Positions 1 through 64,000 of a stretch of DNA of 64,000 bases are shown here, piece by piece. Numbering within the stretch: position 1 is the first letter of the stretch; every line of letters starts with the position of its first letter. The stretch spans positions 956,501 through 1,020,500 of the forward strand of contig CP003096.1 in assembly GCA_000233775.1 (NCBI GenBank), given 5' to 3'. The notes beneath the pieces are model-generated. The model was not told the DNA's origin. It did not search any database and worked only from the letters and a program-made list of their open reading frames with translations. Source of the stretch: Thermovirga lienii DSM 17291. GTDB taxonomy: Bacteria; Synergistota; Synergistia; Synergistales; Thermovirgaceae. The translations under genes were made by a program, and so were the position numbers.

Positions 1-994
1 TGATCCCCATGGTACTGCGTTCACGGTGTCAGTTGACGCTAGGGATGGCACCACTACCGGAATATCTGCGGAAGAAAGAGCCTTGACGGCGAAATTGCTG
101 TCCCGTCCAGACGTGAAACCAGAGATGTTCAGGCGGCCAGGGCATGTTTTTCCTTTGATAGCGAGAAATGGGGGAGTTTTGAAACGAGCAGGGCACACAG
201 AAGCAGCTGTAGATTTGGCTCGCCTTGCGGGGTGTGAGCCCGTGGGGGTTATATGCGAGATAATGAACGAAGATGGTACTATGGCAAGGCTCAATGACCT
301 TGAGGAGTTTTCCAAGAAACATGGACTGAAAATAATCTCTATAGAAGATCTTATAAGATATAGACATCGTAGGGATAAATTAGTGGAGAAAGCCGCAACG
401 GTAAATTTGCCAACGGAATACGGGATCTTCGTTGCTCATGCGTACAGATCCTTATTGGACAGTGATACTTCATCCTTGCTTCACATAGCATTGGTGAAAG
501 GTGAGGTGAGAGGCAGGGACGGGGTTCTGGTCAGAGTTCATTCAGAATGTCTAACAGGGGATGTTTTTGGTTCCTTGAGGTGCGATTGCGGCCCCCAGCT
601 TCACACGACGATGAAGATGATTGAGGAGGAAGGCTGCGGAGTGCTTTTGTATATGCGACAAGAAGGCCGAGGTATAGGCCTTTTGGAAAAACTCAAAGCT
701 TACGAGCTCCAAGAAAAAGGTCTTGATACTGTGGAGGCCAACGAGGCTTTGGGGCATCCTCCAGATTTGAGGGATTATGGCATTGGTGCCCAAATATTGG
801 TGGACCTTGGGTTGCATAGGATTCGCCTAATAACGAATAACCCTCGGAAGATAGTTGGATTAGAGGGGTACGGATTAGAGATAATTGAGAGAGTGCCGTT
901 GATGGTAGAACCCAATGAATACAATAAGCGCTATTTGGCGACTAAAAAGCAAAAACTTGGCCATATGTTGCATCTGAAGGATTTTATCGGCTAA
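1..994 (+). CDS. ribBA: 3,4-dihydroxy-2-butanone-4-phosphate synthase / GTP cyclohydrolase II (5' truncated by window)
   Basis: This bifunctional enzyme starts riboflavin synthesis. RibB makes the four-carbon unit from ribulose 5-phosphate and RibA opens GTP. The reading frame is already open at base 2 and reads [13 protein letters not shown], which is internal RibB sequence, so the true start lies upstream and the GTG at 26 is not the start. RibB signatures visible are [11 protein letters not shown] and the RPGHVFPL...GHTEAAVDL block. RibA follows from about base 430, with the zinc ligands in [17 protein letters not shown] and the substrate loop [10 protein letters not shown]. It is 36 bases upstream of ribH, so the two are probably co-transcribed. 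Confidence 0.96.
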
Positions 995-1030
995 AACACC
1001 AGAATTTTAATGAAAGAAGGGGTAGGCAAA

Positions 1031-2786
<1,756 letters not shown>

Positions 2787-2881
2787 TTGTCGCGCGTGGT
2801 AAAATAAGAAAGCAAGAACTGAATATAACCAAGACTAGAGCCAGTGTAGAGAGGTGAGAGGTTATAGAGGTATATAACGAT

Positions 2882-4609
2882 GTGTACTTGCTTTTTGCTT
2901 TTGTGATTTTAATGCCCATAGGGATGTTTTTGGTCCAAAGACAAATTAAGAAATTGTTGGCCAAGGATCAGTACTATTACATTAAAGATCTACTGTTCGT
3001 GGGAGTGTGGGCTGTTGCTGCTTTGTGGCTCAAAGGTGAGGGGCTTTTGCCTGTGGTGGCCCTTGGAGTTTTGGGCGCGTCTTTGGGAATGTTCCAGAAG
3101 TACTTTCCCTCTAGATGGTGGGTTTTGTCTTACTTTTTGATAGGTTTTATGTTTGCCCTTTTAGGATTGAAGATAGAATTTATAAGGTTTGCGGGGAGGG
3201 AGTACGTTTATTTTCAGTGGTGGATGTCTTTGATCGTAACGTCTTTATGGGTAGGTTTGTACCCCCTTCTAATTCAGGAGCTGGATAGGATTCCGGGGTT
3301 GGCCGGATTTTTGCTTGCCGTGACTTGGTCTTTAATGCTTCTTGTAACGGGGTTCTCTGGCCAAAACCTAGGTGGTGCTTTTCAAATGTCTCTTCTGGCG
3401 GTCTTTATTTTGGGGGTTTTTTGGAGCAGACATGGTCATGCTTACAGGCGACTAGGGGAACCTTTGGCGGCCATGTGGGGGATTCTGATTGCCGGCACAT
3501 CCATTCTAGGGGTAAGTAAAGGGGTAACTTTCTCGACCATGATGATGTTGCCGCTGGGTTTGTTCGCTGTTCCAATAGTGGAAAAATCGTTGCATTTTAT
3601 AAGTCTGGCTTTAGATGTCAACAGAGAAAGCACTGTGTCTCTTTATAGGAAGTTTCTTGATAAGGGATATGAACATGCTACTGCAGTCAAGTTGGTGGGT
3701 TTGATAAGTGCGGCACTGGGAATGACGGTTGCTGCAATACAGATGCGGGGACAAAACGATGTTTTCATGTTATTGGGGCTTATAACCCCAGGTGCATTAT
3801 TGGGATATGGCTGGTTGACTTTGCGGAGAAAGCATAAGAGCCTGACAAGCGAAAGGCGGCCTAAACTGTGGGGAATACCTATAGATAACGTTTCCTCTGA
3901 TTACGCCGTTTCTAAGGTGGTCAATTGGATCAGGTTAAAACAAGGGGGCAAATACATAGTCACTTTAGATGCGCTGGCTACTTTGAGGGCGAGAAAAGAT
4001 AAAATCTATGCAAAGTGCGTAAAGGATGCAGATTTGGTCTTGCCGGACGGGAAAGGCCTCACCTTTGCCTTACGCTTTTTGGGCATGCCAGTGCAGGAGC
4101 GCATAGCAGGCATAGATTTTGTCGAGAAAATGTGCAGGATTGCGGCGTACGAAAAGGTTTCGGTCTATTTTTTGGGCGGTGCTGAAGGTATAGCTGCAAA
4201 GGCAGCGGAAAACATGGCAAAGAAATATCAGGGGCTTGAGATAGCAGGTGTCCACCACGGATATTTTGATGAGACCGAAGAACCCAAGATAATCGAACAT
4301 ATAAGAGAAAGCGGCGCAAGTTTCCTTTTGGTTGCTCTTGGAGTGCCGAAGCAAGAGATCTGGATGAATAGACACAGAGAGGAGTTAGAAGGAATCGTAG
4401 CCATCGGCGTGGGTGGAAGTTTCGATGTACTTTCGGGCAAACTTAGAAGGGCGCCTCTAATATGGCAACGCTTGGGATTGGAGTGGCTTTTCCGTTTAAT
4501 TCAAGAGCCATGGCGATGGCGGCGGGTGAAGGCTTTGCCTCTTTTTGGTATCCTTGTACTCCTTACAAAATTAGGCTTTGATAGAGGATGGTATGAAGAT
4601 GGAAATTAA
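2882..4609 (+). CDS. Fusion: WecA/MraY-like membrane domain (degenerate) + WecG/TagA/CpsF glycosyltransferase
   Basis: A 575-residue two-part protein. Residues 1 to about 320 are polytopic, with around ten hydrophobic segments. Their order and spacing recall the WecA/MraY phosphoglycosyltransferase fold: a basic LYRKFLDKGYEHATAVKL segment followed by a helix is like the family's HLHHRLL...SHRQAV stretch. The family's aspartates are not visible: the DDxxD site reads MFQKYFPS, the DGxDG site reads TGFSGQNLGG and the GDxGS site reads GEPLAAM. Residues about 328-560 are a WecG/TagA-type domain that normally transfers ManNAc or ManNAcA to an undecaprenyl-PP-GlcNAc acceptor, with LPDGKG, GVPKQEIW and GVGGSFDVLSGKLRRAP. 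The start is GTG 2882 because an in-frame stop lies at 2855. It overlaps the CBS gene by 17 bases. Confidence 0.85.
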   Translation: MYLLFAFVILMPIGMFLVQRQIKKLLAKDQYYYIKDLLFVGVWAVAALWLKGEGLLPVVALGVLGASLGMFQKYFPSRWWVLSYFLIGFMFALLGLKIEFIRFAGREYVYFQWWMSLIVTSLWVGLYPLLIQELDRIPGLAGFLLAVTWSLMLLVTGFSGQNLGGAFQMSLLAVFILGVFWSRHGHAYRRLGEPLAAMWGILIAGTSILGVSKGVTFSTMMMLPLGLFAVPIVEKSLHFISLALDVNRESTVSLYRKFLDKGYEHATAVKLVGLISAALGMTVAAIQMRGQNDVFMLLGLITPGALLGYGWLTLRRKHKSLTSERRPKLWGIPIDNVSSDYAVSKVVNWIRLKQGGKYIVTLDALATLRARKDKIYAKCVKDADLVLPDGKGLTFALRFLGMPVQERIAGIDFVEKMCRIAAYEKVSVYFLGGAEGIAAKAAENMAKKYQGLEIAGVHHGYFDETEEPKIIEHIRESGASFLLVALGVPKQEIWMNRHREELEGIVAIGVGGSFDVLSGKLRRAPLIWQRLGLEWLFRLIQEPWRWRRVKALPLFGILVLLTKLGFDRGWYEDGN

Positions 4610-5066
4610 CGCAGGGTCACTGATGAACAAGGATCTGACAGCTCTTTCCGAAGATGAGCTGATAATAGACGCTTTGCACGTGCTTTACAGCCAGAGACTT
4701 TCAGGAGTTCCGGTTGTAAGGGATGATTGGGTCCTGGTGGGCTTTCTTTCGGAGAAGGATATCCTTCAAGGAGCGGTGCCCACATATCTTGAGGTTTTGG
4801 CTCAGAGCACGTTCCTGGATGATTGCGAAGGCAATCTACTTCAGCGCCTTTGCGCGATGGGAAAACAGAAGGTCAAAGATTTGATGACCAAGGATCCGGT
4901 GTATGTTACCCCAGAGGCAAGCCTTATGACTGTAGCTGACTTGATGTTGCGCAAGAAAATAAAGAGGCTGCCTGTGGTGCAGGATGGGAAGTTAGTAGGA
5001 ATAATTGACAGGGGTGCTTTTTTTGAGTTCATAATGGAAGGCGATCTGTATGAGACTATGGAGTAA
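4593..5066 (+). CDS. Two-CBS-domain protein
   Basis: A small soluble protein made almost wholly of a CBS pair, the module that usually binds AMP/ATP or related nucleotides. Each half carries the repeat pattern, with GVPVVRDDWVLVGFLSEKDIL near residues 38-58 and RLPVVQDGKLVGIIDRGAFF near the end, linked by VKDLMTKDPVYVTPEASLMTVADLM. No catalytic domain is attached. I start at ATG 4593, just after AGAGG; TTG 4578 is further upstream and ATG 4599 is also possible. It overlaps the glycosyltransferase gene before it and the ATPase H-like gene after it, so it is translated with the V-ATPase cluster and might sense energy charge (inference). Confidence 0.85.
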   Translation: MKMEINAGSLMNKDLTALSEDELIIDALHVLYSQRLSGVPVVRDDWVLVGFLSEKDILQGAVPTYLEVLAQSTFLDDCEGNLLQRLCAMGKQKVKDLMTKDPVYVTPEASLMTVADLMLRKKIKRLPVVQDGKLVGIIDRGAFFEFIMEGDLYETME

Positions 5067-5421
5067 GCAGAAGAAAGAAGAAAAGGCCAAAGAACAGATT
5101 TGGGACGTGTCCTCTGAGCTTGTGGCTTTCAAGGAACAACTGGAGGTTCGTTACGAAGAAGAGAAGGCGAAGTTGGAAGTCCAAAGACGCGAGGCAGAGG
5201 AAAAGCTTAAGTTGATGAGCGATGAAACCATAAAGAAAAGTTTGAATGAATGGCAAAAGATGGAACAAAAGTTGGAGGATGAGCTCCAGCGGTACAAACT
5301 TGAGGTAGAAGAAAAGATAAGGAAGGAAATGAACAATATAGATAAAAGATCGCTAATGTATGAGATAGGAGAACTGGCTTTGAAAGAGCTTGTCGGAAAA
5401 GATGTGGAGGCTGTGACATGA
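5050..5421 (+). CDS. V/A-type ATPase subunit H-like (peripheral stalk coiled coil)
   Basis: A 123-residue, strongly charged, almost purely helical protein with heptad-like K/E/L/Q runs from residue 30 to 95. This matches the subunit H/G class that pairs with subunit E in the stator stalk of V/A-type ATPases. Coiled coils diverge fast, so the call rests largely on position: it directly precedes subunit I, as the H gene often does. The start at ATG 5050 has GGAAGG at 5036-5041. It lies inside the end of the CBS gene, and its stop overlaps the next start as ATGA. Confidence 0.72.
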   Translation: MRLWSKQKKEEKAKEQIWDVSSELVAFKEQLEVRYEEEKAKLEVQRREAEEKLKLMSDETIKKSLNEWQKMEQKLEDELQRYKLEVEEKIRKEMNNIDKRSLMYEIGELALKELVGKDVEAVT

Positions 5422-7334
5422 TTTTGGATATGCTTCGCATTGCCGTTTGGGGGTTATCAAGCGACCGATCCAGAATCGTCAAGGTCTTACACGACCTTGG
5501 CGTTGTTCATCTTGTACAGATGGACATGAAACATCAAAACAAGGAACCTTCATCGTTGAAAAGTCTTCACAAGATGAGAAATCTTTTGCTAGGCCTCATC
5601 GAGGCTTTGGAATGGAATAGTTGGGACAACCTGACCGATGAGTACTTGGAGGAGCAAAGGAAGTTTATTCCCGACTTCAGTGATGGAGTTTTAAAGGCTT
5701 TGCAGGAAAGCCTGGAGGAATTTAACGAACGTCTAAATAAACTTAAAAACCGTCAGATTGAACTGAAGACCCAGATGGAGAAATTGAGGAGGGTCCTCAA
5801 GATAGCTCATCACTTCGATTCTTTTTGGAGATCGGAGCACGATAAAGGAAACGTGGTGGGTTTTTGGTGGATATATGAGACTAACGTTTCACGGTTGTTG
5901 AGTAGATTGAAGGCGTTAGAGCCTCAAGGGGCTGGTTCTTCTTTTGAGACGGGTGGACTCAGATACCATATCGCAAAATTAAGCGAAAGTGAATCAATGA
6001 TAGCGTTGGCGGGGCCACCAGAGTGGTTTTCTGATGTAGAGGAGATGATGCAGGAAGAGAATGCTGTGAGGTGGACTCCACCAGAAGAATTTGTGGTGGG
6101 TGACTTCTTGGCTTCTGTCAAGCATATGGAAAAGCTTTATGAAGAAATTCCTAGGGAACTCAGTAAAATCGAAGCCGAACTGAAGGAAACCAGAGATGCT
6201 TGGGGGCCAAAGCTAGCGGCGATCTATATTTTCGTGGAGGAACGCCTTGAAGAAGCGATAGTTGAAAGAAGTGCCAAGACCGAAGGATACATGTTCTGCA
6301 TAGAGGGATGGATACCTGAGGTGGAGCTTAAGCGTACTATATCAGCGCTGAAAAACCACTTTGGCTCCAGAGTGTTGTTGATGTGGAGGAGACCTAAAGA
6401 TACAGAGTGGCATGAGGTTCCGACAGCGCTCCTTAACCCACCGATGTTCAGGTCTTTTGAGCTGTTTTTAAAACTAATGCCTCCACTTAGGTATACTGGT
6501 ATAGACCCTACCCTTTTGATCGGAATATTTTTCCCTTTCTTTTCCGGCTGCATGGTGGGCGATGTGGGATATGGGGTGCTAATAGCTTTCGCAGCGTACT
6601 TCATTAAGAAGAGAGCGAAGAGCAAGTTATGGGCTGACGTAAGCAATATAATGTTTTTCGTAGCTTTTTGGAGCGTTGCTTGGGGTGTGTTGTTTGGTGA
6701 ATATTTTGGGGATGTAGGAAAGAGGCTCTTCCACCTAGAACCCCTTTGGGTTGAGCGATCTCATGTGGTCATGCCAGTTATGATATTTGCAGTAAGTGTA
6801 GGGTTAGGGCATGTGGTATTTGGTCTTGTTCTTGGATTTATCCAAGGTTTGAAGGGCAAAAGAAAGCACGTTTGGTTGGAAAAACTGGGGAACTTGCTTA
6901 TATTGCTAGCGCTAGTGGGAGCCTTAGTGACCCTGAAAGGTTGGCTTCCCCGAGAGGTCTTTGTGTCTTGGGGGGTTGTTCTTTTCATAGGGGTTGTTTT
7001 GCTGATTGTAGGTGGAGGAATAGGAGCTTTGGCTGAGTCGATAGGTGCCATCGGAAATGTGTTAAGTTACGTGAGGATCGCCGCAATAGGTCTTTCTTCT
7101 GCCATATTGGCGGCTGTTGCTACGAAATTTCTGGACGTGTTGGGTATGTCCATCTTTGGGCTTCTTTTGGCTCTGGCTCTTCATCTATTGAATTTTGTGC
7201 TTGCTATAGCTGGTTCTAGCTTGCATTCAGCTAGGCTTCATTATGTAGAGTTTTTGGGGAAATTTTATGAAGGTGGAGGTAAACCATACAAACCATTTTC
7301 AAGGAGGAGATTAAAGAAATGGAAAAAGCGTTAA
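5418..7334 (+). CDS. ntpI: V/A-type ATPase subunit I (first cluster)
   Basis: Membrane stator subunit (the a-subunit equivalent) that forms the ion half-channels and anchors the peripheral stalks. It has 638 residues. The N-terminal half is soluble and helical (about 1-330); the C-terminal half has seven to eight membrane segments beginning near LLIGIFFPFFSGCMVGDVGYGVLIA. The ESIGAIGNVLSYVRIAAIGLSS segment holds the essential arginine of the proton/sodium channel, and HSARLHYVEFLGKFYEGGG is the family's C-terminal signature. GGAGG at 5406-5410 supports ATG 5418. It overlaps atpK by 16 bases. A second, different subunit I is at 61453-63468. Confidence 0.95.
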   Translation: MILDMLRIAVWGLSSDRSRIVKVLHDLGVVHLVQMDMKHQNKEPSSLKSLHKMRNLLLGLIEALEWNSWDNLTDEYLEEQRKFIPDFSDGVLKALQESLEEFNERLNKLKNRQIELKTQMEKLRRVLKIAHHFDSFWRSEHDKGNVVGFWWIYETNVSRLLSRLKALEPQGAGSSFETGGLRYHIAKLSESESMIALAGPPEWFSDVEEMMQEENAVRWTPPEEFVVGDFLASVKHMEKLYEEIPRELSKIEAELKETRDAWGPKLAAIYIFVEERLEEAIVERSAKTEGYMFCIEGWIPEVELKRTISALKNHFGSRVLLMWRRPKDTEWHEVPTALLNPPMFRSFELFLKLMPPLRYTGIDPTLLIGIFFPFFSGCMVGDVGYGVLIAFAAYFIKKRAKSKLWADVSNIMFFVAFWSVAWGVLFGEYFGDVGKRLFHLEPLWVERSHVVMPVMIFAVSVGLGHVVFGLVLGFIQGLKGKRKHVWLEKLGNLLILLALVGALVTLKGWLPREVFVSWGVVLFIGVVLLIVGGGIGALAESIGAIGNVLSYVRIAAIGLSSAILAAVATKFLDVLGMSIFGLLLALALHLLNFVLAIAGSSLHSARLHYVEFLGKFYEGGGKPYKPFSRRRLKKWKKR

Positions 7335-7537
7335 TTGCCCTTGCAGCTGCTTTAGCGGTTGGATTGCCAGCTTTGGCTACCGCATATGCCCAAGCAAAGA
7401 TAGGTAGCTCAGGAGCTGGAACCATAGCTGAAAAGCCAGAAACAGGTGGAATAATCATAATACTTGAAGCTATACCCGAAACCATGGTAATCCTTGGTTT
7501 CGTTGTGGCTATTATGTTGATACTACAGTTTGCCTAA
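7319..7537 (+). CDS. ntpK: V/A-type ATPase rotor subunit K/c, single hairpin (first cluster)
   Basis: A 72-residue proteolipid with two membrane helices (about 4-27 and 44-71) joined by a short polar loop. This is the 8-kDa form, unlike the 16-kDa four-helix form in the second cluster. The ion-binding carboxylate is probably Glu54 in the AIPETMVILGF segment. Thr55 after it and Gln25 in helix 1 are residues often used in Na+ rings, but ion choice cannot be settled by eye. AAGGAGGAG at 7301-7309 precedes ATG 7319. The gene overlaps the end of subunit I. Confidence 0.95.
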   Translation: MEKALIALAAALAVGLPALATAYAQAKIGSSGAGTIAEKPETGGIIIILEAIPETMVILGFVVAIMLILQFA

Positions 7538-7549
7538 AGGATGAGTTAG

Positions 7550-8188
7550 ATGACCTTAGATTCTCTAGATGAAGGCCGCTCTTTGGAACTCTTCAAGAAG
7601 GCTTTACAAGAGGAATATGAGAAAAGGCTAGAAGCCTTGAGGAAAGAGCATGAAGAGAGACTTATGGAGTTGACTGCCCAATATAGGCAGAGGACTGAGA
7701 TTGAGGTGAGCCGAATAAGGCAGGCCTTGCAAGCTAGATATGAAGAAACTCTACGAACCAGAAAAGAAAGTGTAAAAGGAGAGTTGATCTCGTTAATATA
7801 CAAAGAATTAAGCGATCTATACAGTGAGACCTTGTCTTACATCGAAAAAGAGCTTTTCAGTTTTACGTCCAATCCTGAGGGAGGATACAAGGGGGTGCTG
7901 AAGGGGCTCGTGGAAGAGGCCCTAGCAGTGCTGAATGAACCTGCGGTAGTTGTTGTTCGTCCTGAGGATGAGAATCTTTTGTTGGAGCATCCCCTTGTTG
8001 AAAAAGTTGAAGTGGAAGAAGATGACAAGCTATTAAATTGCGGAGGGTGTATAGTCCTAGATGCTGCTACCAAGCGGCGGATAGTCGATAACACTATCCT
8101 TTCCAGATTTGAAAAACTAAAAGGAATGATAAGGGAAAAACTGTCGATTAGGTACAAAGAGGTTTTCGATGTTGTTGAAAAAATATGA
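7550..8188 (+). CDS. ntpE: V/A-type ATPase subunit E
   Basis: Peripheral-stalk subunit that pairs with subunit H/G and holds the A3B3 head. It has 212 residues. The N-terminal 75 residues are a charged helix (LQEEYEKRLEALRKEHEERL). The C-terminal half is a globular alpha/beta domain with the LLNCGGCIVLDAATKRRIVDNTILSRFEKL stretch (read from the sequence in two parts), typical of the E-subunit GG(C/I)-V-DN pattern. It starts at ATG 7550, twelve bases after atpK, with AAAGGATGAG just before. It overlaps the C-subunit gene by 20 bases. Confidence 0.92.
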   Translation: MTLDSLDEGRSLELFKKALQEEYEKRLEALRKEHEERLMELTAQYRQRTEIEVSRIRQALQARYEETLRTRKESVKGELISLIYKELSDLYSETLSYIEKELFSFTSNPEGGYKGVLKGLVEEALAVLNEPAVVVVRPEDENLLLEHPLVEKVEVEEDDKLLNCGGCIVLDAATKRRIVDNTILSRFEKLKGMIREKLSIRYKEVFDVVEKI

Positions 8189-9221
8189 AGAAAATTATGG
8201 CTATTTCAATGCAAGATTAAGAGCCAGAATGGAGTTTTTTTTAAAAAAAGAGGATTACGAAAGGCTTGCATCGGGAAGCTTAGGCGAATTTGAGACCTTC
8301 ATAATGGAAGGACAATTTGGGAAGAATTATAGAGAAGAGCTTCTCAAGTCTGGTTATTCCACTGGAAGAAGAATAGATGAGGCGCTAGCCAGAGGAGTTT
8401 CTGATAATTTTCAAAAAATAAAGACTTTTGCGGTTGGGGAGCCGCGATTGCTCCTGGAATTGCTTTTCATGCGGTCAGACCTTCACAATGGCAGGCTTTT
8501 GCTTAGGGCTTTGAAAACTAAGAGTAACGCAACTCAGCCGCCTCCTAAATGGTATGGGTTTGGTGCGTTGCCTGCTTCTTTGTTTGAGGATTTATATGCT
8601 TCCAGATCCAACAAAGAAATAATAGGAAAACTTTTTTTGGATGGCCACCGAATAGCTACTTCTCTTGCAAAGGCTGTAATAGAGCTGGAGCAGACGGGCA
8701 ATTTGCCCCAAGCGGAAAGAAGGTACCTTTCTTTGTTGCTCGGCTATGCTTTGGACAGTATTGAAGATATAAGAGCGGAAAACAAAAAAATAATACTGGA
8801 ATATATAAAACGGACCGTGGATATTTGGAATGTTAATGTCTTCTCCCGAAAGATAAGGAACGAAGGGGAGGAAGCTGCTTACACGAGATACTTCATGGAC
8901 ACCGAGGGACTGATAAATCGCAATCGACTACTTAAGGCAAACAAATGGAGTGAACTTTTGTCAGGGACTCCTTGGTCTGGAGTTTTAAAGAAGGTAAAGG
9001 ACGATGTAAGTGATCAATTTATCCTTCGAAGCTTGATGAGAGAGTTTTTGTTTTGGCAAGTTCAACAGCGAAGGGAAAACCTTATGGGCATAGGTATTGC
9101 TGTTGCTTATGTAGCCTTGCAGCTGGCTGAATGGCAAAACCTTAACACCATATCCATCGGTTTACAGCTGGCCATGCCCGCTGATCAGATTTTATCGCGC
9201 CTGATAATTTTGGAAAGGTAG
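8169..9221 (+). CDS. ntpC: V/A-type ATPase subunit C (d-like)
   Basis: Funnel-shaped subunit that couples the central stalk (D/F) to the membrane rotor ring. It has 350 residues, all helical, with the usual family start YxYxNARLRARM and scattered motifs such as LLELLFMRSDLHNGRLLLRA and QRRENLMGIGIAVAYVALQLAEW toward the C-terminus. It starts at ATG 8169, inside the end of subunit E, with GAGG a few bases upstream. Its stop is seven bases before the F-subunit start. Confidence 0.92.
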   Translation: MLLKKYEENYGYFNARLRARMEFFLKKEDYERLASGSLGEFETFIMEGQFGKNYREELLKSGYSTGRRIDEALARGVSDNFQKIKTFAVGEPRLLLELLFMRSDLHNGRLLLRALKTKSNATQPPPKWYGFGALPASLFEDLYASRSNKEIIGKLFLDGHRIATSLAKAVIELEQTGNLPQAERRYLSLLLGYALDSIEDIRAENKKIILEYIKRTVDIWNVNVFSRKIRNEGEEAAYTRYFMDTEGLINRNRLLKANKWSELLSGTPWSGVLKKVKDDVSDQFILRSLMREFLFWQVQQRRENLMGIGIAVAYVALQLAEWQNLNTISIGLQLAMPADQILSRLIILER

Positions 9222-9227
9222 AGAGCG

Positions 9228-9515
9228 ATGAATGAGGTGAAGGTGGAGAGGGCTTTGGTTGTGGGCAGGGATTTGTTCGTGGATTTGTGGTCTCTTTTAG
9301 GTTTCGAACCCATCGAATGCCCCCATCCTAAAGCATTTGGATCCATATGGAATACTCTGATAGAAGAGGATGTTTCTTTGGTTTTGTTGGAAGAAAGATG
9401 GTTTTCTCAAGTTCCTGAGATCTTCAAAAGAAGGATAGAGAAGATGACCAGGCCGTCGTGGGTCGTGTTGCCATCCTTTAGTTTGCCTGAAGAGGGAGGA
9501 TCCTTTGATGGATAG
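9228..9515 (+). CDS. ntpG: V/A-type ATPase subunit F
   Basis: A 95-residue subunit that sits with D in the central stalk. It is recognised by size, position between C and A, and a Rossmann-like pattern: a hydrophobic strand with a conserved acidic/glycine turn (ALVVGRDLFVDLWSLLGFEPIE) and a central strand VSLVLLEERWF. The C-terminus is short compared with many F subunits, which usually run 100-110 residues. It starts at ATG 9228 and overlaps the A-subunit start by eight bases. The sequence is diverged enough that the call leans on gene order. Confidence 0.82.
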   Translation: MNEVKVERALVVGRDLFVDLWSLLGFEPIECPHPKAFGSIWNTLIEEDVSLVLLEERWFSQVPEIFKRRIEKMTRPSWVVLPSFSLPEEGGSFDG

Positions 9516-11271
9516 ATGTGGGATTATAAGGGGAATCTCTGGCCCTGTAATAAAAGCCGAATCTAAGGTCCCAACTAGACTTTATGAAGTAGTAAGGGTC
9601 GGTAAGGAAGGACTTTTAGGAGAAGTTATACGGATTAGGGGGTCATTCGTAGATGTGCAGGTTTACGAAGACACCACAGGCCTAAGGGTAGGGGAGCCGG
9701 TAGTTTTCAGCGGAGAACTTCTGTCTGTGGAGCTTGGTCCTGGTGTCTTAGGGACTGTGTTGGATGGTATAGGTCGCCCGCTGAGTAGAATTGGGGCAGA
9801 GGACGGTATTTTCCTTAAGAGAGGTTTCGCTGCTCCAACCGTTCCAAGGGACCTTAAATGGAAATTTGTTCCTTTAATGCAAGAAGGCCAGGAGTTCTTT
9901 CCAGGTGATGTTTATGGGGTAATGGTTGACGTGGGAGGTTTCCAACATAAACTCATGATACCTCCTATGGCGAAGCCCGGGAAGGTTGCTTGGATAGCTG
10001 CTGAAGGGGAATATAAAGCAGAGGATCTTCTTTTTGAATCTACCCAAGGACTATCTTTGTGTTGTGTCCAGAAATGGAACGTTAGAGTCTCCCGTCCCTT
10101 TAAGGAACGCCTTCCGTTTAACGAACCTCTAATAACAGGGCAGAGGATTCTGGATACCCTGTTCCCTGTGGCGTTGGGTGGGGCATCTGTGGTGCCAGGG
10201 GGCTTTGGAACTGGAAAGACAGTTACGCAGCAGTCGCTGGCCAAGTGGTGCAACGCTGACATCATAATTTACATAGGGTGTGGGGAGCGAGGAAACGAGA
10301 TGACAGAGGTATTGGAGGAGTTTCCTCATCTCAAAGATCCCAGAACGGGAAAAGCCCTTATGGACAGGATGATTCTAATCGCTAATACTTCCAACATGCC
10401 TGTGGCTGCCAGAGAGGCTAGCATATATTTGGGCATGACGCTGGCTGAATACTTCAGAGATATGGGGAATAACGTAGCCATAATGGCTGATTCCACTTCT
10501 AGGTGGGCTGAGGCCCTAAGAGAAATAAGTGGAAGACTTGAAGAGATGCCAGGGGAAGAAGGGTATCCTGCTTATCTTTCATCCAGACTTTCTCAATACT
10601 ATGAGAGGGCAGGCAGAGTAAAGGTGCTGTGTTCTGACGAGCGTGAAGGCTCTATAACTGTCATAAACGCTGTCTCTCCGCCGGGGGGGGATTTCTCTGA
10701 ACCAGTGACTCAAGCCAGTTTGAGGCTTTCTGGTGCTTTCTGGGCCCTTGATAAATCTCTGGCTCAGAAGAGGCATTTCCCTTCCATAAATTGGCACTTA
10801 AGCTACACCTTGTATGAACATTCACTATCCGATTACTTCAATAGGAAGCTAGGAGCGCAATGGAGTGAATTGGTCCTTTGGTTGAGGGAGTTATTGGAGG
10901 ATGAGAAGAAACTGGAGGAATTAGTGCAGATAGTGGGAAGAGACGCCCTGGAGGAACTGGATAGATGGAAGCTTCACCTGGCATGGCTGGTTAAAAGTTT
11001 CTATCTTCAGCAAAATGCCTTCGATGATAAGGATGCTTTTTGTCCTCTTGAAAAGCAAAAGCTTCTGCTGGAGTTTTTCAAAGAGATGGATTGTAAGGTA
11101 GTAGATAAAGTGAAAGAGGGGGTGCTCTTCTCTCAGATACAAAGGATTCCCATACAAATGTGGCTGGAAGAAATGCGAAAGCTACAGGTTGAGGAAATGC
11201 AAACCAAAAAACATGAATATATTACCGCACTCGATAGAGAATTGGACTCACTAGAGGTGATAAGATCATGA
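9508..11271 (+). CDS. ntpA: V/A-type ATPase catalytic subunit A
   Basis: Catalytic nucleotide-binding subunit of the A3B3 head. It has 587 residues. The N-terminal beta barrel (1-70) is followed by the A-specific bulge (about 110-200) and the nucleotide-binding domain. The Walker A loop GGFGTGKT is at 231-238. Other marks are the GCGERGNEMTEVLEEFP block, MADSTSRWAEALREISGRLEEMPGEEGYP, and SPPGGDFSEPVTQASLRL. I start at ATG 9508 because GGGAGGA ends eight bases upstream; TTG 9505 is the alternative. The stop overlaps the B start as ATGA. Confidence 0.98.
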   Translation: MDRCGIIRGISGPVIKAESKVPTRLYEVVRVGKEGLLGEVIRIRGSFVDVQVYEDTTGLRVGEPVVFSGELLSVELGPGVLGTVLDGIGRPLSRIGAEDGIFLKRGFAAPTVPRDLKWKFVPLMQEGQEFFPGDVYGVMVDVGGFQHKLMIPPMAKPGKVAWIAAEGEYKAEDLLFESTQGLSLCCVQKWNVRVSRPFKERLPFNEPLITGQRILDTLFPVALGGASVVPGGFGTGKTVTQQSLAKWCNADIIIYIGCGERGNEMTEVLEEFPHLKDPRTGKALMDRMILIANTSNMPVAAREASIYLGMTLAEYFRDMGNNVAIMADSTSRWAEALREISGRLEEMPGEEGYPAYLSSRLSQYYERAGRVKVLCSDEREGSITVINAVSPPGGDFSEPVTQASLRLSGAFWALDKSLAQKRHFPSINWHLSYTLYEHSLSDYFNRKLGAQWSELVLWLRELLEDEKKLEELVQIVGRDALEELDRWKLHLAWLVKSFYLQQNAFDDKDAFCPLEKQKLLLEFFKEMDCKVVDKVKEGVLFSQIQRIPIQMWLEEMRKLQVEEMQTKKHEYITALDRELDSLEVIRS

Positions 11272-12662
11272 GCCTTTACAGGGAAGGGAGCAGGGCCGTT
11301 GAGGGTATAACTGGTCCCCTTTTATTTGTCTCAGGAATAAAGAATGGTGGTTATGGGGAGATAGTATCCATAGAGACGGGGACGTCTACTTTGATGGGAC
11401 AGGTATTGCAGGTGGAAGATGAAATATGCGTAATCCAAGTTTTTGAAGACACCATGGGACTTGACCCTGCGTCAACCACCGTCTGGCTACAACGGGATGT
11501 TATGCGAATGCCTTTGAGCCCTGCACTCAAAGGAAGAGTGCTAAATGGTAGGGGGGAACCCATAGACCATAAGGGGCCTATCGTTTACGAAGAGTATAGG
11601 CTACCTATTCAGGGTTTACCGTTAAATCCAGTGATGCGTTCCAGTCCTAACGCTTACATTGAGACAGGCATCTCCTCGATAGATGTGATGAATACCTTGG
11701 TTAGGGGGCAAAAGCTTCCTATTTTTTCAGGGGCTGGATTGCCTGCCAATGAGCTTGCTACACAGATTGTCAAGCAGGCCAGAGTTCCAGGAGCGAGAGG
11801 ACGATTCCTTCCCATATTTGCAGCTGTTGGGATAACCGCCAGGGAAGCCCAGTATTTTATAAACTTTTTCAACGATACGGGAGCCATACATAATGGCATT
11901 TTTTTCATAAATCTTGCCAGTGATTCGGCTGTGGAAAGGATACTTACTCCTAGACTGGCCTTGACAGCCGCTGAATATTTTGCTTTTTCCCTTGGATATG
12001 ATGTCTTAGTGGTTATTACGGACATGCTTTATTATTGTGAGGCCTTGCGAGAAATAAGTGCAGTAAGAGATGAAGTTCCAGGTAGGAGAGGTTATCCGGG
12101 ATATATGTACTCTGACCTTGCTAGCATATTTGAGAGGGCTGGGTGTGTGAAAGGCAGAAAGGGTAGTGTGACTCAGCTTCCTATAATAACCATGCCAGGA
12201 GATGACATGACCCATCCAGTTGTGGATTTGTCTGGGTATATAACAGAAGGGCAGATAGTATTGGATAGAAGCCTGAACGACAGAAATATATACCCTCCTA
12301 TAAACGTTTTGCCCAGTTTGAGCAGGCTTATGAATAAAGGAATAGGAAAAGGAAGGACGGTAAAGGAGCATAGGAGCCTCGCGGATCAGTTATATGCTTC
12401 TTACGCCAAAGCGAAAGAGGTAGAGAGGTTAAGGCTTATAGTGGGAGAAGATGGCCTCACTCCAGAGGAGAAGCTCTTTTTGCGCTTCGGTGAAATTTTT
12501 GAAAAAGAGTTTTTGAATCAAGGAAATATATATAGAGACTTAAAGCAATCGATGGAGATAGCATGGGATTGCTTGTCTGTCCTCCCGAGGGAGGCTCTGT
12601 TCAAGTTGTCGGAGGATGTAATCACAGAAAAGCTGGCCGGAAGGGAAAGAAAAAACCAATGA
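11268..12662 (+). CDS. ntpB: V/A-type ATPase subunit B
   Basis: Non-catalytic nucleotide-binding-fold subunit that alternates with A in the hexameric head. It has 464 residues, normal length. It shows GRGEPIDHKGPI, the LPIFSGAGLPANELATQIVKQ region where a true P-loop would sit, and RDEVPGRRGYPGYMYSDLASIFERAG. The lack of GxGKT is normal for B. It starts at ATG 11268 with a four-base overlap to A and ends with a four-base overlap to D. Confidence 0.97.
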   Translation: MSLYREGSRAVEGITGPLLFVSGIKNGGYGEIVSIETGTSTLMGQVLQVEDEICVIQVFEDTMGLDPASTTVWLQRDVMRMPLSPALKGRVLNGRGEPIDHKGPIVYEEYRLPIQGLPLNPVMRSSPNAYIETGISSIDVMNTLVRGQKLPIFSGAGLPANELATQIVKQARVPGARGRFLPIFAAVGITAREAQYFINFFNDTGAIHNGIFFINLASDSAVERILTPRLALTAAEYFAFSLGYDVLVVITDMLYYCEALREISAVRDEVPGRRGYPGYMYSDLASIFERAGCVKGRKGSVTQLPIITMPGDDMTHPVVDLSGYITEGQIVLDRSLNDRNIYPPINVLPSLSRLMNKGIGKGRTVKEHRSLADQLYASYAKAKEVERLRLIVGEDGLTPEEKLFLRFGEIFEKEFLNQGNIYRDLKQSMEIAWDCLSVLPREALFKLSEDVITEKLAGRERKNQ

Positions 12663-13303
12663 GCTCTCAGTTGATACCTACTAGGGATCAAGTAATACTG
12701 TTACGAAGGCAAATAAATATAGTTAGTTTTGGCAGAACTCTATTAGAGAAAAAGAAGGATGCTTTGCTAAGGGCCATAGAGGAAGATAGGAAGGTGTTTT
12801 CAGAGAAGGAAAAGCGTTTAAAGGGTCTAATCCGTAAGTTAAATTACTTGTATGCGTTGGTGCGTATGTACGAAGGGAATACAACTGTAAAACTGTTATC
12901 GATGAATAAACCTAGCATAGAGCTAAAATCTACCATGCACACTCTAATGGGGTGTAAGTATTTACAATACAAATGTAAAAAGGCAGAGGGTTTTACTTTG
13001 GAGGAAGTAGCGCTAGACCCTGCCTTGACTTCCTTTTACGTAGATGATCTTCTGCGGACTTTGACGGATACTGAATCTGTCCTGTGGGATTTCATAAACA
13101 CCAAGACCAAGTTGAATGCCCTTGAGGCGGAGCTGAAAAAAACTATGATGAAGGTTAACACACTAGATTACGTGATTTTACCCAAGCTTAAGACCGATTT
13201 GAATTATATAATGGACATACTTAACGAACGAGAAAGGCAAGAAAGATATATCGCAAAGAAAGTCTCACGCAGAAAAAGTTCACAAAGGGACGTTAAAGTG
13301 TAG
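12659..13303 (+). CDS. ntpD: V/A-type ATPase subunit D
   Basis: Central rotor shaft, the counterpart of F-type gamma. It has 214 residues and two long helices. The N-terminal IPTRDQVILLRRQINIVSFGRTLLEKKKDALL and the C-terminal LDYVILPKLKTDLNYIMDILNERERQE (each longer than quoted motifs elsewhere, recognisable as the D signature) pack as a coiled coil. I start at ATG 12659, which overlaps the atpB stop. An upstream in-frame ATG at 12563 would add a basic tail unlike the family. It is the last gene of this ATPase set. Confidence 0.93.
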   Translation: MSSQLIPTRDQVILLRRQINIVSFGRTLLEKKKDALLRAIEEDRKVFSEKEKRLKGLIRKLNYLYALVRMYEGNTTVKLLSMNKPSIELKSTMHTLMGCKYLQYKCKKAEGFTLEEVALDPALTSFYVDDLLRTLTDTESVLWDFINTKTKLNALEAELKKTMMKVNTLDYVILPKLKTDLNYIMDILNERERQERYIAKKVSRRKSSQRDVKV

Positions 13304-13347
13304 GGGTGCAGAATTAAGCATGTTTCTCAGCATGAGAGGTTGAAAAA

Positions 13348-13812
13348 GTGAAAATAGAAATATTGACAGTGGGTAAGCCAAAAGCGTCATACGTCAAGGA
13401 CGGTTTGTCTGAATATTTAAAGAGGTTAAAAGTACATCTTCCTTTAAGCATGAAGCATGTTCCCGATCGCTCCAAGAGGAAAAATGCCGAAAAAGTATTG
13501 GAGGAAGAAGGAAAGGAGATATTAAGTACTGTAGGGGATGAAGATTTTTTGGTTCTTTTGGATGTCGATGGCCGTCTAGTAGACAGCGTTTCTTTTGCTG
13601 CATGGGTGCAAAAGAAACTGAACGAAACGCCCAAAAAGCTAATTTTTTGTGTTGGAGGTGCATATGGGGTATCTGAGGACGTAAAAAGAAGAGCAAATTT
13701 TCTTTTGTCCCTTTCTCCCATGACCTTTCCTCACGAGATGAGTTTGCTTATCCTGGTGGAGCAACTTTATAGGGCAGTTATGATCAATAAAGGTAGTGCA
13801 TATCACCATTGA
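13348..13812 (+). CDS. rlmH: 23S rRNA (pseudouridine1915-N3)-methyltransferase
   Basis: SPOUT-fold methyltransferase that uses SAM to methylate pseudouridine 1915 in helix 69 of 23S rRNA on assembled ribosomes. It has 154 residues, normal. It shows LLDVDGR, the SAM-knot glycine loop CVGGAYGVSEDVK and the C-terminal MTFPHEMSLLILVEQLYRA...GSAYHH signature. It starts at GTG 13348 with GAGAGG about ten bases upstream. It begins 44 bases after atpD with no clear terminator between, so it may be read from the same transcript. Confidence 0.96.
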   Translation: MKIEILTVGKPKASYVKDGLSEYLKRLKVHLPLSMKHVPDRSKRKNAEKVLEEEGKEILSTVGDEDFLVLLDVDGRLVDSVSFAAWVQKKLNETPKKLIFCVGGAYGVSEDVKRRANFLLSLSPMTFPHEMSLLILVEQLYRAVMINKGSAYHH

Positions 13813-13854
13813 ATGAGATAAGATAGACAAAAAACGATATTTTATAGGAGGCAA

Positions 13855-14172
13855 ATGAGAACGATGAAGATGGATCATATTTTAAAGCAGGCAAAGAAAC
13901 TACAGGCGGAAATGGCCAGGGTTCAAGAGGAACTGGCTAACGAGGTTGTGGAGGGAAGCGCCGGTGGAGGGCTCGTCAAAGTAAAGGCAAATGGACAGGG
14001 AGATATCGTTGGAATCGACATAGATGTGGAAGTTATTGACCCTGAGGAAAAAGAGATGCTTGAAGATTTGATCCTTGCTGCTATCAGTGACGCTTTGACT
14101 AAAAGTAGGGAGCTCGCTCAAAAGAGGATGGGGGCTTTCAGCAAAGGTTTTGGTCTCCCTGGACTAATGTAG
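13855..14172 (+). CDS. YbaB/EbfC family nucleoid-associated protein
   Basis: Small dimeric DNA-binding protein of the YbaB/EbfC family, nearly always encoded beside recR as here. It has about 105 residues with the family pattern: an N-terminal helix ILKQAKKLQAEMARVQEELAN, the glycine turn EGSAGGGLVKVKANGQGDIVGIDID, then EMLEDLILAAISDAL. ATG 13855 lies only three bases after the TAGGAGG motif; ATG 13864 lies twelve bases after it, so either could be used. recR follows after twelve bases. The dnaX gene that usually precedes this pair is absent. Confidence 0.92.
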   Translation: MRTMKMDHILKQAKKLQAEMARVQEELANEVVEGSAGGGLVKVKANGQGDIVGIDIDVEVIDPEEKEMLEDLILAAISDALTKSRELAQKRMGAFSKGFGLPGLM

Positions 14173-14184
14173 GAGGGAGAAGTC

Positions 14185-14799
14185 TTGGATAGGGATCCTT
14201 TAAAGAAGGTAATCAGTCTCCTTGAAAAAATTCCAGGAGTAGGAGAAAAGACGGCACGGCGTTATGCCCTGTTTTTGCTCCAACAGTCGAAGGAGTATTC
14301 TATTGAACTGTCAAAGGCAATATTAGAACTGAAAGAAAATACAGGGTCTTGTCCGCAATGCGGGAATATTACATCCTCCGATGGTGAGCTTTGTGCTATT
14401 TGTTGTGACCCTATGAGGGATAGGGAGACCCTTTGTGTATTGGAAAGCCTAGAAGATTTACTCAACTTTGAGCATTCAGGTATTTACAACGGGCTTTATT
14501 TTGTTTTAGGCGGACGAATTTCTCCTATGGAAGGAGAAGACTTGGACGATGAGAGACTCAAAAAGCTTAAGGATTACGTCGTTGAAGGAAAATTTAAGGA
14601 GGTTATAATTGCTACAAACCCTAAAGTTGAGGGTGATTTAACCTTTTATGCGGTTTATGATGCCATTAAAGACTGCAACGTTGCAATAAGCAGGTTGGCC
14701 TTTGGCCTCCCAGTGGGGGGCAATATAGGGTATGCTGACCGGATGACCCTACATGCTTCTCTTGATTCAAGAGTGGCTATAAAAGACGCAAAGAGATAG
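14185..14799 (+). CDS. recR: Recombination mediator protein RecR
   Basis: Recombination mediator that works with RecF/RecO to load RecA on gapped DNA. It has 204 residues. The N-terminal helix-hairpin-helix IPGVGEKTARRYALFLL (16-32) is followed by a four-cysteine zinc finger (C56, C59, C70, C73), the Toprim domain (ESLEDLLNFEHSG; YNGLYFVLGGRISP) and the Walker-like LAFGLPVGGNIGYAD segment. The start is TTG 14185, supported by AGGAGGGAG at 14171-14179; no ATG fits. Confidence 0.97.
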   Translation: MDRDPLKKVISLLEKIPGVGEKTARRYALFLLQQSKEYSIELSKAILELKENTGSCPQCGNITSSDGELCAICCDPMRDRETLCVLESLEDLLNFEHSGIYNGLYFVLGGRISPMEGEDLDDERLKKLKDYVVEGKFKEVIIATNPKVEGDLTFYAVYDAIKDCNVAISRLAFGLPVGGNIGYADRMTLHASLDSRVAIKDAKR

Positions 14800-14814
14800 G
14801 AAGGGAGTGAGAGG

Positions 14815-15963
14815 ATGGCAAAAAAGGTCAGGAAGGTCTTAGTGGTTTTTGCTCGTAGTTTGTTTGTTTTCATAGGAGCGATTACGGGTTATGAAATTGC
14901 ATTTGTTTTGATCAGTAATAAGATGTGGCCATGGGAAAATGTTCCTCATGTAATTGTGTTGTACTTGCTCTCGGTGATTTTGTTCAGCCTGATCGGTTAT
15001 ATGGTGACTCCTCTTATTGTTAGGGTTCTCGGCTTTATAGGTTTATATCTTGAAAAAAGCATGGAGGGTATAAGCTGGAGAGATATTTCTGTAGCCATTT
15101 TTGGTCTTGTCGCTGGGTTGTTTGTTGCAAATTTAGCGGCGTTGCCTTTTACCAATCTCCCTGGTGTGGGAAGTTATATAGCCATAACATTGAATATTTT
15201 TTTGGGATACCTTGGGGTGAGGCTTTTTTTGAGCCACAAAGATGAAATTGCCAGCATGTGGACATCTATAGGGGGATTGAAAAATCGTTTCGGAAAACCC
15301 AAAAAGGAAAAATACTTTCATGAGGAATTGCTGGAAACGGGCCAGGAAGGACCGAGTCCTAAAATCCTTGATACCAGTGTTATTATAGACGGGAGAATAT
15401 TGGACATCGCGGCTACTGGTTTCGTGGAGGGAGTGTTTATCCTTCCCAAATTTGTCCTTAATGAGCTTCAGTCCATAGCCGATTCGACAGATCCCTTGAG
15501 ACGAACAAAAGGAAGACGAGGCCTCGATGTAATCAAGGAACTGCAGAGGGTGCGGAATGTATCGGTACACATAGTTGGTAAATCTGTAAACGACCTAGGG
15601 GTTGACTCTGTAGATGCTGGAATAGTTGCCCTTGCTAAGGATATGGGAGCAAAAATAGTTACCACAGATTACAACCTCAATAAGATAGCTCAAATACAAG
15701 GCGTTGAGGTTCTTAACGTGAACGAGCTTGCCAATGCCCTAAAGCCCATCTTGCTTCCTGGCGAGAACGTCATAGTGGATTTGATAAGAGAGGGCAAGGA
15801 ACCTAAGCAGGGAGTTGGATACCTCGATGATGGGACCATGCTGGTGGTTGAGGATGGGGAAAGGTACATAGGAAGCAGAGTAGAGGTCACCATTACTTCC
15901 ATGCTTCAAACACCAGCGGGCAGAATGGCCTTTGGTAGAGTAAAAAGAGAGGTAAAACCTTGA
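14815..15963 (+). CDS. Membrane-anchored PIN/TRAM domain protein (YacL-like)
   Basis: A 382-residue protein with four N-terminal membrane segments (roughly 9-33, 46-78, 90-112, 120-140), then a PIN-type nuclease fold starting at ILDTSVIIDGRILDIA, and a C-terminal TRAM RNA-binding domain (about 320-380, GVGYLDDGTMLVVEDG...). PIN acidic residues are visible (DTSVIIDGR, ADSTDPLRRTKGRRGLD, DLGVDSVDAGIVALA, VTTDYNLNKIA). The Bacillus homologue YacL also lies directly upstream of ispD. Activity in this family is mostly inferred. It starts at ATG 14815 after GGAAGGGAGTGAGAGG and overlaps ispDF by four bases. Confidence 0.9.
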   Translation: MAKKVRKVLVVFARSLFVFIGAITGYEIAFVLISNKMWPWENVPHVIVLYLLSVILFSLIGYMVTPLIVRVLGFIGLYLEKSMEGISWRDISVAIFGLVAGLFVANLAALPFTNLPGVGSYIAITLNIFLGYLGVRLFLSHKDEIASMWTSIGGLKNRFGKPKKEKYFHEELLETGQEGPSPKILDTSVIIDGRILDIAATGFVEGVFILPKFVLNELQSIADSTDPLRRTKGRRGLDVIKELQRVRNVSVHIVGKSVNDLGVDSVDAGIVALAKDMGAKIVTTDYNLNKIAQIQGVEVLNVNELANALKPILLPGENVIVDLIREGKEPKQGVGYLDDGTMLVVEDGERYIGSRVEVTITSMLQTPAGRMAFGRVKREVKP

Positions 15964-17114
15964 AAAAGTGGTCCTTTATTGTATTGATAGGGGGAAAGGG
16001 AAACCGATTGGGAGGAACTCCCAAACAGTACAGGATGCTATGTGGGAAACCCCTTTGGGTCTGGAGTTTCGACCTTGCGAAGAACCTTGTCTCAATGAAC
16101 GAGGTAGACGAGGTTATTGTAGTTGCCCCTACAGAGGATGTTGACCTCTTAAGACAGAAACTAGCATGTTATTCATGGGTAAAAGTTGTCTCTGGAGGAA
16201 AGACCAGACATGATTCAGTTGTTTCAGGATTGAAAGCAGCAAAAGGTGACTACGTGTTTGTGCACGATGGGGCTAGGCCTTTTGCAGATTTGGCCATGTG
16301 CTTGAGACTTAAAGAGGAAGCCATCTTAAGTGGGGCAGCAGTACCAGTTTTGGAAGTTGTAGATGCGTTGAAGAAACAAGAAGGAGAGATCTTAGTTACC
16401 GTTCCGAGGGAGAATTTCCTCCTGGCCCAAACACCGCAAGTGTATCCGCGAGATTTGCTCTTGAAAGTTATGGAAGAGGCGAGTAACAAAGTAAGGGATG
16501 AGTCAGAGGCATGGAGTCAGGCAGGTTTCCCGGTTGGTCTTGTGAAGGGCAACGTTCAAAATATGAAGGTTACCTTTTTGGAGGATTGGGAATTTGCAAA
16601 AATGATTGGTAGCTATTATCAATGTGTTGAGCGATGTGGGGTCGGCTACGATACTCATCCTCTGGAGCCGGGGAGGCCCCTGGTGTTGGGAGGGGTTAAG
16701 ATACCTTCGACCTTGGGGTCTGTGGGGCATTCTGATGGAGATGCTTTGTGTCATGCTATATCAGATGCTATATTAGGGGCCTGCGGTGAACCAGATATCG
16801 GTTTGCTTTTTCCAGCTTCCGATGCCAAGTACAAAGGTGCCAATAGCTTGACTCTGCTGAAGGAAGTTGTTAGTAGGGTGCAAGAAAAAGGTTGGCAAGT
16901 GCTTTGGGTAGACTCAGTAATAATTCTCCAATATCCCAGGTTGGCTCCTTTCATTAACGAAATTAAAAGATCCCTGGGAAAGGTTTTATGCGATCCAAGA
17001 GGTAACGGAATAGTGAACGTGAAAGCCAAATCGGCAGAGCATATTGATAGTGCAGGCTCAGGCATGGCCGTCCATTGTCATGCTGTGGCCATGTTGCGGA
17101 GAATTTCAGATTAG
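15960..17114 (+). CDS. ispDF: Bifunctional MEP cytidylyltransferase / MECDP synthase
   Basis: Two enzymes of the MEP isoprenoid pathway in one chain of 384 residues. IspD (1 to about 215) activates methylerythritol 4-phosphate with CTP and shows IGGKGNRLGGTPKQY and the HDGARPF loop. IspF (about 225-384) cyclises the kinase product and shows GVGYDTHPLEPGRPLVLGG with its metal ligands, GHSDGDALCHAISDAILG, DIGLLFP and NVKAKSAEH. The linker is short, so intermediates are not obviously channelled; IspE, the middle step, is not in view. The start is TTG 15960, overlapping the yacL-like stop as TTGA. Confidence 0.95.
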   Translation: MKKWSFIVLIGGKGNRLGGTPKQYRMLCGKPLWVWSFDLAKNLVSMNEVDEVIVVAPTEDVDLLRQKLACYSWVKVVSGGKTRHDSVVSGLKAAKGDYVFVHDGARPFADLAMCLRLKEEAILSGAAVPVLEVVDALKKQEGEILVTVPRENFLLAQTPQVYPRDLLLKVMEEASNKVRDESEAWSQAGFPVGLVKGNVQNMKVTFLEDWEFAKMIGSYYQCVERCGVGYDTHPLEPGRPLVLGGVKIPSTLGSVGHSDGDALCHAISDAILGACGEPDIGLLFPASDAKYKGANSLTLLKEVVSRVQEKGWQVLWVDSVIILQYPRLAPFINEIKRSLGKVLCDPRGNGIVNVKAKSAEHIDSAGSGMAVHCHAVAMLRRISD

Positions 17115-17250
17115 AAATCAAAATCCTTTTGGGCTCTATGTTGAGGCTTGCCATAATTAAATGTTGGCTATAAACTATTCCCTCAAATAACGGATAATAA
17201 TGGGTGAGAGTAAAAGCTTTTATTGAGATGTGGGATGGGGGCGAGAAAAG

Positions 17251-18729
17251 ATGGATTGCGAAAAACTTATTCAAGCGGAAGAGGGTATTACTTTTGATGA
17301 TGTCCTGTTATTGCCAGGTTACAGTGAGGTTTTGCCGGCAGAAGTGGATTTGAAGACATACCTTACCCCTCAGATTAAACTTAACATACCACTGTGCAGT
17401 GCAGCGATGGATACGGTGACGGAGGGAAGGCTAGCAATAAGCCTGGCCAGAGAAGGTGGAATAGGTATCATACACAGAAACATGACAGTGGAGGAACAAG
17501 TAGCGGAGATAGATAAAGTCAAACGCTCCGAATCAGGGGTCATAGTAGATCCTTTCTATCTTCATCCTGAAGATTCCGTTAAGGATGCTGTATCATTGAT
17601 GGAACATTATCATATATCTGGTGTCCCAATAGTAGATAAGGATAATAAGCTGGTAGGGATAATCACTAATAGGGACTTGAGGTTCGTTACCAACTATGAT
17701 CAGCCCATAAAAAATGTTATGACGAAAGAAAACCTAATAACTGCCCCTGTAGGGACAACGCTGGATGGTGCTGCAGAGATACTAAAAAAACACAAAGTAG
17801 AAAAACTTCCACTCGTAGATTCCAACGGCATATTAAAGGGATTGATCACCATCAAGGATATAAGAAAAGCTAAAGACTTCCCCAATGCCTGCAAGGATGA
17901 ACATGGGCGGCTTAGAGTTGGAGCCGCTTTGGGGGTAGGAGAAGGAGCCCTTGTGAGGGCGGATAAGTTTGTAGAGGCTGGAGTAGATGTTCTTGTGGTA
18001 GACACGGCCCATGGGCATTCCAAGGCCGTTATAGAGACAGTTAGACAGATTAGGAAAAGGCACGGGAATATACCTATAATTGCAGGTAATATCGCAACAG
18101 GAGAGGCAGCTGAAGCTCTCATAGAGGCGGGTGCAGATGGGGTGAAGGTCGGTGTTGGCCCTGGGTCCATATGTACAACCCGTGTTATTGCCGGCGTGGG
18201 AGTTCCCCAACTTTCCGCCGTAATGAGAGTGGCGAGTGTAGCTCACAAGAAGGGTAAGACCGTTATAGCGGATGGTGGGGTGCGCTTCTCTGGAGATGTA
18301 GTGAAGGCCATAGCTGCAGGTGCGGATGCCGTGATGATAGGCTCGTTGTTTGCCGGAACTGACGAGAGCCCTGGAGAAGTGACTATCTACAGGGGAAGAT
18401 CCTTTAAGAGTTACAGAGGCATGGGATCCTTGGCTGTGATGAAAGACGGTCTCAGCAAGGATAGGTATTTCCAGCAGGATGCTCCCGAAGAAAAGCTGGT
18501 GCCGGAAGGAATAGAGGGATTGGTCCCCTATAAGGGACCTTTAAGCGGTGTCGTGTATCAGCTTGTTGGCGGTTTGCGTTCTGGAATGGGATATGTAGGA
18601 GCCGCAAATATCAATGAATTGCAACAGAAGGCACGATTTGTAAGAGTAACATCCGCAGGAGTTAAAGAAAGTCATCCTCATGACGTGGTCATAACCAAAG
18701 AGGCTCCTAACTATTGGGTGGAAGCCTAG
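17251..18729 (+). CDS. guaB: IMP dehydrogenase
   Basis: Catalyses the NAD+-dependent oxidation of IMP to XMP, the first committed step of GMP synthesis. It has 492 residues. The TIM barrel is interrupted by a two-CBS regulatory module at roughly 95-215. The catalytic cysteine is C308 in GPGSICTTR, with [10 protein letters not shown]-like substrate residues early ([10 protein letters not shown]) and the flap YRGMGS...[18 protein letters not shown] start at ATG 17251 after a GGGGGCGAG motif; GTG 17230 lies upstream. The 136-base gap before it has no convincing promoter. Confidence 0.97.
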
Positions 18730-18753
18730 AAGAATGTGAGGCTGTGAAGACTA

Positions 18754-18782
18754 TTGCTTGGTGTATGACCTAATGGTATAAT
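18754..18782 (+). promoter_or_regulatory. Promoter of the rimP-nusA-infB operon
   Basis: TTGCTT at 18754-18759 and a perfect TATAAT at 18777-18782, separated by 17 bp. Transcription would begin near 18790, about 35 bases upstream of the hairpin at 18826, so transcripts must pass that hairpin to reach rimP. Confidence 0.7.
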
Positions 18783-18825
18783 ACCCTTGTAGTAGCGCCT
18801 TAGAATTGATTGAGATGCCTTGTTG

Positions 18826-18863
18826 AGGCGAAGAGTGGGTTTTTCCTGCTCTTCGCCTTTTAT
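18826..18863 (+). terminator. Terminator-like hairpin in the rimP leader (guaB terminator or attenuator)
   Basis: AGGCGAAGAG (18826-18835) pairs with CTCTTCGCCT (18849-18858), ten pairs, followed by TTTAT. The sequence CGCCT at 18796-18800, and GCCT at 18817-18820, could each pair with the same AGGCG 5' arm and exclude the terminator. The hairpin lies between the promoter and rimP. Confidence 0.75.
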
Positions 18864-18903
18864 CTGATACATCTAATGGTTAATTATGGAAGAAGGTTGG
18901 AGT

Positions 18904-19428
18904 ATGGATATTTTGAAAGATACGTTCACTAGGGAGAGAATAAAAGATATAGTCGAAAGTTTAGGGTACGAGTTTGTTGGAGTAGAATTCGTTGTTGAGA
19001 GCGGACGTACCATAATGCGGGTCTACATAGACTCTATAGGAGGAATTTTGATATCAGACTGTGAGAAGGTATCAAAAAAGATAGATGCTCTGCTTAATGA
19101 GCATGACGAAAAGATCCCCCAAAATTTTTATTTAGAGGTAAGTTCGCCAGGCATGGAGAGGCCTTTGTTCGAGATAAAAGATTACATTAGGTTTAAGGGT
19201 AAAAAGGTAAAAGTAAAATTAAAAACCCCCTTAGAGGGAAGAAAGAATTTCAAAGCTTTTATAGAGGACGTTGAGGGGGATAAGGTGTTTTTTAGAACAC
19301 CCGAAGGAGAAGTTTTCAGTGTTCCTGTATCTTCTGTGTTCAAATGTAACATCATACCCGAGGAACTTGAACAATTCGGGCATAAAGAAAAACAAACCAG
19401 GGATGATAGAAAAAGGAGGAAAAAATGA
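18904..19428 (+). CDS. rimP: Ribosome maturation factor RimP
   Basis: Assembly factor for the 30S subunit, first gene of the nusA operon as in most bacteria. It has 174 residues with the usual two domains: an N-terminal alpha/beta domain (LGYEFVGVEFVVESGRTIMRVYID; YLEVSSPGMERPL) and a C-terminal SH3-like barrel (FKGKKVKVKLKTPLEGRKNFKA). I start at ATG 18904, which follows a GAAGAAGG motif; ATG 18886 is upstream of that motif. The stop overlaps nusA by four bases. Confidence 0.93.
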   Translation: MDILKDTFTRERIKDIVESLGYEFVGVEFVVESGRTIMRVYIDSIGGILISDCEKVSKKIDALLNEHDEKIPQNFYLEVSSPGMERPLFEIKDYIRFKGKKVKVKLKTPLEGRKNFKAFIEDVEGDKVFFRTPEGEVFSVPVSSVFKCNIIPEELEQFGHKEKQTRDDRKRRKK

Positions 19429-20528
19429 TGCAATTAGGGCGTGATTTTGCTCGCGCTTTACGACAGATTACTCAAGAAAGAAATCTCCCAATGGAGATAA
19501 TATCTTCAGGGTTAGAGGCAGCGATGGTTCATGCTTACAGGAAGTTCAAAAACGGCAACCAGAATGTGGAGGTCTATCTTGACCTGGAGCATGGCGAGAT
19601 GAGCATTTGCGAGGTAAGAAAAGTCGTAGAGGAAATTGAGAATCCTGATACCGAAATTACTTTGAAAGAAGCCATCGAGAAGGGTTTTAATGATGTAGAG
19701 ATAGGGGATATTATACGAATCGAGGTCAACCCTGAAGATTTTGGGCGTATAGCCGCCCAGACAGCCAGGCAAGTGATAATTCAAAGGCTTAAAGATGCGG
19801 AAAGGCAGGTAATATACGAGGAGTTCGCGGACAAGATCGGTGGTTTGGTTACCGGAACCATTTTTAAAGCCGAGAATGATTATGTTTTGGTTAGATTGAA
19901 TGATAGAACCGAGGCCCTTTTGCCTAGAGAGGAAAAGATAGTAGGAGAAGAGTATAATCTGGGAGACCGGATGAAGTTTTATCTTTTGGAGGTAAGGCAG
20001 ACATCCAAAGGGCCAAAGATAATAGTATCCAGAAGCCATCCCGGATTGTTGCGGAAGCTATTGGAGCTTGAGGTGCCTGAAATTCAGGATGGAGTAATAG
20101 AAATAAGAGGTATTGTGAGAGAAGCTGGTGCCAGATCCAAGGTTGCTGTGAGTAGCCTGGATGCCAACGTAGAGCCGGTGGGTGCATGTGTTGGTCCTAA
20201 CGGTTCTCGTATCAAATCCATAAGCAATACCCTTGGTGGGGAGAGGATAGACATTGTGGTGTACAGTAGCGATCCATTGCAATTCATTAGAAATGCTCTC
20301 TCTCCAGCGAAGGTAGTTAAGATGGAACCTGTGTTGGAACAGGAAAGGACTGTTAAAGTTTACGTGCGTCCAGACCAGCTTTCTCTAGCCATAGGAAAAG
20401 CTGGCCAAAATGTAAGACTGGCAGCCAGGTTAACGGGATGGAAGATAGACATAAAGACTATTGAACCCGATAGACTGCCTACTTTACAGGATCTTTTTGA
20501 AGATATTGTCACTAAGGAAGATGATTGA
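19425..20528 (+). CDS. nusA: Transcription termination/antitermination factor NusA
   Basis: RNA polymerase-binding factor that controls pausing, termination and antitermination. It has 367 residues, the short form without the extra C-terminal acidic repeats of E. coli. The order is an N-terminal polymerase-binding domain (1-125), an S1 domain (about 130-200, GLVTGTIFKAENDYVLVRL), then KH1 and KH2 (VGPNGSRIKSISNTLGGERIDIV; LAIGKAGQNVRLAARLTGWKIDI). AAAAGGAGG precedes ATG 19425; ATG 19428 is an equal alternative. NusA often controls its own operon, which fits the hairpin in the leader. Confidence 0.96.
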   Translation: MMQLGRDFARALRQITQERNLPMEIISSGLEAAMVHAYRKFKNGNQNVEVYLDLEHGEMSICEVRKVVEEIENPDTEITLKEAIEKGFNDVEIGDIIRIEVNPEDFGRIAAQTARQVIIQRLKDAERQVIYEEFADKIGGLVTGTIFKAENDYVLVRLNDRTEALLPREEKIVGEEYNLGDRMKFYLLEVRQTSKGPKIIVSRSHPGLLRKLLELEVPEIQDGVIEIRGIVREAGARSKVAVSSLDANVEPVGACVGPNGSRIKSISNTLGGERIDIVVYSSDPLQFIRNALSPAKVVKMEPVLEQERTVKVYVRPDQLSLAIGKAGQNVRLAARLTGWKIDIKTIEPDRLPTLQDLFEDIVTKEDD

Positions 20529-20532
20529 ATAG

Positions 20533-21195
20533 ATGGCGGGAATTACTGGCAATAAAGCAGGTGCCTTACAAAAAAGGAAAAGACCCAGGACATGTGTGGG
20601 GTGCGGAGCCGAGGAGGGCAAAAAAAAATTGCTGCGAGTAGTTCGCTCTCCGGAGGGTGTGGTAAGCGTTGACCCCACAGGGAGGGAGCCTGGAAGAGGT
20701 GCTTACTTGTGTATCAGTTTAGAATGTCTTAAATTGGCGAAGAAGAAAAATGCCTTTTCCAGAGCTTTGAGGGTGTCTGTGCCTTTAACCTTTTACGACG
20801 AAGTTGAGGCATATATAAATGCAAAGCTGAGTGGAGATGAAAATGGAGGGAAAGGGCAAAGGCCTATAGACCCAAAACTATTAGATATGATCGGTCTTTC
20901 CGCAAGGGCAGGAATGCTTTCTGTTGGTCAGGATCAGGTGTTACAGGAACTTAAGAAGGGCAAGCATTTACTTGTTTTGCTAACAAGAGACTGTTCTAAG
21001 AATGTTGAGAGAGCTATAGCTGGGTATAAGGAAAGAGGTCTCTGTAAGATTATAAAATTGGACTTTCTTGACAGAGACGTTGTCCACACGAAGCTTAATC
21101 TTGGGAAAACCCAGATTTTAGGGCTTCCTCTTGACAGCGGAATGGCTAAAAAAATTGAAACGCTCGTGACAGAGGGGGTTGTGAATCATGAGTAA
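20533..21195 (+). CDS. YlxR (DUF448) - L7Ae/YlxQ-like fusion RNA-binding protein
   Basis: A 220-residue protein joining two parts that are separate genes in Bacillus (ylxR and ylxQ) at the same spot between nusA and infB. Residues 17-95 are YlxR-like: RTCVGCG (C21, C24), LLRVVRSPEG, the DPTGREPGRGAYLC signature and LKLAKKKNAFSRALR. Residues about 112-205 look like the L7Ae/L30e fold (LLDMIGLSARAGMLSVGQDQV; KHLLVLLTRDCSKNV), which binds kink-turn RNA in relatives. It starts at ATG 20533, five bases after nusA, and overlaps infB by eight bases. Confidence 0.88.
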   Translation: MAGITGNKAGALQKRKRPRTCVGCGAEEGKKKLLRVVRSPEGVVSVDPTGREPGRGAYLCISLECLKLAKKKNAFSRALRVSVPLTFYDEVEAYINAKLSGDENGGKGQRPIDPKLLDMIGLSARAGMLSVGQDQVLQELKKGKHLLVLLTRDCSKNVERAIAGYKERGLCKIIKLDFLDRDVVHTKLNLGKTQILGLPLDSGMAKKIETLVTEGVVNHE

Positions 21196-23158
21196 AATTC
21201 GAGTATACGAATTGGCAAAGATGTTAGGCTTATCCAATAAGGATTTGATGCAGATATTGGAAGATTTGGGAGTGGATGTAAAAACCCATATGAGCTCCAT
21301 AGATGCAGAGACAGCTCAAATAATAGAGGAGTCTCTTGGGGAGCCCAAGACGAAAGATAAACCTTCTGATGTCAAGGAGAAAGGAAAAAAGGTTGTAAAT
21401 GTTCCCCCTGGATCAAGCGTTTCAGATGTAGCTAACCTTTTAGGGATAAAGCCGGCGGATGCGGTAAAAGCATTGTTGGAAGCAGGTAAAATGATTCCTG
21501 CTGGAGCAACGGCAAATAGGGAGATATTGGACATTTTATCAGAGGTGTTTAACGCAGAATTTGTAGTAGCAGATTCCGCGCAGGAGGAACAGGAAAAGGA
21601 TAAGGCCAAATCTCAGCAGAGGAAGAAACCCGAAGGTAAGAATCTGCAACCTAGGGCTCCTATCGTAACGGTGATGGGGCACGTGGATCACGGCAAGACC
21701 TCCCTTTTGGATTACGTTAGAAAGACTAAAGTAACGGAGCGCGAAGCCGGAGGAATAACGCAGCACATAGGAGCCTCTACTCTTGAATATAACGGCAGGA
21801 AAATAGTGTTTCTAGATACTCCGGGACATGAAGCGTTTACTTCTATGCGTGCGCGTGGAGCCCAGGTTACTGATATCGTTATTTTGGTGGTTGCAGCTGA
21901 TGATGGGGTAATGCCTCAGACTGTAGAAGCGTTGAACCATGCCAAAGCCTCAGGGGTTCCCATAGTCGTTGCTGTAAACAAAATAGACAAACCTGAAGCG
22001 AGGCCAGACAGAGTAAGACAACAACTTTCTGAGCACGGCTTGATCCCCGAGGAATGGGGCGGGGATACTATATTCGTTGATATCTCCGCAAAGACCGGGG
22101 TCGGAATAGACCAACTTCTTGAGATGGTGCTACTGGTGGCAGATATGCATGAATTGAAGGCGGACCCGACAGTTGACCCTCGAGGAGTCATTATCGAAGC
22201 CAAGCTAGATAGAGGTAAAGGGCCTGTTGCTACAGTGATAGTTCAAGAGGGCACTTTGAGGGTAGGCAATATAGTGGTTTCAGAGAGTTCCTGGGGCAAG
22301 GTTAGGGCGATGATAGATGATAGGGGACGTAACTTGAAAGAGGCTGGCCCCAGTACGGCTGTGGAGATTTTGGGATTCAATGATGTTCCTTCTCCGGGGG
22401 AGACCTTTAAAGTCGTAGGCTCGGAGAAAGAAGCAAGAACATTGATAGATAAAATAAAACAAGAAGAAAAGCTAGCTGCCTCAAAGACCGAAAGGCATAT
22501 GACACTAGAGGAGTTATATGGGAAGATGGCTGAAGGAGAGACTCCAACCCTCCGTCTCGTACTGAAGTGCGACGTGCAAGGATCTTTGGAGGCTCTAAAG
22601 GGCTCCCTCAAAAAACTTGAAACTGATGAAGTGGAGATTCAATTTATCCATGAGGGTGTAGGTAGAATTTCAGAATCCGATGTGATGCTGGCTTCTGCGT
22701 CAGACGCAATAATAATTGGATTTAACGTCAGGCCTGATTCGAAGGCCAAAAAGTTGGCAGAAGCTGAAGGTATTCAGATTAGGTTGTACGACGTAATATA
22801 CGATCTTATCGATGATGTAAAATCGGCTTTGGAAGGAATGCTTGCTCCTACGTTGAAGGAGAGGACCTTGGGACAAGCGGAGATAAGAGCCGTGTTCAAG
22901 GTACCAAAAGTTGGCAAGGTTGCCGGATGCTACGTACTGGAAGGTGTTATAAGAAGGAACGCTAAGGTTCGCCTGATAAGAGATGGTATAGTTATTTGGA
23001 ATGGGTCTTTGGACACTCTAAAAAGGTTTAAGGATGACGTAAGGGAAGTTGCTGCTGGTTATGAATGTGGCATGAGTTTCACCAACTTCCAAGACTTCAA
23101 CGAAGGCGATATCGTAGAAGCTTACGAAATAGTCGAAGAGAAAAGGACGCTGGAGTAG
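21188..23158 (+). CDS. infB: Translation initiation factor IF-2
   Basis: GTPase that brings initiator tRNA to the 30S subunit and promotes subunit joining. It has 656 residues, with a short N-terminal region: IF2_N elements at 1-50 and about 70-125, then a charged linker. The G domain starts at residue 158, with G1 GHVDHGKT (164-171), G3 DTPGHE and G4 NKID; domains II, III and IV follow ([24 protein letters not shown] near the end). A GAGGGGG motif precedes ATG 21188. The initiator tRNA it uses is encoded at 39505-39581. Confidence 0.98.
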
Positions 23159-23165
23159 TAAACCT

Positions 23166-23498
23166 TTGAGAATGTGGAGAAGTTATGAATCTCCAGTATT
23201 CGGTATTTTAATGCTCGAAATAAAGGTGCAGGGGGCGAAAAGCTTGAAGGACCGAAGGCAAGTTTTTCGCTCTCTGCAGACTTTATTGCGGAAGCGCTGG
23301 AATGTTTCCGTAACCGATCTAGGCCCTTCGGGATCATGGAGCGATTTGGCAATGGCTGTTGGTATTGTGGGCAGTAGTTTTGATAGTGTTGAAGACACCT
23401 TGTCAGATGTGATGCGGTTTTTGAACATGAAGGAAGAACTTTCAGAATTTTCCATTGTTCGGATGAAACGAGAGGTAGAGAAATATGACGTCTTTTAG
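23166..23498 (+). CDS. DUF503 family protein (YlxP-like)
   Basis: A 110-residue protein of unknown function with the DUF503 core (GILMLEIKVQGAKSLKDRRQV; RKRWNVSVTDLG), located between infB and rbfA exactly as ylxP is in Bacillus. The fold is a small ferredoxin-like alpha/beta unit in solved relatives. The start is uncertain: TTG 23166 has GGAG ten bases upstream, and ATG 23172 is sixteen bases away. The stop overlaps rbfA by 14 bases. Confidence 0.85.
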   Translation: MRMWRSYESPVFGILMLEIKVQGAKSLKDRRQVFRSLQTLLRKRWNVSVTDLGPSGSWSDLAMAVGIVGSSFDSVEDTLSDVMRFLNMKEELSEFSIVRMKREVEKYDVF

Positions 23499-23862
23499 AA
23501 TGCAACGCATTAATAAAGAGCTTTTGAGGGAGATATCGATTCTTCTTCAAAGCGAGATAAAGGACGAGCGCGCTAAGAGGGCTATTCTGATAGAGGTTGA
23601 CTGCTCAAAGGACCTTAGTCACGCAAAAGTGTATTACACCACGTTGCGGAAGGAAGACCGAGAAGAGGTCCAAAAGGGCCTTGATAAAGCCTCCAAGCTG
23701 ATTCGGTCCATTTTGGGAAGGCAGATGCATTTACGACAAATACCAGAACTTAGGTTCGAATATGATTTGGTAGAGGAAAAGGCCAGGAAGTTGGAGGCTG
23801 TGTTGGATTCCATAAAGTCCAAGGAGGATAGCAAGAAAGAAGGTCCGGAGGAGAGTTTATGA
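23485..23862 (+). CDS. rbfA: Ribosome-binding factor A
   Basis: KH-like cold-shock factor that binds 16S rRNA helix 1 and helps mature the 30S subunit. It has 125 residues: RINKELLREISILLQSEI at the N-terminus, then the diagnostic SHAKVYYTTL and LGRQMHLRQIPELRFEYD. It starts at ATG 23485 with GAGAGG upstream, inside the end of the ylxP-like gene, and overlaps the next gene by four bases. Confidence 0.95.
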   Translation: MTSFRMQRINKELLREISILLQSEIKDERAKRAILIEVDCSKDLSHAKVYYTTLRKEDREEVQKGLDKASKLIRSILGRQMHLRQIPELRFEYDLVEEKARKLEAVLDSIKSKEDSKKEGPEESL

Positions 23863-24851
23863 GGGAACCTTTTGCTTCTATAAGGGAAGCCCTTTTGAAC
23901 GCTAGGTGCTGGCTAGTCTTAGCTCACGAAAAGCCTGATGGCGACTCTTTAGGATGCGGAAGTGCTCTCGTCCGGAGGGCTGAAGTGCTGAACAAGGATG
24001 TCATCTGGTGTGGTCCCGATGAAATCCCTGAAATGTATGCTTTCCTGTATGGGATCGAGAGATATGAAGTCTTAGAAAGTGTAGAAGTTCCAAAGGACTC
24101 GGTGGTCGTAGCTATAGATATAGCGTCTTTAGGTAGGACCACCGAGTTGTTAGTTGGAGAAAACAGTGAAGATGTTTTGATTGTTAACATTGATCATCAT
24201 GGCGATAATACCTGTTATGGGGCAATAAATTTGGTTAGGGAAGAGGCTTCCTCGGTTGCAGAAATTATTTGGCTTATGTATAACGAATTTGGGTGGGAGG
24301 TCTTTTCAGAGGAGGCGCTGGGACTTTATGTGGCCCTAGCGACTGATTCTGGCCACTTTCGTTTTTCTAACACTTCCTCGCAAACTCATGCCGTTGCAGC
24401 TGAACTCCTCAGGATAGGGGAATTAGATCCCCAAAAAATTTTTACGCAGATATACGAAAACCGTCCGATAAGAAAAATGCGTTTATGGGGTAAGGCATTC
24501 ATTAAAGCGGAGCTTCACCTGTCAGGCAGGTTGTGTGTCTGCTGCTTGACTAATGGGGACTTTGAGGAATGTGGTGCAAAAAAGGAAGATACCGAGCATT
24601 TGGTCAATGAGTTTCTGTCCATAAAAGATGTAATGACAGCCGTGTTACTAGTTGAGGATGAGAATGGCACAAAGGCGAGCATTAGAACACGAGAGCCTGT
24701 AGATGCAAGAGAAATCGCGAGGATATGGTCCGGTGGAGGTCATGTAAGAGCCGCAGGCTGTAGAATGGAAGTTCCAGTAGAAGAGGCAAAAGAGTTGATA
24801 TTGAAGGAAATCGGAGCGATATATGCAGAACGGGGTTATCTTATTAAATAA
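23859..24851 (+). CDS. nrnA: DHH-family phosphoesterase (oligoribonuclease/pAp phosphatase type)
   Basis: NrnA-like enzyme that degrades nano-RNA dinucleotides and 3'-phosphoadenosine 5'-phosphate with Mn2+. It has 330 residues. The metal-binding motifs are in order: HEKPDGDSLGCG (DGDS at 27-30), DIASLGRT, NIDHHGDN (DHH at 112-114), TDSGHFRFSNTS, and the DHHA1 substrate motif GGGHVRAAGCRM. The same gene often sits between rbfA and truB. GGAGGAGAG precedes ATG 23859. It overlaps truB by 29 bases. Exact substrate preference is inferred from the family. Confidence 0.9.
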   Translation: MREPFASIREALLNARCWLVLAHEKPDGDSLGCGSALVRRAEVLNKDVIWCGPDEIPEMYAFLYGIERYEVLESVEVPKDSVVVAIDIASLGRTTELLVGENSEDVLIVNIDHHGDNTCYGAINLVREEASSVAEIIWLMYNEFGWEVFSEEALGLYVALATDSGHFRFSNTSSQTHAVAAELLRIGELDPQKIFTQIYENRPIRKMRLWGKAFIKAELHLSGRLCVCCLTNGDFEECGAKKEDTEHLVNEFLSIKDVMTAVLLVEDENGTKASIRTREPVDAREIARIWSGGGHVRAAGCRMEVPVEEAKELILKEIGAIYAERGYLIK

Positions 24852-25761
24852 ACGTTTTGGGGAAAGAAGCACAAGATGTGTTAGCAAAATCAAATCACTA
24901 GTTGGAAGGGGCCTTAAGATCGGTCATGCCGGAACACTGGATTCTACGGCAGAAGGTCTGCTGGTGATTTTGTTAGGCTCCATGACTAGGACGTCAAGTT
25001 TCATCATGGAGCTTCCCAAAATCTACGAAGTGAAAGCGCACTTAGGGTATGAAACGGATACTTTAGATTCAAGTGGAGTGATCGTTAAAGAATCCTGCGC
25101 AGAACATGTAACAAGAAAAGATGTAGAAGTTTCTCTTGCCTCTATGTTGGGCTGGATTAATCAGGTCCCCCCAAAAATATCTGCTGTGCGGATAGAGGGT
25201 AAACGTTCCCATGAGTTAGCCAGAAAAGGGGTAGATATTTCTCCTGCTCCCAAACCAGTCCGAGTTTATAAGATTGAAGTATGTGACTTCGATTTAACAG
25301 AGAAATCTATTTCCTTGAGTATACACTGTGGGAAGGGCACGTATATTCGTAGCATTATTAGGGATCTGGGGAGGGCGTTGGGGTGTTATGCTACTGTGAC
25401 CTCACTGAGGAGGACTTACGTGGGACTAATGGATTTGCAAGATAGCGTTTCGTTGGAGCAGTTGCAAATGGGCTCTGTCGATAAATATCTACTAAAGCCT
25501 TATGAAATACTAAAAAACTATACTATCTACTATATTCCTGAGGACCTTCAAAGATGGATCAAAGCCGGTAACAGAGTTGAACCGTCCAAGCTTGTGCGGC
25601 GGAGTTGGTCTCCCTTTGGAATAGGTAGGCATGTTGTGTTGGTTGGAAGGGATTTTTTCTCTTTTGCCGAACGGATGTATATATCAGGAAAGCCTTTATT
25701 CAAGCCTGTCAGAACCATTATGTGCAGCGAAGAAGAGCTTAGGAAGGAAGATATTAAATGA
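24823..25761 (+). CDS. truB: tRNA pseudouridine(55) synthase
   Basis: Converts U55 in the T-loop of most tRNAs to pseudouridine. It has 312 residues. The catalytic aspartate is D40 in IGHAGTLDSTAEGLL, where most relatives have GTLDPxATGLL; the Pro-to-Ser change is unusual but leaves Asp intact. Other family segments are YEVKAHLGYETDTLDSSG, VPPKISAVRIEGKRSHELARKG and CGKGTYIRSIIRDLG. It starts at ATG 24823, inside the end of the DHH gene, with GGAG upstream, and overlaps ribF by four bases. Confidence 0.94.
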   Translation: MQNGVILLNKRFGERSTRCVSKIKSLVGRGLKIGHAGTLDSTAEGLLVILLGSMTRTSSFIMELPKIYEVKAHLGYETDTLDSSGVIVKESCAEHVTRKDVEVSLASMLGWINQVPPKISAVRIEGKRSHELARKGVDISPAPKPVRVYKIEVCDFDLTEKSISLSIHCGKGTYIRSIIRDLGRALGCYATVTSLRRTYVGLMDLQDSVSLEQLQMGSVDKYLLKPYEILKNYTIYYIPEDLQRWIKAGNRVEPSKLVRRSWSPFGIGRHVVLVGRDFFSFAERMYISGKPLFKPVRTIMCSEEELRKEDIK

Positions 25762-26678
25762 TAGTAGTGTTGGGAGCTTTTGATGGTTTTCATAAAGGGC
25801 ATCAGGCGCTGTTTGACGCTGCGAGTAAGATGACTTTGCGTTTGGAGGATTCTTGGGGGGTAGTAACTTTTTCTCCTCATCCCCAGGCTGTGCTTTCAAG
25901 TGATGGCTTTACTTTTCTTTTTACAGAGAGAGAAAGAGAGATTTTAGCTCGTTTTTTTGGCATACCTGAGCTTGTTCGAATACAATTTACGAGAAAATTA
26001 GCAGAGATGGAGCCTGAAGATTTTGTTTGTTTTTTGGAAGAAAGGTTTTTTATACGTGGACTGGTGGTTGGTGAAGATTTTAGGTTTGGCCGTTTAAGGA
26101 AAGGGAATGCATCCATGCTTAAAGAGCTAGCACATGTCAGAGGGTGGCAGACGTCAATAGTCCCCCAGGTGTCTTTCGATGGAGATAAGATAAGCAGCTC
26201 CAAAATAAGAGTGCTTGTTTCTTTAGGCGATGTTCGGACAGCAGGAAACATGCTTGGGTATCCCTTTTTTTTGAACGGGTCCGTTTCTCATGGAGAAGGA
26301 AGGGGAAGGTCTCTGGGCTTCCCGACCGCGAATATAGTCCCCTGCACGGGGAAAATTTTACCTGATCGAGGTGTCTACGCGGGGGCGGCAGCTGTGGAGG
26401 GAGAAATATTTCCTGCAGCCATAAATATAGGTTTCAACCCGACGTTTGAAGGCATCAGATCTTTGAGGGTGGAAGCTCACATAGTAGGCTTCAAAGGCGA
26501 TATATATAACAAAAAAATAACCATATTTTTCTTGGAAAAAATAAGGCAGGAATCTAAGTTTCTGAAGGTAGAGGAACTGGTGGAACAGATTAAAAAAGAT
26601 GTAAAAGCAACCACTGATTATTGGAAAAGAGAGAAAAAGTTCAAGAGAGTGATCAGTATGCTTGGTATGCATGTTTGA
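25758..26678 (+). CDS. ribF: Bifunctional riboflavin kinase / FAD synthetase
   Basis: Makes FMN and then FAD from riboflavin. It has 306 residues. The FAD synthetase half begins almost at the start codon with LGAFDGFHKGHQALF (the HxGH nucleotidyltransferase motif) and ISSSKIRVLVSLGDV. The kinase half shows HGEGRGRSLGFPTANI and YAGAAAVEG. The N-terminus is shorter than E. coli RibF but normal for this clade's truB-ribF order. It starts at ATG 25758 after GGAAGGAAG. It is the last gene of the nusA operon; tRNA-Arg and its own promoter follow. Confidence 0.95.
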   Translation: MIVVLGAFDGFHKGHQALFDAASKMTLRLEDSWGVVTFSPHPQAVLSSDGFTFLFTEREREILARFFGIPELVRIQFTRKLAEMEPEDFVCFLEERFFIRGLVVGEDFRFGRLRKGNASMLKELAHVRGWQTSIVPQVSFDGDKISSSKIRVLVSLGDVRTAGNMLGYPFFLNGSVSHGEGRGRSLGFPTANIVPCTGKILPDRGVYAGAAAVEGEIFPAAINIGFNPTFEGIRSLRVEAHIVGFKGDIYNKKITIFFLEKIRQESKFLKVEELVEQIKKDVKATTDYWKREKKFKRVISMLGMHV

Positions 26679-26711
26679 ATTTTTTCTAATTACGAAAATT
26701 TGTCTTCCCCA

Positions 26712-26740
26712 TTGAATTAAGCCTTACGGCATGGTAATAT
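26712..26740 (+). promoter_or_regulatory. Promoter of tRNA-Arg
   Basis: TTGAAT at 26712-26717 and TAATAT at 26735-26740, spaced 17 bp. The predicted start near 26747 is eight bases before the mature tRNA. Confidence 0.7.
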
Positions 26741-26754
26741 TACTCTTGTTTTGC

Positions 26755-26830
26755 GGGCCTGTAGCTCAGGGGATAGAGCAACGGCCTCCTAAGCCGTAGG
26801 TCGCCCGTTCGAATCGGGCCAGGCCCGCCA
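26755..26830 (+). tRNA. tRNA-Arg (CCU)
   Basis: A 76-base cloverleaf with CCA encoded. The acceptor GGGCCTG pairs with CAGGCCC, the anticodon stem ACGGC/GCCGT encloses CTCCTAA with anticodon CCU (codon AGG), and the T-arm GCCCG/CGGGC encloses TTCGAAT. No convincing terminator follows; only a four-pair CCTC/GAGG stem before TTTTTT near 26865. Confidence 0.96.
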
Positions 26831-26913
26831 TATTCCCTCCGTATAGATGCGATTCCCAAGAGGTTTTTTGTTTATAAGATGGTTAGCGGCATCAAATTCC
26901 CCTTGCTGTCTAG

Positions 26914-26919
26914 TATAAT
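26914..26919 (+). promoter_or_regulatory. Probable -10 box upstream of pcm
   Basis: A perfect TATAAT. The expected -35 position (26891-26896) reads ATCAAA, a poor match. A start near 26926 would lie downstream of the ATG at 26923, which argues for the later pcm start. Confidence 0.4.
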
Positions 26920-27000
26920 TTTATGCATTGGCTACTTATATTTTTGAGTGAAGCAGTGTGCGTAATCTTTCAATTATGCTTCATGGAGAGGCGGATGTCC

Positions 27001-27657
27001 ATGATTTTTGAAGAGCGAAAATGGGCCGAGCTTGCAGAAAACATGGTCAGGACCCAAATAGCGGCGAGGGGAATTTCCAACGGAAGGATTTTGGATGCTT
27101 TAGCGAAGGTTCCTAGGCATGTATTTGTTCCGGAAGAACTTCGTTTCATGGCCTATGACGATTGCCCTTTGCCTATAGGGTATGGACAAACCATCTCTCA
27201 ACCTTATATGGTGGCTCGAATGACAGAACTTTTGGACCCTAAGGCCGGAGAAAAAGTACTGGAAATAGGTACTGGTTCTGGTTACCAAGCCGCGGTATTG
27301 GCCTATTTAGGGGCGAAGGTTTTTTCAATCGAGAGAATTGAACCACTAGCAAAAAGAGCACAAGACAACCTTCGGAAATTAGGGCTCAGTGCCTCTGTTA
27401 TTGTTGGTGACGGCAATAAAGGTTTACCCGAGGAAGCACCTTTTGATGCAGTGATTGTGACTGCAGCATCTACGGAAGTGGCTCAAGCTTGGAAAGAACA
27501 GCTGAAAGACGATGGTAGAATATTGTTGCCTTTACGATTACACTCTGGAGTGGAGCGGTTGTTGTTGCTTATACGTAGCGAAGGAAAAGAAGAAGAACAG
27601 TGGTACGATTATTGCCGCTTTGTCCCATTACTTCCTGGAGTAGAAAAAACAATGTAA
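27001..27657 (+). CDS. pcm: Protein-L-isoaspartate O-methyltransferase
   Basis: Repairs aged proteins by methylating L-isoaspartyl residues with SAM. It has 218 residues. Marks are MVRTQIAARGISNGRILDALAKVPRHVFVPE, the IGYGQTISQPYMVARMTELL substrate loop, and SAM motif I VLEIGTGSGYQAAVLA. I start at ATG 27001, six bases after GGAGAGGCGG. In-frame ATGs at 26923, 26983 and 26995 exist, but the first would precede the predicted transcription start and adds a hydrophobic stretch not typical of the family. Confidence 0.94.
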   Translation: MIFEERKWAELAENMVRTQIAARGISNGRILDALAKVPRHVFVPEELRFMAYDDCPLPIGYGQTISQPYMVARMTELLDPKAGEKVLEIGTGSGYQAAVLAYLGAKVFSIERIEPLAKRAQDNLRKLGLSASVIVGDGNKGLPEEAPFDAVIVTAASTEVAQAWKEQLKDDGRILLPLRLHSGVERLLLLIRSEGKEEEQWYDYCRFVPLLPGVEKTM

Positions 27658-27687
27658 TCTGAGACGACGAAAGGAGCTTTTTGTTGA

Positions 27688-28251
27688 ATGGCTATTACTA
27701 TCAAGAGTCTGAAAATAATGTTTTGGGCAGCCTTGATTTCAACGGTCTTGGTGTTTTTCATTTTTGTGCCAATACCAAGCGTGAAAATACTAGTAGGTGA
27801 CAGAGTTTGGTTTAAGGTTCCTGTGGCCTTGGGGGGGAAGTTTGAGACTTTGTATGAACATTCTGTTCAAAAGACTCCAGTGATAGATGAGTATGTAATA
27901 AGCTGTGGCCGAATATGGCAGTGGCAGGAGAGAGTAAAATCCCATAATGCTGGTCTTCCATTCGAGGTGCCAAGGAATGGTAAATTTCTTGCAACAAACG
28001 GCTGGTTTTATTTTAGGGGAGGGCGATGGAATTGGAACCGGTTCTTCTTGAGGGTTGGAAATGACATCTTGGGGAAAAACATCATTGTTTTTGGGGACGG
28101 TTTTATAGATGGGACTCCAGAAAGAACAACTTATAAATTGTTTACTATACTTAGAGGCAGAAAGCTTGTTGTACAATGGGCGTCTACGACGATTGTCTCA
28201 TGTTTGTTCTCAAATGAAAGTCTCAGAATAGTGCCTAATATGGTAGAATAA
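27688..28251 (+). CDS. DUF1850 protein associated with TRAP transporter
   Basis: A 187-residue protein with one N-terminal membrane segment (about 9-28) and an exported domain beginning FETLYEHSVQKTPVIDEYV, the DUF1850 hallmark. Genes of this family commonly sit beside the fused TRAP permease, as here; their role is unknown. It starts at ATG 27688 after AAAGGAG. The periplasmic TAXI receptor gene that usually precedes it is missing: the upstream gene is pcm. Confidence 0.82.
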   Translation: MAITIKSLKIMFWAALISTVLVFFIFVPIPSVKILVGDRVWFKVPVALGGKFETLYEHSVQKTPVIDEYVISCGRIWQWQERVKSHNAGLPFEVPRNGKFLATNGWFYFRGGRWNWNRFFLRVGNDILGKNIIVFGDGFIDGTPERTTYKLFTILRGRKLVVQWASTTIVSCLFSNESLRIVPNMVE

Positions 28252-28379
28252 GGCGAATATTTGCATAAAAGAGAAGATGGAGGGGGCGTATCTGGAGGTG
28301 GGGGGTGTGTAGTAACTGAGTGTGAGGGGCAATAGGTTGTTTGGTGCTTTTATATTTACCGTTGATAGGAGGTATTTTG

Positions 28380-30359
28380 ATGAACGAGGAGATCAAGCCA
28401 AAGAATGGCGCTAAAATAGCGATCGAAGAGATCGAAAAAGAAGCCGAAAAAATTGACCTTGATGAACTTCGCAGAAAGTATGATAGCGAGGCCAATACCC
28501 GCGATCTTAGGGGATGGTACGCGCTAATGGTGACAGCCATTGCAATTGCTCTGTCAGCCTTTCATATTTATACATCAGGCTTTGGCCTTCTGCTTGCGAT
28601 AAAACAGAGAGCAATCCATTTGGCGTTTGTCCTGTTTCTTGTTTACATGCTGTATCCCCCAAAGAAAAAGGGGGTTATAGAAACTAAAGTTCCTTGGTAT
28701 GATTTTCTCTTAGGTGGTTTGGCTGCGTTCGCTGCCCTTTATCACGTTATATTTTTCAACGATATAATCATGAGGGCGGGACTTCCTACGACCATGGATC
28801 TTACTGTAGGATTTATAGGTATTTTGCTGCTCCTTGAAGCCACCAGGCGAGTATCGAACCCCATTTTGCCGGGCATAGCAATTTTCTTCCTTTTCTATTG
28901 TTATGCAGGCAGATATTTCCCCGCCATGTTTGCTCATAGAGGGTTCAATGTGATGAGGATAATCAACCATATGTACATGGGGACAGAGGGAGTGTTTGGT
29001 ATACCCCTCGGCGTCTCTGCTACATTCGTTTTTATGTTTATCCTTTTTGGGGCCTTTTTGGAGCAGACAGGTATGGGGCGGTTTATAATTGATCTTTCAA
29101 TGGCTCTGGCTGGGTGGTCCACAGGAGGACCTGCGAAGGTTGCAGTGGTCAGTTCTGGATTGATGGGATCCATATCAGGGTCCTCTGTCGCAAACGTCTG
29201 TACTACTGGAATGTTTACCATTCCGCTTATGAAGAGTGTTGGTTACAGGCCCCATTTTGCTGGAGCAGTCGAAGCCGTTGCTTCCACGGGGGGGCAGATA
29301 ATGCCTCCTGTTATGGGTGCAGCAGCCTTCATAATGGCTGAATTTTTGGGGGTTCCTTATTTGAAAGTGGCCCTCGCTGCTGTAGTTCCTGCGTTGCTCT
29401 ATTATTTTGCAGTCATAGTGCAAGTTCATTTGGAGGCCTCTAGACTTGGACTAAAGGGGCTTCCTAGGGAGCAGTTGCCCAAAATCTTGCCTCTTTTAAA
29501 GGCAAAAGGCCATCTTTTAATCCCCTTGATAGGGATAATCTATTTCCTTTTGGCGGGCTATACTCCACTCAAGGCGGCCTTTAATGGTATCGTGATCACG
29601 GTGGTTGTTTCTTTCTTGAACAAAGAAACCATGATGACCCTTCCCAAGCTCAAAGAAGCAATGGAGTCCGGTGCTAAGGGAGCTTTGGGGGTAGCGTGCG
29701 CTTGTGGAACCGTTGGTATAATCGTTGGGACCGCCACGTTGACGGGGCTGGGGCTTAGGATAGCTAGCGCCATAATAGCTCTTTCTGGAGGAATATTGAT
29801 AGTTTCTCTTATGCTTACTATGGTGGCCTGCATCCTACTTGGAGCCGGCCTCCCAACTACAGCTAACTTCATAGTGACTAGCACCATGGCAGCTCCTGCT
29901 CTGTTGCAATTGGGTGTTGCTCCCATGGCCGCCTACATGTTCGTTCTTTATTTCGGTATAGCTGCTGACTTAAGCCCTCCGGTTGCATTGGCTGCCTATG
30001 CTGGGTCTGGTATAGCAGGTTCTGATCCCATGAAAACAGGAGCAACAGCGGTCAAGTTGGCTATAGCAGGTTTCCTAGTGCCCTATATTTATGTCTTTAA
30101 CCCCATGCTGGTCTTGGTTGGCTTTGAGCCTATACCTTTCCTGTTGTCGATAGCGACGGCACTGCTTGGTGTGTTCTTGCTTGGTATGGGATCTATAGGT
30201 TATTATAAAGCGGAGATGGCCTTGTGGCAGCGAGTTGTGGCTATAGGCGGAGCGATAGCATTGCTAATTCCGGGAATCACGACAGACATAGTGGGGTTAG
30301 CAATATTGGTAGTTATGTTCTTGATTCAGAGGCAAAAAGCCAAAGCAGCGGCTGCATAA
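28380..30359 (+). CDS. Fused TRAP transporter permease (DctQ-DctM type, TAXI-associated)
   Basis: A 659-residue inner-membrane protein in which the small (Q) and large (M) TRAP subunits are one chain. The first 45 residues are charged and cytosolic, then four helices (about 45-150) match the Q part, and about twelve more carry M-part motifs such as SSGLMGSISGSSVANVCTTG, STGGQIMPPVMGAAAFIMAE, GAGLPTTANFIVTSTMAAPAL and FYFGIAADLSPPVALAAYAGSGIAGSDPM-like stretches. Import is driven by an ion gradient with a soluble receptor. AGGAGG precedes ATG 28380; the earlier 28341 start lies before that site. Substrate is unknown. Confidence 0.93.
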   Translation: MNEEIKPKNGAKIAIEEIEKEAEKIDLDELRRKYDSEANTRDLRGWYALMVTAIAIALSAFHIYTSGFGLLLAIKQRAIHLAFVLFLVYMLYPPKKKGVIETKVPWYDFLLGGLAAFAALYHVIFFNDIIMRAGLPTTMDLTVGFIGILLLLEATRRVSNPILPGIAIFFLFYCYAGRYFPAMFAHRGFNVMRIINHMYMGTEGVFGIPLGVSATFVFMFILFGAFLEQTGMGRFIIDLSMALAGWSTGGPAKVAVVSSGLMGSISGSSVANVCTTGMFTIPLMKSVGYRPHFAGAVEAVASTGGQIMPPVMGAAAFIMAEFLGVPYLKVALAAVVPALLYYFAVIVQVHLEASRLGLKGLPREQLPKILPLLKAKGHLLIPLIGIIYFLLAGYTPLKAAFNGIVITVVVSFLNKETMMTLPKLKEAMESGAKGALGVACACGTVGIIVGTATLTGLGLRIASAIIALSGGILIVSLMLTMVACILLGAGLPTTANFIVTSTMAAPALLQLGVAPMAAYMFVLYFGIAADLSPPVALAAYAGSGIAGSDPMKTGATAVKLAIAGFLVPYIYVFNPMLVLVGFEPIPFLLSIATALLGVFLLGMGSIGYYKAEMALWQRVVAIGGAIALLIPGITTDIVGLAILVVMFLIQRQKAKAAAA

Positions 30360-30393
30360 TGCAACGTTTCTTTCTTGTATATGCGAATTAACG

Positions 30394-30426
30394 CTGAGAG
30401 CTGCCTAACGAGTAGGCAGCTCTCAG
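30394..30426 (+). other. 14-bp perfect hairpin upstream of ileS
   Basis: CTGAGAGCTGCCTA (30394-30407) pairs perfectly with TAGGCAGCTCTCAG (30413-30426) around a five-base loop. No T run follows on either side, so it is not a standard intrinsic terminator. It ends nine bases before the ileS ribosome-binding site and could block, stabilise or regulate the message. No T-box motif accompanies it. Confidence 0.75.
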
Positions 30427-30450
30427 TACACAATAGGAGGAGATATAAGG

Positions 30451-33243
30451 ATGCCTGAAGATTACAAGAATACCTTAAATTTACCGCAAACATCCTTTCC
30501 AATGAGGGCCAATTTAGCCAAAAAGGAGCCGGAATTATTGAGATTTTGGAATTCCATCAACCTTTACGAAAAATTAAAGGAATCCCATAGCGAATCAGAG
30601 CGGTTTGTGCTTCATGACGGTCCTCCGTACGCCAATGGAAATATCCATATAGGTACAGCTTTCAATAAGATACTCAAGGATTTCATACCCAAATACAAGT
30701 GGATGAAAGGATATTTTGCTCCATATGTGCCTGGGTGGGATACCCACGGGTTGCCCATAGAGCTAAGGGTGTTGAAGGAGAAAAAGATAGATAAAGATAA
30801 GGTGGAACCTGCCAAACTTAGAGAATATTGTATGGAATACGCCCAAAAGTACATAGATATTCAGCGATCAGAATTCCGCAGATTAGGAGTTTTAGGAGAT
30901 TGGGATAATCCATATATAACTTATAAATCTCAGTACGAGGCTGCACAAATTGGAGTTTTTGCCGACATGGTAGAGCGCGGACTAGTGTATAAAGGTAAGA
31001 AGCCGGTCTTTTGGTGTATAGATTGTCAGACAGCCTTGGCAGCAGCAGAAATAGAATACGAAGATGAGAGTTCCCCATCCATATATGTGGCTTATCCATT
31101 TAAAGATTGCGAGAAGCTTGCAGAAGAGCTCAAAGATAGACAGTGCTATACGGTTATTTGGACCACCACACCGTGGACCCTTCCTGCAAGCATGGCTGTT
31201 GCAGTCCATCCCGATTACTCCTATTCCTTTGTTGAATCGGAAGATGGTAGGGTTTTCCTGCTGGCAGAGGAACTGAAAAGTGCAGTTGAAAAGGACACAG
31301 GCATAAGATTTACTAAAACCCTTCTAACAGTGAAGGGAAGGGAACTTGAACTCAAGAGGCTGCAACACCCCTTCTATGATAGAGAAGTTCCTATGGTCTT
31401 GGCAGATTACGTAGGTTTGGATCAAGGTACAGGATGCGTACACACGGCGCCAGGGCATGGTATTGAGGACTTTGAAACTGGTGTGAAGTATGGCTTGGAT
31501 GTCTTGAATCCGGTAGATGATAAAGGATTCTTTGTGGCAAATACACCTTTGGTTGGAGGGTTGTCCCTGGAAGAAGGTGCCAAGAAAGTTCTTTCGGTTC
31601 TTTCAGAGAGTGGCCGTTTATTGGGTAAGTCCCAAATTACTCACTCCTATCCCCACTGTTGGCGTTGTAAAAAACCGGTAATATTCAGAGCAACTGAGCA
31701 GTGGTTTGTTTCTGTGGACTCTTTTAGGGAGAAAGCGTTGAACGAGATCGACAAGGTGGAGTGGGTGCCCGATTGGGGAAGAGATAGGATAGCCAATATG
31801 GTGAGAGATAGATCTGATTGGTGTATAAGCCGTCAGCGAGTTTGGGGTGTTCCTATTCCTGTCTTTTATTGTGAAGAGTGTGGATGTACTATAGCGACCC
31901 CGGATAGAATAAGAAGAGTGCAAGCAAAAGTAGAGGAAAAAGGATCTAATTGCTGGTGGGAGCTGTCACCGGCGGAGTTGCTAGAAGAGCTCGCCGTATG
32001 TCCTGAGTGTGGTGGCAAGGAGCTAAGAAAAGAAACGGATATCATGGATGTATGGTTCGACTCTGGGTGCAGTCATGTAGCTGTATTAGAGACCAGGCCA
32101 GAATTGAAGTGGCCTGCGGATTTGTATCTTGAGGGCAGTGACCAACATAGAGGATGGTTCCAGACCTCTCTTTTGACGTCCGTTGCTACTAGGGATGAAG
32201 CTCCTTATAAATCAGTTTTAACCCACGGATTTATCGTGGATGGCGAAGGAAGAAAGATGTCTAAATCCTTGGGTAACGTTATAGCACCTCAGGAGATCAT
32301 AAACAAATATGGCGCAGATATCCTTAGACTGTGGGTGGCATCTACTGATTATCGCAATGACGTAAGGATCTCGGAAAACATTTTGAAAAACCTTGTTGAA
32401 TCTTATAGAAGAATAAGGAACACTGCACGATTCCTTTTGGGTAATCTATATGATTTTGAACCTGCCAAGGATAGTGTGAATCATGAAAGGCCTGAGGAGA
32501 TGGACAAATGGATTATCTCCAGGCTCCAAAGCCTTGTGAAGAGGGTGACCAAAGGGTTTGATGAGTATGCGTTTCATCTGCCTACTTACATGATTCATCA
32601 TTTCTGTGTGAATGACCTAAGCGCATTCTATCTTGACGTAAGCAAGGATAGGCTTTACACAGAAAAGCCCAACTCCCACAAGCGTCGTAGTTGCCAGACA
32701 GCTCTATGGGAGATTTTGATGACCCTAACCAAGGTGCTCTCTCCTATATTGAGTTTCACAGCAGAGGAGATATGGCAGGAGATGAAAAAAATAGATGGCT
32801 CGTTAGAAGAGAGCGTATTCATGGCGAGCTGGCCACAAGTGCACCTTGACTTAGTGGATGAAGAGTTGGAATCCAAGTGGGCGAGAATACTGGAAGTTAG
32901 GGCAAAGATTACCAAGGGATTGGAAATGGCTAGAAGCCAGGGATTAATAGGGCATCCTTTGGAAGCTCAAGTAGTTATAGAAGGAGCCTCTGCTGATAAC
33001 GAGGATATAAGACTTTTAACTCCCGAGGACTGGGCGGAGATACTTATTGTGTCTGGTTTTTCTTTGGAAGAAGAATTTTCCCGGAATGTAGATCATATCA
33101 GGTTTAAGGATGAAGATATTGGCATTCAGATGGTGGTTGCGAAAGCGGATGGGATGAAGTGCCCAAGGTGTTGGAAATTTTCCGAGTCCGTTGCAGAGAA
33201 AGGCTTGTGTGAAAGGTGTTATAATGTTTTGCAAGAGCGTTGA
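30451..33243 (+). CDS. ileS: Isoleucine--tRNA ligase
   Basis: Class I synthetase that charges tRNA-Ile and edits mischarged valine. It has 930 residues, normal for bacterial IleRS. The HIGH motif is in PPYANGNIHIG (58-68), the editing domain CP1 includes IWTTTPWTLPAS, KMSKS is at 602-606, and a C-terminal zinc knuckle CPRCW...CERC lies near 904-926. AGGAGG precedes ATG 30451. It stands alone between the hairpin at 30394 and a possible promoter at 33264. Confidence 0.98.
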   Translation: MPEDYKNTLNLPQTSFPMRANLAKKEPELLRFWNSINLYEKLKESHSESERFVLHDGPPYANGNIHIGTAFNKILKDFIPKYKWMKGYFAPYVPGWDTHGLPIELRVLKEKKIDKDKVEPAKLREYCMEYAQKYIDIQRSEFRRLGVLGDWDNPYITYKSQYEAAQIGVFADMVERGLVYKGKKPVFWCIDCQTALAAAEIEYEDESSPSIYVAYPFKDCEKLAEELKDRQCYTVIWTTTPWTLPASMAVAVHPDYSYSFVESEDGRVFLLAEELKSAVEKDTGIRFTKTLLTVKGRELELKRLQHPFYDREVPMVLADYVGLDQGTGCVHTAPGHGIEDFETGVKYGLDVLNPVDDKGFFVANTPLVGGLSLEEGAKKVLSVLSESGRLLGKSQITHSYPHCWRCKKPVIFRATEQWFVSVDSFREKALNEIDKVEWVPDWGRDRIANMVRDRSDWCISRQRVWGVPIPVFYCEECGCTIATPDRIRRVQAKVEEKGSNCWWELSPAELLEELAVCPECGGKELRKETDIMDVWFDSGCSHVAVLETRPELKWPADLYLEGSDQHRGWFQTSLLTSVATRDEAPYKSVLTHGFIVDGEGRKMSKSLGNVIAPQEIINKYGADILRLWVASTDYRNDVRISENILKNLVESYRRIRNTARFLLGNLYDFEPAKDSVNHERPEEMDKWIISRLQSLVKRVTKGFDEYAFHLPTYMIHHFCVNDLSAFYLDVSKDRLYTEKPNSHKRRSCQTALWEILMTLTKVLSPILSFTAEEIWQEMKKIDGSLEESVFMASWPQVHLDLVDEELESKWARILEVRAKITKGLEMARSQGLIGHPLEAQVVIEGASADNEDIRLLTPEDWAEILIVSGFSLEEEFSRNVDHIRFKDEDIGIQMVVAKADGMKCPRCWKFSESVAEKGLCERCYNVLQER

Positions 33244-33263
33244 TGTTGCTCTACTGTCATGGT

Positions 33264-33293
33264 TTGTTCTCCTTTAACCGTGTAGAGCATAAT
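33264..33293 (+). promoter_or_regulatory. Possible promoter of the DksA-like gene
   Basis: TTGTTC at 33264-33269 and CATAAT at 33288-33293, 18 bp apart. A seven-pair inverted repeat (GCTCTAC 33248-33254, GTAGAGC 33282-33288) overlaps it and may be a weak ileS terminator or an operator. Confidence 0.4.
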
Positions 33294-33314
33294 ATATTTG
33301 GAGGATAACGCAGT

Positions 33315-33680
33315 ATGGACAAGGCGGAGCTTAAACTTAGGCTTGAAAGGGAAAGGCAAAGATTGACTGAGCTCGTGTCATTGGCAGAACCCCGAGATGA
33401 AGATGCTTCTGGACCTGATCATCCAGATCACATGGCAGAGCATGCATCTGAGTTGGTCCAGAAGGAATATGAAGCAGGGGAATTGGCGTCTTTGCGCTAT
33501 CTCCTCAAAGAGGTCGATCATGCATTAGCAAAGTTGAACAACCTCCCTGACAAGTTTGGATATTGCGAGAAGTGTGGCAAGAAAATAGAAGAAAAGCGGC
33601 TTAAAGCAAAGCCTTGGGCTCGTTATTGCCTCCAATGTAGAAAAGTTTATGAGAGCACTGTAGCCAAACGTAAAAAGTGA
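33315..33680 (+). CDS. TraR/DksA-type C4 zinc-finger protein
   Basis: A 121-residue protein with an N-terminal coiled coil (1-75) and a C-terminal C4 zinc finger (C84, C87, C105, C108) of the DksA/TraR class, which binds the RNA polymerase secondary channel. The coiled-coil tip lacks an obvious DxxDxA motif, but the charged ASGPDHPDHMAEHASE stretch lies where it would be. It more closely resembles the short YteA/YocK proteins of Firmicutes. It starts at ATG 33315 after GGAGG. It precedes an RluD-type gene. The commonly intervening lspA is absent. Confidence 0.85.
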   Translation: MDKAELKLRLERERQRLTELVSLAEPRDEDASGPDHPDHMAEHASELVQKEYEAGELASLRYLLKEVDHALAKLNNLPDKFGYCEKCGKKIEEKRLKAKPWARYCLQCRKVYESTVAKRKK

Positions 33681-33700
33681 TCTTCGGGTGTTAGAGCAAA

Positions 33701-34690
33701 ATGGTTGATTCGAGGCATCACAACATTGATATAGAGGATTTTGGGGCCGGCGAGGGAGATGAGACCATCTCTATCCTCGTCGGCCAGAATTATGAAGGTT
33801 ACAGGTTAGACGTGTTCCTCTCTGAAAAAATAGATCGCTCACGATCCTATGTACAGAAACTCATAAAAGAAAACCTGGTCTTCGTAAAAGGATTCTCCAC
33901 TATCAAACCTTCAACCCGCCTGCAGTCGGGGATGGAAATTGTAGTGAAGATACCTGTAGCTGAAGCCATTACGTTGACGCCAGAATATGTACCCTTTGAT
34001 GTTCTCTACGAAGATGAAGACATAATAATAATCAATAAGCCCGCAGGTGTAGCTGTCCATCCTTCCCCTGGGCATTGGAAGGGTACTCTCGTTCAGGGGC
34101 TTTTGCATCGCTATCCAGAGTTGTTCAGCGGGGAAAATTCGTTGAGGCCTGGGATAGTTCACAGGCTTGATCTAGGCACATCGGGACTTATGGTAATTGC
34201 GAAGCATATAAAGGCCCATGAAAGAATGTCCATGTTGTTCAAAACTAGATCCGTTAAAAAAGAGTATTTGGCTCTTGTATGGGGATGCCCTAGGAAAGTG
34301 TCTGGATTGATTGATATGCCTATAGGCAGGGATAGTAGAAACAGGCTCAGGATGGCTATAACTCCTAAAGGGAAAAGGGCCATTACGAGATATGAAGTAT
34401 TGTGGACCCGTAACGGTTTTAGCTTGGTCAGATGTCGTATATACACTGGCCGCACTCACCAAATCAGGGTACACTTCAAGTCGTTGGGATGCCCCGTTGT
34501 AGGCGATAAGCTTTATGCTCCCAGGAGAGAAAGGGTCTTCGACTCAGAACGAATATTTTTACATGCATGGAGGTTAGCTTTCCCTCATCCCATGACGGGA
34601 GTTGACGTCTCCTTTCGTTCTCCTTTACCGGAGGATCTTATATTTGTTCTTCGAGATATTTTTTCCAATAGACTGGGGAAACCGAAATAG
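33701..34690 (+). CDS. RluD-family 23S rRNA/tRNA pseudouridine synthase
   Basis: A 329-residue pseudouridine synthase of the RluA/RluD family. An S4 RNA-binding domain (about 32-85, YRLDVFLSEKIDRSRSYVQKLI) is followed by the catalytic core with PAGVAVHPSPG, the catalytic aspartate D157 in IVHRLDLGTSGLMVIAK, and RTHQIRVHFKSLGCPVVGDKLY. The first 25 residues are an acidic extension; ATG 33701 has only a weak ribosome-binding site. Whether it modifies 23S positions 1911/1915/1917 cannot be told from sequence. Its last 53 bases overlap the convergent rqcH gene. Confidence 0.92.
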   Translation: MVDSRHHNIDIEDFGAGEGDETISILVGQNYEGYRLDVFLSEKIDRSRSYVQKLIKENLVFVKGFSTIKPSTRLQSGMEIVVKIPVAEAITLTPEYVPFDVLYEDEDIIIINKPAGVAVHPSPGHWKGTLVQGLLHRYPELFSGENSLRPGIVHRLDLGTSGLMVIAKHIKAHERMSMLFKTRSVKKEYLALVWGCPRKVSGLIDMPIGRDSRNRLRMAITPKGKRAITRYEVLWTRNGFSLVRCRIYTGRTHQIRVHFKSLGCPVVGDKLYAPRRERVFDSERIFLHAWRLAFPHPMTGVDVSFRSPLPEDLIFVLRDIFSNRLGKPK

Positions 34691-36311
34691 ACTTATAATT
34701 AGAGTATGTTACCTGAGCTATACCTCCCTTTTGTGGTGCCACATGTTTTTTCTCTGTGTAGTCTACTACGACTAGGTTGTCAGACCTGCCTTTACTGTGG
34801 TATGCAGCTAAAGAGGCAGCGAAAATCAAGCGGGGATCATCAGGCGAAAAACTTTTTTCCTTTGTATCGGTTTTCCTGATTACTACATGAGCACCAGGTT
34901 TATCCTTGGCGTGAAGCCAAATATCGTCGCTTTTTGCAAGTTTGAAGGTTACGTAGTGGTTCGATTTTTGGTTCAGCCCAGCGAAGACAATGGCACCCCT
35001 CAAGTCGTAGCGGATTACAGGTGAGGTTTTGTTATGTTTACTTTTCGAGCTGCGGCCTGTATTTATCTGTTCTTTTGCCAGAGCAAGGATTTGAGTAGGT
35101 TCCTCCAAGGATTCTATACTTTCAATGGTCTCTTTTAGCTCTTCGTAACGAGTTTTGTACCTCATTAGCAGTTTTTGAGCTTCTTCGTTTTTGTCTTTAT
35201 ATTTTTTTGCCTTTTTAAAATAGGTTTGTGCATTTTCTACAGGGCTCTTTTGTGGGTCTAAATTAACCCTTATTTTCTGAGGTGGAGTTGTTGTCCAATC
35301 CTCCAAAACCGTTTCCGCTGTCTTTGGTGGTATGTTGTGCTGCCAAGCGATCAACAAATTACCAATTTTCATCCATTCCTCGGATTGTTTTGCCATGTCT
35401 ATCAAGTTGTTTAACCCCTCTATGCGGGCTTTATACGATTTTAGTTCCGTTTTGAGAGGTTTAAGTATTTCGTTTTTTAGTTTGGTGGTTTCTTTCTGGA
35501 GGAATGGATAAAATACAAACTCTCTAGCCAACTTCAAAGCAGAACTGCCATGGGTTTCAATGGGCTCGGCTCCAGGTAGTAGAACGGGGAAAAAAGTTAT
35601 GTAGTTTCCTAATTTTTGGAATGTAACATTCCCTATGTTGCCATGGATATATCTAAGGTTTGATAACCATTTGTGCCACAGCTCTTTGGGATATTCGTGC
35701 CATAATTCTTTTATCTTTTTTTCTAAATTTTTACCAATCCCAACTATTCTTTCAGGAGCTACCGAAGGGATATCATTTATCATTTGAGACAATGTCACTC
35801 CTGATAATGGAGGTGGCGGTGAATATCGCGTTCCCGGAAGGAGCAAGGAATTAGATTTGCTATCAAAACTTTTTAACTTTACTGCATCGATAACTCTTTG
35901 CTCAGAGTCTGCAAGAATCAGGTTGCTTTTATGGGCCATTATCTCAAAAATAACAGAGTACTTTTGGGCAAAACCTGCTCCTAGCCTTTTTTCGAAAGTT
36001 ATTGTCAATATGCGGTCATGGTTAATTTGATTGCACCCTATAATGACTCCACCAAGTAGATGTTTTTTAAAAGATTGCTCCACGCGCGATGTTTTTGCGA
36101 AATATGAGGCTATCATTTTTCCTTGGCTTTTACTTATGGAGGCCACACCGTAGTACTGGGGATCCAAAGAGAAAAATAAAGCGTCGGTATAATTAGCAAA
36201 CTGCATAACTATCCAGCTATGTCCAAAGTCTATTTTTGTCACCTTTTTGTTCTTGAATTCAGTTGATATCTCTGTGCTCCATGCTGAAACCATTTCAGGT
36301 CCAAATGTCAT
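34638..36311 (-). CDS. rqcH: NFACT-family ribosome quality control protein (RqcH/Rqc2 type)
   Basis: Binds stalled 50S subunits and recruits tRNA-Ala to add C-terminal alanine tails that mark nascent chains for decay. It has 557 residues. NFACT-N covers 1 to about 200 and contains the Asp-Arg pair D99-R100 (QINHDRIL), matching the residues needed for tailing in Bacillus RqcH. A coiled coil occupies about 285-420, and NFACT-R follows with DDIWLHAKDKPGAHVVIRK. It starts at ATG 36311 with GAGGAG upstream on the - strand. It was earlier annotated in relatives as a fibronectin-binding protein. It is the only housekeeping gene here on the - strand. Confidence 0.94.
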   Translation of the reverse strand: MTFGPEMVSAWSTEISTEFKNKKVTKIDFGHSWIVMQFANYTDALFFSLDPQYYGVASISKSQGKMIASYFAKTSRVEQSFKKHLLGGVIIGCNQINHDRILTITFEKRLGAGFAQKYSVIFEIMAHKSNLILADSEQRVIDAVKLKSFDSKSNSLLLPGTRYSPPPPLSGVTLSQMINDIPSVAPERIVGIGKNLEKKIKELWHEYPKELWHKWLSNLRYIHGNIGNVTFQKLGNYITFFPVLLPGAEPIETHGSSALKLAREFVFYPFLQKETTKLKNEILKPLKTELKSYKARIEGLNNLIDMAKQSEEWMKIGNLLIAWQHNIPPKTAETVLEDWTTTPPQKIRVNLDPQKSPVENAQTYFKKAKKYKDKNEEAQKLLMRYKTRYEELKETIESIESLEEPTQILALAKEQINTGRSSKSKHNKTSPVIRYDLRGAIVFAGLNQKSNHYVTFKLAKSDDIWLHAKDKPGAHVVIRKTDTKEKSFSPDDPRLIFAASLAAYHSKGRSDNLVVVDYTEKKHVAPQKGGIAQVTYSNYKSISVSPVYWKKYLEEQI

Positions 36312-36374
36312 TGCTATCTCCTCTTTTTACCGTTATCAATGTCTCAAATCTCAAAAACAAGAGTATTTTAAATG

Positions 36375-36386
36375 AACGGCGCCGTT
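36375..36386. other. 12-bp palindrome upstream of rqcH
   Basis: AACGGCGCCGTT, a perfect palindrome between rqcH and the transposase gene, about 65 bases upstream of the rqcH start, followed on the + strand by TTT. It could be an operator or a short terminator. The 93-base gap holds no convincing promoter on either strand. Confidence 0.4.
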
Positions 36387-36404
36387 TTTGCATATATTGA
36401 CTTT

Positions 36405-37581
36405 TTAAGGTATACCAAAGATTAGTTCCCTGTAAGGGGCCACAAATTGCTTCCGTTTAATTAGTTGAAGGAGATGGTGGGAGTCCCAGGAGATGTTTTG
36501 AGCTCCCACCATTTTTAGTATAAAGGTGTTTACTTTGTCCAAGAGTATAGGGGGTATGGAAGTAGCGGCTTTAGAACTGACTAGTGAGAGTTCAAATATT
36601 TTTTCCTTTGGAGTTTTCCCGTTCATATCTCTGCCTCCATGAGATCGTTTTTGATTGTAATATTTTACCCAGCTTGCGGCAGAAGTCATAAAGACCTTTC
36701 GGGATGTTATGTGAGGTAGTGCAGGTATGTAGAATTCCTCATCATCGGTGCGATGACTTCGTTCCACAAAACCTTGGGCTTCTTTTTCTCCTTTTGGTAT
36801 GGAGAGGAGAGTAACGCCTAAGGGTTCTAGGAATTTTTCCTGCAATATTTTTCTTTTTCTGCTTTCTTCAGATCCGCCGAATTCGCTCCCGTTGTCAGTT
36901 TGGAAGAACATTCTATGTCTGATGCCCAAAGCCCGCATGAGGAAGGCGATGTAAAGTATGAAGGAGAAGCCATTTGCGAAAGAGCATTCATCGGAGAAGC
37001 ATAAGATTCTCATTCTTGTTTTGATATCGATAGCGGTAAATTGGTATTTGGGAAGCCTGTATTTAAACAGGGCAGCATATGCTTTTGGTGGGAGAGTCTT
37101 TGCGTCTGCTATATGTTTTGAATCGATCTGGAAGTATTGTAGGGCTTCCCAGTGGTTTAGGTTGGCATAGTAGCGTTTATTTCCGTTTCTAGAACGTACT
37201 TTTTTAGTTTTAACGTTGTTTCTGCGTAAGATGTTTCTGATGGTGTAGGAAGATATATTCAGATTGAGGGTTCTTTTCAGCTCTCTTGCAAGTCTTCTAG
37301 GACCCATGTTGGTTTTCTGTTGAGTTTCAATAACCAAAGCTTCGATGTGAGGTTTAGTTCTTTTTGGATGAGGGGATCTGGGACCTTTTTTGTGCAATAA
37401 TTCTTTGGCAGATAGGCCATCTTTTTTCCGTTTCATCAATGTTCTAACCCATCTTTCAGTAATTCCCATGATGTTAGCTATTTCTTTGGCTTGTTTTACC
37501 TTTTTCTATCAAGTCGCATATAACTTCCATAGGGGCTTTGGGATTCCCTGATTCCTTTAGTCGCTGGTATAATGAAGTCAT
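36405..37581 (-). pseudogene. IS481/IS3-like transposase, frameshifted near its N-terminus
   Basis: A DDE integrase-type transposase read on the - strand. The intended start is ATG 37581 with a strong AAGGAGGT site. After about 29 residues (MTSLYQRLKESGNPKAP..., then EKGK) the frame shifts by one at the TTTT run 37494-37497 (AAAA on the coding strand) and stops at 37474. Dropping one A restores EKGKQAKEIANIMGITERW and joins a 354-residue open frame (36405-37469). The HTH is split by the shift. DDE residues in the long frame are D116 (FQIDSKH), D192 (QTDNGSEF) and E236 (GFVERSH). It could be decayed, use +1 frameshifting, or carry a sequencing error. No clear terminal inverted repeats were found. 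Confidence 0.82.
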
Positions 37582-37651
37582 GGCGGGTTACCTCCTTTTT
37601 CCTTTGTTTTGGTTGTTGTTGCAGCACCAGTATAAAGGAGAGGTACCCGCC
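37582..37651 (-). other. Inverted repeat sequestering the transposase ribosome-binding site
   Basis: GGCGGGTTACCTCCTTT (37582-37598) pairs with AAAGGAGAGGTACCCGCC (37634-37651), about sixteen pairs with two small bulges. On the - strand transcript the second arm contains the SD AAGGAGGT and ends at the start codon. Messages begun outside the element would fold and hide the site, a known way for insertion sequences to limit read-through expression. Confidence 0.7.
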
Positions 37652-37714
37652 TTTTCCATTATCTCTTTCACTTTACCAAAGTAGACGGAACGAAATATAG
37701 GCTCATCTACACAA
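37652..37714. other. Right flank of the IS481-like element, no gene seen
   Basis: AT-rich sequence between the hairpin and the first target duplication. It probably contains the end of the IS481-like element, but I cannot place the boundary. The 13-base AAGATTAGTTCCC that begins at 37713 also occurs in direct orientation at 36418-36430 inside the 3' end of the transposase gene. Confidence 0.4.
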
Positions 37715-37731
37715 GATTAGTTCCCCATCTT
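37715..37731. repeat. Target-site duplication, left copy (17 bp)
   Basis: GATTAGTTCCCCATCTT, identical to 39307-39323 and directly abutting the left end of the 1575-bp element. Confidence 0.88.
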
Positions 37732-37765
37732 TGTCAACGGACAGTAAAAATGTCACCCTAAAAGG
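37732..37765. repeat. Left terminal inverted repeat of the 1575-bp IS
   Basis: 34 bases; about three quarters match the reverse complement of 39273-39306. The outer GGACAGT and inner TGTCACCCT blocks are identical in both. Confidence 0.85.
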
Positions 37766-37894
37766 TCTTTAACGGGACAGTGAAAATGTCCCCTTTTGGA
37801 TATTGTTTAGGCATAGATATTAGCCCTGCCAATGTGTTTTTTGTAGTTTAAGGCAGGGCTAGTTTTTTAAGTTTGTGTAAGTTTGTGGTAGTTA

Positions 37895-39253
37895 TCAATA
37901 TGGGGCATGTATTCCCCCCAATTCACCTTCCAGAGGATACCTTTTCTTGTTTTTATGATCTTTGGTTGTGCTGTTTATACTCCTACGCCATGGGTGATCC
38001 ATGGATGGTTTATATTTTCCCCTTGGCTTTGCCTTGTTTTCTAGGTTTTCTTCTTGGATAGCTTTCTTGTTACTGTCACTTGAGATAGCCTTTAGTTTAA
38101 AGTAATCGCCACTGTATAAAGCTCCAAGGGAACCATCGAGATGCCTTGTAACACAAACAGGGCTTTTGGGCTTCAGAGGTACCACGTGCCCTTTAGAATC
38201 TAACAGCTGATAAGTACTACCCCCATAAGATATTGTGGATCCATTTGAAGCTTTTCTGTGACTCCTTATGCATATGATTTTATGCAAAGACTCTAATCCA
38301 GGGTTTGCCCTGAATGCCTGTTCTTTATCTTCTGCCCTTACAGCGAAACGGCTGTTAAACCTCTTTTTGAAATCACACAGAAAATCATTGGCATCTTCCA
38401 TGGTGCAAATATTTGCTATCCTAAGCTCTACGATCAAACGACTCTGCAGGGTCTCCCAAAGACGCTCTATACGCCCCTTTGCTTGAGGTGAACGAGCCTT
38501 TATATGGGTTATGCCCAGCTGATTTAACACCTCTCCAAACTGAGTAAGCTTAACTCTTTCTCCTTTAAGCTCTTCCTCTATGGAGAGCTTGTCTCCTTTA
38601 GGAGAAAAGAATATAGAATGACCGTCACTGTAAATACTCCTGGGAACCCCGTAATCTTCCACCATCTGCTTCAAAACATGCAGATACCCCAATAAATCTT
38701 CATTGGGCCTGAAATAAAGGCCAAAAATCTTCCCCGTAGCGTCATCTATGGCTCCATGAAGACATAGCTTGGAGCACCTTCCTTCAAGCCAATCATGGGG
38801 ACTGGCATCACACTGTACCAACATGCCCTCCATGGACATTCGATTCCTAGTACGCCTCCTCCTCGGAGTCTTGTGAGTGTGCTTGTTGGGTATTGATGCC
38901 TCCTTGAGAATTCGACCTACAGTCTTGGCCGACACAAATATTCCATCGTGCTCTTTCATTAGCTCCGACATGTGTTGGTAGCTGGCTCCATGGTATTTAC
39001 CCACTGCAAAACCTACTATGGCCTCTTTTACCTCTTTGGACGTAGCATGTTTAGGCTTCCTTCCCCTGTTACCATGCGCCAACGCTGCTATACCTCTTTC
39101 CTTCACCCCTGCCTTCAGCCTTTTTATTTGACGCTCACTCAACCCTAATACACACGACGCCTCCTTCACCGTCACAACACCATCCATCAACCGCTCCATA
39201 ACATATACACGCCTGGATTCCTTCTCGCTCAAATATACGTCACCCCTACTCAT
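37895..39253 (-). CDS. DDE transposase of the 1575-bp IS
   Basis: A 452-residue intact transposase. An N-terminal HTH (about 15-60, VTVKEASCVLGLSERQIKRL) is followed by a second helical region and the RNase H-like core with D149 (VQCDASPHDWLEGR), D210 (SIYSDGHSIFF) and E263 (AKGRIERLWETLQSRL). The C-terminal tail is basic and ends near the typical KPSMDHPWRR motif. It starts at ATG 39253, within the inner repeat region, with no SD, as is common for IS genes. Frame and catalytic residues are intact, so the element is potentially active. Confidence 0.92.
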   Translation of the reverse strand: MSRGDVYLSEKESRRVYVMERLMDGVVTVKEASCVLGLSERQIKRLKAGVKERGIAALAHGNRGRKPKHATSKEVKEAIVGFAVGKYHGASYQHMSELMKEHDGIFVSAKTVGRILKEASIPNKHTHKTPRRRRTRNRMSMEGMLVQCDASPHDWLEGRCSKLCLHGAIDDATGKIFGLYFRPNEDLLGYLHVLKQMVEDYGVPRSIYSDGHSIFFSPKGDKLSIEEELKGERVKLTQFGEVLNQLGITHIKARSPQAKGRIERLWETLQSRLIVELRIANICTMEDANDFLCDFKKRFNSRFAVRAEDKEQAFRANPGLESLHKIICIRSHRKASNGSTISYGGSTYQLLDSKGHVVPLKPKSPVCVTRHLDGSLGALYSGDYFKLKAISSDSNKKAIQEENLENKAKPRGKYKPSMDHPWRRSINSTTKDHKNKKRYPLEGELGGIHAPY

Positions 39254-39272
39254 GGTGACATTTTCTCTGTCC

Positions 39273-39306
39273 CCTTACAGGGTGACAATATCACTGTCCG
39301 GTAACA
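39273..39306. repeat. Right terminal inverted repeat of the 1575-bp IS
   Basis: 34 bases forming the imperfect inverse of 37732-37765; ends with GTAACA directly beside the right target duplication. Confidence 0.85.
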
Positions 39307-39323
39307 GATTAGTTCCCCATCTT
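39307..39323. repeat. Target-site duplication, right copy (17 bp)
   Basis: Same 17 bases as 37715-37731. Its last two bases (TT) are the first two of the TTGACA -35 box of the tRNA-Leu promoter. Confidence 0.88.
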
Positions 39324-39350
39324 GACAGAACACGTTGAGCAGTGTAATAT
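39322..39350 (+). promoter_or_regulatory. Promoter of tRNA-Leu
   Basis: Perfect TTGACA at 39322-39327 and TAATAT at 39345-39350, 17 bp apart. Predicted start about 39357, seven bases before the tRNA. The insertion sequence stops exactly at the -35 box. Confidence 0.8.
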
Positions 39351-39363
39351 CCTGTACGCACGC

Positions 39364-39450
39364 GGGAGAGTGGTGGAACTGGTATACACGAGGGACTTAA
39401 AATCCCTTGGCTGAAAAGCCTTGAGGGTTCGAATCCCTTCTCTCCCACCA
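39364..39450 (+). tRNA. tRNA-Leu (UAA)
   Basis: 87 bases, class II with a variable arm (TGGCTGAAAAGCC region) and CCA encoded. The acceptor GGGAGAG pairs with CTCTCCC; the stem AGGGA/TCCCT holds the loop CTTAAAA with anticodon UAA. Confidence 0.96.
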
Positions 39451-39468
39451 ATAAAGCCTGGTGTGCTA

Positions 39469-39477
39469 TGATATAAT
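39469..39477 (+). promoter_or_regulatory. Extended -10 promoter for tRNA-fMet
   Basis: TGATATAAT: a TG extension directly before TATAAT (39472-39477). No good -35 is seen. The predicted start lies about 20 bases upstream of the initiator tRNA. Confidence 0.5.
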
Positions 39478-39504
39478 AGTTAACGATAGAGAAGCAGCTG
39501 ACAT

Positions 39505-39583
<79 letters not shown>

Positions 39584-39585
39584 AA

Positions 39586-39662
39586 GGCGGTGTAGCTCAG
39601 ATGGCGAGAGCATGCGGTTCATACCCGCAGGGTCAGTGGTTCGAATCCACTCACCGCCACCA
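39586..39662 (+). tRNA. tRNA-Met (CAU), elongator
   Basis: 77 bases, CCA encoded. The acceptor GGCGGTG pairs with CACCGCC; the stem TGCGG/CCGCA holds the loop TTCATAC, anticodon CAU. It resembles elongator Met more than the lysidine-modified tRNA-Ile (CAU), but the latter cannot be excluded by eye. It begins four bases after tRNA-fMet. Confidence 0.9.
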
Positions 39663-39673
39663 CTGAGAAGATG

Positions 39674-39709
39674 ACAAGAGGGTGGATTATTTCCTCCCTC
39701 TTGTTTTAT
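39674..39709 (+). terminator. Intrinsic terminator of the tRNA cluster
   Basis: ACAAGAGGGTGG (39674-39685) pairs with CCTCCCTCTTGT (39693-39704) with one mismatch, followed by TTTTAT. Confidence 0.85.
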
Positions 39710-39807
39710 GTTGGGAAGGAATTATGTTTTGCAATAAAACCTACTTTTTGGCTACCCCTGGATGGGTTAAAATTTTGTGTATGTAATGCTAAGATAGGAT
39801 AAATAGG

Positions 39808-41211
39808 ATGGGGATTAAGGTTAAGGATGATAATTGGTACGTGAAGAGAGTTTTGGAAGCAGGAGCAAGGCAAGGGTGGCTAGAAGAGCCTTGTGGCAAG
39901 ATGGTTGTTGCTGTCTCAGGAGGAAGCGATTCTGTAGCTTTACTGTGGCTCCTTTGCCAGGTCTGGGACAAGGATAAACTTGTTGTTGCTCATGTGGACC
40001 ATGGTATAAGAAAGGAAACTTCAAAAAGAGATGCTCTTTTTGTGAGAAACTTGGCTGAATCTTGGGGATTGAATATAGCCTTGCTGCAGGTTGAGGTGCC
40101 AAAGCTATGCAAAAAAGGGGAGAGCATTGAGGTCGCTGCCAGGAGAATTAGGTATGATTTTTTTGAGAAGACTGCCAAGTCTGTAGGAGCAAGATGGATA
40201 GCTTTAGGGCACACCGCCAATGATCAAGCGGAGACAGTGTTACACAATATAATAAGAGGTTGTGGTATAAAGGGCCTCGCGGGAATCCCCGAAAGGCGAG
40301 GAAAGATAGTAAGACCCATTATTGACTTTTACCGGAAAGAGCTGATGGAGCTCTTGAGGAGTAAAGGGATAGAATGGGTTTCCGACGAAACGAACGATGA
40401 AACCATATATACGAGAAACAAAATAAGACTTAATTTGATTCCCTACATCGAAAGAAACTTCAACAAACAGTTTGTCAAGCATTTGTTGGGAATATCAGAG
40501 ATTGCAAGACCTTTGGCCAACTTAGTTGAAGAGGAAGCTGCCAAGCTAGATCTTTGGAGTAGCAAGAATGTTCCGGGAATGCTTAAGGCGTGGGAAAGGA
40601 GCGTTATTCTGCGGCGTGGTTTAGATAGAGGGTTGGAAGTTATATTGCTGGAAGGAAAAAGAAGAAATCTTAAGCCCCTTTCTAGAGAAAGAATTTCTGT
40701 ACTTAGAGAGTTGCTGAACAAAAGGAGTTTTTGGCGATTTCAATGGGAAAGGGACATTGAAATCGTAGGCGAAAAGGATTTGATTGTCTTTCGTCGCAGA
40801 GAACAGGCGGAGAAAAGGGAATTCATAGAAAAAGAAATTCTTGTTCCTGGATCGAACGCAACAGGAAAACTCAAGTGGGATGACTGGAGCATAGAATGGA
40901 AAAGAGCAGAAAAGGAAGAAAGGAAAGTTAAGTTGGGTGTTTTTTCTGCCTGCGTTCCTTTTGACAATAATTACAAGATTATGAGCATTGGGCGCTTTAT
41001 GACTTCCTCCGTCGAAAAGTGTTTAAAAGAAAAAGTTAAAACAGAATGGCGCTCCATGAAGGAAAGGCCAGTTGTTACCGACGAGAAAAGAATATTATGG
41101 ATTCCTGGAACGGGAGGCATAAATTTAGAAGCGAGTGGAAAAGAGCAGCAGCTATTGATCTTGAAAGCGCATATAAAAGAAAGGAGATTTTTACAGGATG
41201 GACAGATATGA
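39808..41211 (+). CDS. tilS: tRNA(Ile)-lysidine synthase
   Basis: Converts C34 of tRNA-Ile (CAU) to lysidine with ATP so that it reads AUA and is charged with isoleucine. It has 467 residues. The PP-loop ATP site SGGSDS is at 37-42. Other marks are HVDHGIRKETSKRDALFV, the ALGHTANDQAETVLHNIIRGCGIKGLAGIP segment and DETNDETIYTRNKIR. The C-terminal half is less conserved. It starts at ATG 39808 with TAGGAT just upstream and overlaps hpt by 14 bases, giving the common tilS-hpt-ftsH order. Confidence 0.95.
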   Translation: MGIKVKDDNWYVKRVLEAGARQGWLEEPCGKMVVAVSGGSDSVALLWLLCQVWDKDKLVVAHVDHGIRKETSKRDALFVRNLAESWGLNIALLQVEVPKLCKKGESIEVAARRIRYDFFEKTAKSVGARWIALGHTANDQAETVLHNIIRGCGIKGLAGIPERRGKIVRPIIDFYRKELMELLRSKGIEWVSDETNDETIYTRNKIRLNLIPYIERNFNKQFVKHLLGISEIARPLANLVEEEAAKLDLWSSKNVPGMLKAWERSVILRRGLDRGLEVILLEGKRRNLKPLSRERISVLRELLNKRSFWRFQWERDIEIVGEKDLIVFRRREQAEKREFIEKEILVPGSNATGKLKWDDWSIEWKRAEKEERKVKLGVFSACVPFDNNYKIMSIGRFMTSSVEKCLKEKVKTEWRSMKERPVVTDEKRILWIPGTGGINLEASGKEQQLLILKAHIKERRFLQDGQI

Positions 41212-41737
41212 GTTGGGAGATATTCTTTTAGGCAGGGACGTCATAAGAAACAAAGTTAAAGAACTTGCCCAGGAGCTCTCTTTGTATTATAAAGATAAGC
41301 CAGTGCATGTAATAGGAGTTCTCAAAGGGTCTGTCATCTTCCTTTCAGACCTGATAAGGGAAATGGATGCTAAGGTGCATATGAAGCTTGATTTCTTGAG
41401 TGTTTCATCCTACGGTGCATCTACCAAGTCCAGCGGAGTCGTCAAAATCAACAAGGATTTGGATGAGAGCGTCGTAAATAAAAATTTACTTATAGTCGAA
41501 GATATAGTGGACACTGGTTTGACGTTGCAATACTTAGTCAATATCCTTAAAGAAAGATCTCCGAAGGAAATAAAAATATGTTCCCTTTTGGACAAACCGG
41601 AAAGGCGAGTTGTAGATTTAAAGGCAGATTTTTGTGGTTTCACCATTCCGGACGAATTTGTAGTAGGATATGGTTTGGATTATGGGGGTTATTGGAGAAA
41701 CCTGCCAGATATACATGTATTAAGAAAGGTTAACTAG
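41198..41737 (+). CDS. hpt: Hypoxanthine phosphoribosyltransferase
   Basis: Purine salvage enzyme joining hypoxanthine or guanine to PRPP. It has 179 residues. The PRPP-binding loop is LLIVEDIVDTGLTLQYL. The flexible-loop region is LSVSSYGASTKSSGVVK, and base contacts come from KADFCGFTIPDEFVVGYGLDY. AAAGGAGA precedes ATG 41198. It follows tilS and precedes ftsH by 45 bases. Confidence 0.95.
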   Translation: MDRYELGDILLGRDVIRNKVKELAQELSLYYKDKPVHVIGVLKGSVIFLSDLIREMDAKVHMKLDFLSVSSYGASTKSSGVVKINKDLDESVVNKNLLIVEDIVDTGLTLQYLVNILKERSPKEIKICSLLDKPERRVVDLKADFCGFTIPDEFVVGYGLDYGGYWRNLPDIHVLRKVN

Positions 41738-41782
41738 ATAACGAAACAAGAAGATGCCCCTAAGAAGAAAGGTGGGAAAGCC

Positions 41783-43657
41783 TTGGGACGAATGGCAAAA
41801 AATTTAGGATTGTATTTGGTGCTTATAGTGCTCGTAGTGAGTTTGGTGAACTTGTTTTTGTCGCCAACTCACGCTCCGTCTGAATACGAACCGATTTCTT
41901 ACAGCGAATTCCTATCTGCTTTCAGGTCAGGGCAGATTGAGTCTGCAGAAATAGATGGGAACACCATAAGAGGAGAAAGGTTGGATGGTAGGAAGTATAC
42001 AACCATAGGAGTAGGCGTAGGGGAACTTGCGAAGGAGATGGCCGATAAGGGAGTAGATGTGAAGGTCCTACCTCCGCAACAAGCTCCGTGGTGGGCTTCG
42101 ATGATGACTTCACTTTTTCCGACATTGCTTTTGATTGGGGCATGGATTTTCATTTTGTATCACATGCAGGGTGGAGGCAATAGAGTGATGGGCTTTGCCA
42201 AGAGCAAGGCAAAGCTTTACTTGGATAATCGGCCTAAAGTTACTTTTGCCGATGTTGCTGGTTGCGATGAATCCAAGGAAGAATTGGCGGAAGTGGTTGA
42301 ATATCTCAAAGATCCTTCTAAATTTTCGAAGCTAGGGGCAAAGATCCCCAAAGGAGTGCTACTATTGGGACCCCCTGGCTCAGGTAAGACATTGCTCGCA
42401 AGGGCTTGTTCAGGTGAGGCAGATGTGCCCTTCTTTAGTATAAGTGGCTCTGACTTTGTCGAGATGTTCGTGGGTGTCGGGGCTGCTAGAGTTCGTGATA
42501 TGTTTGAACAAGCGAGGAAATATCAGCCATGCATAGTTTTCATTGATGAAATTGATGCGGTGGGTCGCCATAGGGGAGCAGGTCTTGGTGGTGGCCACGA
42601 TGAGAGGGAGCAGACTTTGAACCAGTTGTTGGTCGAAATGGATGGCTTCGATGAGAACAGCGGGATTATATTAATAGCGGCCACCAATAGGCCGGATATC
42701 CTTGACCCTGCTTTATTGCGACCAGGTCGTTTCGATAGACAAATAGTCGTGGATAGACCTGACCTTAAAGGCCGCGAAGCTATTCTTAGAGTGCACGTTA
42801 AAAAGGTTAAGCTTGACGATGACGTGGACTTAGCGGTCATAGCCAGAAGAACTCCGGGCTTTGTGGGTGCCGATTTGGCCAATTTGGTAAATGAGGCTGC
42901 GCTTTTGGCTGCACGACAGGGTAAAGATAAGATAGGAATGGCAGAGTTTGAGGAAGCCATCGACAGGGTTATCGCTGGTCCCGAAAGGCGAAGCAGGCTC
43001 ATCTCTGAAAGGGAAAAGGAGATTATTGCTTATCATGAAGTCGGACATGCTCTTGTGGCCAAGCTTATACCTGGATGTGACCCTGTACATAAAGTTTCTA
43101 TTATTCCTAGAGGGCACAGGGCTTTGGGGTACACCCTTCAGCTTCCCGAGGAAGACAGATTTTTGATGTCCAAGAAAGAACTACTCAATAGAATTTCGGT
43201 ACTTCTGGGAGGGCGTGTTGCTGAGGAACTACATTTTGACGATGTTACCACTGGAGCTCAGAATGACCTTGAGAGGGCAACTCAAATAGCAAGACAGATG
43301 GTTACCGAGTTCGGCATGAGTGACCGTCTGGGACCAGTTACATTAGGTAAAAAACATCACGAAGTTTTCCTGGGAAGAGACATAATGGAGGACAGAAATT
43401 ACAGTGACGAAGTCGCATACGCCATTGACCAAGAAGTGAGGAGAATCATAGACGAGTGCTATGAACAAGTTAAGAACCTGTTGGAGCAGCACAGAGCTGT
43501 CCATGTAAAAGTAGCGAAAGTGCTACTGGAGGAAGAGGTGATAGAAGGTCCACGGTTGGATGAGATATTGAAGGAAAACCTGGTGGAGGAAGAAGCAGGG
43601 ACTTTGTCTGAAGAAACGAATTCAAGGGGATTGGAAGAGGCCAACCAGGAAATATAA
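41783..43657 (+). CDS. ftsH: ATP-dependent zinc metalloprotease FtsH
   Basis: Hexameric membrane AAA+ protease that extracts and degrades membrane and regulatory proteins. It has 624 residues. There are two membrane segments (about 9-27 and 111-127) flanking a periplasmic loop. Walker A GPPGSGKT is at 196-203, Walker B in [11 protein letters not shown], and the SRH in RPGRFDRQI. The zinc site is HEVGH at 418-422 (usually HEAGH) with downstream [13 protein letters not shown] start at TTG 41783, seven bases after AGGTGG; ATG 41792 is too far from it. A terminator follows at 43724. Confidence 0.97.
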
Positions 43658-43691
43658 CCTCTTACCATATTATACCGTGTGGATGTCCTGT

Positions 43692-43720
43692 TTCACTTAA
43701 AATCCCTTGCATTATATAAT
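43692..43720 (+). promoter_or_regulatory. uvrBA promoter
   Basis: TTCACT at 43692-43697 and TATAAT at 43715-43720, 17 bp apart. The predicted start near 43727 falls inside the 5' arm of the following hairpin. No SOS box is recognised. Confidence 0.65.
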
Positions 43721-43723
43721 AAA

Positions 43724-43757
43724 AGGACGCTCAAAAATTTGGGCGTCCTAATTTTTT
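43724..43757 (+). terminator. Intrinsic terminator of tilS-hpt-ftsH
   Basis: AGGACGCTC (43724-43732) pairs with GGGCGTCCT (43741-43749), nine pairs with one G-U, then AATTTTTT. It lies between the uvrB -10 box and the uvrB start. Confidence 0.85.
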
Positions 43758-43782
43758 GAGAAGAGGAGAGCGATTTGATCCA

Positions 43783-45783
43783 ATGGATGAGCGTTTCAAA
43801 TTGGTTGCACCTTGGTCGCCAGAGGGAGATCAACCTATTGCCATTGCTAAGTTAGTTGAAGGTTATGAAAAAGGTTTAAATAAACAATGTTTGATGGGGG
43901 TCACTGGTAGTGGGAAAACCTTCACTATGGCATGCGTCATAGAAAGGTTACAATTGCCTGTTCTGGTCTTGGCTCACAATAAAACGTTGGCCGCTCAGTT
44001 GTACAGCGAGTTCAAGAGCTTTTTTCCTGATAATGCGGTCCATTACTTCGTGAGTTACTATGATTACTACCAGCCAGAAGCTTATGTCCCATCTAATGAT
44101 ATTTACATAGAGAAAGATGCATCTATCAACGAGAAGATAGAGAAATTGCGTCTTGCTACCACTAAAGCTTTGCTGGAACGAAATGATGTAATTGTGGTTT
44201 CAAGCGTTTCTTGCATTTATGGCATAGGCAAGAAAAAAAATTACGAAGAGGCGGTTTTGGAAATCAAAACGGGCATGACCCTTCCCAGAAGAGAGTTCTT
44301 TAAAAGATTAGACCATAATTTTTATAAGAGAAACGACTATTCTTTGGAGCCAGGAACCTTCAGGGTCAGAGGAAACATAATAGATATATTCCCTGCGTAC
44401 AGCGATAGTGCGGTGAGAGTGATATTCGAAGATGAAGATGTTGAGGAAATAATGGAGATTGACCCCTTGAGTGGAAAAATATCAGGGAGGAAAAATAGGA
44501 TTAGAATTTACCCCTCGCAACACTACATTACTTCTGGAGAGGCCATCAACAAAGCCTTGAAGGAGATAGAAAAGGAGCTTGAAGAGAGGCTTTTGGTTCT
44601 AAGAAGCGAGGGCAAACTTTTGGAGGCCCAAAGGCTTGAGAGCAGGACCAGATATGATATGGAAATGTTGAAAGAAGTCGGGTATTGTTCTGGGATAGAG
44701 AATTATTCTAGATACCTAGATGGCCGTGAACCTGGCGAGCAGCCAGGGACGCTGCTTGATTTTTTCCCCAAAGATTTTTTGATCATCATAGACGAATCTC
44801 ACATAACTATTCCCCAAATAAGAGGAATGTATAACGGCGATAGAGCAAGGAAGCAAACATTGGTAGATTATGGTTTTAGATTACCATCATGTTTGGACAA
44901 CCGACCTTTAAAGTGGGAGGAGTTTGAAAAATATTTGCGAAAGGTTTGCTTTGTGTCGGCGACTCCTGGAGATTGGGAGTTGAAAGTGTCTGATCAAGTG
45001 GTCGAACAAGTAGTCAGGCCTACAGGTGTAGTTGATCCTGAAGTTGAGGTTGCTCCAGCATCAGCGCAAGTAGATGATCTTGTCGGTAGGCTTAAAGATG
45101 TAATAGCTAGAGGTGAAAGGGCCTTGGTCACGACCCTGACTAAAAGGTCCGCAGAAGATATGGCAGAGTACTTTCAAGAGCTGGGGCTTCCGGTCAAATA
45201 TATACATTCTGAGTTGGATGCCTTTGAAAGGGTGGAACTCTTGAAGGAGTTGAGAAGAGGGGATATTGCAGTCTTGATCGGGGTTAACCTTTTGAGGGAG
45301 GGCCTTGATCTTCCGGAAGTCTCTTTAGTTGCCATAACGGACGCAGATAGAGAGGGTTTTTTGAGATCTCATAGGTCTCTTATACAAATGATAGGCAGAG
45401 CAGCTAGAAATACTGCAGGTAAGGTTGTATTGTATGCCGACCGCCTAACGGACAGCATACGAGCTGCTGTTGAGGAGACAGAAAGAAGAAGGCGTCTCCA
45501 GATGGAGTTCAACAAACAAAGAGGAATAGAACCTAAATCAATCAGCAAGAAGGTTATTTCCATACTGCCAGAAGAACTTGAAATGGCAGGAAAACTTCAT
45601 TCTCCTGACTATCGTGAGGAGAAAAAGTTGACCAAGCACGAGCTTGAGAGATTGATGTGGGAAGCAGTAGAGCGTTTGGATTTTGAGCGAGCTGCAGAGA
45701 TAAGAGATATTATTAATCAAAGGTTTGCAGGTGGTGAAGAGCTTGTCTCGAGAAATAATAGTAAAAGGCGCGAGAGAACATAA
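43783..45783 (+). CDS. uvrB: UvrABC system protein B
   Basis: Damage-verifying helicase-like subunit of nucleotide excision repair; it receives DNA from UvrA and recruits UvrC. It has 666 residues. Walker A GVTGSGKT is at 39-46. The beta-hairpin has the YYDYYQPEAYVPSNDIYIEKD segment, and helicase motifs include GVNLLREGLDLPEVSLV and the QMIGRAARN motif. The UVR motif for UvrC ends the protein (LMWEAVERLDFERAAEIRD). I start at ATG 43783; AGAGGAGAG lies about twelve bases upstream, and the TTG at 43756 is before it. Confidence 0.97.
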   Translation: MDERFKLVAPWSPEGDQPIAIAKLVEGYEKGLNKQCLMGVTGSGKTFTMACVIERLQLPVLVLAHNKTLAAQLYSEFKSFFPDNAVHYFVSYYDYYQPEAYVPSNDIYIEKDASINEKIEKLRLATTKALLERNDVIVVSSVSCIYGIGKKKNYEEAVLEIKTGMTLPRREFFKRLDHNFYKRNDYSLEPGTFRVRGNIIDIFPAYSDSAVRVIFEDEDVEEIMEIDPLSGKISGRKNRIRIYPSQHYITSGEAINKALKEIEKELEERLLVLRSEGKLLEAQRLESRTRYDMEMLKEVGYCSGIENYSRYLDGREPGEQPGTLLDFFPKDFLIIIDESHITIPQIRGMYNGDRARKQTLVDYGFRLPSCLDNRPLKWEEFEKYLRKVCFVSATPGDWELKVSDQVVEQVVRPTGVVDPEVEVAPASAQVDDLVGRLKDVIARGERALVTTLTKRSAEDMAEYFQELGLPVKYIHSELDAFERVELLKELRRGDIAVLIGVNLLREGLDLPEVSLVAITDADREGFLRSHRSLIQMIGRAARNTAGKVVLYADRLTDSIRAAVEETERRRRLQMEFNKQRGIEPKSISKKVISILPEELEMAGKLHSPDYREEKKLTKHELERLMWEAVERLDFERAAEIRDIINQRFAGGEELVSRNNSKRRERT

Positions 45784-48586
45784 TCTTAAGAACATAAATT
45801 TGAAACTGCCCAAAGATAGCTTGATAGTAATTACTGGACCATCAGGATCTGGCAAGTCTTCTTTAGCGTTCGACACTATATGTGCAGAAGGGCAGCGACG
45901 ATACATTGAGTCTCTTTCTTCTTATGCAAGGCAATTTCTTGGAGTTCAGGATAAGCCCGATGTTGATGACATTGAGGGCCTTTCCCCAACTATATCTATT
46001 GAGCAAAAAGGTATTTCTCATAATCCAAGATCCACTGTAGGGACAGTAACAGAGGTTTACGATTATCTGAGGCTTTTGTTCGCCAGAGTCGGGGTGCCTT
46101 ATTGTCCTAAATGTGGTAGAGAGCTCAAAAGATATACTGTAGATCAAATTTTAGAGTATTTGTATAGAAATTTTTGGGGCCAAAAGGTGGAGATACTGTC
46201 CCCAGTAGTCATGGGCAAGAAGGGAGAGTTCAAGAATCTATTTGTACAGCTGCAAAAGAAGGGTTTTTTAAGGGTAAAAGTTGATGGATACGTTTATTGG
46301 TTGGAAGAAGAGATCGTTCTAGAGAAAAACAAGAAACATGACATCGAGGTGTTGGTGGATAAGCTGACTGTTAATGACAAAAACAGAAGCAGGTTGGCCG
46401 AATCAGTAGAAAGCGCCATAGATGTAAGTAAAGGGTTTGTGCAGATAGAAAATGGCGATGGCTATAAGGTGGTTCTCTCAGATCGTTTTGTATGCCCTTC
46501 ATGCGAGGTTTCCTTTCCGGAGCTTGAGCCTAGGTTATTTTCTTTCAATAGCCCCTTTGGTGCTTGTCCAGATTGTGAAGGCTTGGGTAGCCATCAGTAT
46601 TTCTCTGTGGAATTGGCGATAGATAAAGATGCCCCCCTTTTGGAGGGTGGAATATTGCCGTGGGCCAAGAAAAACCATTACATGCTGCGAAAGTTAAAGG
46701 CCTTATTCGAATCTATGGGCGAGAGCTTGGAAGGAAAATCTTTCAACGATCTAAGAGAAGATTTGCAAAGGATAGTTGTCTACGGTTCCCCTGTGAAAGT
46801 TCCCATGAAGTTCATGGAAAGAGGAGAAAGCATAGATTACATGGGACGGTACGATGGGTTGATACCCTGGCTTCAGACGAGGTGGCGTGAGACAGAGTCC
46901 GAATCAGTAAGAAACGAACTGTTGAATTACAGAGACGAGGACATATGTAAAAGTTGTAATGGTTCCAGATTACGAGAAGAAGCTCGCAGCGTAAAAATAC
47001 ACGGTTACTCTATTGTAGATTTTGTGAACATGCCTGTAGAAGACCTTTTGGATTTGCTGCAGCGATTGCCTCTGGATGGAAATCAGGCATATATTGGAGA
47101 ACCCATAATTGACGAGATCAAGAAGCGTCTATCGTTTATGGTGGACATAGGGATAGGGTATCTTTCCCTTTCAAGAAGGTCAGATACTCTAAGCTCTGGG
47201 GAGAGTCAAAGAATTCGTTTGGCAACGCAAATAGGGGCCAAGCTCAGTGGAGTCCTATATGTACTGGACGAACCAACCATAGGGCTTCATTCGCGAGATA
47301 CTGAAAGGTTGGTGAGGATTTTAAAGTCCATAAGAGACCTGGGCAATACTGTATTGGTAGTCGAACACGACAGGGACACCATGAAAATGGCCGACCATAT
47401 AGTTGAAATTGGGCCTGGCCCTGGAGAACATGGGGGTAGGATAGTAGCTCAGGGGGCTCCAGAGGAAATAATGAAGGGGGACTCCCTTTCTGCGGGATAT
47501 CTACTTGGAACCACTTCCGGAATAGTTCACTCTTCAAGGGAGCGTAAACCCAGTGGGTGGCTGAGTTTTTCTAAAGCTTCGGAAAATAACCTCAAGGAGA
47601 TAGATGTCCAAGTCCCATTGGGAGTTCTAACATGCATTACGGGCGTTTCTGGATCGGGAAAGAGTACGTTGTTACATGAGATTATCTATAAGGGTTTGAA
47701 GAAGAAGTTAGATAAATCCTACAAGGGGAAAGCAGGGAGGCAAGGAGATATAAAAGGATGGGAACAGCTTAGAAACGTGGTCTTGATAGATCAAAGCCCC
47801 ATCGGGCGGACTCCCCGTTCAAACCCAGCAACCTATACGGGAGTTTTTACCCCCATAAGGGAACTTTACGCTCAATTGCCAGAGGCTAGGATAAGAGGTT
47901 ATAAGCCTGGAAGGTTCAGCTTCAATGTTCACGGTGGTCGCTGTGAAGCCTGTCACGGTGAAGGTGAAGTAAAGATATCAATGCTTTTCATGCCAGATGT
48001 GTATGTCAAGTGCGAGGTTTGTAACGGAACTAGGTACAATAGGGAGACCCTTGAGGTTAAGTTTAAAGGCAAAAGCATAAGTGACGTCTTGGAGATGACG
48101 GTCAGTGAAGCCTTGGAGTTCTTCAAGGATGTCCCTCGAATAAGTAATAAGCTCTCAGTGTTGGAACAGGCAGGCATGGGGTACATGCGATTAGGGCAGC
48201 CAGCTACCACCTTGAGTGGAGGAGAAGCTCAAAGAGTAAAATTGGCGGAGGAACTTTCGAAAAGATTCAAAGGCAACACCCTCTACCTTTTGGATGAACC
48301 TACGACGGGGCTTCATTATTCAGATGTAAAGAAACTTTTGTTGTTGATTCACAAGTTGGTGGACAGTGGAAACACTGTTATTGTGATTGAACATAATCTT
48401 GATTTCATAGCTTCCTCGGACTATATAATAGACCTTGGGCCCGAGGGCGGGGCAAGAGGAGGCAACGTGGTTGTGGCAGGACCTTTGCGTCAGATACTTG
48501 AAGATGAAAGATCTTATACAGCGTTGTATTTAAGAAAGTATTTAAAAGAGATAGGGATGACAAACTATGAAGAGCGAGAAGAATAA
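45743..48586 (+). CDS. uvrA: UvrABC system protein A
   Basis: Dimeric ABC-type ATPase that scans DNA for bulky lesions and loads UvrB. It has about 947 residues. The first Walker A GPSGSGKS lies at 32-39; zinc modules CPKCG and CPSC...CPDCEGLG follow. Two ABC signatures (LSSGESQRIRLATQIG and LSGGEAQRVKLAEELS) and the second Walker A GVSGSGKST are present, as is the zinc hook CEACHGEG...CEVCNGTRY. The start is uncertain: TTG 45743 is nine bases after AGGTGG, with GTG 45731/45734 and TTG 45725 upstream. It overlaps uvrB by 41 bases. Confidence 0.95.
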   Translation: MSREIIVKGAREHNLKNINLKLPKDSLIVITGPSGSGKSSLAFDTICAEGQRRYIESLSSYARQFLGVQDKPDVDDIEGLSPTISIEQKGISHNPRSTVGTVTEVYDYLRLLFARVGVPYCPKCGRELKRYTVDQILEYLYRNFWGQKVEILSPVVMGKKGEFKNLFVQLQKKGFLRVKVDGYVYWLEEEIVLEKNKKHDIEVLVDKLTVNDKNRSRLAESVESAIDVSKGFVQIENGDGYKVVLSDRFVCPSCEVSFPELEPRLFSFNSPFGACPDCEGLGSHQYFSVELAIDKDAPLLEGGILPWAKKNHYMLRKLKALFESMGESLEGKSFNDLREDLQRIVVYGSPVKVPMKFMERGESIDYMGRYDGLIPWLQTRWRETESESVRNELLNYRDEDICKSCNGSRLREEARSVKIHGYSIVDFVNMPVEDLLDLLQRLPLDGNQAYIGEPIIDEIKKRLSFMVDIGIGYLSLSRRSDTLSSGESQRIRLATQIGAKLSGVLYVLDEPTIGLHSRDTERLVRILKSIRDLGNTVLVVEHDRDTMKMADHIVEIGPGPGEHGGRIVAQGAPEEIMKGDSLSAGYLLGTTSGIVHSSRERKPSGWLSFSKASENNLKEIDVQVPLGVLTCITGVSGSGKSTLLHEIIYKGLKKKLDKSYKGKAGRQGDIKGWEQLRNVVLIDQSPIGRTPRSNPATYTGVFTPIRELYAQLPEARIRGYKPGRFSFNVHGGRCEACHGEGEVKISMLFMPDVYVKCEVCNGTRYNRETLEVKFKGKSISDVLEMTVSEALEFFKDVPRISNKLSVLEQAGMGYMRLGQPATTLSGGEAQRVKLAEELSKRFKGNTLYLLDEPTTGLHYSDVKKLLLLIHKLVDSGNTVIVIEHNLDFIASSDYIIDLGPEGGARGGNVVVAGPLRQILEDERSYTALYLRKYLKEIGMTNYEEREE

Positions 48587-49355
48587 GGACGGTAATAAGC
48601 AAGAAGGGAAGAACCTGGAAGATATATGTTATGGGAAAAATGCAGTAATTAGTCTTTTGGAGGAGCACCCCGAAAGATGTCTTTCAACTTATATCTCGAC
48701 AAATGCCCACGGCGGAGTGTACCAAAAGATATTAGCGCTATGTAAAGAGAGAGGCATACCTTGCCACAGGGTTCCCAAAGAGCACTTGGATAGGCAGACA
48801 AATTTTTCTAACCATCAGGGGGTAATGGTTAAAACGTCACCTTTAGATGTGAGTGGGATGGAAAAATTTTATGAAATAACAGAGAGAGGAAAAGAAGGAC
48901 CGTTGCTTTTCGTGGTTTTAGACCACGTAGAGGACGTGCAAAATTTTTCATCCATAATAAGGAGTGCTGAAGTGCTGGGGGCCGCTGCTGTTGTTTTCCC
49001 TAAAAGAAGGTCTGCATTGCCTACAGGGACAGTACTTAAAGTCAGCTCGGGGGCAGCTGCCAGGTTACCTTTGATAAGAGTAAACAGTGTGTTTCATGCC
49101 TTGGAGATAATGAAGGAGAATAATTTTTGGGTGATAGGTCTGGATATGGAAGGAGAAAACCTTTGCAATCTTGAACTCCCCAAAAGGTTAGTCCTAGTGG
49201 TGGGGAGCGAGGGTAGAGGTTTGAGTAAAACTGCTAAGAAAGCCTGCGATGAATTGGCAAAAATTCCCATGGCAGGCAAGACAGGATCACTCAATGCTGC
49301 AGTCGCAGCTTCCATTGGTATATATGAATGGAGAAGAAGTGTTGACAAGCTTTAA
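48567..49355 (+). CDS. rlmB: TrmH/RlmB-family 2'-O-ribose RNA methyltransferase
   Basis: SPOUT methyltransferase, probably the 23S rRNA Gm2251 enzyme RlmB. It has 262 residues: an L30e-like substrate-binding N-terminus (YGKNAVISLLEEHPERC) and the SAM knot with LDHVEDVQNFSSIIRSAEVLGA, VVGSEGRGLS and IPMAGKTGSLNAAVAASIGIYE. The first 20 residues are charged and extra. It starts at ATG 48567, inside the end of uvrA. The tRNA-Val promoter overlaps its last codons. The exact target (RlmB or TrmH-like) is inferred. Confidence 0.88.
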   Translation: MKSEKNKDGNKQEGKNLEDICYGKNAVISLLEEHPERCLSTYISTNAHGGVYQKILALCKERGIPCHRVPKEHLDRQTNFSNHQGVMVKTSPLDVSGMEKFYEITERGKEGPLLFVVLDHVEDVQNFSSIIRSAEVLGAAAVVFPKRRSALPTGTVLKVSSGAAARLPLIRVNSVFHALEIMKENNFWVIGLDMEGENLCNLELPKRLVLVVGSEGRGLSKTAKKACDELAKIPMAGKTGSLNAAVAASIGIYEWRRSVDKL

Positions 49356-49370
49356 TAACCCAGGTAAAAT
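49342..49370 (+). promoter_or_regulatory. Promoter of tRNA-Val
   Basis: Perfect TTGACA at 49342-49347 and TAAAAT at 49365-49370, 17 bp apart. The -35 box lies within the rlmB coding end. The predicted start is about five bases before the tRNA. Confidence 0.8.
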
Positions 49371-49381
49371 GCGACTTGCTC

Positions 49382-49456
49382 GGGTGGTTAGTTCAGAGGA
49401 AGAACGCTTCCTTGACGCGGAAGAGGTCGCAGGTTCGAGTCCTGCACCACCCACCA
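49382..49456 (+). tRNA. tRNA-Val (GAC)
   Basis: 75 bases, CCA encoded. The acceptor GGGTGGT pairs with ACCACCC; the stem CTTCC/GGAAG holds the loop TTGACGC with anticodon GAC. The T-arm is GCAGG/CCTGC. Confidence 0.95.
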
Positions 49457-49465
49457 TTAGCACGT

Positions 49466-49496
49466 AAAAGCGCCGATAAGGCGCTTTTTTTTTTTT
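49466..49496 (+). terminator. Intrinsic terminator after tRNA-Val
   Basis: AAAAGCGCC (49466-49474) pairs with GGCGCTTTT (49480-49488) around GATAA, and the T run continues to 49496. Confidence 0.93.
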
Positions 49497-49596
49497 GCCT
49501 TTCTGCTGATAACTTCACCGGTATTATATTGTTTGTCCCATGTTCAGCTTATCAGTTTTAGATTTATAATATGCGTATTAACTGGGGAGGTATGCA

Positions 49597-49971
49597 ATGA
49601 TCGTTAAAGGTATAGGTGTAGATATCTGCAGCATATCGAGAATAGGCACAAAAATCAAAAATGATGAGTTCAAGAGGAGAGTTTTCACTGAAGAAGAAAT
49701 CACGTATGCAGAAGGGCACGTAACCCCAGAAGTCCATTACGCTTCCAGCTTTGCTGCCAAAGAAGCCTTTGCTAAGGCCACTAGGCTGGGACTTGGTAAG
49801 GTAGGGCTTAAAAACGTATGGGTAAAGCGAACTGAGAAGGGACCAATTTTGAGTTTCTCTTCAAGCATAAGAGATTTTCTGAAGAAAGAAAAAATGGATA
49901 ACGTCCATGTCAGCCTTTCTCACGATGGGGGCTTTGCAGTAGCCTTTGTTGTCATTGAGGGGAGGGAGTAG
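49597..49971 (+). CDS. acpS: Holo-[acyl-carrier-protein] synthase
   Basis: Transfers phosphopantetheine from CoA to acyl carrier protein. It has 124 residues. Family marks are IGVDICSISRI (metal-binding D9), VFTEEEITYAEG, SSFAAKEAFAKAT and VHVSLSHDGGFAVAFVV. GGGAGG precedes ATG 49597. A TATAAT at 49565-49570 could serve as the -10 box, but no good -35 is seen. The next gene starts six bases later. Confidence 0.95.
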   Translation: MIVKGIGVDICSISRIGTKIKNDEFKRRVFTEEEITYAEGHVTPEVHYASSFAAKEAFAKATRLGLGKVGLKNVWVKRTEKGPILSFSSSIRDFLKKEKMDNVHVSLSHDGGFAVAFVVIEGRE

Positions 49972-49976
49972 TTGAA

Positions 49977-51542
49977 GTGCGTCTTTATACCTGTGATGCC
50001 ATAAGGAGAATAGAAGATCTGCTTGTCGATAAATATGGTTTCGACTTTTTCCAGCTGATGGATTATGCAGGGAATGCCGTTGCTGAGAAGGTTTTGGCAA
50101 GATTCCCTGGCATCAAGTCAGTAGCTGTGCTCTGTGGAGGAGGGAACAATGGAGGGGATGGCCTTGTCGCCGCACGCTATCTCTTCCTAAAAGACATTGC
50201 CGTGAAAGTGATTGCAGCATCTAGGTTTGAAAGGTCAAGCTTACAAACCATGAAAAATAAAACCATCCTGGAAAAAATGGGAGGGACCTTGCTTACGTCG
50301 GAAGAGATTGGTGACACAGAGCTTCTTCGTTTGCTAGACGAAAGTGATGTCATTATAGATGCACTTTTGGGGATTGGAGCCACAAGCTCTCCAAGGGGAG
50401 AGTATTTGAGATTAATTAGGGCAGTAAACCAAAGCCAAACACCAGTGGTTTCCATTGATTTGCCTAGTGGTTTGGATGGTTCTACTGGTGAAATAATGGG
50501 CGAAGCCGTTAAAGCCGACATAACTGTGACGTTTTGGGGACCCAAAGTAGGCTTATATGTAATGCCCGGCAAAGAACACGCTGGAGAGGTTTTAATTGCT
50601 AACGAAGAGTTTGTTTCTGATCGACTCTTTCCCGATTTAGGGGAAATTATTAAAAAAGATCTGCATCTTGTGAGCGTCCCTGAGATAAAACACCTTTTGC
50701 CTCCTGTCACTTTGTCATATCACAAGGGCAAGAGGGGCAGTGTCTTAATTTTTGCCGGTTCGAAAAAGTATAAAGGGGCAGCTGCGTTGGTTGCCCTTGG
50801 CGCACTGCGGGCTGGGGCAGGAAGGGTGATCCTTGTGGTACCAGAAGGTTGTTTGGTACCTGGAGTGACCCCTGAAACCATAGTGTTTGAGGTGCCTTCC
50901 AGAGATGGCACACTGGCAGCCGATAGCTATATCAGAGCCATGGATGAATTTGGGGATATCGTGTCTTCAATAGTAATAGGACCTGGTGTAGGTAGGACCA
51001 ATGGAGTTAGGGATCTGGTAAGTTACATATGGGAACAATCTCAGGTCCCAACTTGCATGGATGCGGATGCCTTATATTTCCTGCCTGAAATAGGGGAAGG
51101 GGCACTTCAAAGAAGGCACGATGTTATTATTACTCCTCATGAAGGAGAGGCCGCCCGCTTAATGAGGAGCAAGGCATCGTGTGTTTCCGCCAAGAGATTG
51201 GAATTTGCCAAGAGCATTGCTGAAAAGTGGGGCACGGTGCTTTTAAAGGGTGCAGGTACTATAGTTGATGATGGTAATAGGACTTCGGTTATAAAGGACG
51301 CCCATCCTTGTTTGTCCGTTCCGGGATCAGGGGATGTCCTGAGCGGAATGATTGGGGCTTTTCTGGCCAGAGGGCTTGGGTGCTACGAAGCTGGTCTCTG
51401 TGCTGCATGCCTGCATGCCAGAGCAGGGGTGTCTTTGGGAGCCATAAGGGGCAATGATGGTATATTAGCGGGGGAGATAGCTAATAGGATACCTATAGAA
51501 ATTAAAAGTGTATCAGAATTAGAGCGGGAGCCTTTGCTATGA
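49977..51542 (+). CDS. nnr: Bifunctional NAD(P)H-hydrate epimerase / ADP-dependent NAD(P)H-hydrate dehydratase
   Basis: Repairs hydrated NADH and NADPH. The N-terminal YjeF epimerase domain (1 to about 215) shows VAVLCGGGNNGGDGLVAARYL and DALLGIGATSSPRGEYLRLI. The C-terminal ribokinase-like dehydratase (about 225-510) shows SYHKGKRGSVLIFAGSKKYKGAAALVALGALRAGAG (read in parts), DADALYFL, HEGEAARL and GSGDVLSGMIGAFLARG. It has 521 residues. The start is GTG 49977 after GGGAGGGAG. It overlaps tsaE by four bases. The acpS-nnr-tsaE order is common. Confidence 0.95.
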   Translation: MRLYTCDAIRRIEDLLVDKYGFDFFQLMDYAGNAVAEKVLARFPGIKSVAVLCGGGNNGGDGLVAARYLFLKDIAVKVIAASRFERSSLQTMKNKTILEKMGGTLLTSEEIGDTELLRLLDESDVIIDALLGIGATSSPRGEYLRLIRAVNQSQTPVVSIDLPSGLDGSTGEIMGEAVKADITVTFWGPKVGLYVMPGKEHAGEVLIANEEFVSDRLFPDLGEIIKKDLHLVSVPEIKHLLPPVTLSYHKGKRGSVLIFAGSKKYKGAAALVALGALRAGAGRVILVVPEGCLVPGVTPETIVFEVPSRDGTLAADSYIRAMDEFGDIVSSIVIGPGVGRTNGVRDLVSYIWEQSQVPTCMDADALYFLPEIGEGALQRRHDVIITPHEGEAARLMRSKASCVSAKRLEFAKSIAEKWGTVLLKGAGTIVDDGNRTSVIKDAHPCLSVPGSGDVLSGMIGAFLARGLGCYEAGLCAACLHARAGVSLGAIRGNDGILAGEIANRIPIEIKSVSELEREPLL

Positions 51543-52081
51543 CAAGTGCAAGTAAAAGACACATTTTAGATATAGTAACGTGCAGTCCGGAGCAAACTTA
51601 CATGCTTGGTAAAGAGGCATCAAGGTTTGTATATGGTGGATTGTGCATTATGCTGAATGGAGATTTAGGAAGTGGGAAAACCACCTTTGTGAAAGGGTTA
51701 GTGTGTGGTTTAGATGGAGACGAGGCCAAAAGCCCATCATTCAATTTGGTTAACGAATATGCTGGCAGAATAAACGTCGCCCACGCTGACTTGTATAGGC
51801 TTAAGGTTACAGATGGCTATGATCTTGGACTTTATGATTACTTAAATTATGGATATTTGCTTATTGTAGAGTGGTGTGATCGATGGATCTGTCCTCCGTC
51901 TTCTGATGTGTGGTGCTTATCCTTTGGACTTTTCGATGTGGATGTGGAAGAAGATTTCCTTCCTGATTTAGGAAACAAAAGAAAGATTACCTTTACCTGC
52001 TTGGGAGATAAGGCTTGTAAAAGTTTGGCGATGTACGCAGAGAGTATAGATGTGGAGGGGGCTAAGAAATGTCTTTATTAG
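51539..52081 (+). CDS. tsaE: tRNA t6A biosynthesis ATPase TsaE
   Basis: P-loop ATPase that works with TsaB and TsaD to make threonylcarbamoyladenosine at position 37 of ANN-decoding tRNAs. It has 180 residues, slightly longer than usual. Walker A GDLGSGKT is at 41-48, followed by KSPSFNLVNEY and the HADLYRL motif. It starts at ATG 51539 within the nnr stop, and its end overlaps tsaB by 13 bases. TsaD and TsaC are not in view. Confidence 0.93.
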   Translation: MTSASKRHILDIVTCSPEQTYMLGKEASRFVYGGLCIMLNGDLGSGKTTFVKGLVCGLDGDEAKSPSFNLVNEYAGRINVAHADLYRLKVTDGYDLGLYDYLNYGYLLIVEWCDRWICPPSSDVWCLSFGLFDVDVEEDFLPDLGNKRKITFTCLGDKACKSLAMYAESIDVEGAKKCLY

Positions 52082-52740
52082 TGGGCTTGGATTGCAGCAC
52101 CAGATGGACGGCTTTGGGCGTGTTAGAGGATGGAGGCCCCCTAGGAGAAGTGAACGTCTTGCTGGGGAGAAAGCAGTCTTCAGAACTTCCATTGCTTCTT
52201 GATACATTACTTGGGTTTTGGGGAAAGGATGTAAGTGCGATTAATTATATAGCCGTTACTGTAGGGCCCGGCTATTTTACGGGACTCAAGGTTGGTCTTT
52301 CTTATGCAAAGTCCTTGGCTTTTGCTTTGGGTGCCAAGATAATACCTGTTTCAACCCTTTCTGTTTTAGCTTATCCGTATCTCAAAGATGGGGTGAAAGT
52401 GACTTCGGTTCTTAAAGCCAAGAGTGATTTGGTTTACTTAGGTTCTTATACAAGGTGTGGCAAGAATACCTTTGCGATCCACGAACCGCGCTGCGTGAAA
52501 ATTGAAGATATTGATGACCTTTTATGGAATGAATTGAACCCCGACGTAGTAATAATGGAAGACCTGCCAAATTTAAGGATCGCCTCACCTTCCTCAAAAA
52601 AAGGAGTGATGATAGTCAAAAATGAAGGAGTTTCAGGTCTTGATGTGGCTAGGTTGGGGTTGGAAAGAGTAGATGATGCAGCTGCGCCTTCAAACATACA
52701 TCCTCAATATCTTAGGGATCCGGACATAGGTCCTGCCTGA
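52069..52740 (+). CDS. tsaB: tRNA t6A biosynthesis protein TsaB
   Basis: ASKHA-fold partner of TsaD, inactive by itself. It has 223 residues. Marks are GLDCSTRWTALGVLEDG, AVTVGPGYFTGLKVGLSYAKSLAFAL and the VSTLSVLAYPY segment. GGAGGGG precedes ATG 52069. The C-terminal part is diverged, as usual. It ends the acpS-nnr-tsaE-tsaB set; no terminator is obvious after it. Confidence 0.92.
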   Translation: MSLLVGLDCSTRWTALGVLEDGGPLGEVNVLLGRKQSSELPLLLDTLLGFWGKDVSAINYIAVTVGPGYFTGLKVGLSYAKSLAFALGAKIIPVSTLSVLAYPYLKDGVKVTSVLKAKSDLVYLGSYTRCGKNTFAIHEPRCVKIEDIDDLLWNELNPDVVIMEDLPNLRIASPSSKKGVMIVKNEGVSGLDVARLGLERVDDAAAPSNIHPQYLRDPDIGPA

Positions 52741-52936
52741 GATTGTGATTCTTTGCCAGGTTCTAGAACTATAGTTTATATCCCAACTTTATTTTAACCC
52801 TACTTGATATTTTTAGGATAAAATATATTATATATGTGATATGGGGTAATATAGTGAAAATTCTAACACATCCTAGAGGTTCTCTAGATAAGCTGTAGGT
52901 TAATAGATCCACATATCAGAAGAAGGGGGGGCGGTT
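52741..52936 (+). promoter_or_regulatory. Leader of the flavin/Fe-S dehydrogenase operon: promoter and palindromes
   Basis: A possible promoter is TTGATA 52804-52809 with TATTAT 52826-52831 (16 bp). Palindromes are GTTCTAGAAC (52760-52769), AACTATAGTT (52767-52776) and CTAGAGGTTCTCTAG (52873-52887). The first and third share AGGTTCT, with AGA a few bases on, and lie on both sides of the promoter, so they could be operator sites. No gene other than a short leader frame is seen. Confidence 0.45.
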
Positions 52937-52996
52937 GTGCAGAGATTGTTTTTTGTTCTTGTCCTAATGCTTAGTGAGGGGGGATTGGCTGTATGA
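52937..52996 (+). CDS. Possible 19-residue leader peptide
   Basis: GTG 52937 reads MQRLFFVLVLMLSEGGLAV and stops at TGA 52994-52996, overlapping the ATG of the next gene as ATGA. AAGGGGGGGCGG lies just upstream. Translation here could open the SD (GAGGGGGG) of the 2Fe-2S gene. It may be chance; its length gives little support. Confidence 0.3.
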   Translation: MQRLFFVLVLMLSEGGLAV

Positions 52997-53310
52997 AACT
53001 TATCGAGAAGCATCCGATTCTTGAGTTTAAGCACGGTAGGTTGGTTAATTTTACTTTTGATGGTGTTCCAATGCAGGGGTACGAAGGAGAACCTATCGCA
53101 GCGGCTTTGCATGCCAATGGGGTGAAGGTGTATCGCGAAACGCCTATACGGAAGCAACCGAGAGGATTCTTTTGTGCTATAGGGAAATGCTCATCATGTT
53201 TCATGGTAGTAGATGGTGTTCCTAACGTAAGGACGTGCATCACGCCGCTTCGTGAAGGAATGAGGGTCGAAACACAAAAGGGTAAGGGCATTGTGAAAGT
53301 GGACCTCTAG
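52993..53310 (+). CDS. (2Fe-2S) subunit of dye-linked dehydrogenase (split alpha, N-terminal part)
   Basis: A 105-residue protein matching the N-terminal 2Fe-2S domain of SoxA/HcnA-type alpha subunits. Cluster ligands are C61, C66, C69 and C82 (FFCAIGKCSSC...RTC). In archaeal PDH1 this part is fused to the FAD part; here it is a separate gene ten bases upstream of the FAD gene. It probably passes electrons between the two flavins or to the ferredoxin subunit. GAGGGGGG precedes ATG 52993. Confidence 0.88.
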   Translation: MKLIEKHPILEFKHGRLVNFTFDGVPMQGYEGEPIAAALHANGVKVYRETPIRKQPRGFFCAIGKCSSCFMVVDGVPNVRTCITPLREGMRVETQKGKGIVKVDL

Positions 53311-53320
53311 GTGAAAGGCG

Positions 53321-54430
53321 GTGGATGTTTTGCGAGAGACTGAAGTATTGGTTGTAGGCGGCGGACCGGCAGGGCTCAGCGCTGCAATTGAGGCAGCGTC
53401 CTTTGGTGCGAAAGTTACGCTTGTGGATAGTGACCTGGCGCTAGGAGGTCAGTTGATCAAACAAACCCACAAGTTTTTTGGCTCAAAGAACGAACGAGCA
53501 GGTACGAGAGGTTTCAAAATTGCTGAAGAGCTATTTAGGGAATTGAAGGACAAAGAGGAAAACATTGAAACCTTTACCAATTGTACGGTTACAGGTTACT
53601 ACAAAGAAGACGGGGTTGTTTCCTGCGTAAAAGGTGAAGATGAGTATTTCCATATAAAACCCAAGAAAATAGTCATGGCTACAGGAGCCCAGGAAAGAAT
53701 AATTCCCTTCCCAAACAATCACCTCCCAGGAGTTTATGGTGCCGGTGCAATTCAGACCTTGATGAACGTGTATGGCGTTGTTCCAGGGGATCGAGTTCTT
53801 ATGGTTGGGGCGGGAAATATAGGCCTCATAGTTAGTTATCAGCTGTTACAGGCAGGGGTGCAGGTAGTTGGAATAGTTGAGGCAATGGACAAGGTCGGAG
53901 GTTATTGGGTACATGCGGCGAAGGTTAGAAGGCTGGGTGTACCCATATACTTGAGACACACGGTGAAAGAGGCCATAGGTGAACGTTTTGTGGAAGGGGC
54001 GGTCATTCAAGAAATAGACGAAAAGTTCCAGCCAACTGGTAATGAGATGAAAGTGGATGTGGACATAATCTGTCTTGCAGTTGGACTTACTCCAACATGC
54101 GAGCTTTTGTGGCAAGCAGGTTGCAAAATGGCTTTTGTCCCTCAGCTTTGCGGATATGTTGCTCAAAGAGATAAGAACATGAGAACCAGTCATCCTGATA
54201 TATGGGTTGCTGGCGATGCAGCGGGAATAGAAGAAGCATCTTCTGCCATGGTGGAGGGGCGAATTGCAGGAGTGGGTGTCGCGAAGGCTTTGGGCTATGG
54301 AACGCAGGAGGAGATAGAAAAAAGACTTAAAGAGTACCATGGACGTTTGGCTGATCTTCGCGGGGGAGAAGTTGGAGCCAAGATTCGTGAAGGTATTGCC
54401 CTTTGCTCTGTGGAATGCTGGGAGGTGTAG
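53321..54430 (+). CDS. FAD/NAD(P)-binding oxidoreductase subunit (split alpha, main part)
   Basis: A 369-residue flavoprotein of the pyridine-nucleotide-disulfide oxidoreductase fold. The FAD site is VVGGGPAGLSAAIEA (11-25), the second Rossmann loop is VLMVGAGNIGLIVSYQL, and the GDAAGIEEASSAMVEGRIAG motif closes the FAD site. With the preceding gene it equals the alpha subunit of sarcosine-oxidase-like or PDH1-like complexes (105 + 369 residues). The start is GTG 53321 after AAAGGCGG. The C-terminus ends CSVECW. Confidence 0.9.
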   Translation: MDVLRETEVLVVGGGPAGLSAAIEAASFGAKVTLVDSDLALGGQLIKQTHKFFGSKNERAGTRGFKIAEELFRELKDKEENIETFTNCTVTGYYKEDGVVSCVKGEDEYFHIKPKKIVMATGAQERIIPFPNNHLPGVYGAGAIQTLMNVYGVVPGDRVLMVGAGNIGLIVSYQLLQAGVQVVGIVEAMDKVGGYWVHAAKVRRLGVPIYLRHTVKEAIGERFVEGAVIQEIDEKFQPTGNEMKVDVDIICLAVGLTPTCELLWQAGCKMAFVPQLCGYVAQRDKNMRTSHPDIWVAGDAAGIEEASSAMVEGRIAGVGVAKALGYGTQEEIEKRLKEYHGRLADLRGGEVGAKIREGIALCSVECWEV

Positions 54431-54433
54431 CTG

Positions 54434-54940
54434 GTGGACGAAAAAGAAAGACTTTTCAATAGTGGTATATTAACTGGAGAGAGAAAAGGTGCAGTCAAAC
54501 CTCCCCAGGAGTTGTGGGAAACCAAGAAAAACGGATTGGTTGTTATAGAATGCCCTCAAAGAATCCCATGCAACCCATGTCATACTAGTTGCCCCACAGG
54601 TGCCGTTGTGCCATTTAAGGATATCAATGACCAACCACAGATCGAATATGAAAAATGCACCGGCTGCGCACGTTGTGTAGCTGTATGCCCAGGGCTTGCG
54701 TGCTTCGTTATCGACCTCACGTGGGGGGAAGATGACAAGGCTTTGATCAAACTCGCATATGAAATGTTACCTGTCCCTGAGGAAGGACAGGTCGTGGATT
54801 GTCTCAATCGCTTCGGCGAAGCCGTAGCCAAAGGTAAAGTAGTAAAGATAACTGAACCAATGAAAGATAAGACCCTTGTGGTCCATGTAGAGATTCCAAA
54901 GGACCTCGTCATGGATATCAGAGCCATAAAGGTGGTGTAA
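54434..54940 (+). CDS. Ferredoxin-like 4Fe-4S subunit of the dehydrogenase complex
   Basis: A 168-residue protein with two cysteine groups (C40, C46, C49, C53 and C75, C78, C81, C85, plus C90) that likely bind two [4Fe-4S] clusters. The size and cysteine pattern match the delta (PdhX) subunit of Thermococcus PDH1. The start is GTG 54434 after GGAGGTG. It lies three bases after the FAD gene and is followed by the BFD subunit after three bases, so all are one operon. Confidence 0.87.
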   Translation: MDEKERLFNSGILTGERKGAVKPPQELWETKKNGLVVIECPQRIPCNPCHTSCPTGAVVPFKDINDQPQIEYEKCTGCARCVAVCPGLACFVIDLTWGEDDKALIKLAYEMLPVPEEGQVVDCLNRFGEAVAKGKVVKITEPMKDKTLVVHVEIPKDLVMDIRAIKVV

Positions 54941-54943
54941 TCA

Positions 54944-55228
54944 ATGGCTGACAAGTATGAAGATATAATAATTTGCCGCTGCGAGGAAGTGACGCTCGGG
55001 GAAATAAGGGAATGGATAGCGAAAGGATATGATACCTTCGATGAGCTTAAGAGGGTCCTTCGTGTGGGCATGGGGCCATGTCAGGGAAGAGGATGCAGAG
55101 ATATTATTCTAAGAGAGATATCAAAAATGACTGGAAAGAAGTATGCTGAAATACCTCCGGGGACATTTCGTCCGCCGGCAAAGCCAGTGAAGCTTGGAGC
55201 TATTGCAAAGGCTGGTGAAAACGAATGA
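54944..55228 (+). CDS. BFD-type [2Fe-2S] subunit of the dehydrogenase complex
   Basis: A 94-residue protein with the bacterioferritin-associated-ferredoxin fold: CRCEEVTLGEI (C11, C13) and VGMGPCQGRGC (C46, C51). It matches the gamma (PdhF) subunit of PDH1. After residue 70 it has a basic, proline-rich tail. It starts at ATG 54944. It overlaps the catalytic beta gene by four bases. Confidence 0.88.
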   Translation: MADKYEDIIICRCEEVTLGEIREWIAKGYDTFDELKRVLRVGMGPCQGRGCRDIILREISKMTGKKYAEIPPGTFRPPAKPVKLGAIAKAGENE

Positions 55229-56376
55229 CGTGGAAAAATACAGCTGACGCAGTCATAATTGGCGGCGGAATTCAAGGATGTTCCATCGCATATCATCTTG
55301 CAAAATTTGGTATGAAGGACGTTGTCGTTATTGAGAAAAATACGGTATGTTCGGGATCTACCGGGAGGTGTGGCGCCGGCATAAGAGCCCAGTGGGGCAC
55401 GGAAATGAACTGTCGTTTTGGGCTAGCAAGCTTGGAGAAATTCGAACAGCTTCATGAAGAATTAGGGATGGATTGTGGTTTACACCAAGGCGGATATTTA
55501 ATGGTGGCCTACAAAGAGAGTGAGTTCGAGCAGCTGAAGAAGAACATAGCCCTTCAGAACTCCCTTGGGATAAAAAGTAGAGTCGTAACTTATGACGAGG
55601 CAAAGGAGATCTGTCCTGGGCTCTCAGCCGATGATGCTGTTGGGTTTACGTATCATGACCGAGATGGACATGCTGATCCCTTTTTGACCACCTTTGCTTA
55701 CCAAGAGGCAGCCAAGCGATTGGGGGTAACTTTCTACAAATTTACTGAATGTACAGATATAAAGGTAGAAAATGGGAAAGTGAAGGGAGTTTCTACCAGT
55801 AGAGGAGATATAGATGCTCCTATAGTAGTCAATGCAGCAGGAGGATATGCACAACAAGTAGCCAAAATGGCAGGTGTGAACATTCCCAACTTCTCCGAGC
55901 GCCATGAGATCATTATAACCGAGCCGGTAGAAAAGGGAGTATGTCCCCCGATGTTGATGAGTTTTTCGGGTAATTACTACATTCAGCAAAGGCCTCATGG
56001 ATCTATAATTGGTGGATGTAGTCCCGAAGGTCATCCAGAGGATTACACTTGCGGCAACTCTTGGCAATTCCTCAATATGATGTCCAAGACCATTACCAAA
56101 TTGCTTCCCAGGACAAAAGGGATAAGAGTCGTGAGACAATGGTCAGGTCTATATAATATGACGCCAGACAGGCAGCCTATCCTCTGCGAGGCCGATGAAG
56201 TGAGAGGTTTTTACCTTTCGGTAGGATATTCTGGGCATGGATTTATGTTTGGCCCCATATCTGGGGAACTTTTAGCCCAGAAGATACTGGGGCAAGAGCC
56301 TAGAATATCTATAGAGCCTCTGCATTATAAGAGATTTGAGAGAGGGGAGTTAATCATAGAACCTGCAGTGGTATAG
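55225..56376 (+). CDS. SoxB-like FAD-dependent amine/amino-acid dehydrogenase, catalytic beta subunit
   Basis: A 383-residue DAO-family flavoprotein. The dinucleotide loop is AVIIGGGIQGCSIAYHLAKFG (9-29 region), followed by GSTGRCGAGIRAQWG, a sarcosine-oxidase-like segment, and GHGFMFGPISGELLAQKIL at the C-terminus. By family it oxidises a secondary amine substrate such as proline, hydroxyproline or sarcosine; the exact substrate is not readable. The subunit set and size (43 kDa) match PDH1 beta. It starts at ATG 55225 with a four-base overlap. A strong terminator follows at 56400. Confidence 0.88.
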   Translation: MTWKNTADAVIIGGGIQGCSIAYHLAKFGMKDVVVIEKNTVCSGSTGRCGAGIRAQWGTEMNCRFGLASLEKFEQLHEELGMDCGLHQGGYLMVAYKESEFEQLKKNIALQNSLGIKSRVVTYDEAKEICPGLSADDAVGFTYHDRDGHADPFLTTFAYQEAAKRLGVTFYKFTECTDIKVENGKVKGVSTSRGDIDAPIVVNAAGGYAQQVAKMAGVNIPNFSERHEIIITEPVEKGVCPPMLMSFSGNYYIQQRPHGSIIGGCSPEGHPEDYTCGNSWQFLNMMSKTITKLLPRTKGIRVVRQWSGLYNMTPDRQPILCEADEVRGFYLSVGYSGHGFMFGPISGELLAQKILGQEPRISIEPLHYKRFERGELIIEPAVV

Positions 56377-56399
56377 TTTTATCGTTTTTGATGTATAGA

Positions 56400-56438
56400 A
56401 GAAGAGGGGAGTAGAATAGTACTCCCCTCTTCTATTAT
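56400..56438 (+). terminator. Terminator after the dehydrogenase operon
   Basis: AGAAGAGGGGAGTA (56400-56413) pairs perfectly with TACTCCCCTCTTCT (56420-56433) around GAATAG, then ATTAT. The T run is short, but the 14-bp stem is strong. Confidence 0.8.
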
Positions 56439-56483
56439 ATGTAAAAATGACGAGGAAGTGAAGCGGACAATGTGCTAGCTTTT

Positions 56484-56500
56484 TTCTGAATATTTCAGAA
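56484..56500. promoter_or_regulatory. Perfect inverted repeat upstream of the kor promoter (candidate operator)
   Basis: TTCTGAA-TAT-TTCAGAA, two seven-base half sites. Its centre is about 58 bases upstream of the predicted transcription start, where activators often bind. Confidence 0.45.
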
Positions 56501-56514
56501 CATAACAAAAAGGG

Positions 56515-56543
56515 TTGTCCTTTTCCTCACAAGATGGCATAAT
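56515..56543 (+). promoter_or_regulatory. Promoter of korDABC
   Basis: TTGTCC at 56515-56520 and CATAAT at 56538-56543, 17 bp apart, with TG one base before the -10 (extended -10). Confidence 0.65.
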
Positions 56544-56595
56544 GTCTTTTGGTCTTTTGAAGCCCGAGTAAACCCTTGGGAGGAAGGTGATTTTT

Positions 56596-56802
56596 TTGGC
56601 GAAGAGCTTTGCTGTGCAGATTAACAAGAAATGGTGTAAGGGGTGTGGCTTGTGCATAGCTGTATGCCCCAAGAAGGTTTTGGAGCTGGACGCTGATGTA
56701 AAATGTGAGCCGGTGCGCCCAGAGGATTGTATTGGTTGTAGGCAATGTGAGAACATTTGTCCCGATTTGGCAATAACCATCGAGGAGAGTGGACAGAAAT
56801 GA
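56596..56802 (+). CDS. korD: 2-oxoacid:ferredoxin oxidoreductase, ferredoxin-like delta subunit
   Basis: A 68-residue 2x[4Fe-4S] ferredoxin subunit. Cysteines C14, C17, C20, C24 and C45, C48, C51, C55 form two CX2CX2CX3C motifs. It relays electrons from the TPP site to free ferredoxin. The start is probably TTG 56596, eight bases after AGGAAGG; GTG 56587 overlaps that site. The stop overlaps korA by four bases. Confidence 0.9.
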   Translation: MAKSFAVQINKKWCKGCGLCIAVCPKKVLELDADVKCEPVRPEDCIGCRQCENICPDLAITIEESGQK

Positions 56803-57932
56803 GAAAAGCAGAATTTTGGCAAGGAAATGTAGCAGTTGCCCATGGTGCTATAGCTGCAGGTTGTAGATTTTTTGGTGGATACCCAATAACTCCTTCTTCT
56901 GAGATTGCAGAAGTAATGGCTGAGGAGCTCCCCAAGGTGGGCGGCAAGTTCATACAGATGGAGGATGAAATAGGGGGTATAGCAGCAGCAATTGGCGGTT
57001 CCATTGCTGGTTTCAAATCCATGACAGCTACTTCTGGTCCTGGTTTCTCCCTTAAGCAGGAAAATTTGGGGTTGGCTTACATGGCGGAGATACCACTGGT
57101 CGTTGTAGATGTTATGCGTGGTGGTCCCTCCACAGGGCTTCCTACTGCTATATCACAACAGGACGTAATGCAGGCTAGGTGGGGTACTCATGGTGACCAT
57201 GCCACGATAGCTTATTCACCTGCCTCTGTTCAGGAGTGTTATGAGATAACCATAAAGGCTTTCAACATGGCTGAAAGGTTTAGGCAGCCTGTCTTGATAA
57301 TGAGCGATGAGGTTCTGGGGCACATGCGCGAAAAGGTATTTGTCCCAGCGAAGGAAGAAATTACGCTTGTCGATAGAAAAAAACCAAGCGTACATCCCGA
57401 TGAGTTTATGGCTTACAAGCCAGATCCAGAAGATAACATTCCTCCAATGGCAAGCTTTGGAGATGGATACAGGTGGCATATAACGGGACTCACTCACAAC
57501 GAGTGGGGATTCCCCACAAACGATAAAGACGAAATAGCGAAAAAAAGCAAGAGATTGATGGATAAAGTAGAGGCCTACAGAGACGAAATAGTTGAATACG
57601 ATACAGAATTTGTCGACGATGCAGAAATCATAGTAGTAAGCTACGGAAGCGTTGCAAGGAGCGCTTTGACAGCGGTTAAGGCTGCTAGGGAAGAAGGAAT
57701 GAAGGTGGGCTATTTTAGGCCTATAACTCTGTGGCCTTTCCCTGATAAAGAGCTTGAAAGGTTAGCGGAAAAAGCCAGCTGCATTATAGTGCCAGAGCTC
57801 AATTATGGTCAGATGGTCTTGGAAGTGGAGAGAGCTGTTCATGGCAAAGCAGAAGTGAAACCGCTGAACCTAGTTAACGGTGAACTGTTTAAACCCAAAG
57901 ATATATTGCAATATGCTAAGGAGGTGGCTTAG
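56799..57932 (+). CDS. korA: 2-oxoacid:ferredoxin oxidoreductase subunit alpha
   Basis: A 377-residue alpha subunit of the four-subunit oxidoreductases that convert 2-oxoglutarate (or related 2-oxoacids) to acyl-CoA, CO2 and reduced ferredoxin. Marks are GCRFFGGYPITPSSEIAEVMAEELP, FIQMEDEIGGIAAAIGGS, TATSGPGFSLKQENLG and RGGPSTGLPTAISQQDV. I start at ATG 56799 after GAGGAGAG. 2-oxoglutarate is the most likely substrate from KorA-like sequence, but branched-chain or pyruvate use is not excluded. Confidence 0.92.
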   Translation: MRKAEFWQGNVAVAHGAIAAGCRFFGGYPITPSSEIAEVMAEELPKVGGKFIQMEDEIGGIAAAIGGSIAGFKSMTATSGPGFSLKQENLGLAYMAEIPLVVVDVMRGGPSTGLPTAISQQDVMQARWGTHGDHATIAYSPASVQECYEITIKAFNMAERFRQPVLIMSDEVLGHMREKVFVPAKEEITLVDRKKPSVHPDEFMAYKPDPEDNIPPMASFGDGYRWHITGLTHNEWGFPTNDKDEIAKKSKRLMDKVEAYRDEIVEYDTEFVDDAEIIVVSYGSVARSALTAVKAAREEGMKVGYFRPITLWPFPDKELERLAEKASCIIVPELNYGQMVLEVERAVHGKAEVKPLNLVNGELFKPKDILQYAKEVA

Positions 57933-57934
57933 CC

Positions 57935-58762
57935 ATGCCCCGTCCAGAGATAGAAAGCTGGCTGCGTAAGAGGTTTTTCCCTCATATATGGTGTCCTGGT
58001 TGCGGCCATGGTGTGATATTGCATGCGCTCCTCAGAGCGTTGGTTAGCTGTGGGAAGAAGAAAGAAGAAACTGTGATTGCGTCGGGAATAGGATGCTCAA
58101 GCAGGATGCCAGGTTACATAGATGCGTGTACAGTTCACACCACCCACGGTCGTTCCTTGGCTTTTGCTACCGGCATAAAGTTGGCCAATCCTAGCCTAAC
58201 TGTCGTCGACGTAATGGGTGATGGTGACTGCTCTGCAATAGGTGGAAACCATTTCATACATGCCTGTAGGCGAAATATAGATATAACGGCCATCGTAATG
58301 AACAACAATATCTACGGTATGACCGGCGGGCAGGCGTCTCCGACGACTCCTCCTGGATCCAAGGCTACAACGGCTCCTTATGGTGTTGTTGATCCGCCTT
58401 TTGATATTTGTAAACTTGCAGTAGGTGCTGGAGCTACCTATGTAGCACGAACGACAATAGCTAACCCCGTTATGTGCGAAAAATACATAAAGACAGCTAT
58501 TGAGCACAAAGGGTTTTCAGTTGTAGAGATAGTGTCCAGCTGCCATACCCAATACGGCAGAAGGAACAAGAGAAGAACGCCGGTAGACAATTTAAATTAT
58601 CTCAAGGCTGCTTCCGTGCCACTTGCAAAGGCCAAAGAGATGTCAGAGGAGGAGCTCCTTGGTAAGATCACTGTCGGTGAATTTGTGAAGGTGGATAAAC
58701 CTGAGTACACCGAAATGTACGATAAGGTCATAGAAGCTGCGGGAGGTAAGAGTCATGAGTAG
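57935..58762 (+). CDS. korB: 2-oxoacid:ferredoxin oxidoreductase subunit beta (TPP-binding)
   Basis: A 275-residue catalytic subunit carrying thiamine diphosphate. It shows CPGCGHGVILHAL, the GDGDCSAIGGNHFIHACRRN TPP/Mg motif and NNNIYGMTGGQASPTT. It starts at ATG 57935, two bases after korA, and overlaps korC by eight bases. Confidence 0.93.
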   Translation: MPRPEIESWLRKRFFPHIWCPGCGHGVILHALLRALVSCGKKKEETVIASGIGCSSRMPGYIDACTVHTTHGRSLAFATGIKLANPSLTVVDVMGDGDCSAIGGNHFIHACRRNIDITAIVMNNNIYGMTGGQASPTTPPGSKATTAPYGVVDPPFDICKLAVGAGATYVARTTIANPVMCEKYIKTAIEHKGFSVVEIVSSCHTQYGRRNKRRTPVDNLNYLKAASVPLAKAKEMSEEELLGKITVGEFVKVDKPEYTEMYDKVIEAAGGKSHE

Positions 58763-59300
58763 CCGCTATGAAATTCGTTTTGCGGGTTCAGGAGGGCAAG
58801 GTGTGATTTTGGCTGCCGTCATAACTGGCGAAGCGGCTGCGCTCTATGAAGGCTTAAATTCCGTCCAGAGTCAAGCGTATGGACCAGAGGCGCGAGGGGG
58901 TAAATCCAAATCTGAGGTTGTTATATCAGAGGGGAATATAGATTACCCCAAAGCCATGGAGCCCGATCTTCAGATTATCTTGAATCAAACTTCTTGCGAC
59001 GAGTTTGCCTTTGATACCAAAAAAGGCGGGGTAGTGATTCTTGATGATACTTACGTCAAGGAGGCACCGAAGATAGATGCAGAAGTCTATATGGTGCCCA
59101 TCGTAAAAACCGCTAGGGAAAAAATAGGTCGCGAGCTTGTCACTAACATGGTTGCATTGGGAGCAATGGCCAAAATTCTTGAGCGCAAAGGCATTATGAA
59201 ACCAGAAAACATCAAGAAGGCGATCTTGGCTAGAGTTCCTAAAGGAACGGAAGAAATGAACGCCAAAGCATTTGAAGAAGGATATGCTTTGATAAACTAA
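58755..59300 (+). CDS. korC: 2-oxoacid:ferredoxin oxidoreductase subunit gamma
   Basis: A 181-residue gamma subunit of the catalytic-domain family, with RFAGSGGQGVILAAVITGEAA at the N-terminus and SQAYGPEARGGKSKSEVVIS. It completes the D-A-B-C set. It starts at ATG 58755, inside the end of korB. An intrinsic terminator follows. Confidence 0.92.
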   Translation: MSSRYEIRFAGSGGQGVILAAVITGEAAALYEGLNSVQSQAYGPEARGGKSKSEVVISEGNIDYPKAMEPDLQIILNQTSCDEFAFDTKKGGVVILDDTYVKEAPKIDAEVYMVPIVKTAREKIGRELVTNMVALGAMAKILERKGIMKPENIKKAILARVPKGTEEMNAKAFEEGYALIN

Positions 59301-59328
59301 AAAGGCAATTTGAGCTGCTACAATATAG

Positions 59329-59365
59329 GAGGACACCGGTATAGGTTTTCTGGTGTCCTCTTTTT
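59329..59365 (+). terminator. Intrinsic terminator of korDABC
   Basis: GAGGACACC (59329-59337) pairs with GGTGTCCTC (59352-59360), followed by TTTTTG. Confidence 0.9.
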
Positions 59366-59406
59366 GCTTTTTGGTTCAGTACTTACGGTTTTTGGGGTCA
59401 GAAAGG

Positions 59407-60825
59407 ATGGTTGCCAGTTACATGAAGCTGCACGTAGGTGAAAAGATAAAGGTTTCAGTTGATTCCATCAACAGCCAGGGAGATGGTGTCGCCAGGTTTG
59501 GCGAGGAAAGGTTTGTTTTTTTTGTGCCTGGTGCACTACCTGGGGAAGAGGTGGAGGGGATCGTTAGGATCTTGAAGAGACACTATGGCGTTATGGAATT
59601 GACTGATGTTTTGACTCCTTGTGTAAATAGAGTCATTCCTAAATGTTCTTGGTATGGTTTGTGTGGGGGGTGTTCTTTGCAGCATGCTGATTACGCCATG
59701 CAGCTTGAAATAAAAAAGCGCATCGTCTTTGACGCTTTTATGAAAACCGTAGGGAAGGAGCATCTGGATAAAATACAGGACTGCGTGCCTTCGCCTAAAA
59801 AGTGGTGTTATAGGAACAAGGCTTCTTTCCCTGTCAAAAGGGGAAAGAAAAATCTAAATGTTGGTTTTTACATGAAGGGATCCCACCGTATCATCCCGAT
59901 AAATTCATGCTGTATCCTGGAAGAGGGCATAGACTATATCTATAGGCGCCTATTGGAAAACTTGTCTTATCTTGGAATTGAGGGATATGACGAAAAAAAA
60001 GGAACAGGCATTTTGAGGCATTTGGTTTTAAGGCGAACTGCAAGGGGTGATAAGGCCGTAATATTGGTTTTAAGAAACTTCGGCAAGAAAGAAGAAAGAA
60101 GCTTGAGAAGTTTTATGCAGCGTGTTAGCGAAATGCTAGGAAAAGACATCTCCTTTTATGTGAATGTGAACCCTCATAAAGGTAACAGAATTTTTGGTGA
60201 AAGAACCATAGCTATAAAAGGGAAAGAAGGCCTGTCGGAAAGCATATGTGGTAAGAGATTATTTTTTGGACCTACCTCTTTCTTCCAGGTAAACAGGGAC
60301 ATTGCTGAGCTTTTGTTCCAGGAGGTAAAGAATGCATTAGAAATTAGTGGGGCAGACCATGTAACAGAGCTTTACTGTGGGGTAGGGGCAATTACCGTAA
60401 CTTACGGAAAGAATGTTAAGTCTGTTACTGCTGTGGAATCTTGGCCGGAGTCGGTTCTTTTCTTGAGGAAAAACATAAAGTTGAACAAGCTGAATAACGT
60501 CCGAGTTCTGGAAGGAGACGTAGAAGAATTTGCTCCCGATGCACTGTTTGGGGAGGACAAGGTAGTTCTTTTGGATCCCCCCAGAAGCGGATGTGCCAAA
60601 GGAGTATTGGAAGGCATTATAGAACGCAGGCCCAAAGCTGTCATATATGTTTCATGCAATCCAGCGACATTGGCCAGAGACGTTTCGATTCTCATGAACG
60701 GTGGTTACGAACTTAGTTTTGTAAAGCCCTTCGATATGTTTCCCATGACAGCTCACGTCGAGAGTATGGCCTTGCTAACGAGGGAAAAACTACAAATTGC
60801 GCGATATGATAAAGGATGTAGTTGA
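59407..60825 (+). CDS. TrmA/RlmD-family RNA (uracil-5-)-methyltransferase
   Basis: About 472 residues. An N-terminal TRAM domain (KIKVSVDSINSQGDGVARFG) is followed by an iron-sulfur cysteine cluster (CSWYGLCGGC) and the SAM-dependent domain with FFQVNRDIAELLF, VTELYCGVGAITV, LLDPPRSGCAKGVLE and the catalytic YVSCNPATLARD. The cluster points to the RlmD/RlmCD type that methylates U747 or U1939 of 23S rRNA rather than tRNA U54. The start is uncertain: ATG 59407 and ATG 59422 are both plausible, while GTG 59353 lies inside the kor terminator. Confidence 0.9.
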   Translation: MVASYMKLHVGEKIKVSVDSINSQGDGVARFGEERFVFFVPGALPGEEVEGIVRILKRHYGVMELTDVLTPCVNRVIPKCSWYGLCGGCSLQHADYAMQLEIKKRIVFDAFMKTVGKEHLDKIQDCVPSPKKWCYRNKASFPVKRGKKNLNVGFYMKGSHRIIPINSCCILEEGIDYIYRRLLENLSYLGIEGYDEKKGTGILRHLVLRRTARGDKAVILVLRNFGKKEERSLRSFMQRVSEMLGKDISFYVNVNPHKGNRIFGERTIAIKGKEGLSESICGKRLFFGPTSFFQVNRDIAELLFQEVKNALEISGADHVTELYCGVGAITVTYGKNVKSVTAVESWPESVLFLRKNIKLNKLNNVRVLEGDVEEFAPDALFGEDKVVLLDPPRSGCAKGVLEGIIERRPKAVIYVSCNPATLARDVSILMNGGYELSFVKPFDMFPMTAHVESMALLTREKLQIARYDKGCS

Positions 60826-60850
60826 AAAAAACAAACCACCTATATATAAT
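60822..60850 (+). promoter_or_regulatory. Promoter of tRNA-Gly
   Basis: TTGAAA at 60822-60827 (overlapping the preceding stop codon) and TATAAT at 60845-60850, 17 bp apart. Confidence 0.8.
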
Positions 60851-60863
60851 AGCCAAGCGTAGG

Positions 60864-60939
60864 GCGGACATAGCTCAGTTGGTAGAGCATCGGCTTCCCA
60901 AGCCGAGGGTCGCGGGTTCGAGTCCCGTTGTCCGCTCCA
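60864..60939 (+). tRNA. tRNA-Gly (CCC)
   Basis: 76 bases, CCA encoded. The acceptor GCGGACA pairs with TGTCCGC; the stem TCGGC/GCCGA holds the loop TTCCCAA with anticodon CCC. The T-arm is GCGGG/CCCGT with one wobble pair. Confidence 0.95.
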
Positions 60940-60953
60940 GACGTTTAGCAGCG

Positions 60954-60982
60954 AAAAAAGAGGGCAGGTCCCTCTTTTTTTT
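60954..60982 (+). terminator. Intrinsic terminator after tRNA-Gly
   Basis: AAGAGGG pairs with CCCTCTT around CAGGT (extended by A-T pairs on both sides), followed by a run of T. Confidence 0.9.
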
Positions 60983-61055
60983 GTATCCTTCTTCGTATAT
61001 AACGTATTAAAGCATGTGACGAAAATAAACGTTTTTTTCTGAAATTGCATTAAAA

Positions 61056-61084
61056 TTGACAATAATTTCTCTCACAACTAAAAT
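61056..61084 (+). promoter_or_regulatory. Promoter of the second V-ATPase cluster
   Basis: Perfect TTGACA at 61056-61061 and TAAAAT at 61079-61084, 17 bp apart. A second TATAAT at 61112-61117 lies closer to the gene but lacks a -35 box, so two start points are possible. Confidence 0.7.
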
Positions 61085-61139
61085 GAATAAGACTTTGTTC
61101 TTTGCATAACGTATAATGTTTTGAAAGGGGGTGCTGGTG

Positions 61140-61466
61140 GTGGCTAAAAATTTAACGGAGGAGATAAGAGCGACGGAAGAGCAAGCTCAAAAAATCGTTT
61201 CTGAGGCAAAGAGTCAGGCTTCGCAGATAATCTCCGAAGCCCGCTATGAGGCGGAACAGGCCGTTAAATCGTTCAGGCAGCAGATGCATAGATCTTTTAG
61301 GGATGAATTGGTCCGCGTAGAGAAAGACGCTGAAAAGGAGATCGGAGTAATTTTGCAAGAGGGACAAAAAAAGGCAGAGAGCATAATAGATAACCATAAA
61401 GGTAAGGTTGACGAAGTGGCTGCCTGGATAGCGCAAGAGGTGATGACCCGGTATGGCAGTAACTAA
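61140..61466 (+). CDS. V/A-type ATPase subunit H-like (second cluster)
   Basis: A 108-residue, fully helical, charged protein (EQAQKIVSEAKSQASQIISEAR; repeating A/E/K heptads) that fits the peripheral-stalk H/G role and precedes subunit I, as in the first cluster. It shares little direct sequence with the first H-like protein. The start is one of GTG 61131, 61137 or 61140; AAAGGGGG at 61124-61131 best fits 61140 or 61137. The end overlaps subunit I by 14 bases. Confidence 0.8.
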   Translation: MAKNLTEEIRATEEQAQKIVSEAKSQASQIISEARYEAEQAVKSFRQQMHRSFRDELVRVEKDAEKEIGVILQEGQKKAESIIDNHKGKVDEVAAWIAQEVMTRYGSN

Positions 61467-63468
61467 ATTCAAAAAAGCATCTTTGGTTGTGCTAGGAGAG
61501 AAAGAAGAGGCGGTAGTGTCCGTTTTGCAGGATTTGGCGTGTTGTGAAATAATGCCAGAGCCCACGGACACGAGGACCCATGATTGGGCTAAATGTATAA
61601 AATCAGCGGATGAAGCCCTTGCTGATATACGATCTGCCCTGCGTTTTTTGGAACCGTACTACTCAGAGGTGTCTGGTAAGTTGGAGCGCCTCTTGGGCGA
61701 AAAACCTACAGTCACCGTTGAGGAACTGGAGAACCTTTCGAATAGTATTGATCTTGCAAGTTTGTCGTCCTCGGTTAAAAAAATAGAGCGAAGAATGTTG
61801 GATATAAGGACGTTGCTTTCCAAGTTGGACTCCAACGAAGAGATATTGATCAAGTTAAGACAGTTTCCGTATTCACTGGCTATTATATCCAGTGGTACTG
61901 TACGCATATCCAGTATCGTAGGAACCTTGCCTGTAGCCTATCTTGAGAGGTTCCAAGGGTTGGTTGCAGAATTGCTGGCATCTGATGGAGAACTGTTTGT
62001 TGCTCCATTTACTCCAAAGGAAACGGATGTCACCGTAGTATTGATGTATGACAAAAAGAAGGCTGACGAAGTTGCTGAGATATGCGAAAAGGTTCCGTTC
62101 ACCAAGTTGGACTTTCCACCAGAGCTTGAGGGTACTCCCGAAGAGGAGTTGTCCAAAATTGAAAGAAATCGGACAGAGCTAGCAAAGGAATCAGAGAACC
62201 TTGAAAGGAATGCTGCAAAACTGGCTTCTGAGTGGGTTCCAACGCTTAGAAACTTGTTGGATTACTATTCTGTTATTAGGACTCGCTATGAAACCTTGGT
62301 TAATGCTTCTAGGACGGAGAAGGTCAGTGTTATTAAGTTCTGGGTTCCAGAACCTGCGGTAGGAAAGTTAAAAGAAAAGCTCTCTAAATTTGGAGAGGAG
62401 CTTGAGCTCATAATAGAGGATCCATCAGATGATGATGAACCACCCACTCTGTTGGAAAATCCTCGTTGGGCTTTGCCATTTGAGCCTTTGACAAGGCTGT
62501 ACGGTGCACCTAAGTATGGGGAGATTGATCCTACGGTTCCCATGGCTCCCTTCATGTTCCTCTTTTTTGGGATGTGTTTGGGCGATGGTGGCTATGGAGT
62601 TCTCATTGCTTTTGCAATAACATATTTGCTCTCCAAATACAAAATTGTTGGAGATACAAAGAATTTCTTGCACTTGCTGCTTCTAGGTGCTCTGTCTACG
62701 ATAGCTGTTGGTGCCCTCACAGGTAGTTGGATGGGCGATATGATTGATGCTTTTCCTTTCCTAGCCTTGCTGAAACCCCTTAAGGACAGATTGGTTGTGT
62801 TAAACCCCATGTCGGACCCTATCACTTTCTTGGGGATATCCCTTGCTTTGGGGGTTGTACAGATACTCTTTGGCCTTTCTATCGCGTTTTGGGATAGCCT
62901 GAGGAAAAAAGACTACATGGCTGCTTTTGGTGACAACGGAGGCTGGATTTCCCTTTTGATAGGACTTCTTTTGCTTGGAGGGGTAAAGAGCGGTTTTTTA
63001 GGAGGAGCAGCCGGGTTGCTAGGGAAAATACTTTCCATCTTAGGTGCGGCTGTGTTGGTCGCAACGCAAGGTAGGGAGAAAACAGGACTGTTTAGAAGGT
63101 TGCTGTCGGGAGTGTTGAGTTTATATAACATAACGTCGTACTTGGGGGATATTTTGAGTTATAGCAGGCTTTTGGCTTTGGGTTTGGCTACTTCTGCGAT
63201 TGCGATGATAGTTAATACTCTGACCAACCTTGTGTTGTCCATACCATTTGTTGGTTGGATACTGAGCATAGTAATATTTGTGGGCGGCCATCTTTTCAGC
63301 GTGGTAGTCAACACTCTCGGTGCTTTCATCCACTCTTTGCGTCTGCAGTATGTGGAGTTTTTCAGCAAGTTCTATAGCGGGGGAGGAAGAATCTTTCAGC
63401 CTCTGGAATACAGGACCCGCTACGTAAAGATAGTAGGGAGTAAGCCCTTGGGACAGCAAAGTAAGTAA
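61453..63468 (+). CDS. ntpI: V/A-type ATPase subunit I (second cluster)
   Basis: A second, different subunit I of 671 residues. The soluble N-terminal half (1 to about 345) is followed by a membrane half starting with VPMAPFMFLFFGMCLGDGGYGVLIAF. It shows LSLYNITSYLGDILSYSRLLALGLATSAIA, in which SYSRLLALGL holds the channel arginine, and the C-terminal HSLRLQYVEFFSKFYSGGG. It starts at ATG 61453 after AGAGGTGATG. It is closer in style to Enterococcus NtpI than the first copy, consistent with the 16-kDa K subunit that follows. Confidence 0.95.
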   Translation: MAVTKFKKASLVVLGEKEEAVVSVLQDLACCEIMPEPTDTRTHDWAKCIKSADEALADIRSALRFLEPYYSEVSGKLERLLGEKPTVTVEELENLSNSIDLASLSSSVKKIERRMLDIRTLLSKLDSNEEILIKLRQFPYSLAIISSGTVRISSIVGTLPVAYLERFQGLVAELLASDGELFVAPFTPKETDVTVVLMYDKKKADEVAEICEKVPFTKLDFPPELEGTPEEELSKIERNRTELAKESENLERNAAKLASEWVPTLRNLLDYYSVIRTRYETLVNASRTEKVSVIKFWVPEPAVGKLKEKLSKFGEELELIIEDPSDDDEPPTLLENPRWALPFEPLTRLYGAPKYGEIDPTVPMAPFMFLFFGMCLGDGGYGVLIAFAITYLLSKYKIVGDTKNFLHLLLLGALSTIAVGALTGSWMGDMIDAFPFLALLKPLKDRLVVLNPMSDPITFLGISLALGVVQILFGLSIAFWDSLRKKDYMAAFGDNGGWISLLIGLLLLGGVKSGFLGGAAGLLGKILSILGAAVLVATQGREKTGLFRRLLSGVLSLYNITSYLGDILSYSRLLALGLATSAIAMIVNTLTNLVLSIPFVGWILSIVIFVGGHLFSVVVNTLGAFIHSLRLQYVEFFSKFYSGGGRIFQPLEYRTRYVKIVGSKPLGQQSK

Positions 63469-63530
63469 ATAAAAACAGTAACTTTAAACATATTAAACAT
63501 AATACTTAAAAGTTTTTGAGAGGGGTGTAG

Positions 63531-64000
<470 letters not shown>

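Follow-up and report, generated by a model that had tools for sequence, protein, structure and literature searches.

The window, that is, the whole 64-kb stretch of DNA that was analysed, corresponds to positions 956501-1020500 of contig C1 of the Thermovirga genome (G000), which has 1,999,646 bases in two contigs, the main one of 1,967,774. It contains one complete V/A-ATPase gene cluster, V1 (5050-13303), and the first genes of another, V2 (from 61131). The V1 genes are arranged on the plus strand in the order H-I-K-E-C-F-A-B-D. The first gene (5050-5421) encodes an H-like peripheral stalk protein of 123 aa, which has no Pfam match above the cut-off; it was assigned by position alone and occurs repeatedly at V1 loci. 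Subunit I, the stator (5418-7334, 638 aa, PF01496), has its ion-path arginines in the segments SYVRI and ARLHYVEF. Both arginines are invariant in every subunit I of the three cluster types described below (I1, I2 and I3) that was aligned. Subunit K (7319-7537, 72 aa, PF00137 E 1.1e-15) is a single hairpin. It is followed by subunit E (7550-8188, 212 aa, PF01991 E 4e-8), subunit C, the base of the central stalk on the ring (8169-9221, 350 aa, PF01992 E 4e-42), and the central stalk subunit F (9228-9515, 95 aa), which is in the right position and whose PF01990 match is below the cut-off (E 1.3e-3). The catalytic subunit A (9505-11271, 588 aa, NF003220, 781 bits), subunit B (11268-12662, 464 aa, NF003235, 642 bits) and subunit D (12659-13303, 214 aa from its likely start, PF01813 E 1.3e-33) complete the cluster. 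A start of subunit D at 12563 was set aside in favour of 12659, which overlaps the B gene in an ATGA. Thus, the full subunit set (A, B, D, F, C, E, H/G, I and K) is present. The catalytic sites are also intact: the A subunit (A1) possesses GGFGTGKT and GERGNE, and the B subunit (B1) possesses the arginine-finger segment SLSRLM. With all of its subunits and intact ATP sites, the Thermovirga V1 should couple ATP to ion flow.

Two further plus-strand genes lie upstream. A CBS-pair protein of 162 aa (4578-5066, PF00571 E 5e-29) overlaps the H gene by 17 nt, and a WecG/TagA-family glycosyltransferase with a membrane N-terminus (2882-4609, PF03808 E 4.5e-68) is a fixed syntenic neighbour that does not belong to the ATPase. 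Elsewhere in the window, six tRNA genes (Arg, Leu, two Met, Val and Gly) are found at 26755-26830, 39364-39662, 49382-49456 and 60864-60939.

Three V/A-ATPase clusters in one genome

The V2 cluster begins on the plus strand with subunit H/G (61131-61466, GTG start, PF03179 E 1.3e-6), subunit I (61453-63468, 671 aa, PF01496 E 2.9e-30) and subunit K (63537-64000, 158 aa), a double hairpin in which both hairpins match PF00137 and whose stop codon lies just past the window. The first-pass annotation proposed that the subunit I and H-like proteins of V1 and V2 differ, and this was supported. A second cluster without subunits A and B would have spoken against its proposal of two V-ATPases. When the contig was read further, V2 proved to be complete to about C1:1026387, in the order H-I-K-E-C-F-A-B-D, with full-length A (602 aa) and B (474 aa). 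The proposal that there are two V-ATPases has to be revised, because searches of the genome with PF00137 and PF00006 revealed three complete clusters. The third, V3, lies outside the window, about 540 kb beyond it, on the minus strand (C1:~1558700-1567340; L021:6713-15340; PF00137 locus at genome position 1562855). Its gene order is D-H-C-I-K-F-E-A-B, and its K subunit (K3, about 137 aa) has one hairpin, preceded by an additional membrane stretch at the N-terminus.

In the genome, PF00006 matched three A/B pairs and two further proteins. The match at genome position 87119 is a 452-aa frame that is FliI-like by length, and that at 620799 is weak and Rho-like as judged by length and score. No F-type alpha/beta pair was found in the Thermovirga genome by the PF00006 search. 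Among other ion-translocating systems, the genome has three complex-I/Mrp-like antiporter subunits; for Rnf, just one RnfC-like match, below the cut-off, was obtained. In another member of the Synergistota, Cloacibacillus porcorum MFA1, two A/V-type ATPase operons and no F-type enzyme have been reported (PMC10838667). The available part of that account does not separate the operons by rotor type, and it describes no third enzyme, CBS gene or reduced forms (PMC10838667). In a limited literature search, we found no paper on three or reduced V-ATPases in Synergistota.

Distribution of the three types and the CBS-pair gene

We typed the V-ATPase loci of Synergistota by their best match to the 27 proteins of the three Thermovirga clusters. 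Almost all of the 83 loci read fall into the V1, V2 or V3 type with matching gene orders. The exceptions are three loci from outgroups within the phylum (L123-L125) and seven F-type-like loci (L099, L126-L128, L133, L137 and L146). Some of the latter encode small F-type-like c subunits, in part beside alpha/beta-like genes (L099 in G017; L126, L127 and L128 in G108). The three copies in G108 read GQG...IETTAIYG, which is a Na+-type pattern. In the tree of A subunits, A1, A2 and the main A3 sequences form separate, well-supported clades, and the outgroup A3 sequences of L123 and L124 are weakly supported neighbours of the main A3 sequences. A1 evolves fast and A2 slowly. Paired K hairpins of the V2 type are present in 59 of 60 genomes (30 of 30 in one table and 29 of 30 in another), whereas 61 of 188 genomes, from 27 of 63 genera, have a V1-type K. 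From this distribution and these evolutionary rates, V2 and not V1 is the core enzyme of the phylum. V1, as judged from its sequences, is a fast-evolving V/A-ATPase that has so far been seen only in Synergistota: a scan of named genomes found no V1-type A subunit (60% identity or more) outside the phylum, with short exact patterns that can miss relatives.

The CBS-pair gene accompanies K1, the V1-type K, without exception. Among 188 Synergistota genomes, a close ortholog (110 bits or more) is present in 61 of the 61 that have a V1-type K and in none of the 127 that lack it; one genome (G167) was counted on a fragment with 60% identity at a contig end. In the 127 genomes without K1, the best match is to a second paralog, with a weaker score of about 102 bits or less. 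This paralog is also found in K1-bearing genomes such as G000 and G187 (up to 105 bits). At 12 V1-less loci examined, the CBS gene of V1 type was absent from all 12. In ten of these, the glycosyltransferase gene is followed directly by RlmH/YbaB/RecR, and the other two diverge soon after it. The tree of I1 follows the families. Thus, the co-occurrence with K1, the locus and the I1 tree indicate that V1 and the CBS-pair gene are one module, with a fixed place and mostly vertical inheritance. A functional partnership between the glycosyltransferase and V1 was rejected, because the glycosyltransferase is present in 177 of the 188 genomes, with or without V1.

Rotor ion sites, predicted ions and direction

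The claim that V1 and V2 have different rotor rings was borne out. The K subunit of V2 (K2) aligns with NtpK of the Enterococcus hirae Na+ V-ATPase (2BL2) with E 6e-35, and its residues L55, T58, Q59, Q110, E139 and Y62 correspond to the E. hirae Na+ set (PMC2359735). The motif (equivalents of L61, T64, Q65, Q110 and E139) is present in 24 of 24 K2 proteins. Thus, the alignment confirms the suggestion that the double-hairpin K carries the E. hirae Na+ site, and V2 is predicted to be Na+-coupled. V2 shares all of the listed Na+ ligands and the 16-kDa double hairpin with the E. hirae enzyme; it differs in that it is the core enzyme in its phylum and that no F-type enzyme was found beside it. In K3, the equivalent positions are Val, Glu and Gly, and the glutamate is the sole listed ligand in 25 of 25 proteins. 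A glutamate without Gln and Ser/Thr is the H+-type arrangement, and V3 is therefore predicted to be an H+-coupled, single-hairpin V/A-ATPase.

The K subunit of V1 (K1) differs from both. Its ligand residues Q25, E54 and T55 are invariant in 60 of 60 K1 proteins, as is a second carboxylate, E50, which is one helical turn from the ion-binding E54 and has no counterpart in K2 or K3. Consequently, the single hairpin has two membrane carboxylates, not one as had been proposed. The ion sites of K1 and K2 are not alike. Na+-coupled enzymes have been predicted from a ligand set that includes a polar residue and a Tyr (PMC2359735). In K1, Gln, Glu and Thr are present, but all 60 proteins have Met or Ile at position 67 and Leu at the position of Tyr70 (Ilyobacter tartaricus numbering), so that the Na+ ligand set is incomplete. 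The nearest solved chain is the K subunit of the Thermus V/A-ATPase (E 1.4e-12), which has the same Q..PET arrangement, and coupling to proton flow has been described for the Thermus enzyme (PMC7367684). For these two reasons, we consider that V1 is probably H+-coupled. Q25, E54 and T55 might nevertheless be enough for Na+ binding, since a Q..ET pair is given as a Na+ motif in F-type c subunits (PMC7911925), and V1 would then be a second Na+ V-ATPase. This is doubtful, given that the polar residue and the stabilizing Tyr are replaced in all 60 K1 proteins (PMC2359735) and that Thermus K shares Q..PET in a proton-coupled enzyme (PMC7367684). Beyond the rotor, the Thermus thermophilus V/A-ATPase (PDB 8yy1, 6qum and 5gar) resembles V1 in its single-hairpin K and its I-K-E-C-F-A-B-D set. 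V1 has in addition E50, where Thermus has Leu, an associated CBS-pair gene, and relatives without ATP sites or a central stalk. A division of labour between Na+ (V2) and H+ (V1) is thus a prediction from the rotor sequences.

Whether the rings also separate the direction of the enzymes is another matter. It had been argued that halving the carboxylates per rotor lowers the ions moved per ATP. The halving per hairpin is right, but ring size was ignored, and the argument is weak, since a ring of double hairpins can contain an equal number of sites. The E. hirae ring has 10 protomers, from which 10/3 = 3.3 ions per ATP are expected and 3.2 ± 0.4 were measured (PMC12018189). The single-hairpin ring of Thermus is c12 (PMC7367684), which gives 12/3 = 4 ions per ATP. 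The ratio is about 1.2, and these figures are those of the known rings, not of the Thermovirga rings. Moreover, the E. hirae enzyme is reversible and synthesizes ATP (PMC12018189). V2, whose K carries one site per protomer, is likewise reversible in principle, and so could be a Na+ pump or a Na+-driven synthase. Because the known ratios are close and the E. hirae enzyme is reversible, the proposed division, in which rotor stoichiometry makes V1 an ATP synthase and V2 a Na+ pump, does not follow. In its favour, the Na+ site of a known Na+ pump is complete in K2, and K1 is similar to the ring of the Thermus V/A-ATPase, which acts as a synthase in the cell. However, the core enzyme is V2, not V1, and since no F-type enzyme was found, V2 or V3 would be the more natural candidate for the indispensable synthase. 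We therefore regard this division as improbable. Any split of roles would really be a three-way one that includes V3.

Reduced V1 forms and the probable conserved core

In 14 genomes, V1 is reduced: the ATP sites are lost in five, and the C-F-D central stalk is lost in nine. The five ATP-dead forms (G017, G045, G046, G053 and G069) keep I1, K1, C1 and the CBS gene. At four of their loci (L163, L164, L192 and L100), A and B have neither the P-loop, nor the catalytic glutamate (GER), nor the arginine finger. At the remaining locus (L165, G069), B is equally dead and A did not read as one frame. The family link of the dead A and B was seen with PF00006 (E 7.6e-7 for L100) and with hhalign (B against B, E 4.7e-15). 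An AlphaFold model of the ATP-dead A from four sequences had a pLDDT of 46.5, which is insufficient for a fold search, and the homology rests on Pfam, hhalign and position.

In the nine stalk-less genomes (G039, G075, G090, G114, G124, G138, G140, G144 and G164; loci L171-L176 and L194-L196), C, F and D were absent at all nine loci, where F and D were checked at the locus only. A C1-type gene was found nowhere in the eight of these genomes that were searched (all but G114), nor in G037. The P-loop of A is kept in all stalk-less sequences read; the catalytic Glu is replaced by Gly in five (L171, L172, L175, L176 and L195) and kept in four (L173, L174, L194 and L196). G037 is a further, more broken case: its contig has K, E, and divergent A and B and lacks I, C, F and D. 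V2 or V3 could supply the missing C, F and D to a reduced V1. In the I1 tree, the ATP-dead forms are monophyletic. The clade of stalk-less forms includes a complete member (G062, L142), and stalk loss therefore looks recurrent.

K1 Q25, E50, E54 and T55 and both I1 arginines are invariant in all reduced forms aligned. Furthermore, the remaining genes of reduced V1 are under purifying selection, as measured by dN/dS (simple pairwise estimates without a tree model). For pairs within one genus, the values of dead A and dead B were 0.14-0.18 and 0.12-0.17, respectively. Those of stalk-less A and B were 0.22-0.37 and 0.20-0.34, as compared with 0.08-0.10 and 0.04-0.05 in complete forms where measurable. 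K1 gave 0 to 0.10 in pairs of reduced forms, with the exception of the stalk-less pair L173/L174 (0.26). I1 gave 0.10-0.21 for pairs within genera, and the dead pair that spans two genera gave 0.27. In this pair (L100/L192), A, B, C and E were much less constrained (0.55-0.80).

These losses raise the possibility that V1 is a dispensable extra pump that is being lost across the phylum and that the reduced forms are transient remnants. V1 is absent from 127 of 188 genomes, clean empty V1 sites occur in two genomes from the same genus as dead forms, losses recur in the I1 tree, and the constraint on A and B is relaxed in the stalk-less forms (0.20-0.37). On the other hand, the reading frames of the ATP-dead A and B remain open, with purifying selection between species (0.12-0.18), no reduced form shows a change in the ion-path residues of K1 or I1, and in the 188 genomes the CBS gene never occurs without K1, nor the reverse. 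We consider that decay by itself is a rather unlikely explanation. Because the ring, the stator and the CBS protein are kept under selection while the ATP sites or the stalk are lost, the conserved core is probably ion passage. These comparisons suggest that the conserved role of V1 is not simply ATP coupling, and that in the reduced forms the selected activity is probably ion conduction.

There is a precedent for a valve-like role of Vo without V1 catalysis. Above a threshold of about 120 mV, H+ passes through the isolated Thermus Vo (a, d, c12, E and G), which subunit d and the soluble part of a keep closed (PMC7367684). Its composition, namely I, the K ring, C and E/G without a working V1, resembles the ATP-dead set. 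The Thermus Vo is an assembly intermediate or experimental product (PMC7367684), whereas the reduced state in Synergistota is genetically encoded. Because the dead forms keep C, the equivalent of d, and the stalk-less forms do not, the two may differ in leakiness.

On balance, we favour the explanation that the three ATPases of Thermovirga are non-redundant and that the core of the V1 module is regulated ion passage through Vo. V1 has a Thermus-like single-hairpin ring and is inherited with a CBS-pair protein of the adenylate-sensor type, and ATP coupling would be the part that can be shed. CBS pairs are in general known as adenylate sensors, and the one beside V1 may regulate it. A stronger form of this idea is that V1 is a rotary-ATPase-derived conduit made of Vo and a CBS sensor, and that in some Synergistota an adenylate- or voltage-gated, ATP-independent rotary channel is under selection; we consider this form unlikely.

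With three rotary ATPases, each with its own rotor type, the 2-Mb genome provides a natural test of what determines ion choice and direction. In the reduced V1 forms, the ion motor has been naturally separated from the ATP motor. If the reduced forms still work, a Vo ring can have its own job in bacteria, and the perfect pairing with the CBS gene offers a way to study the control of such a ring.
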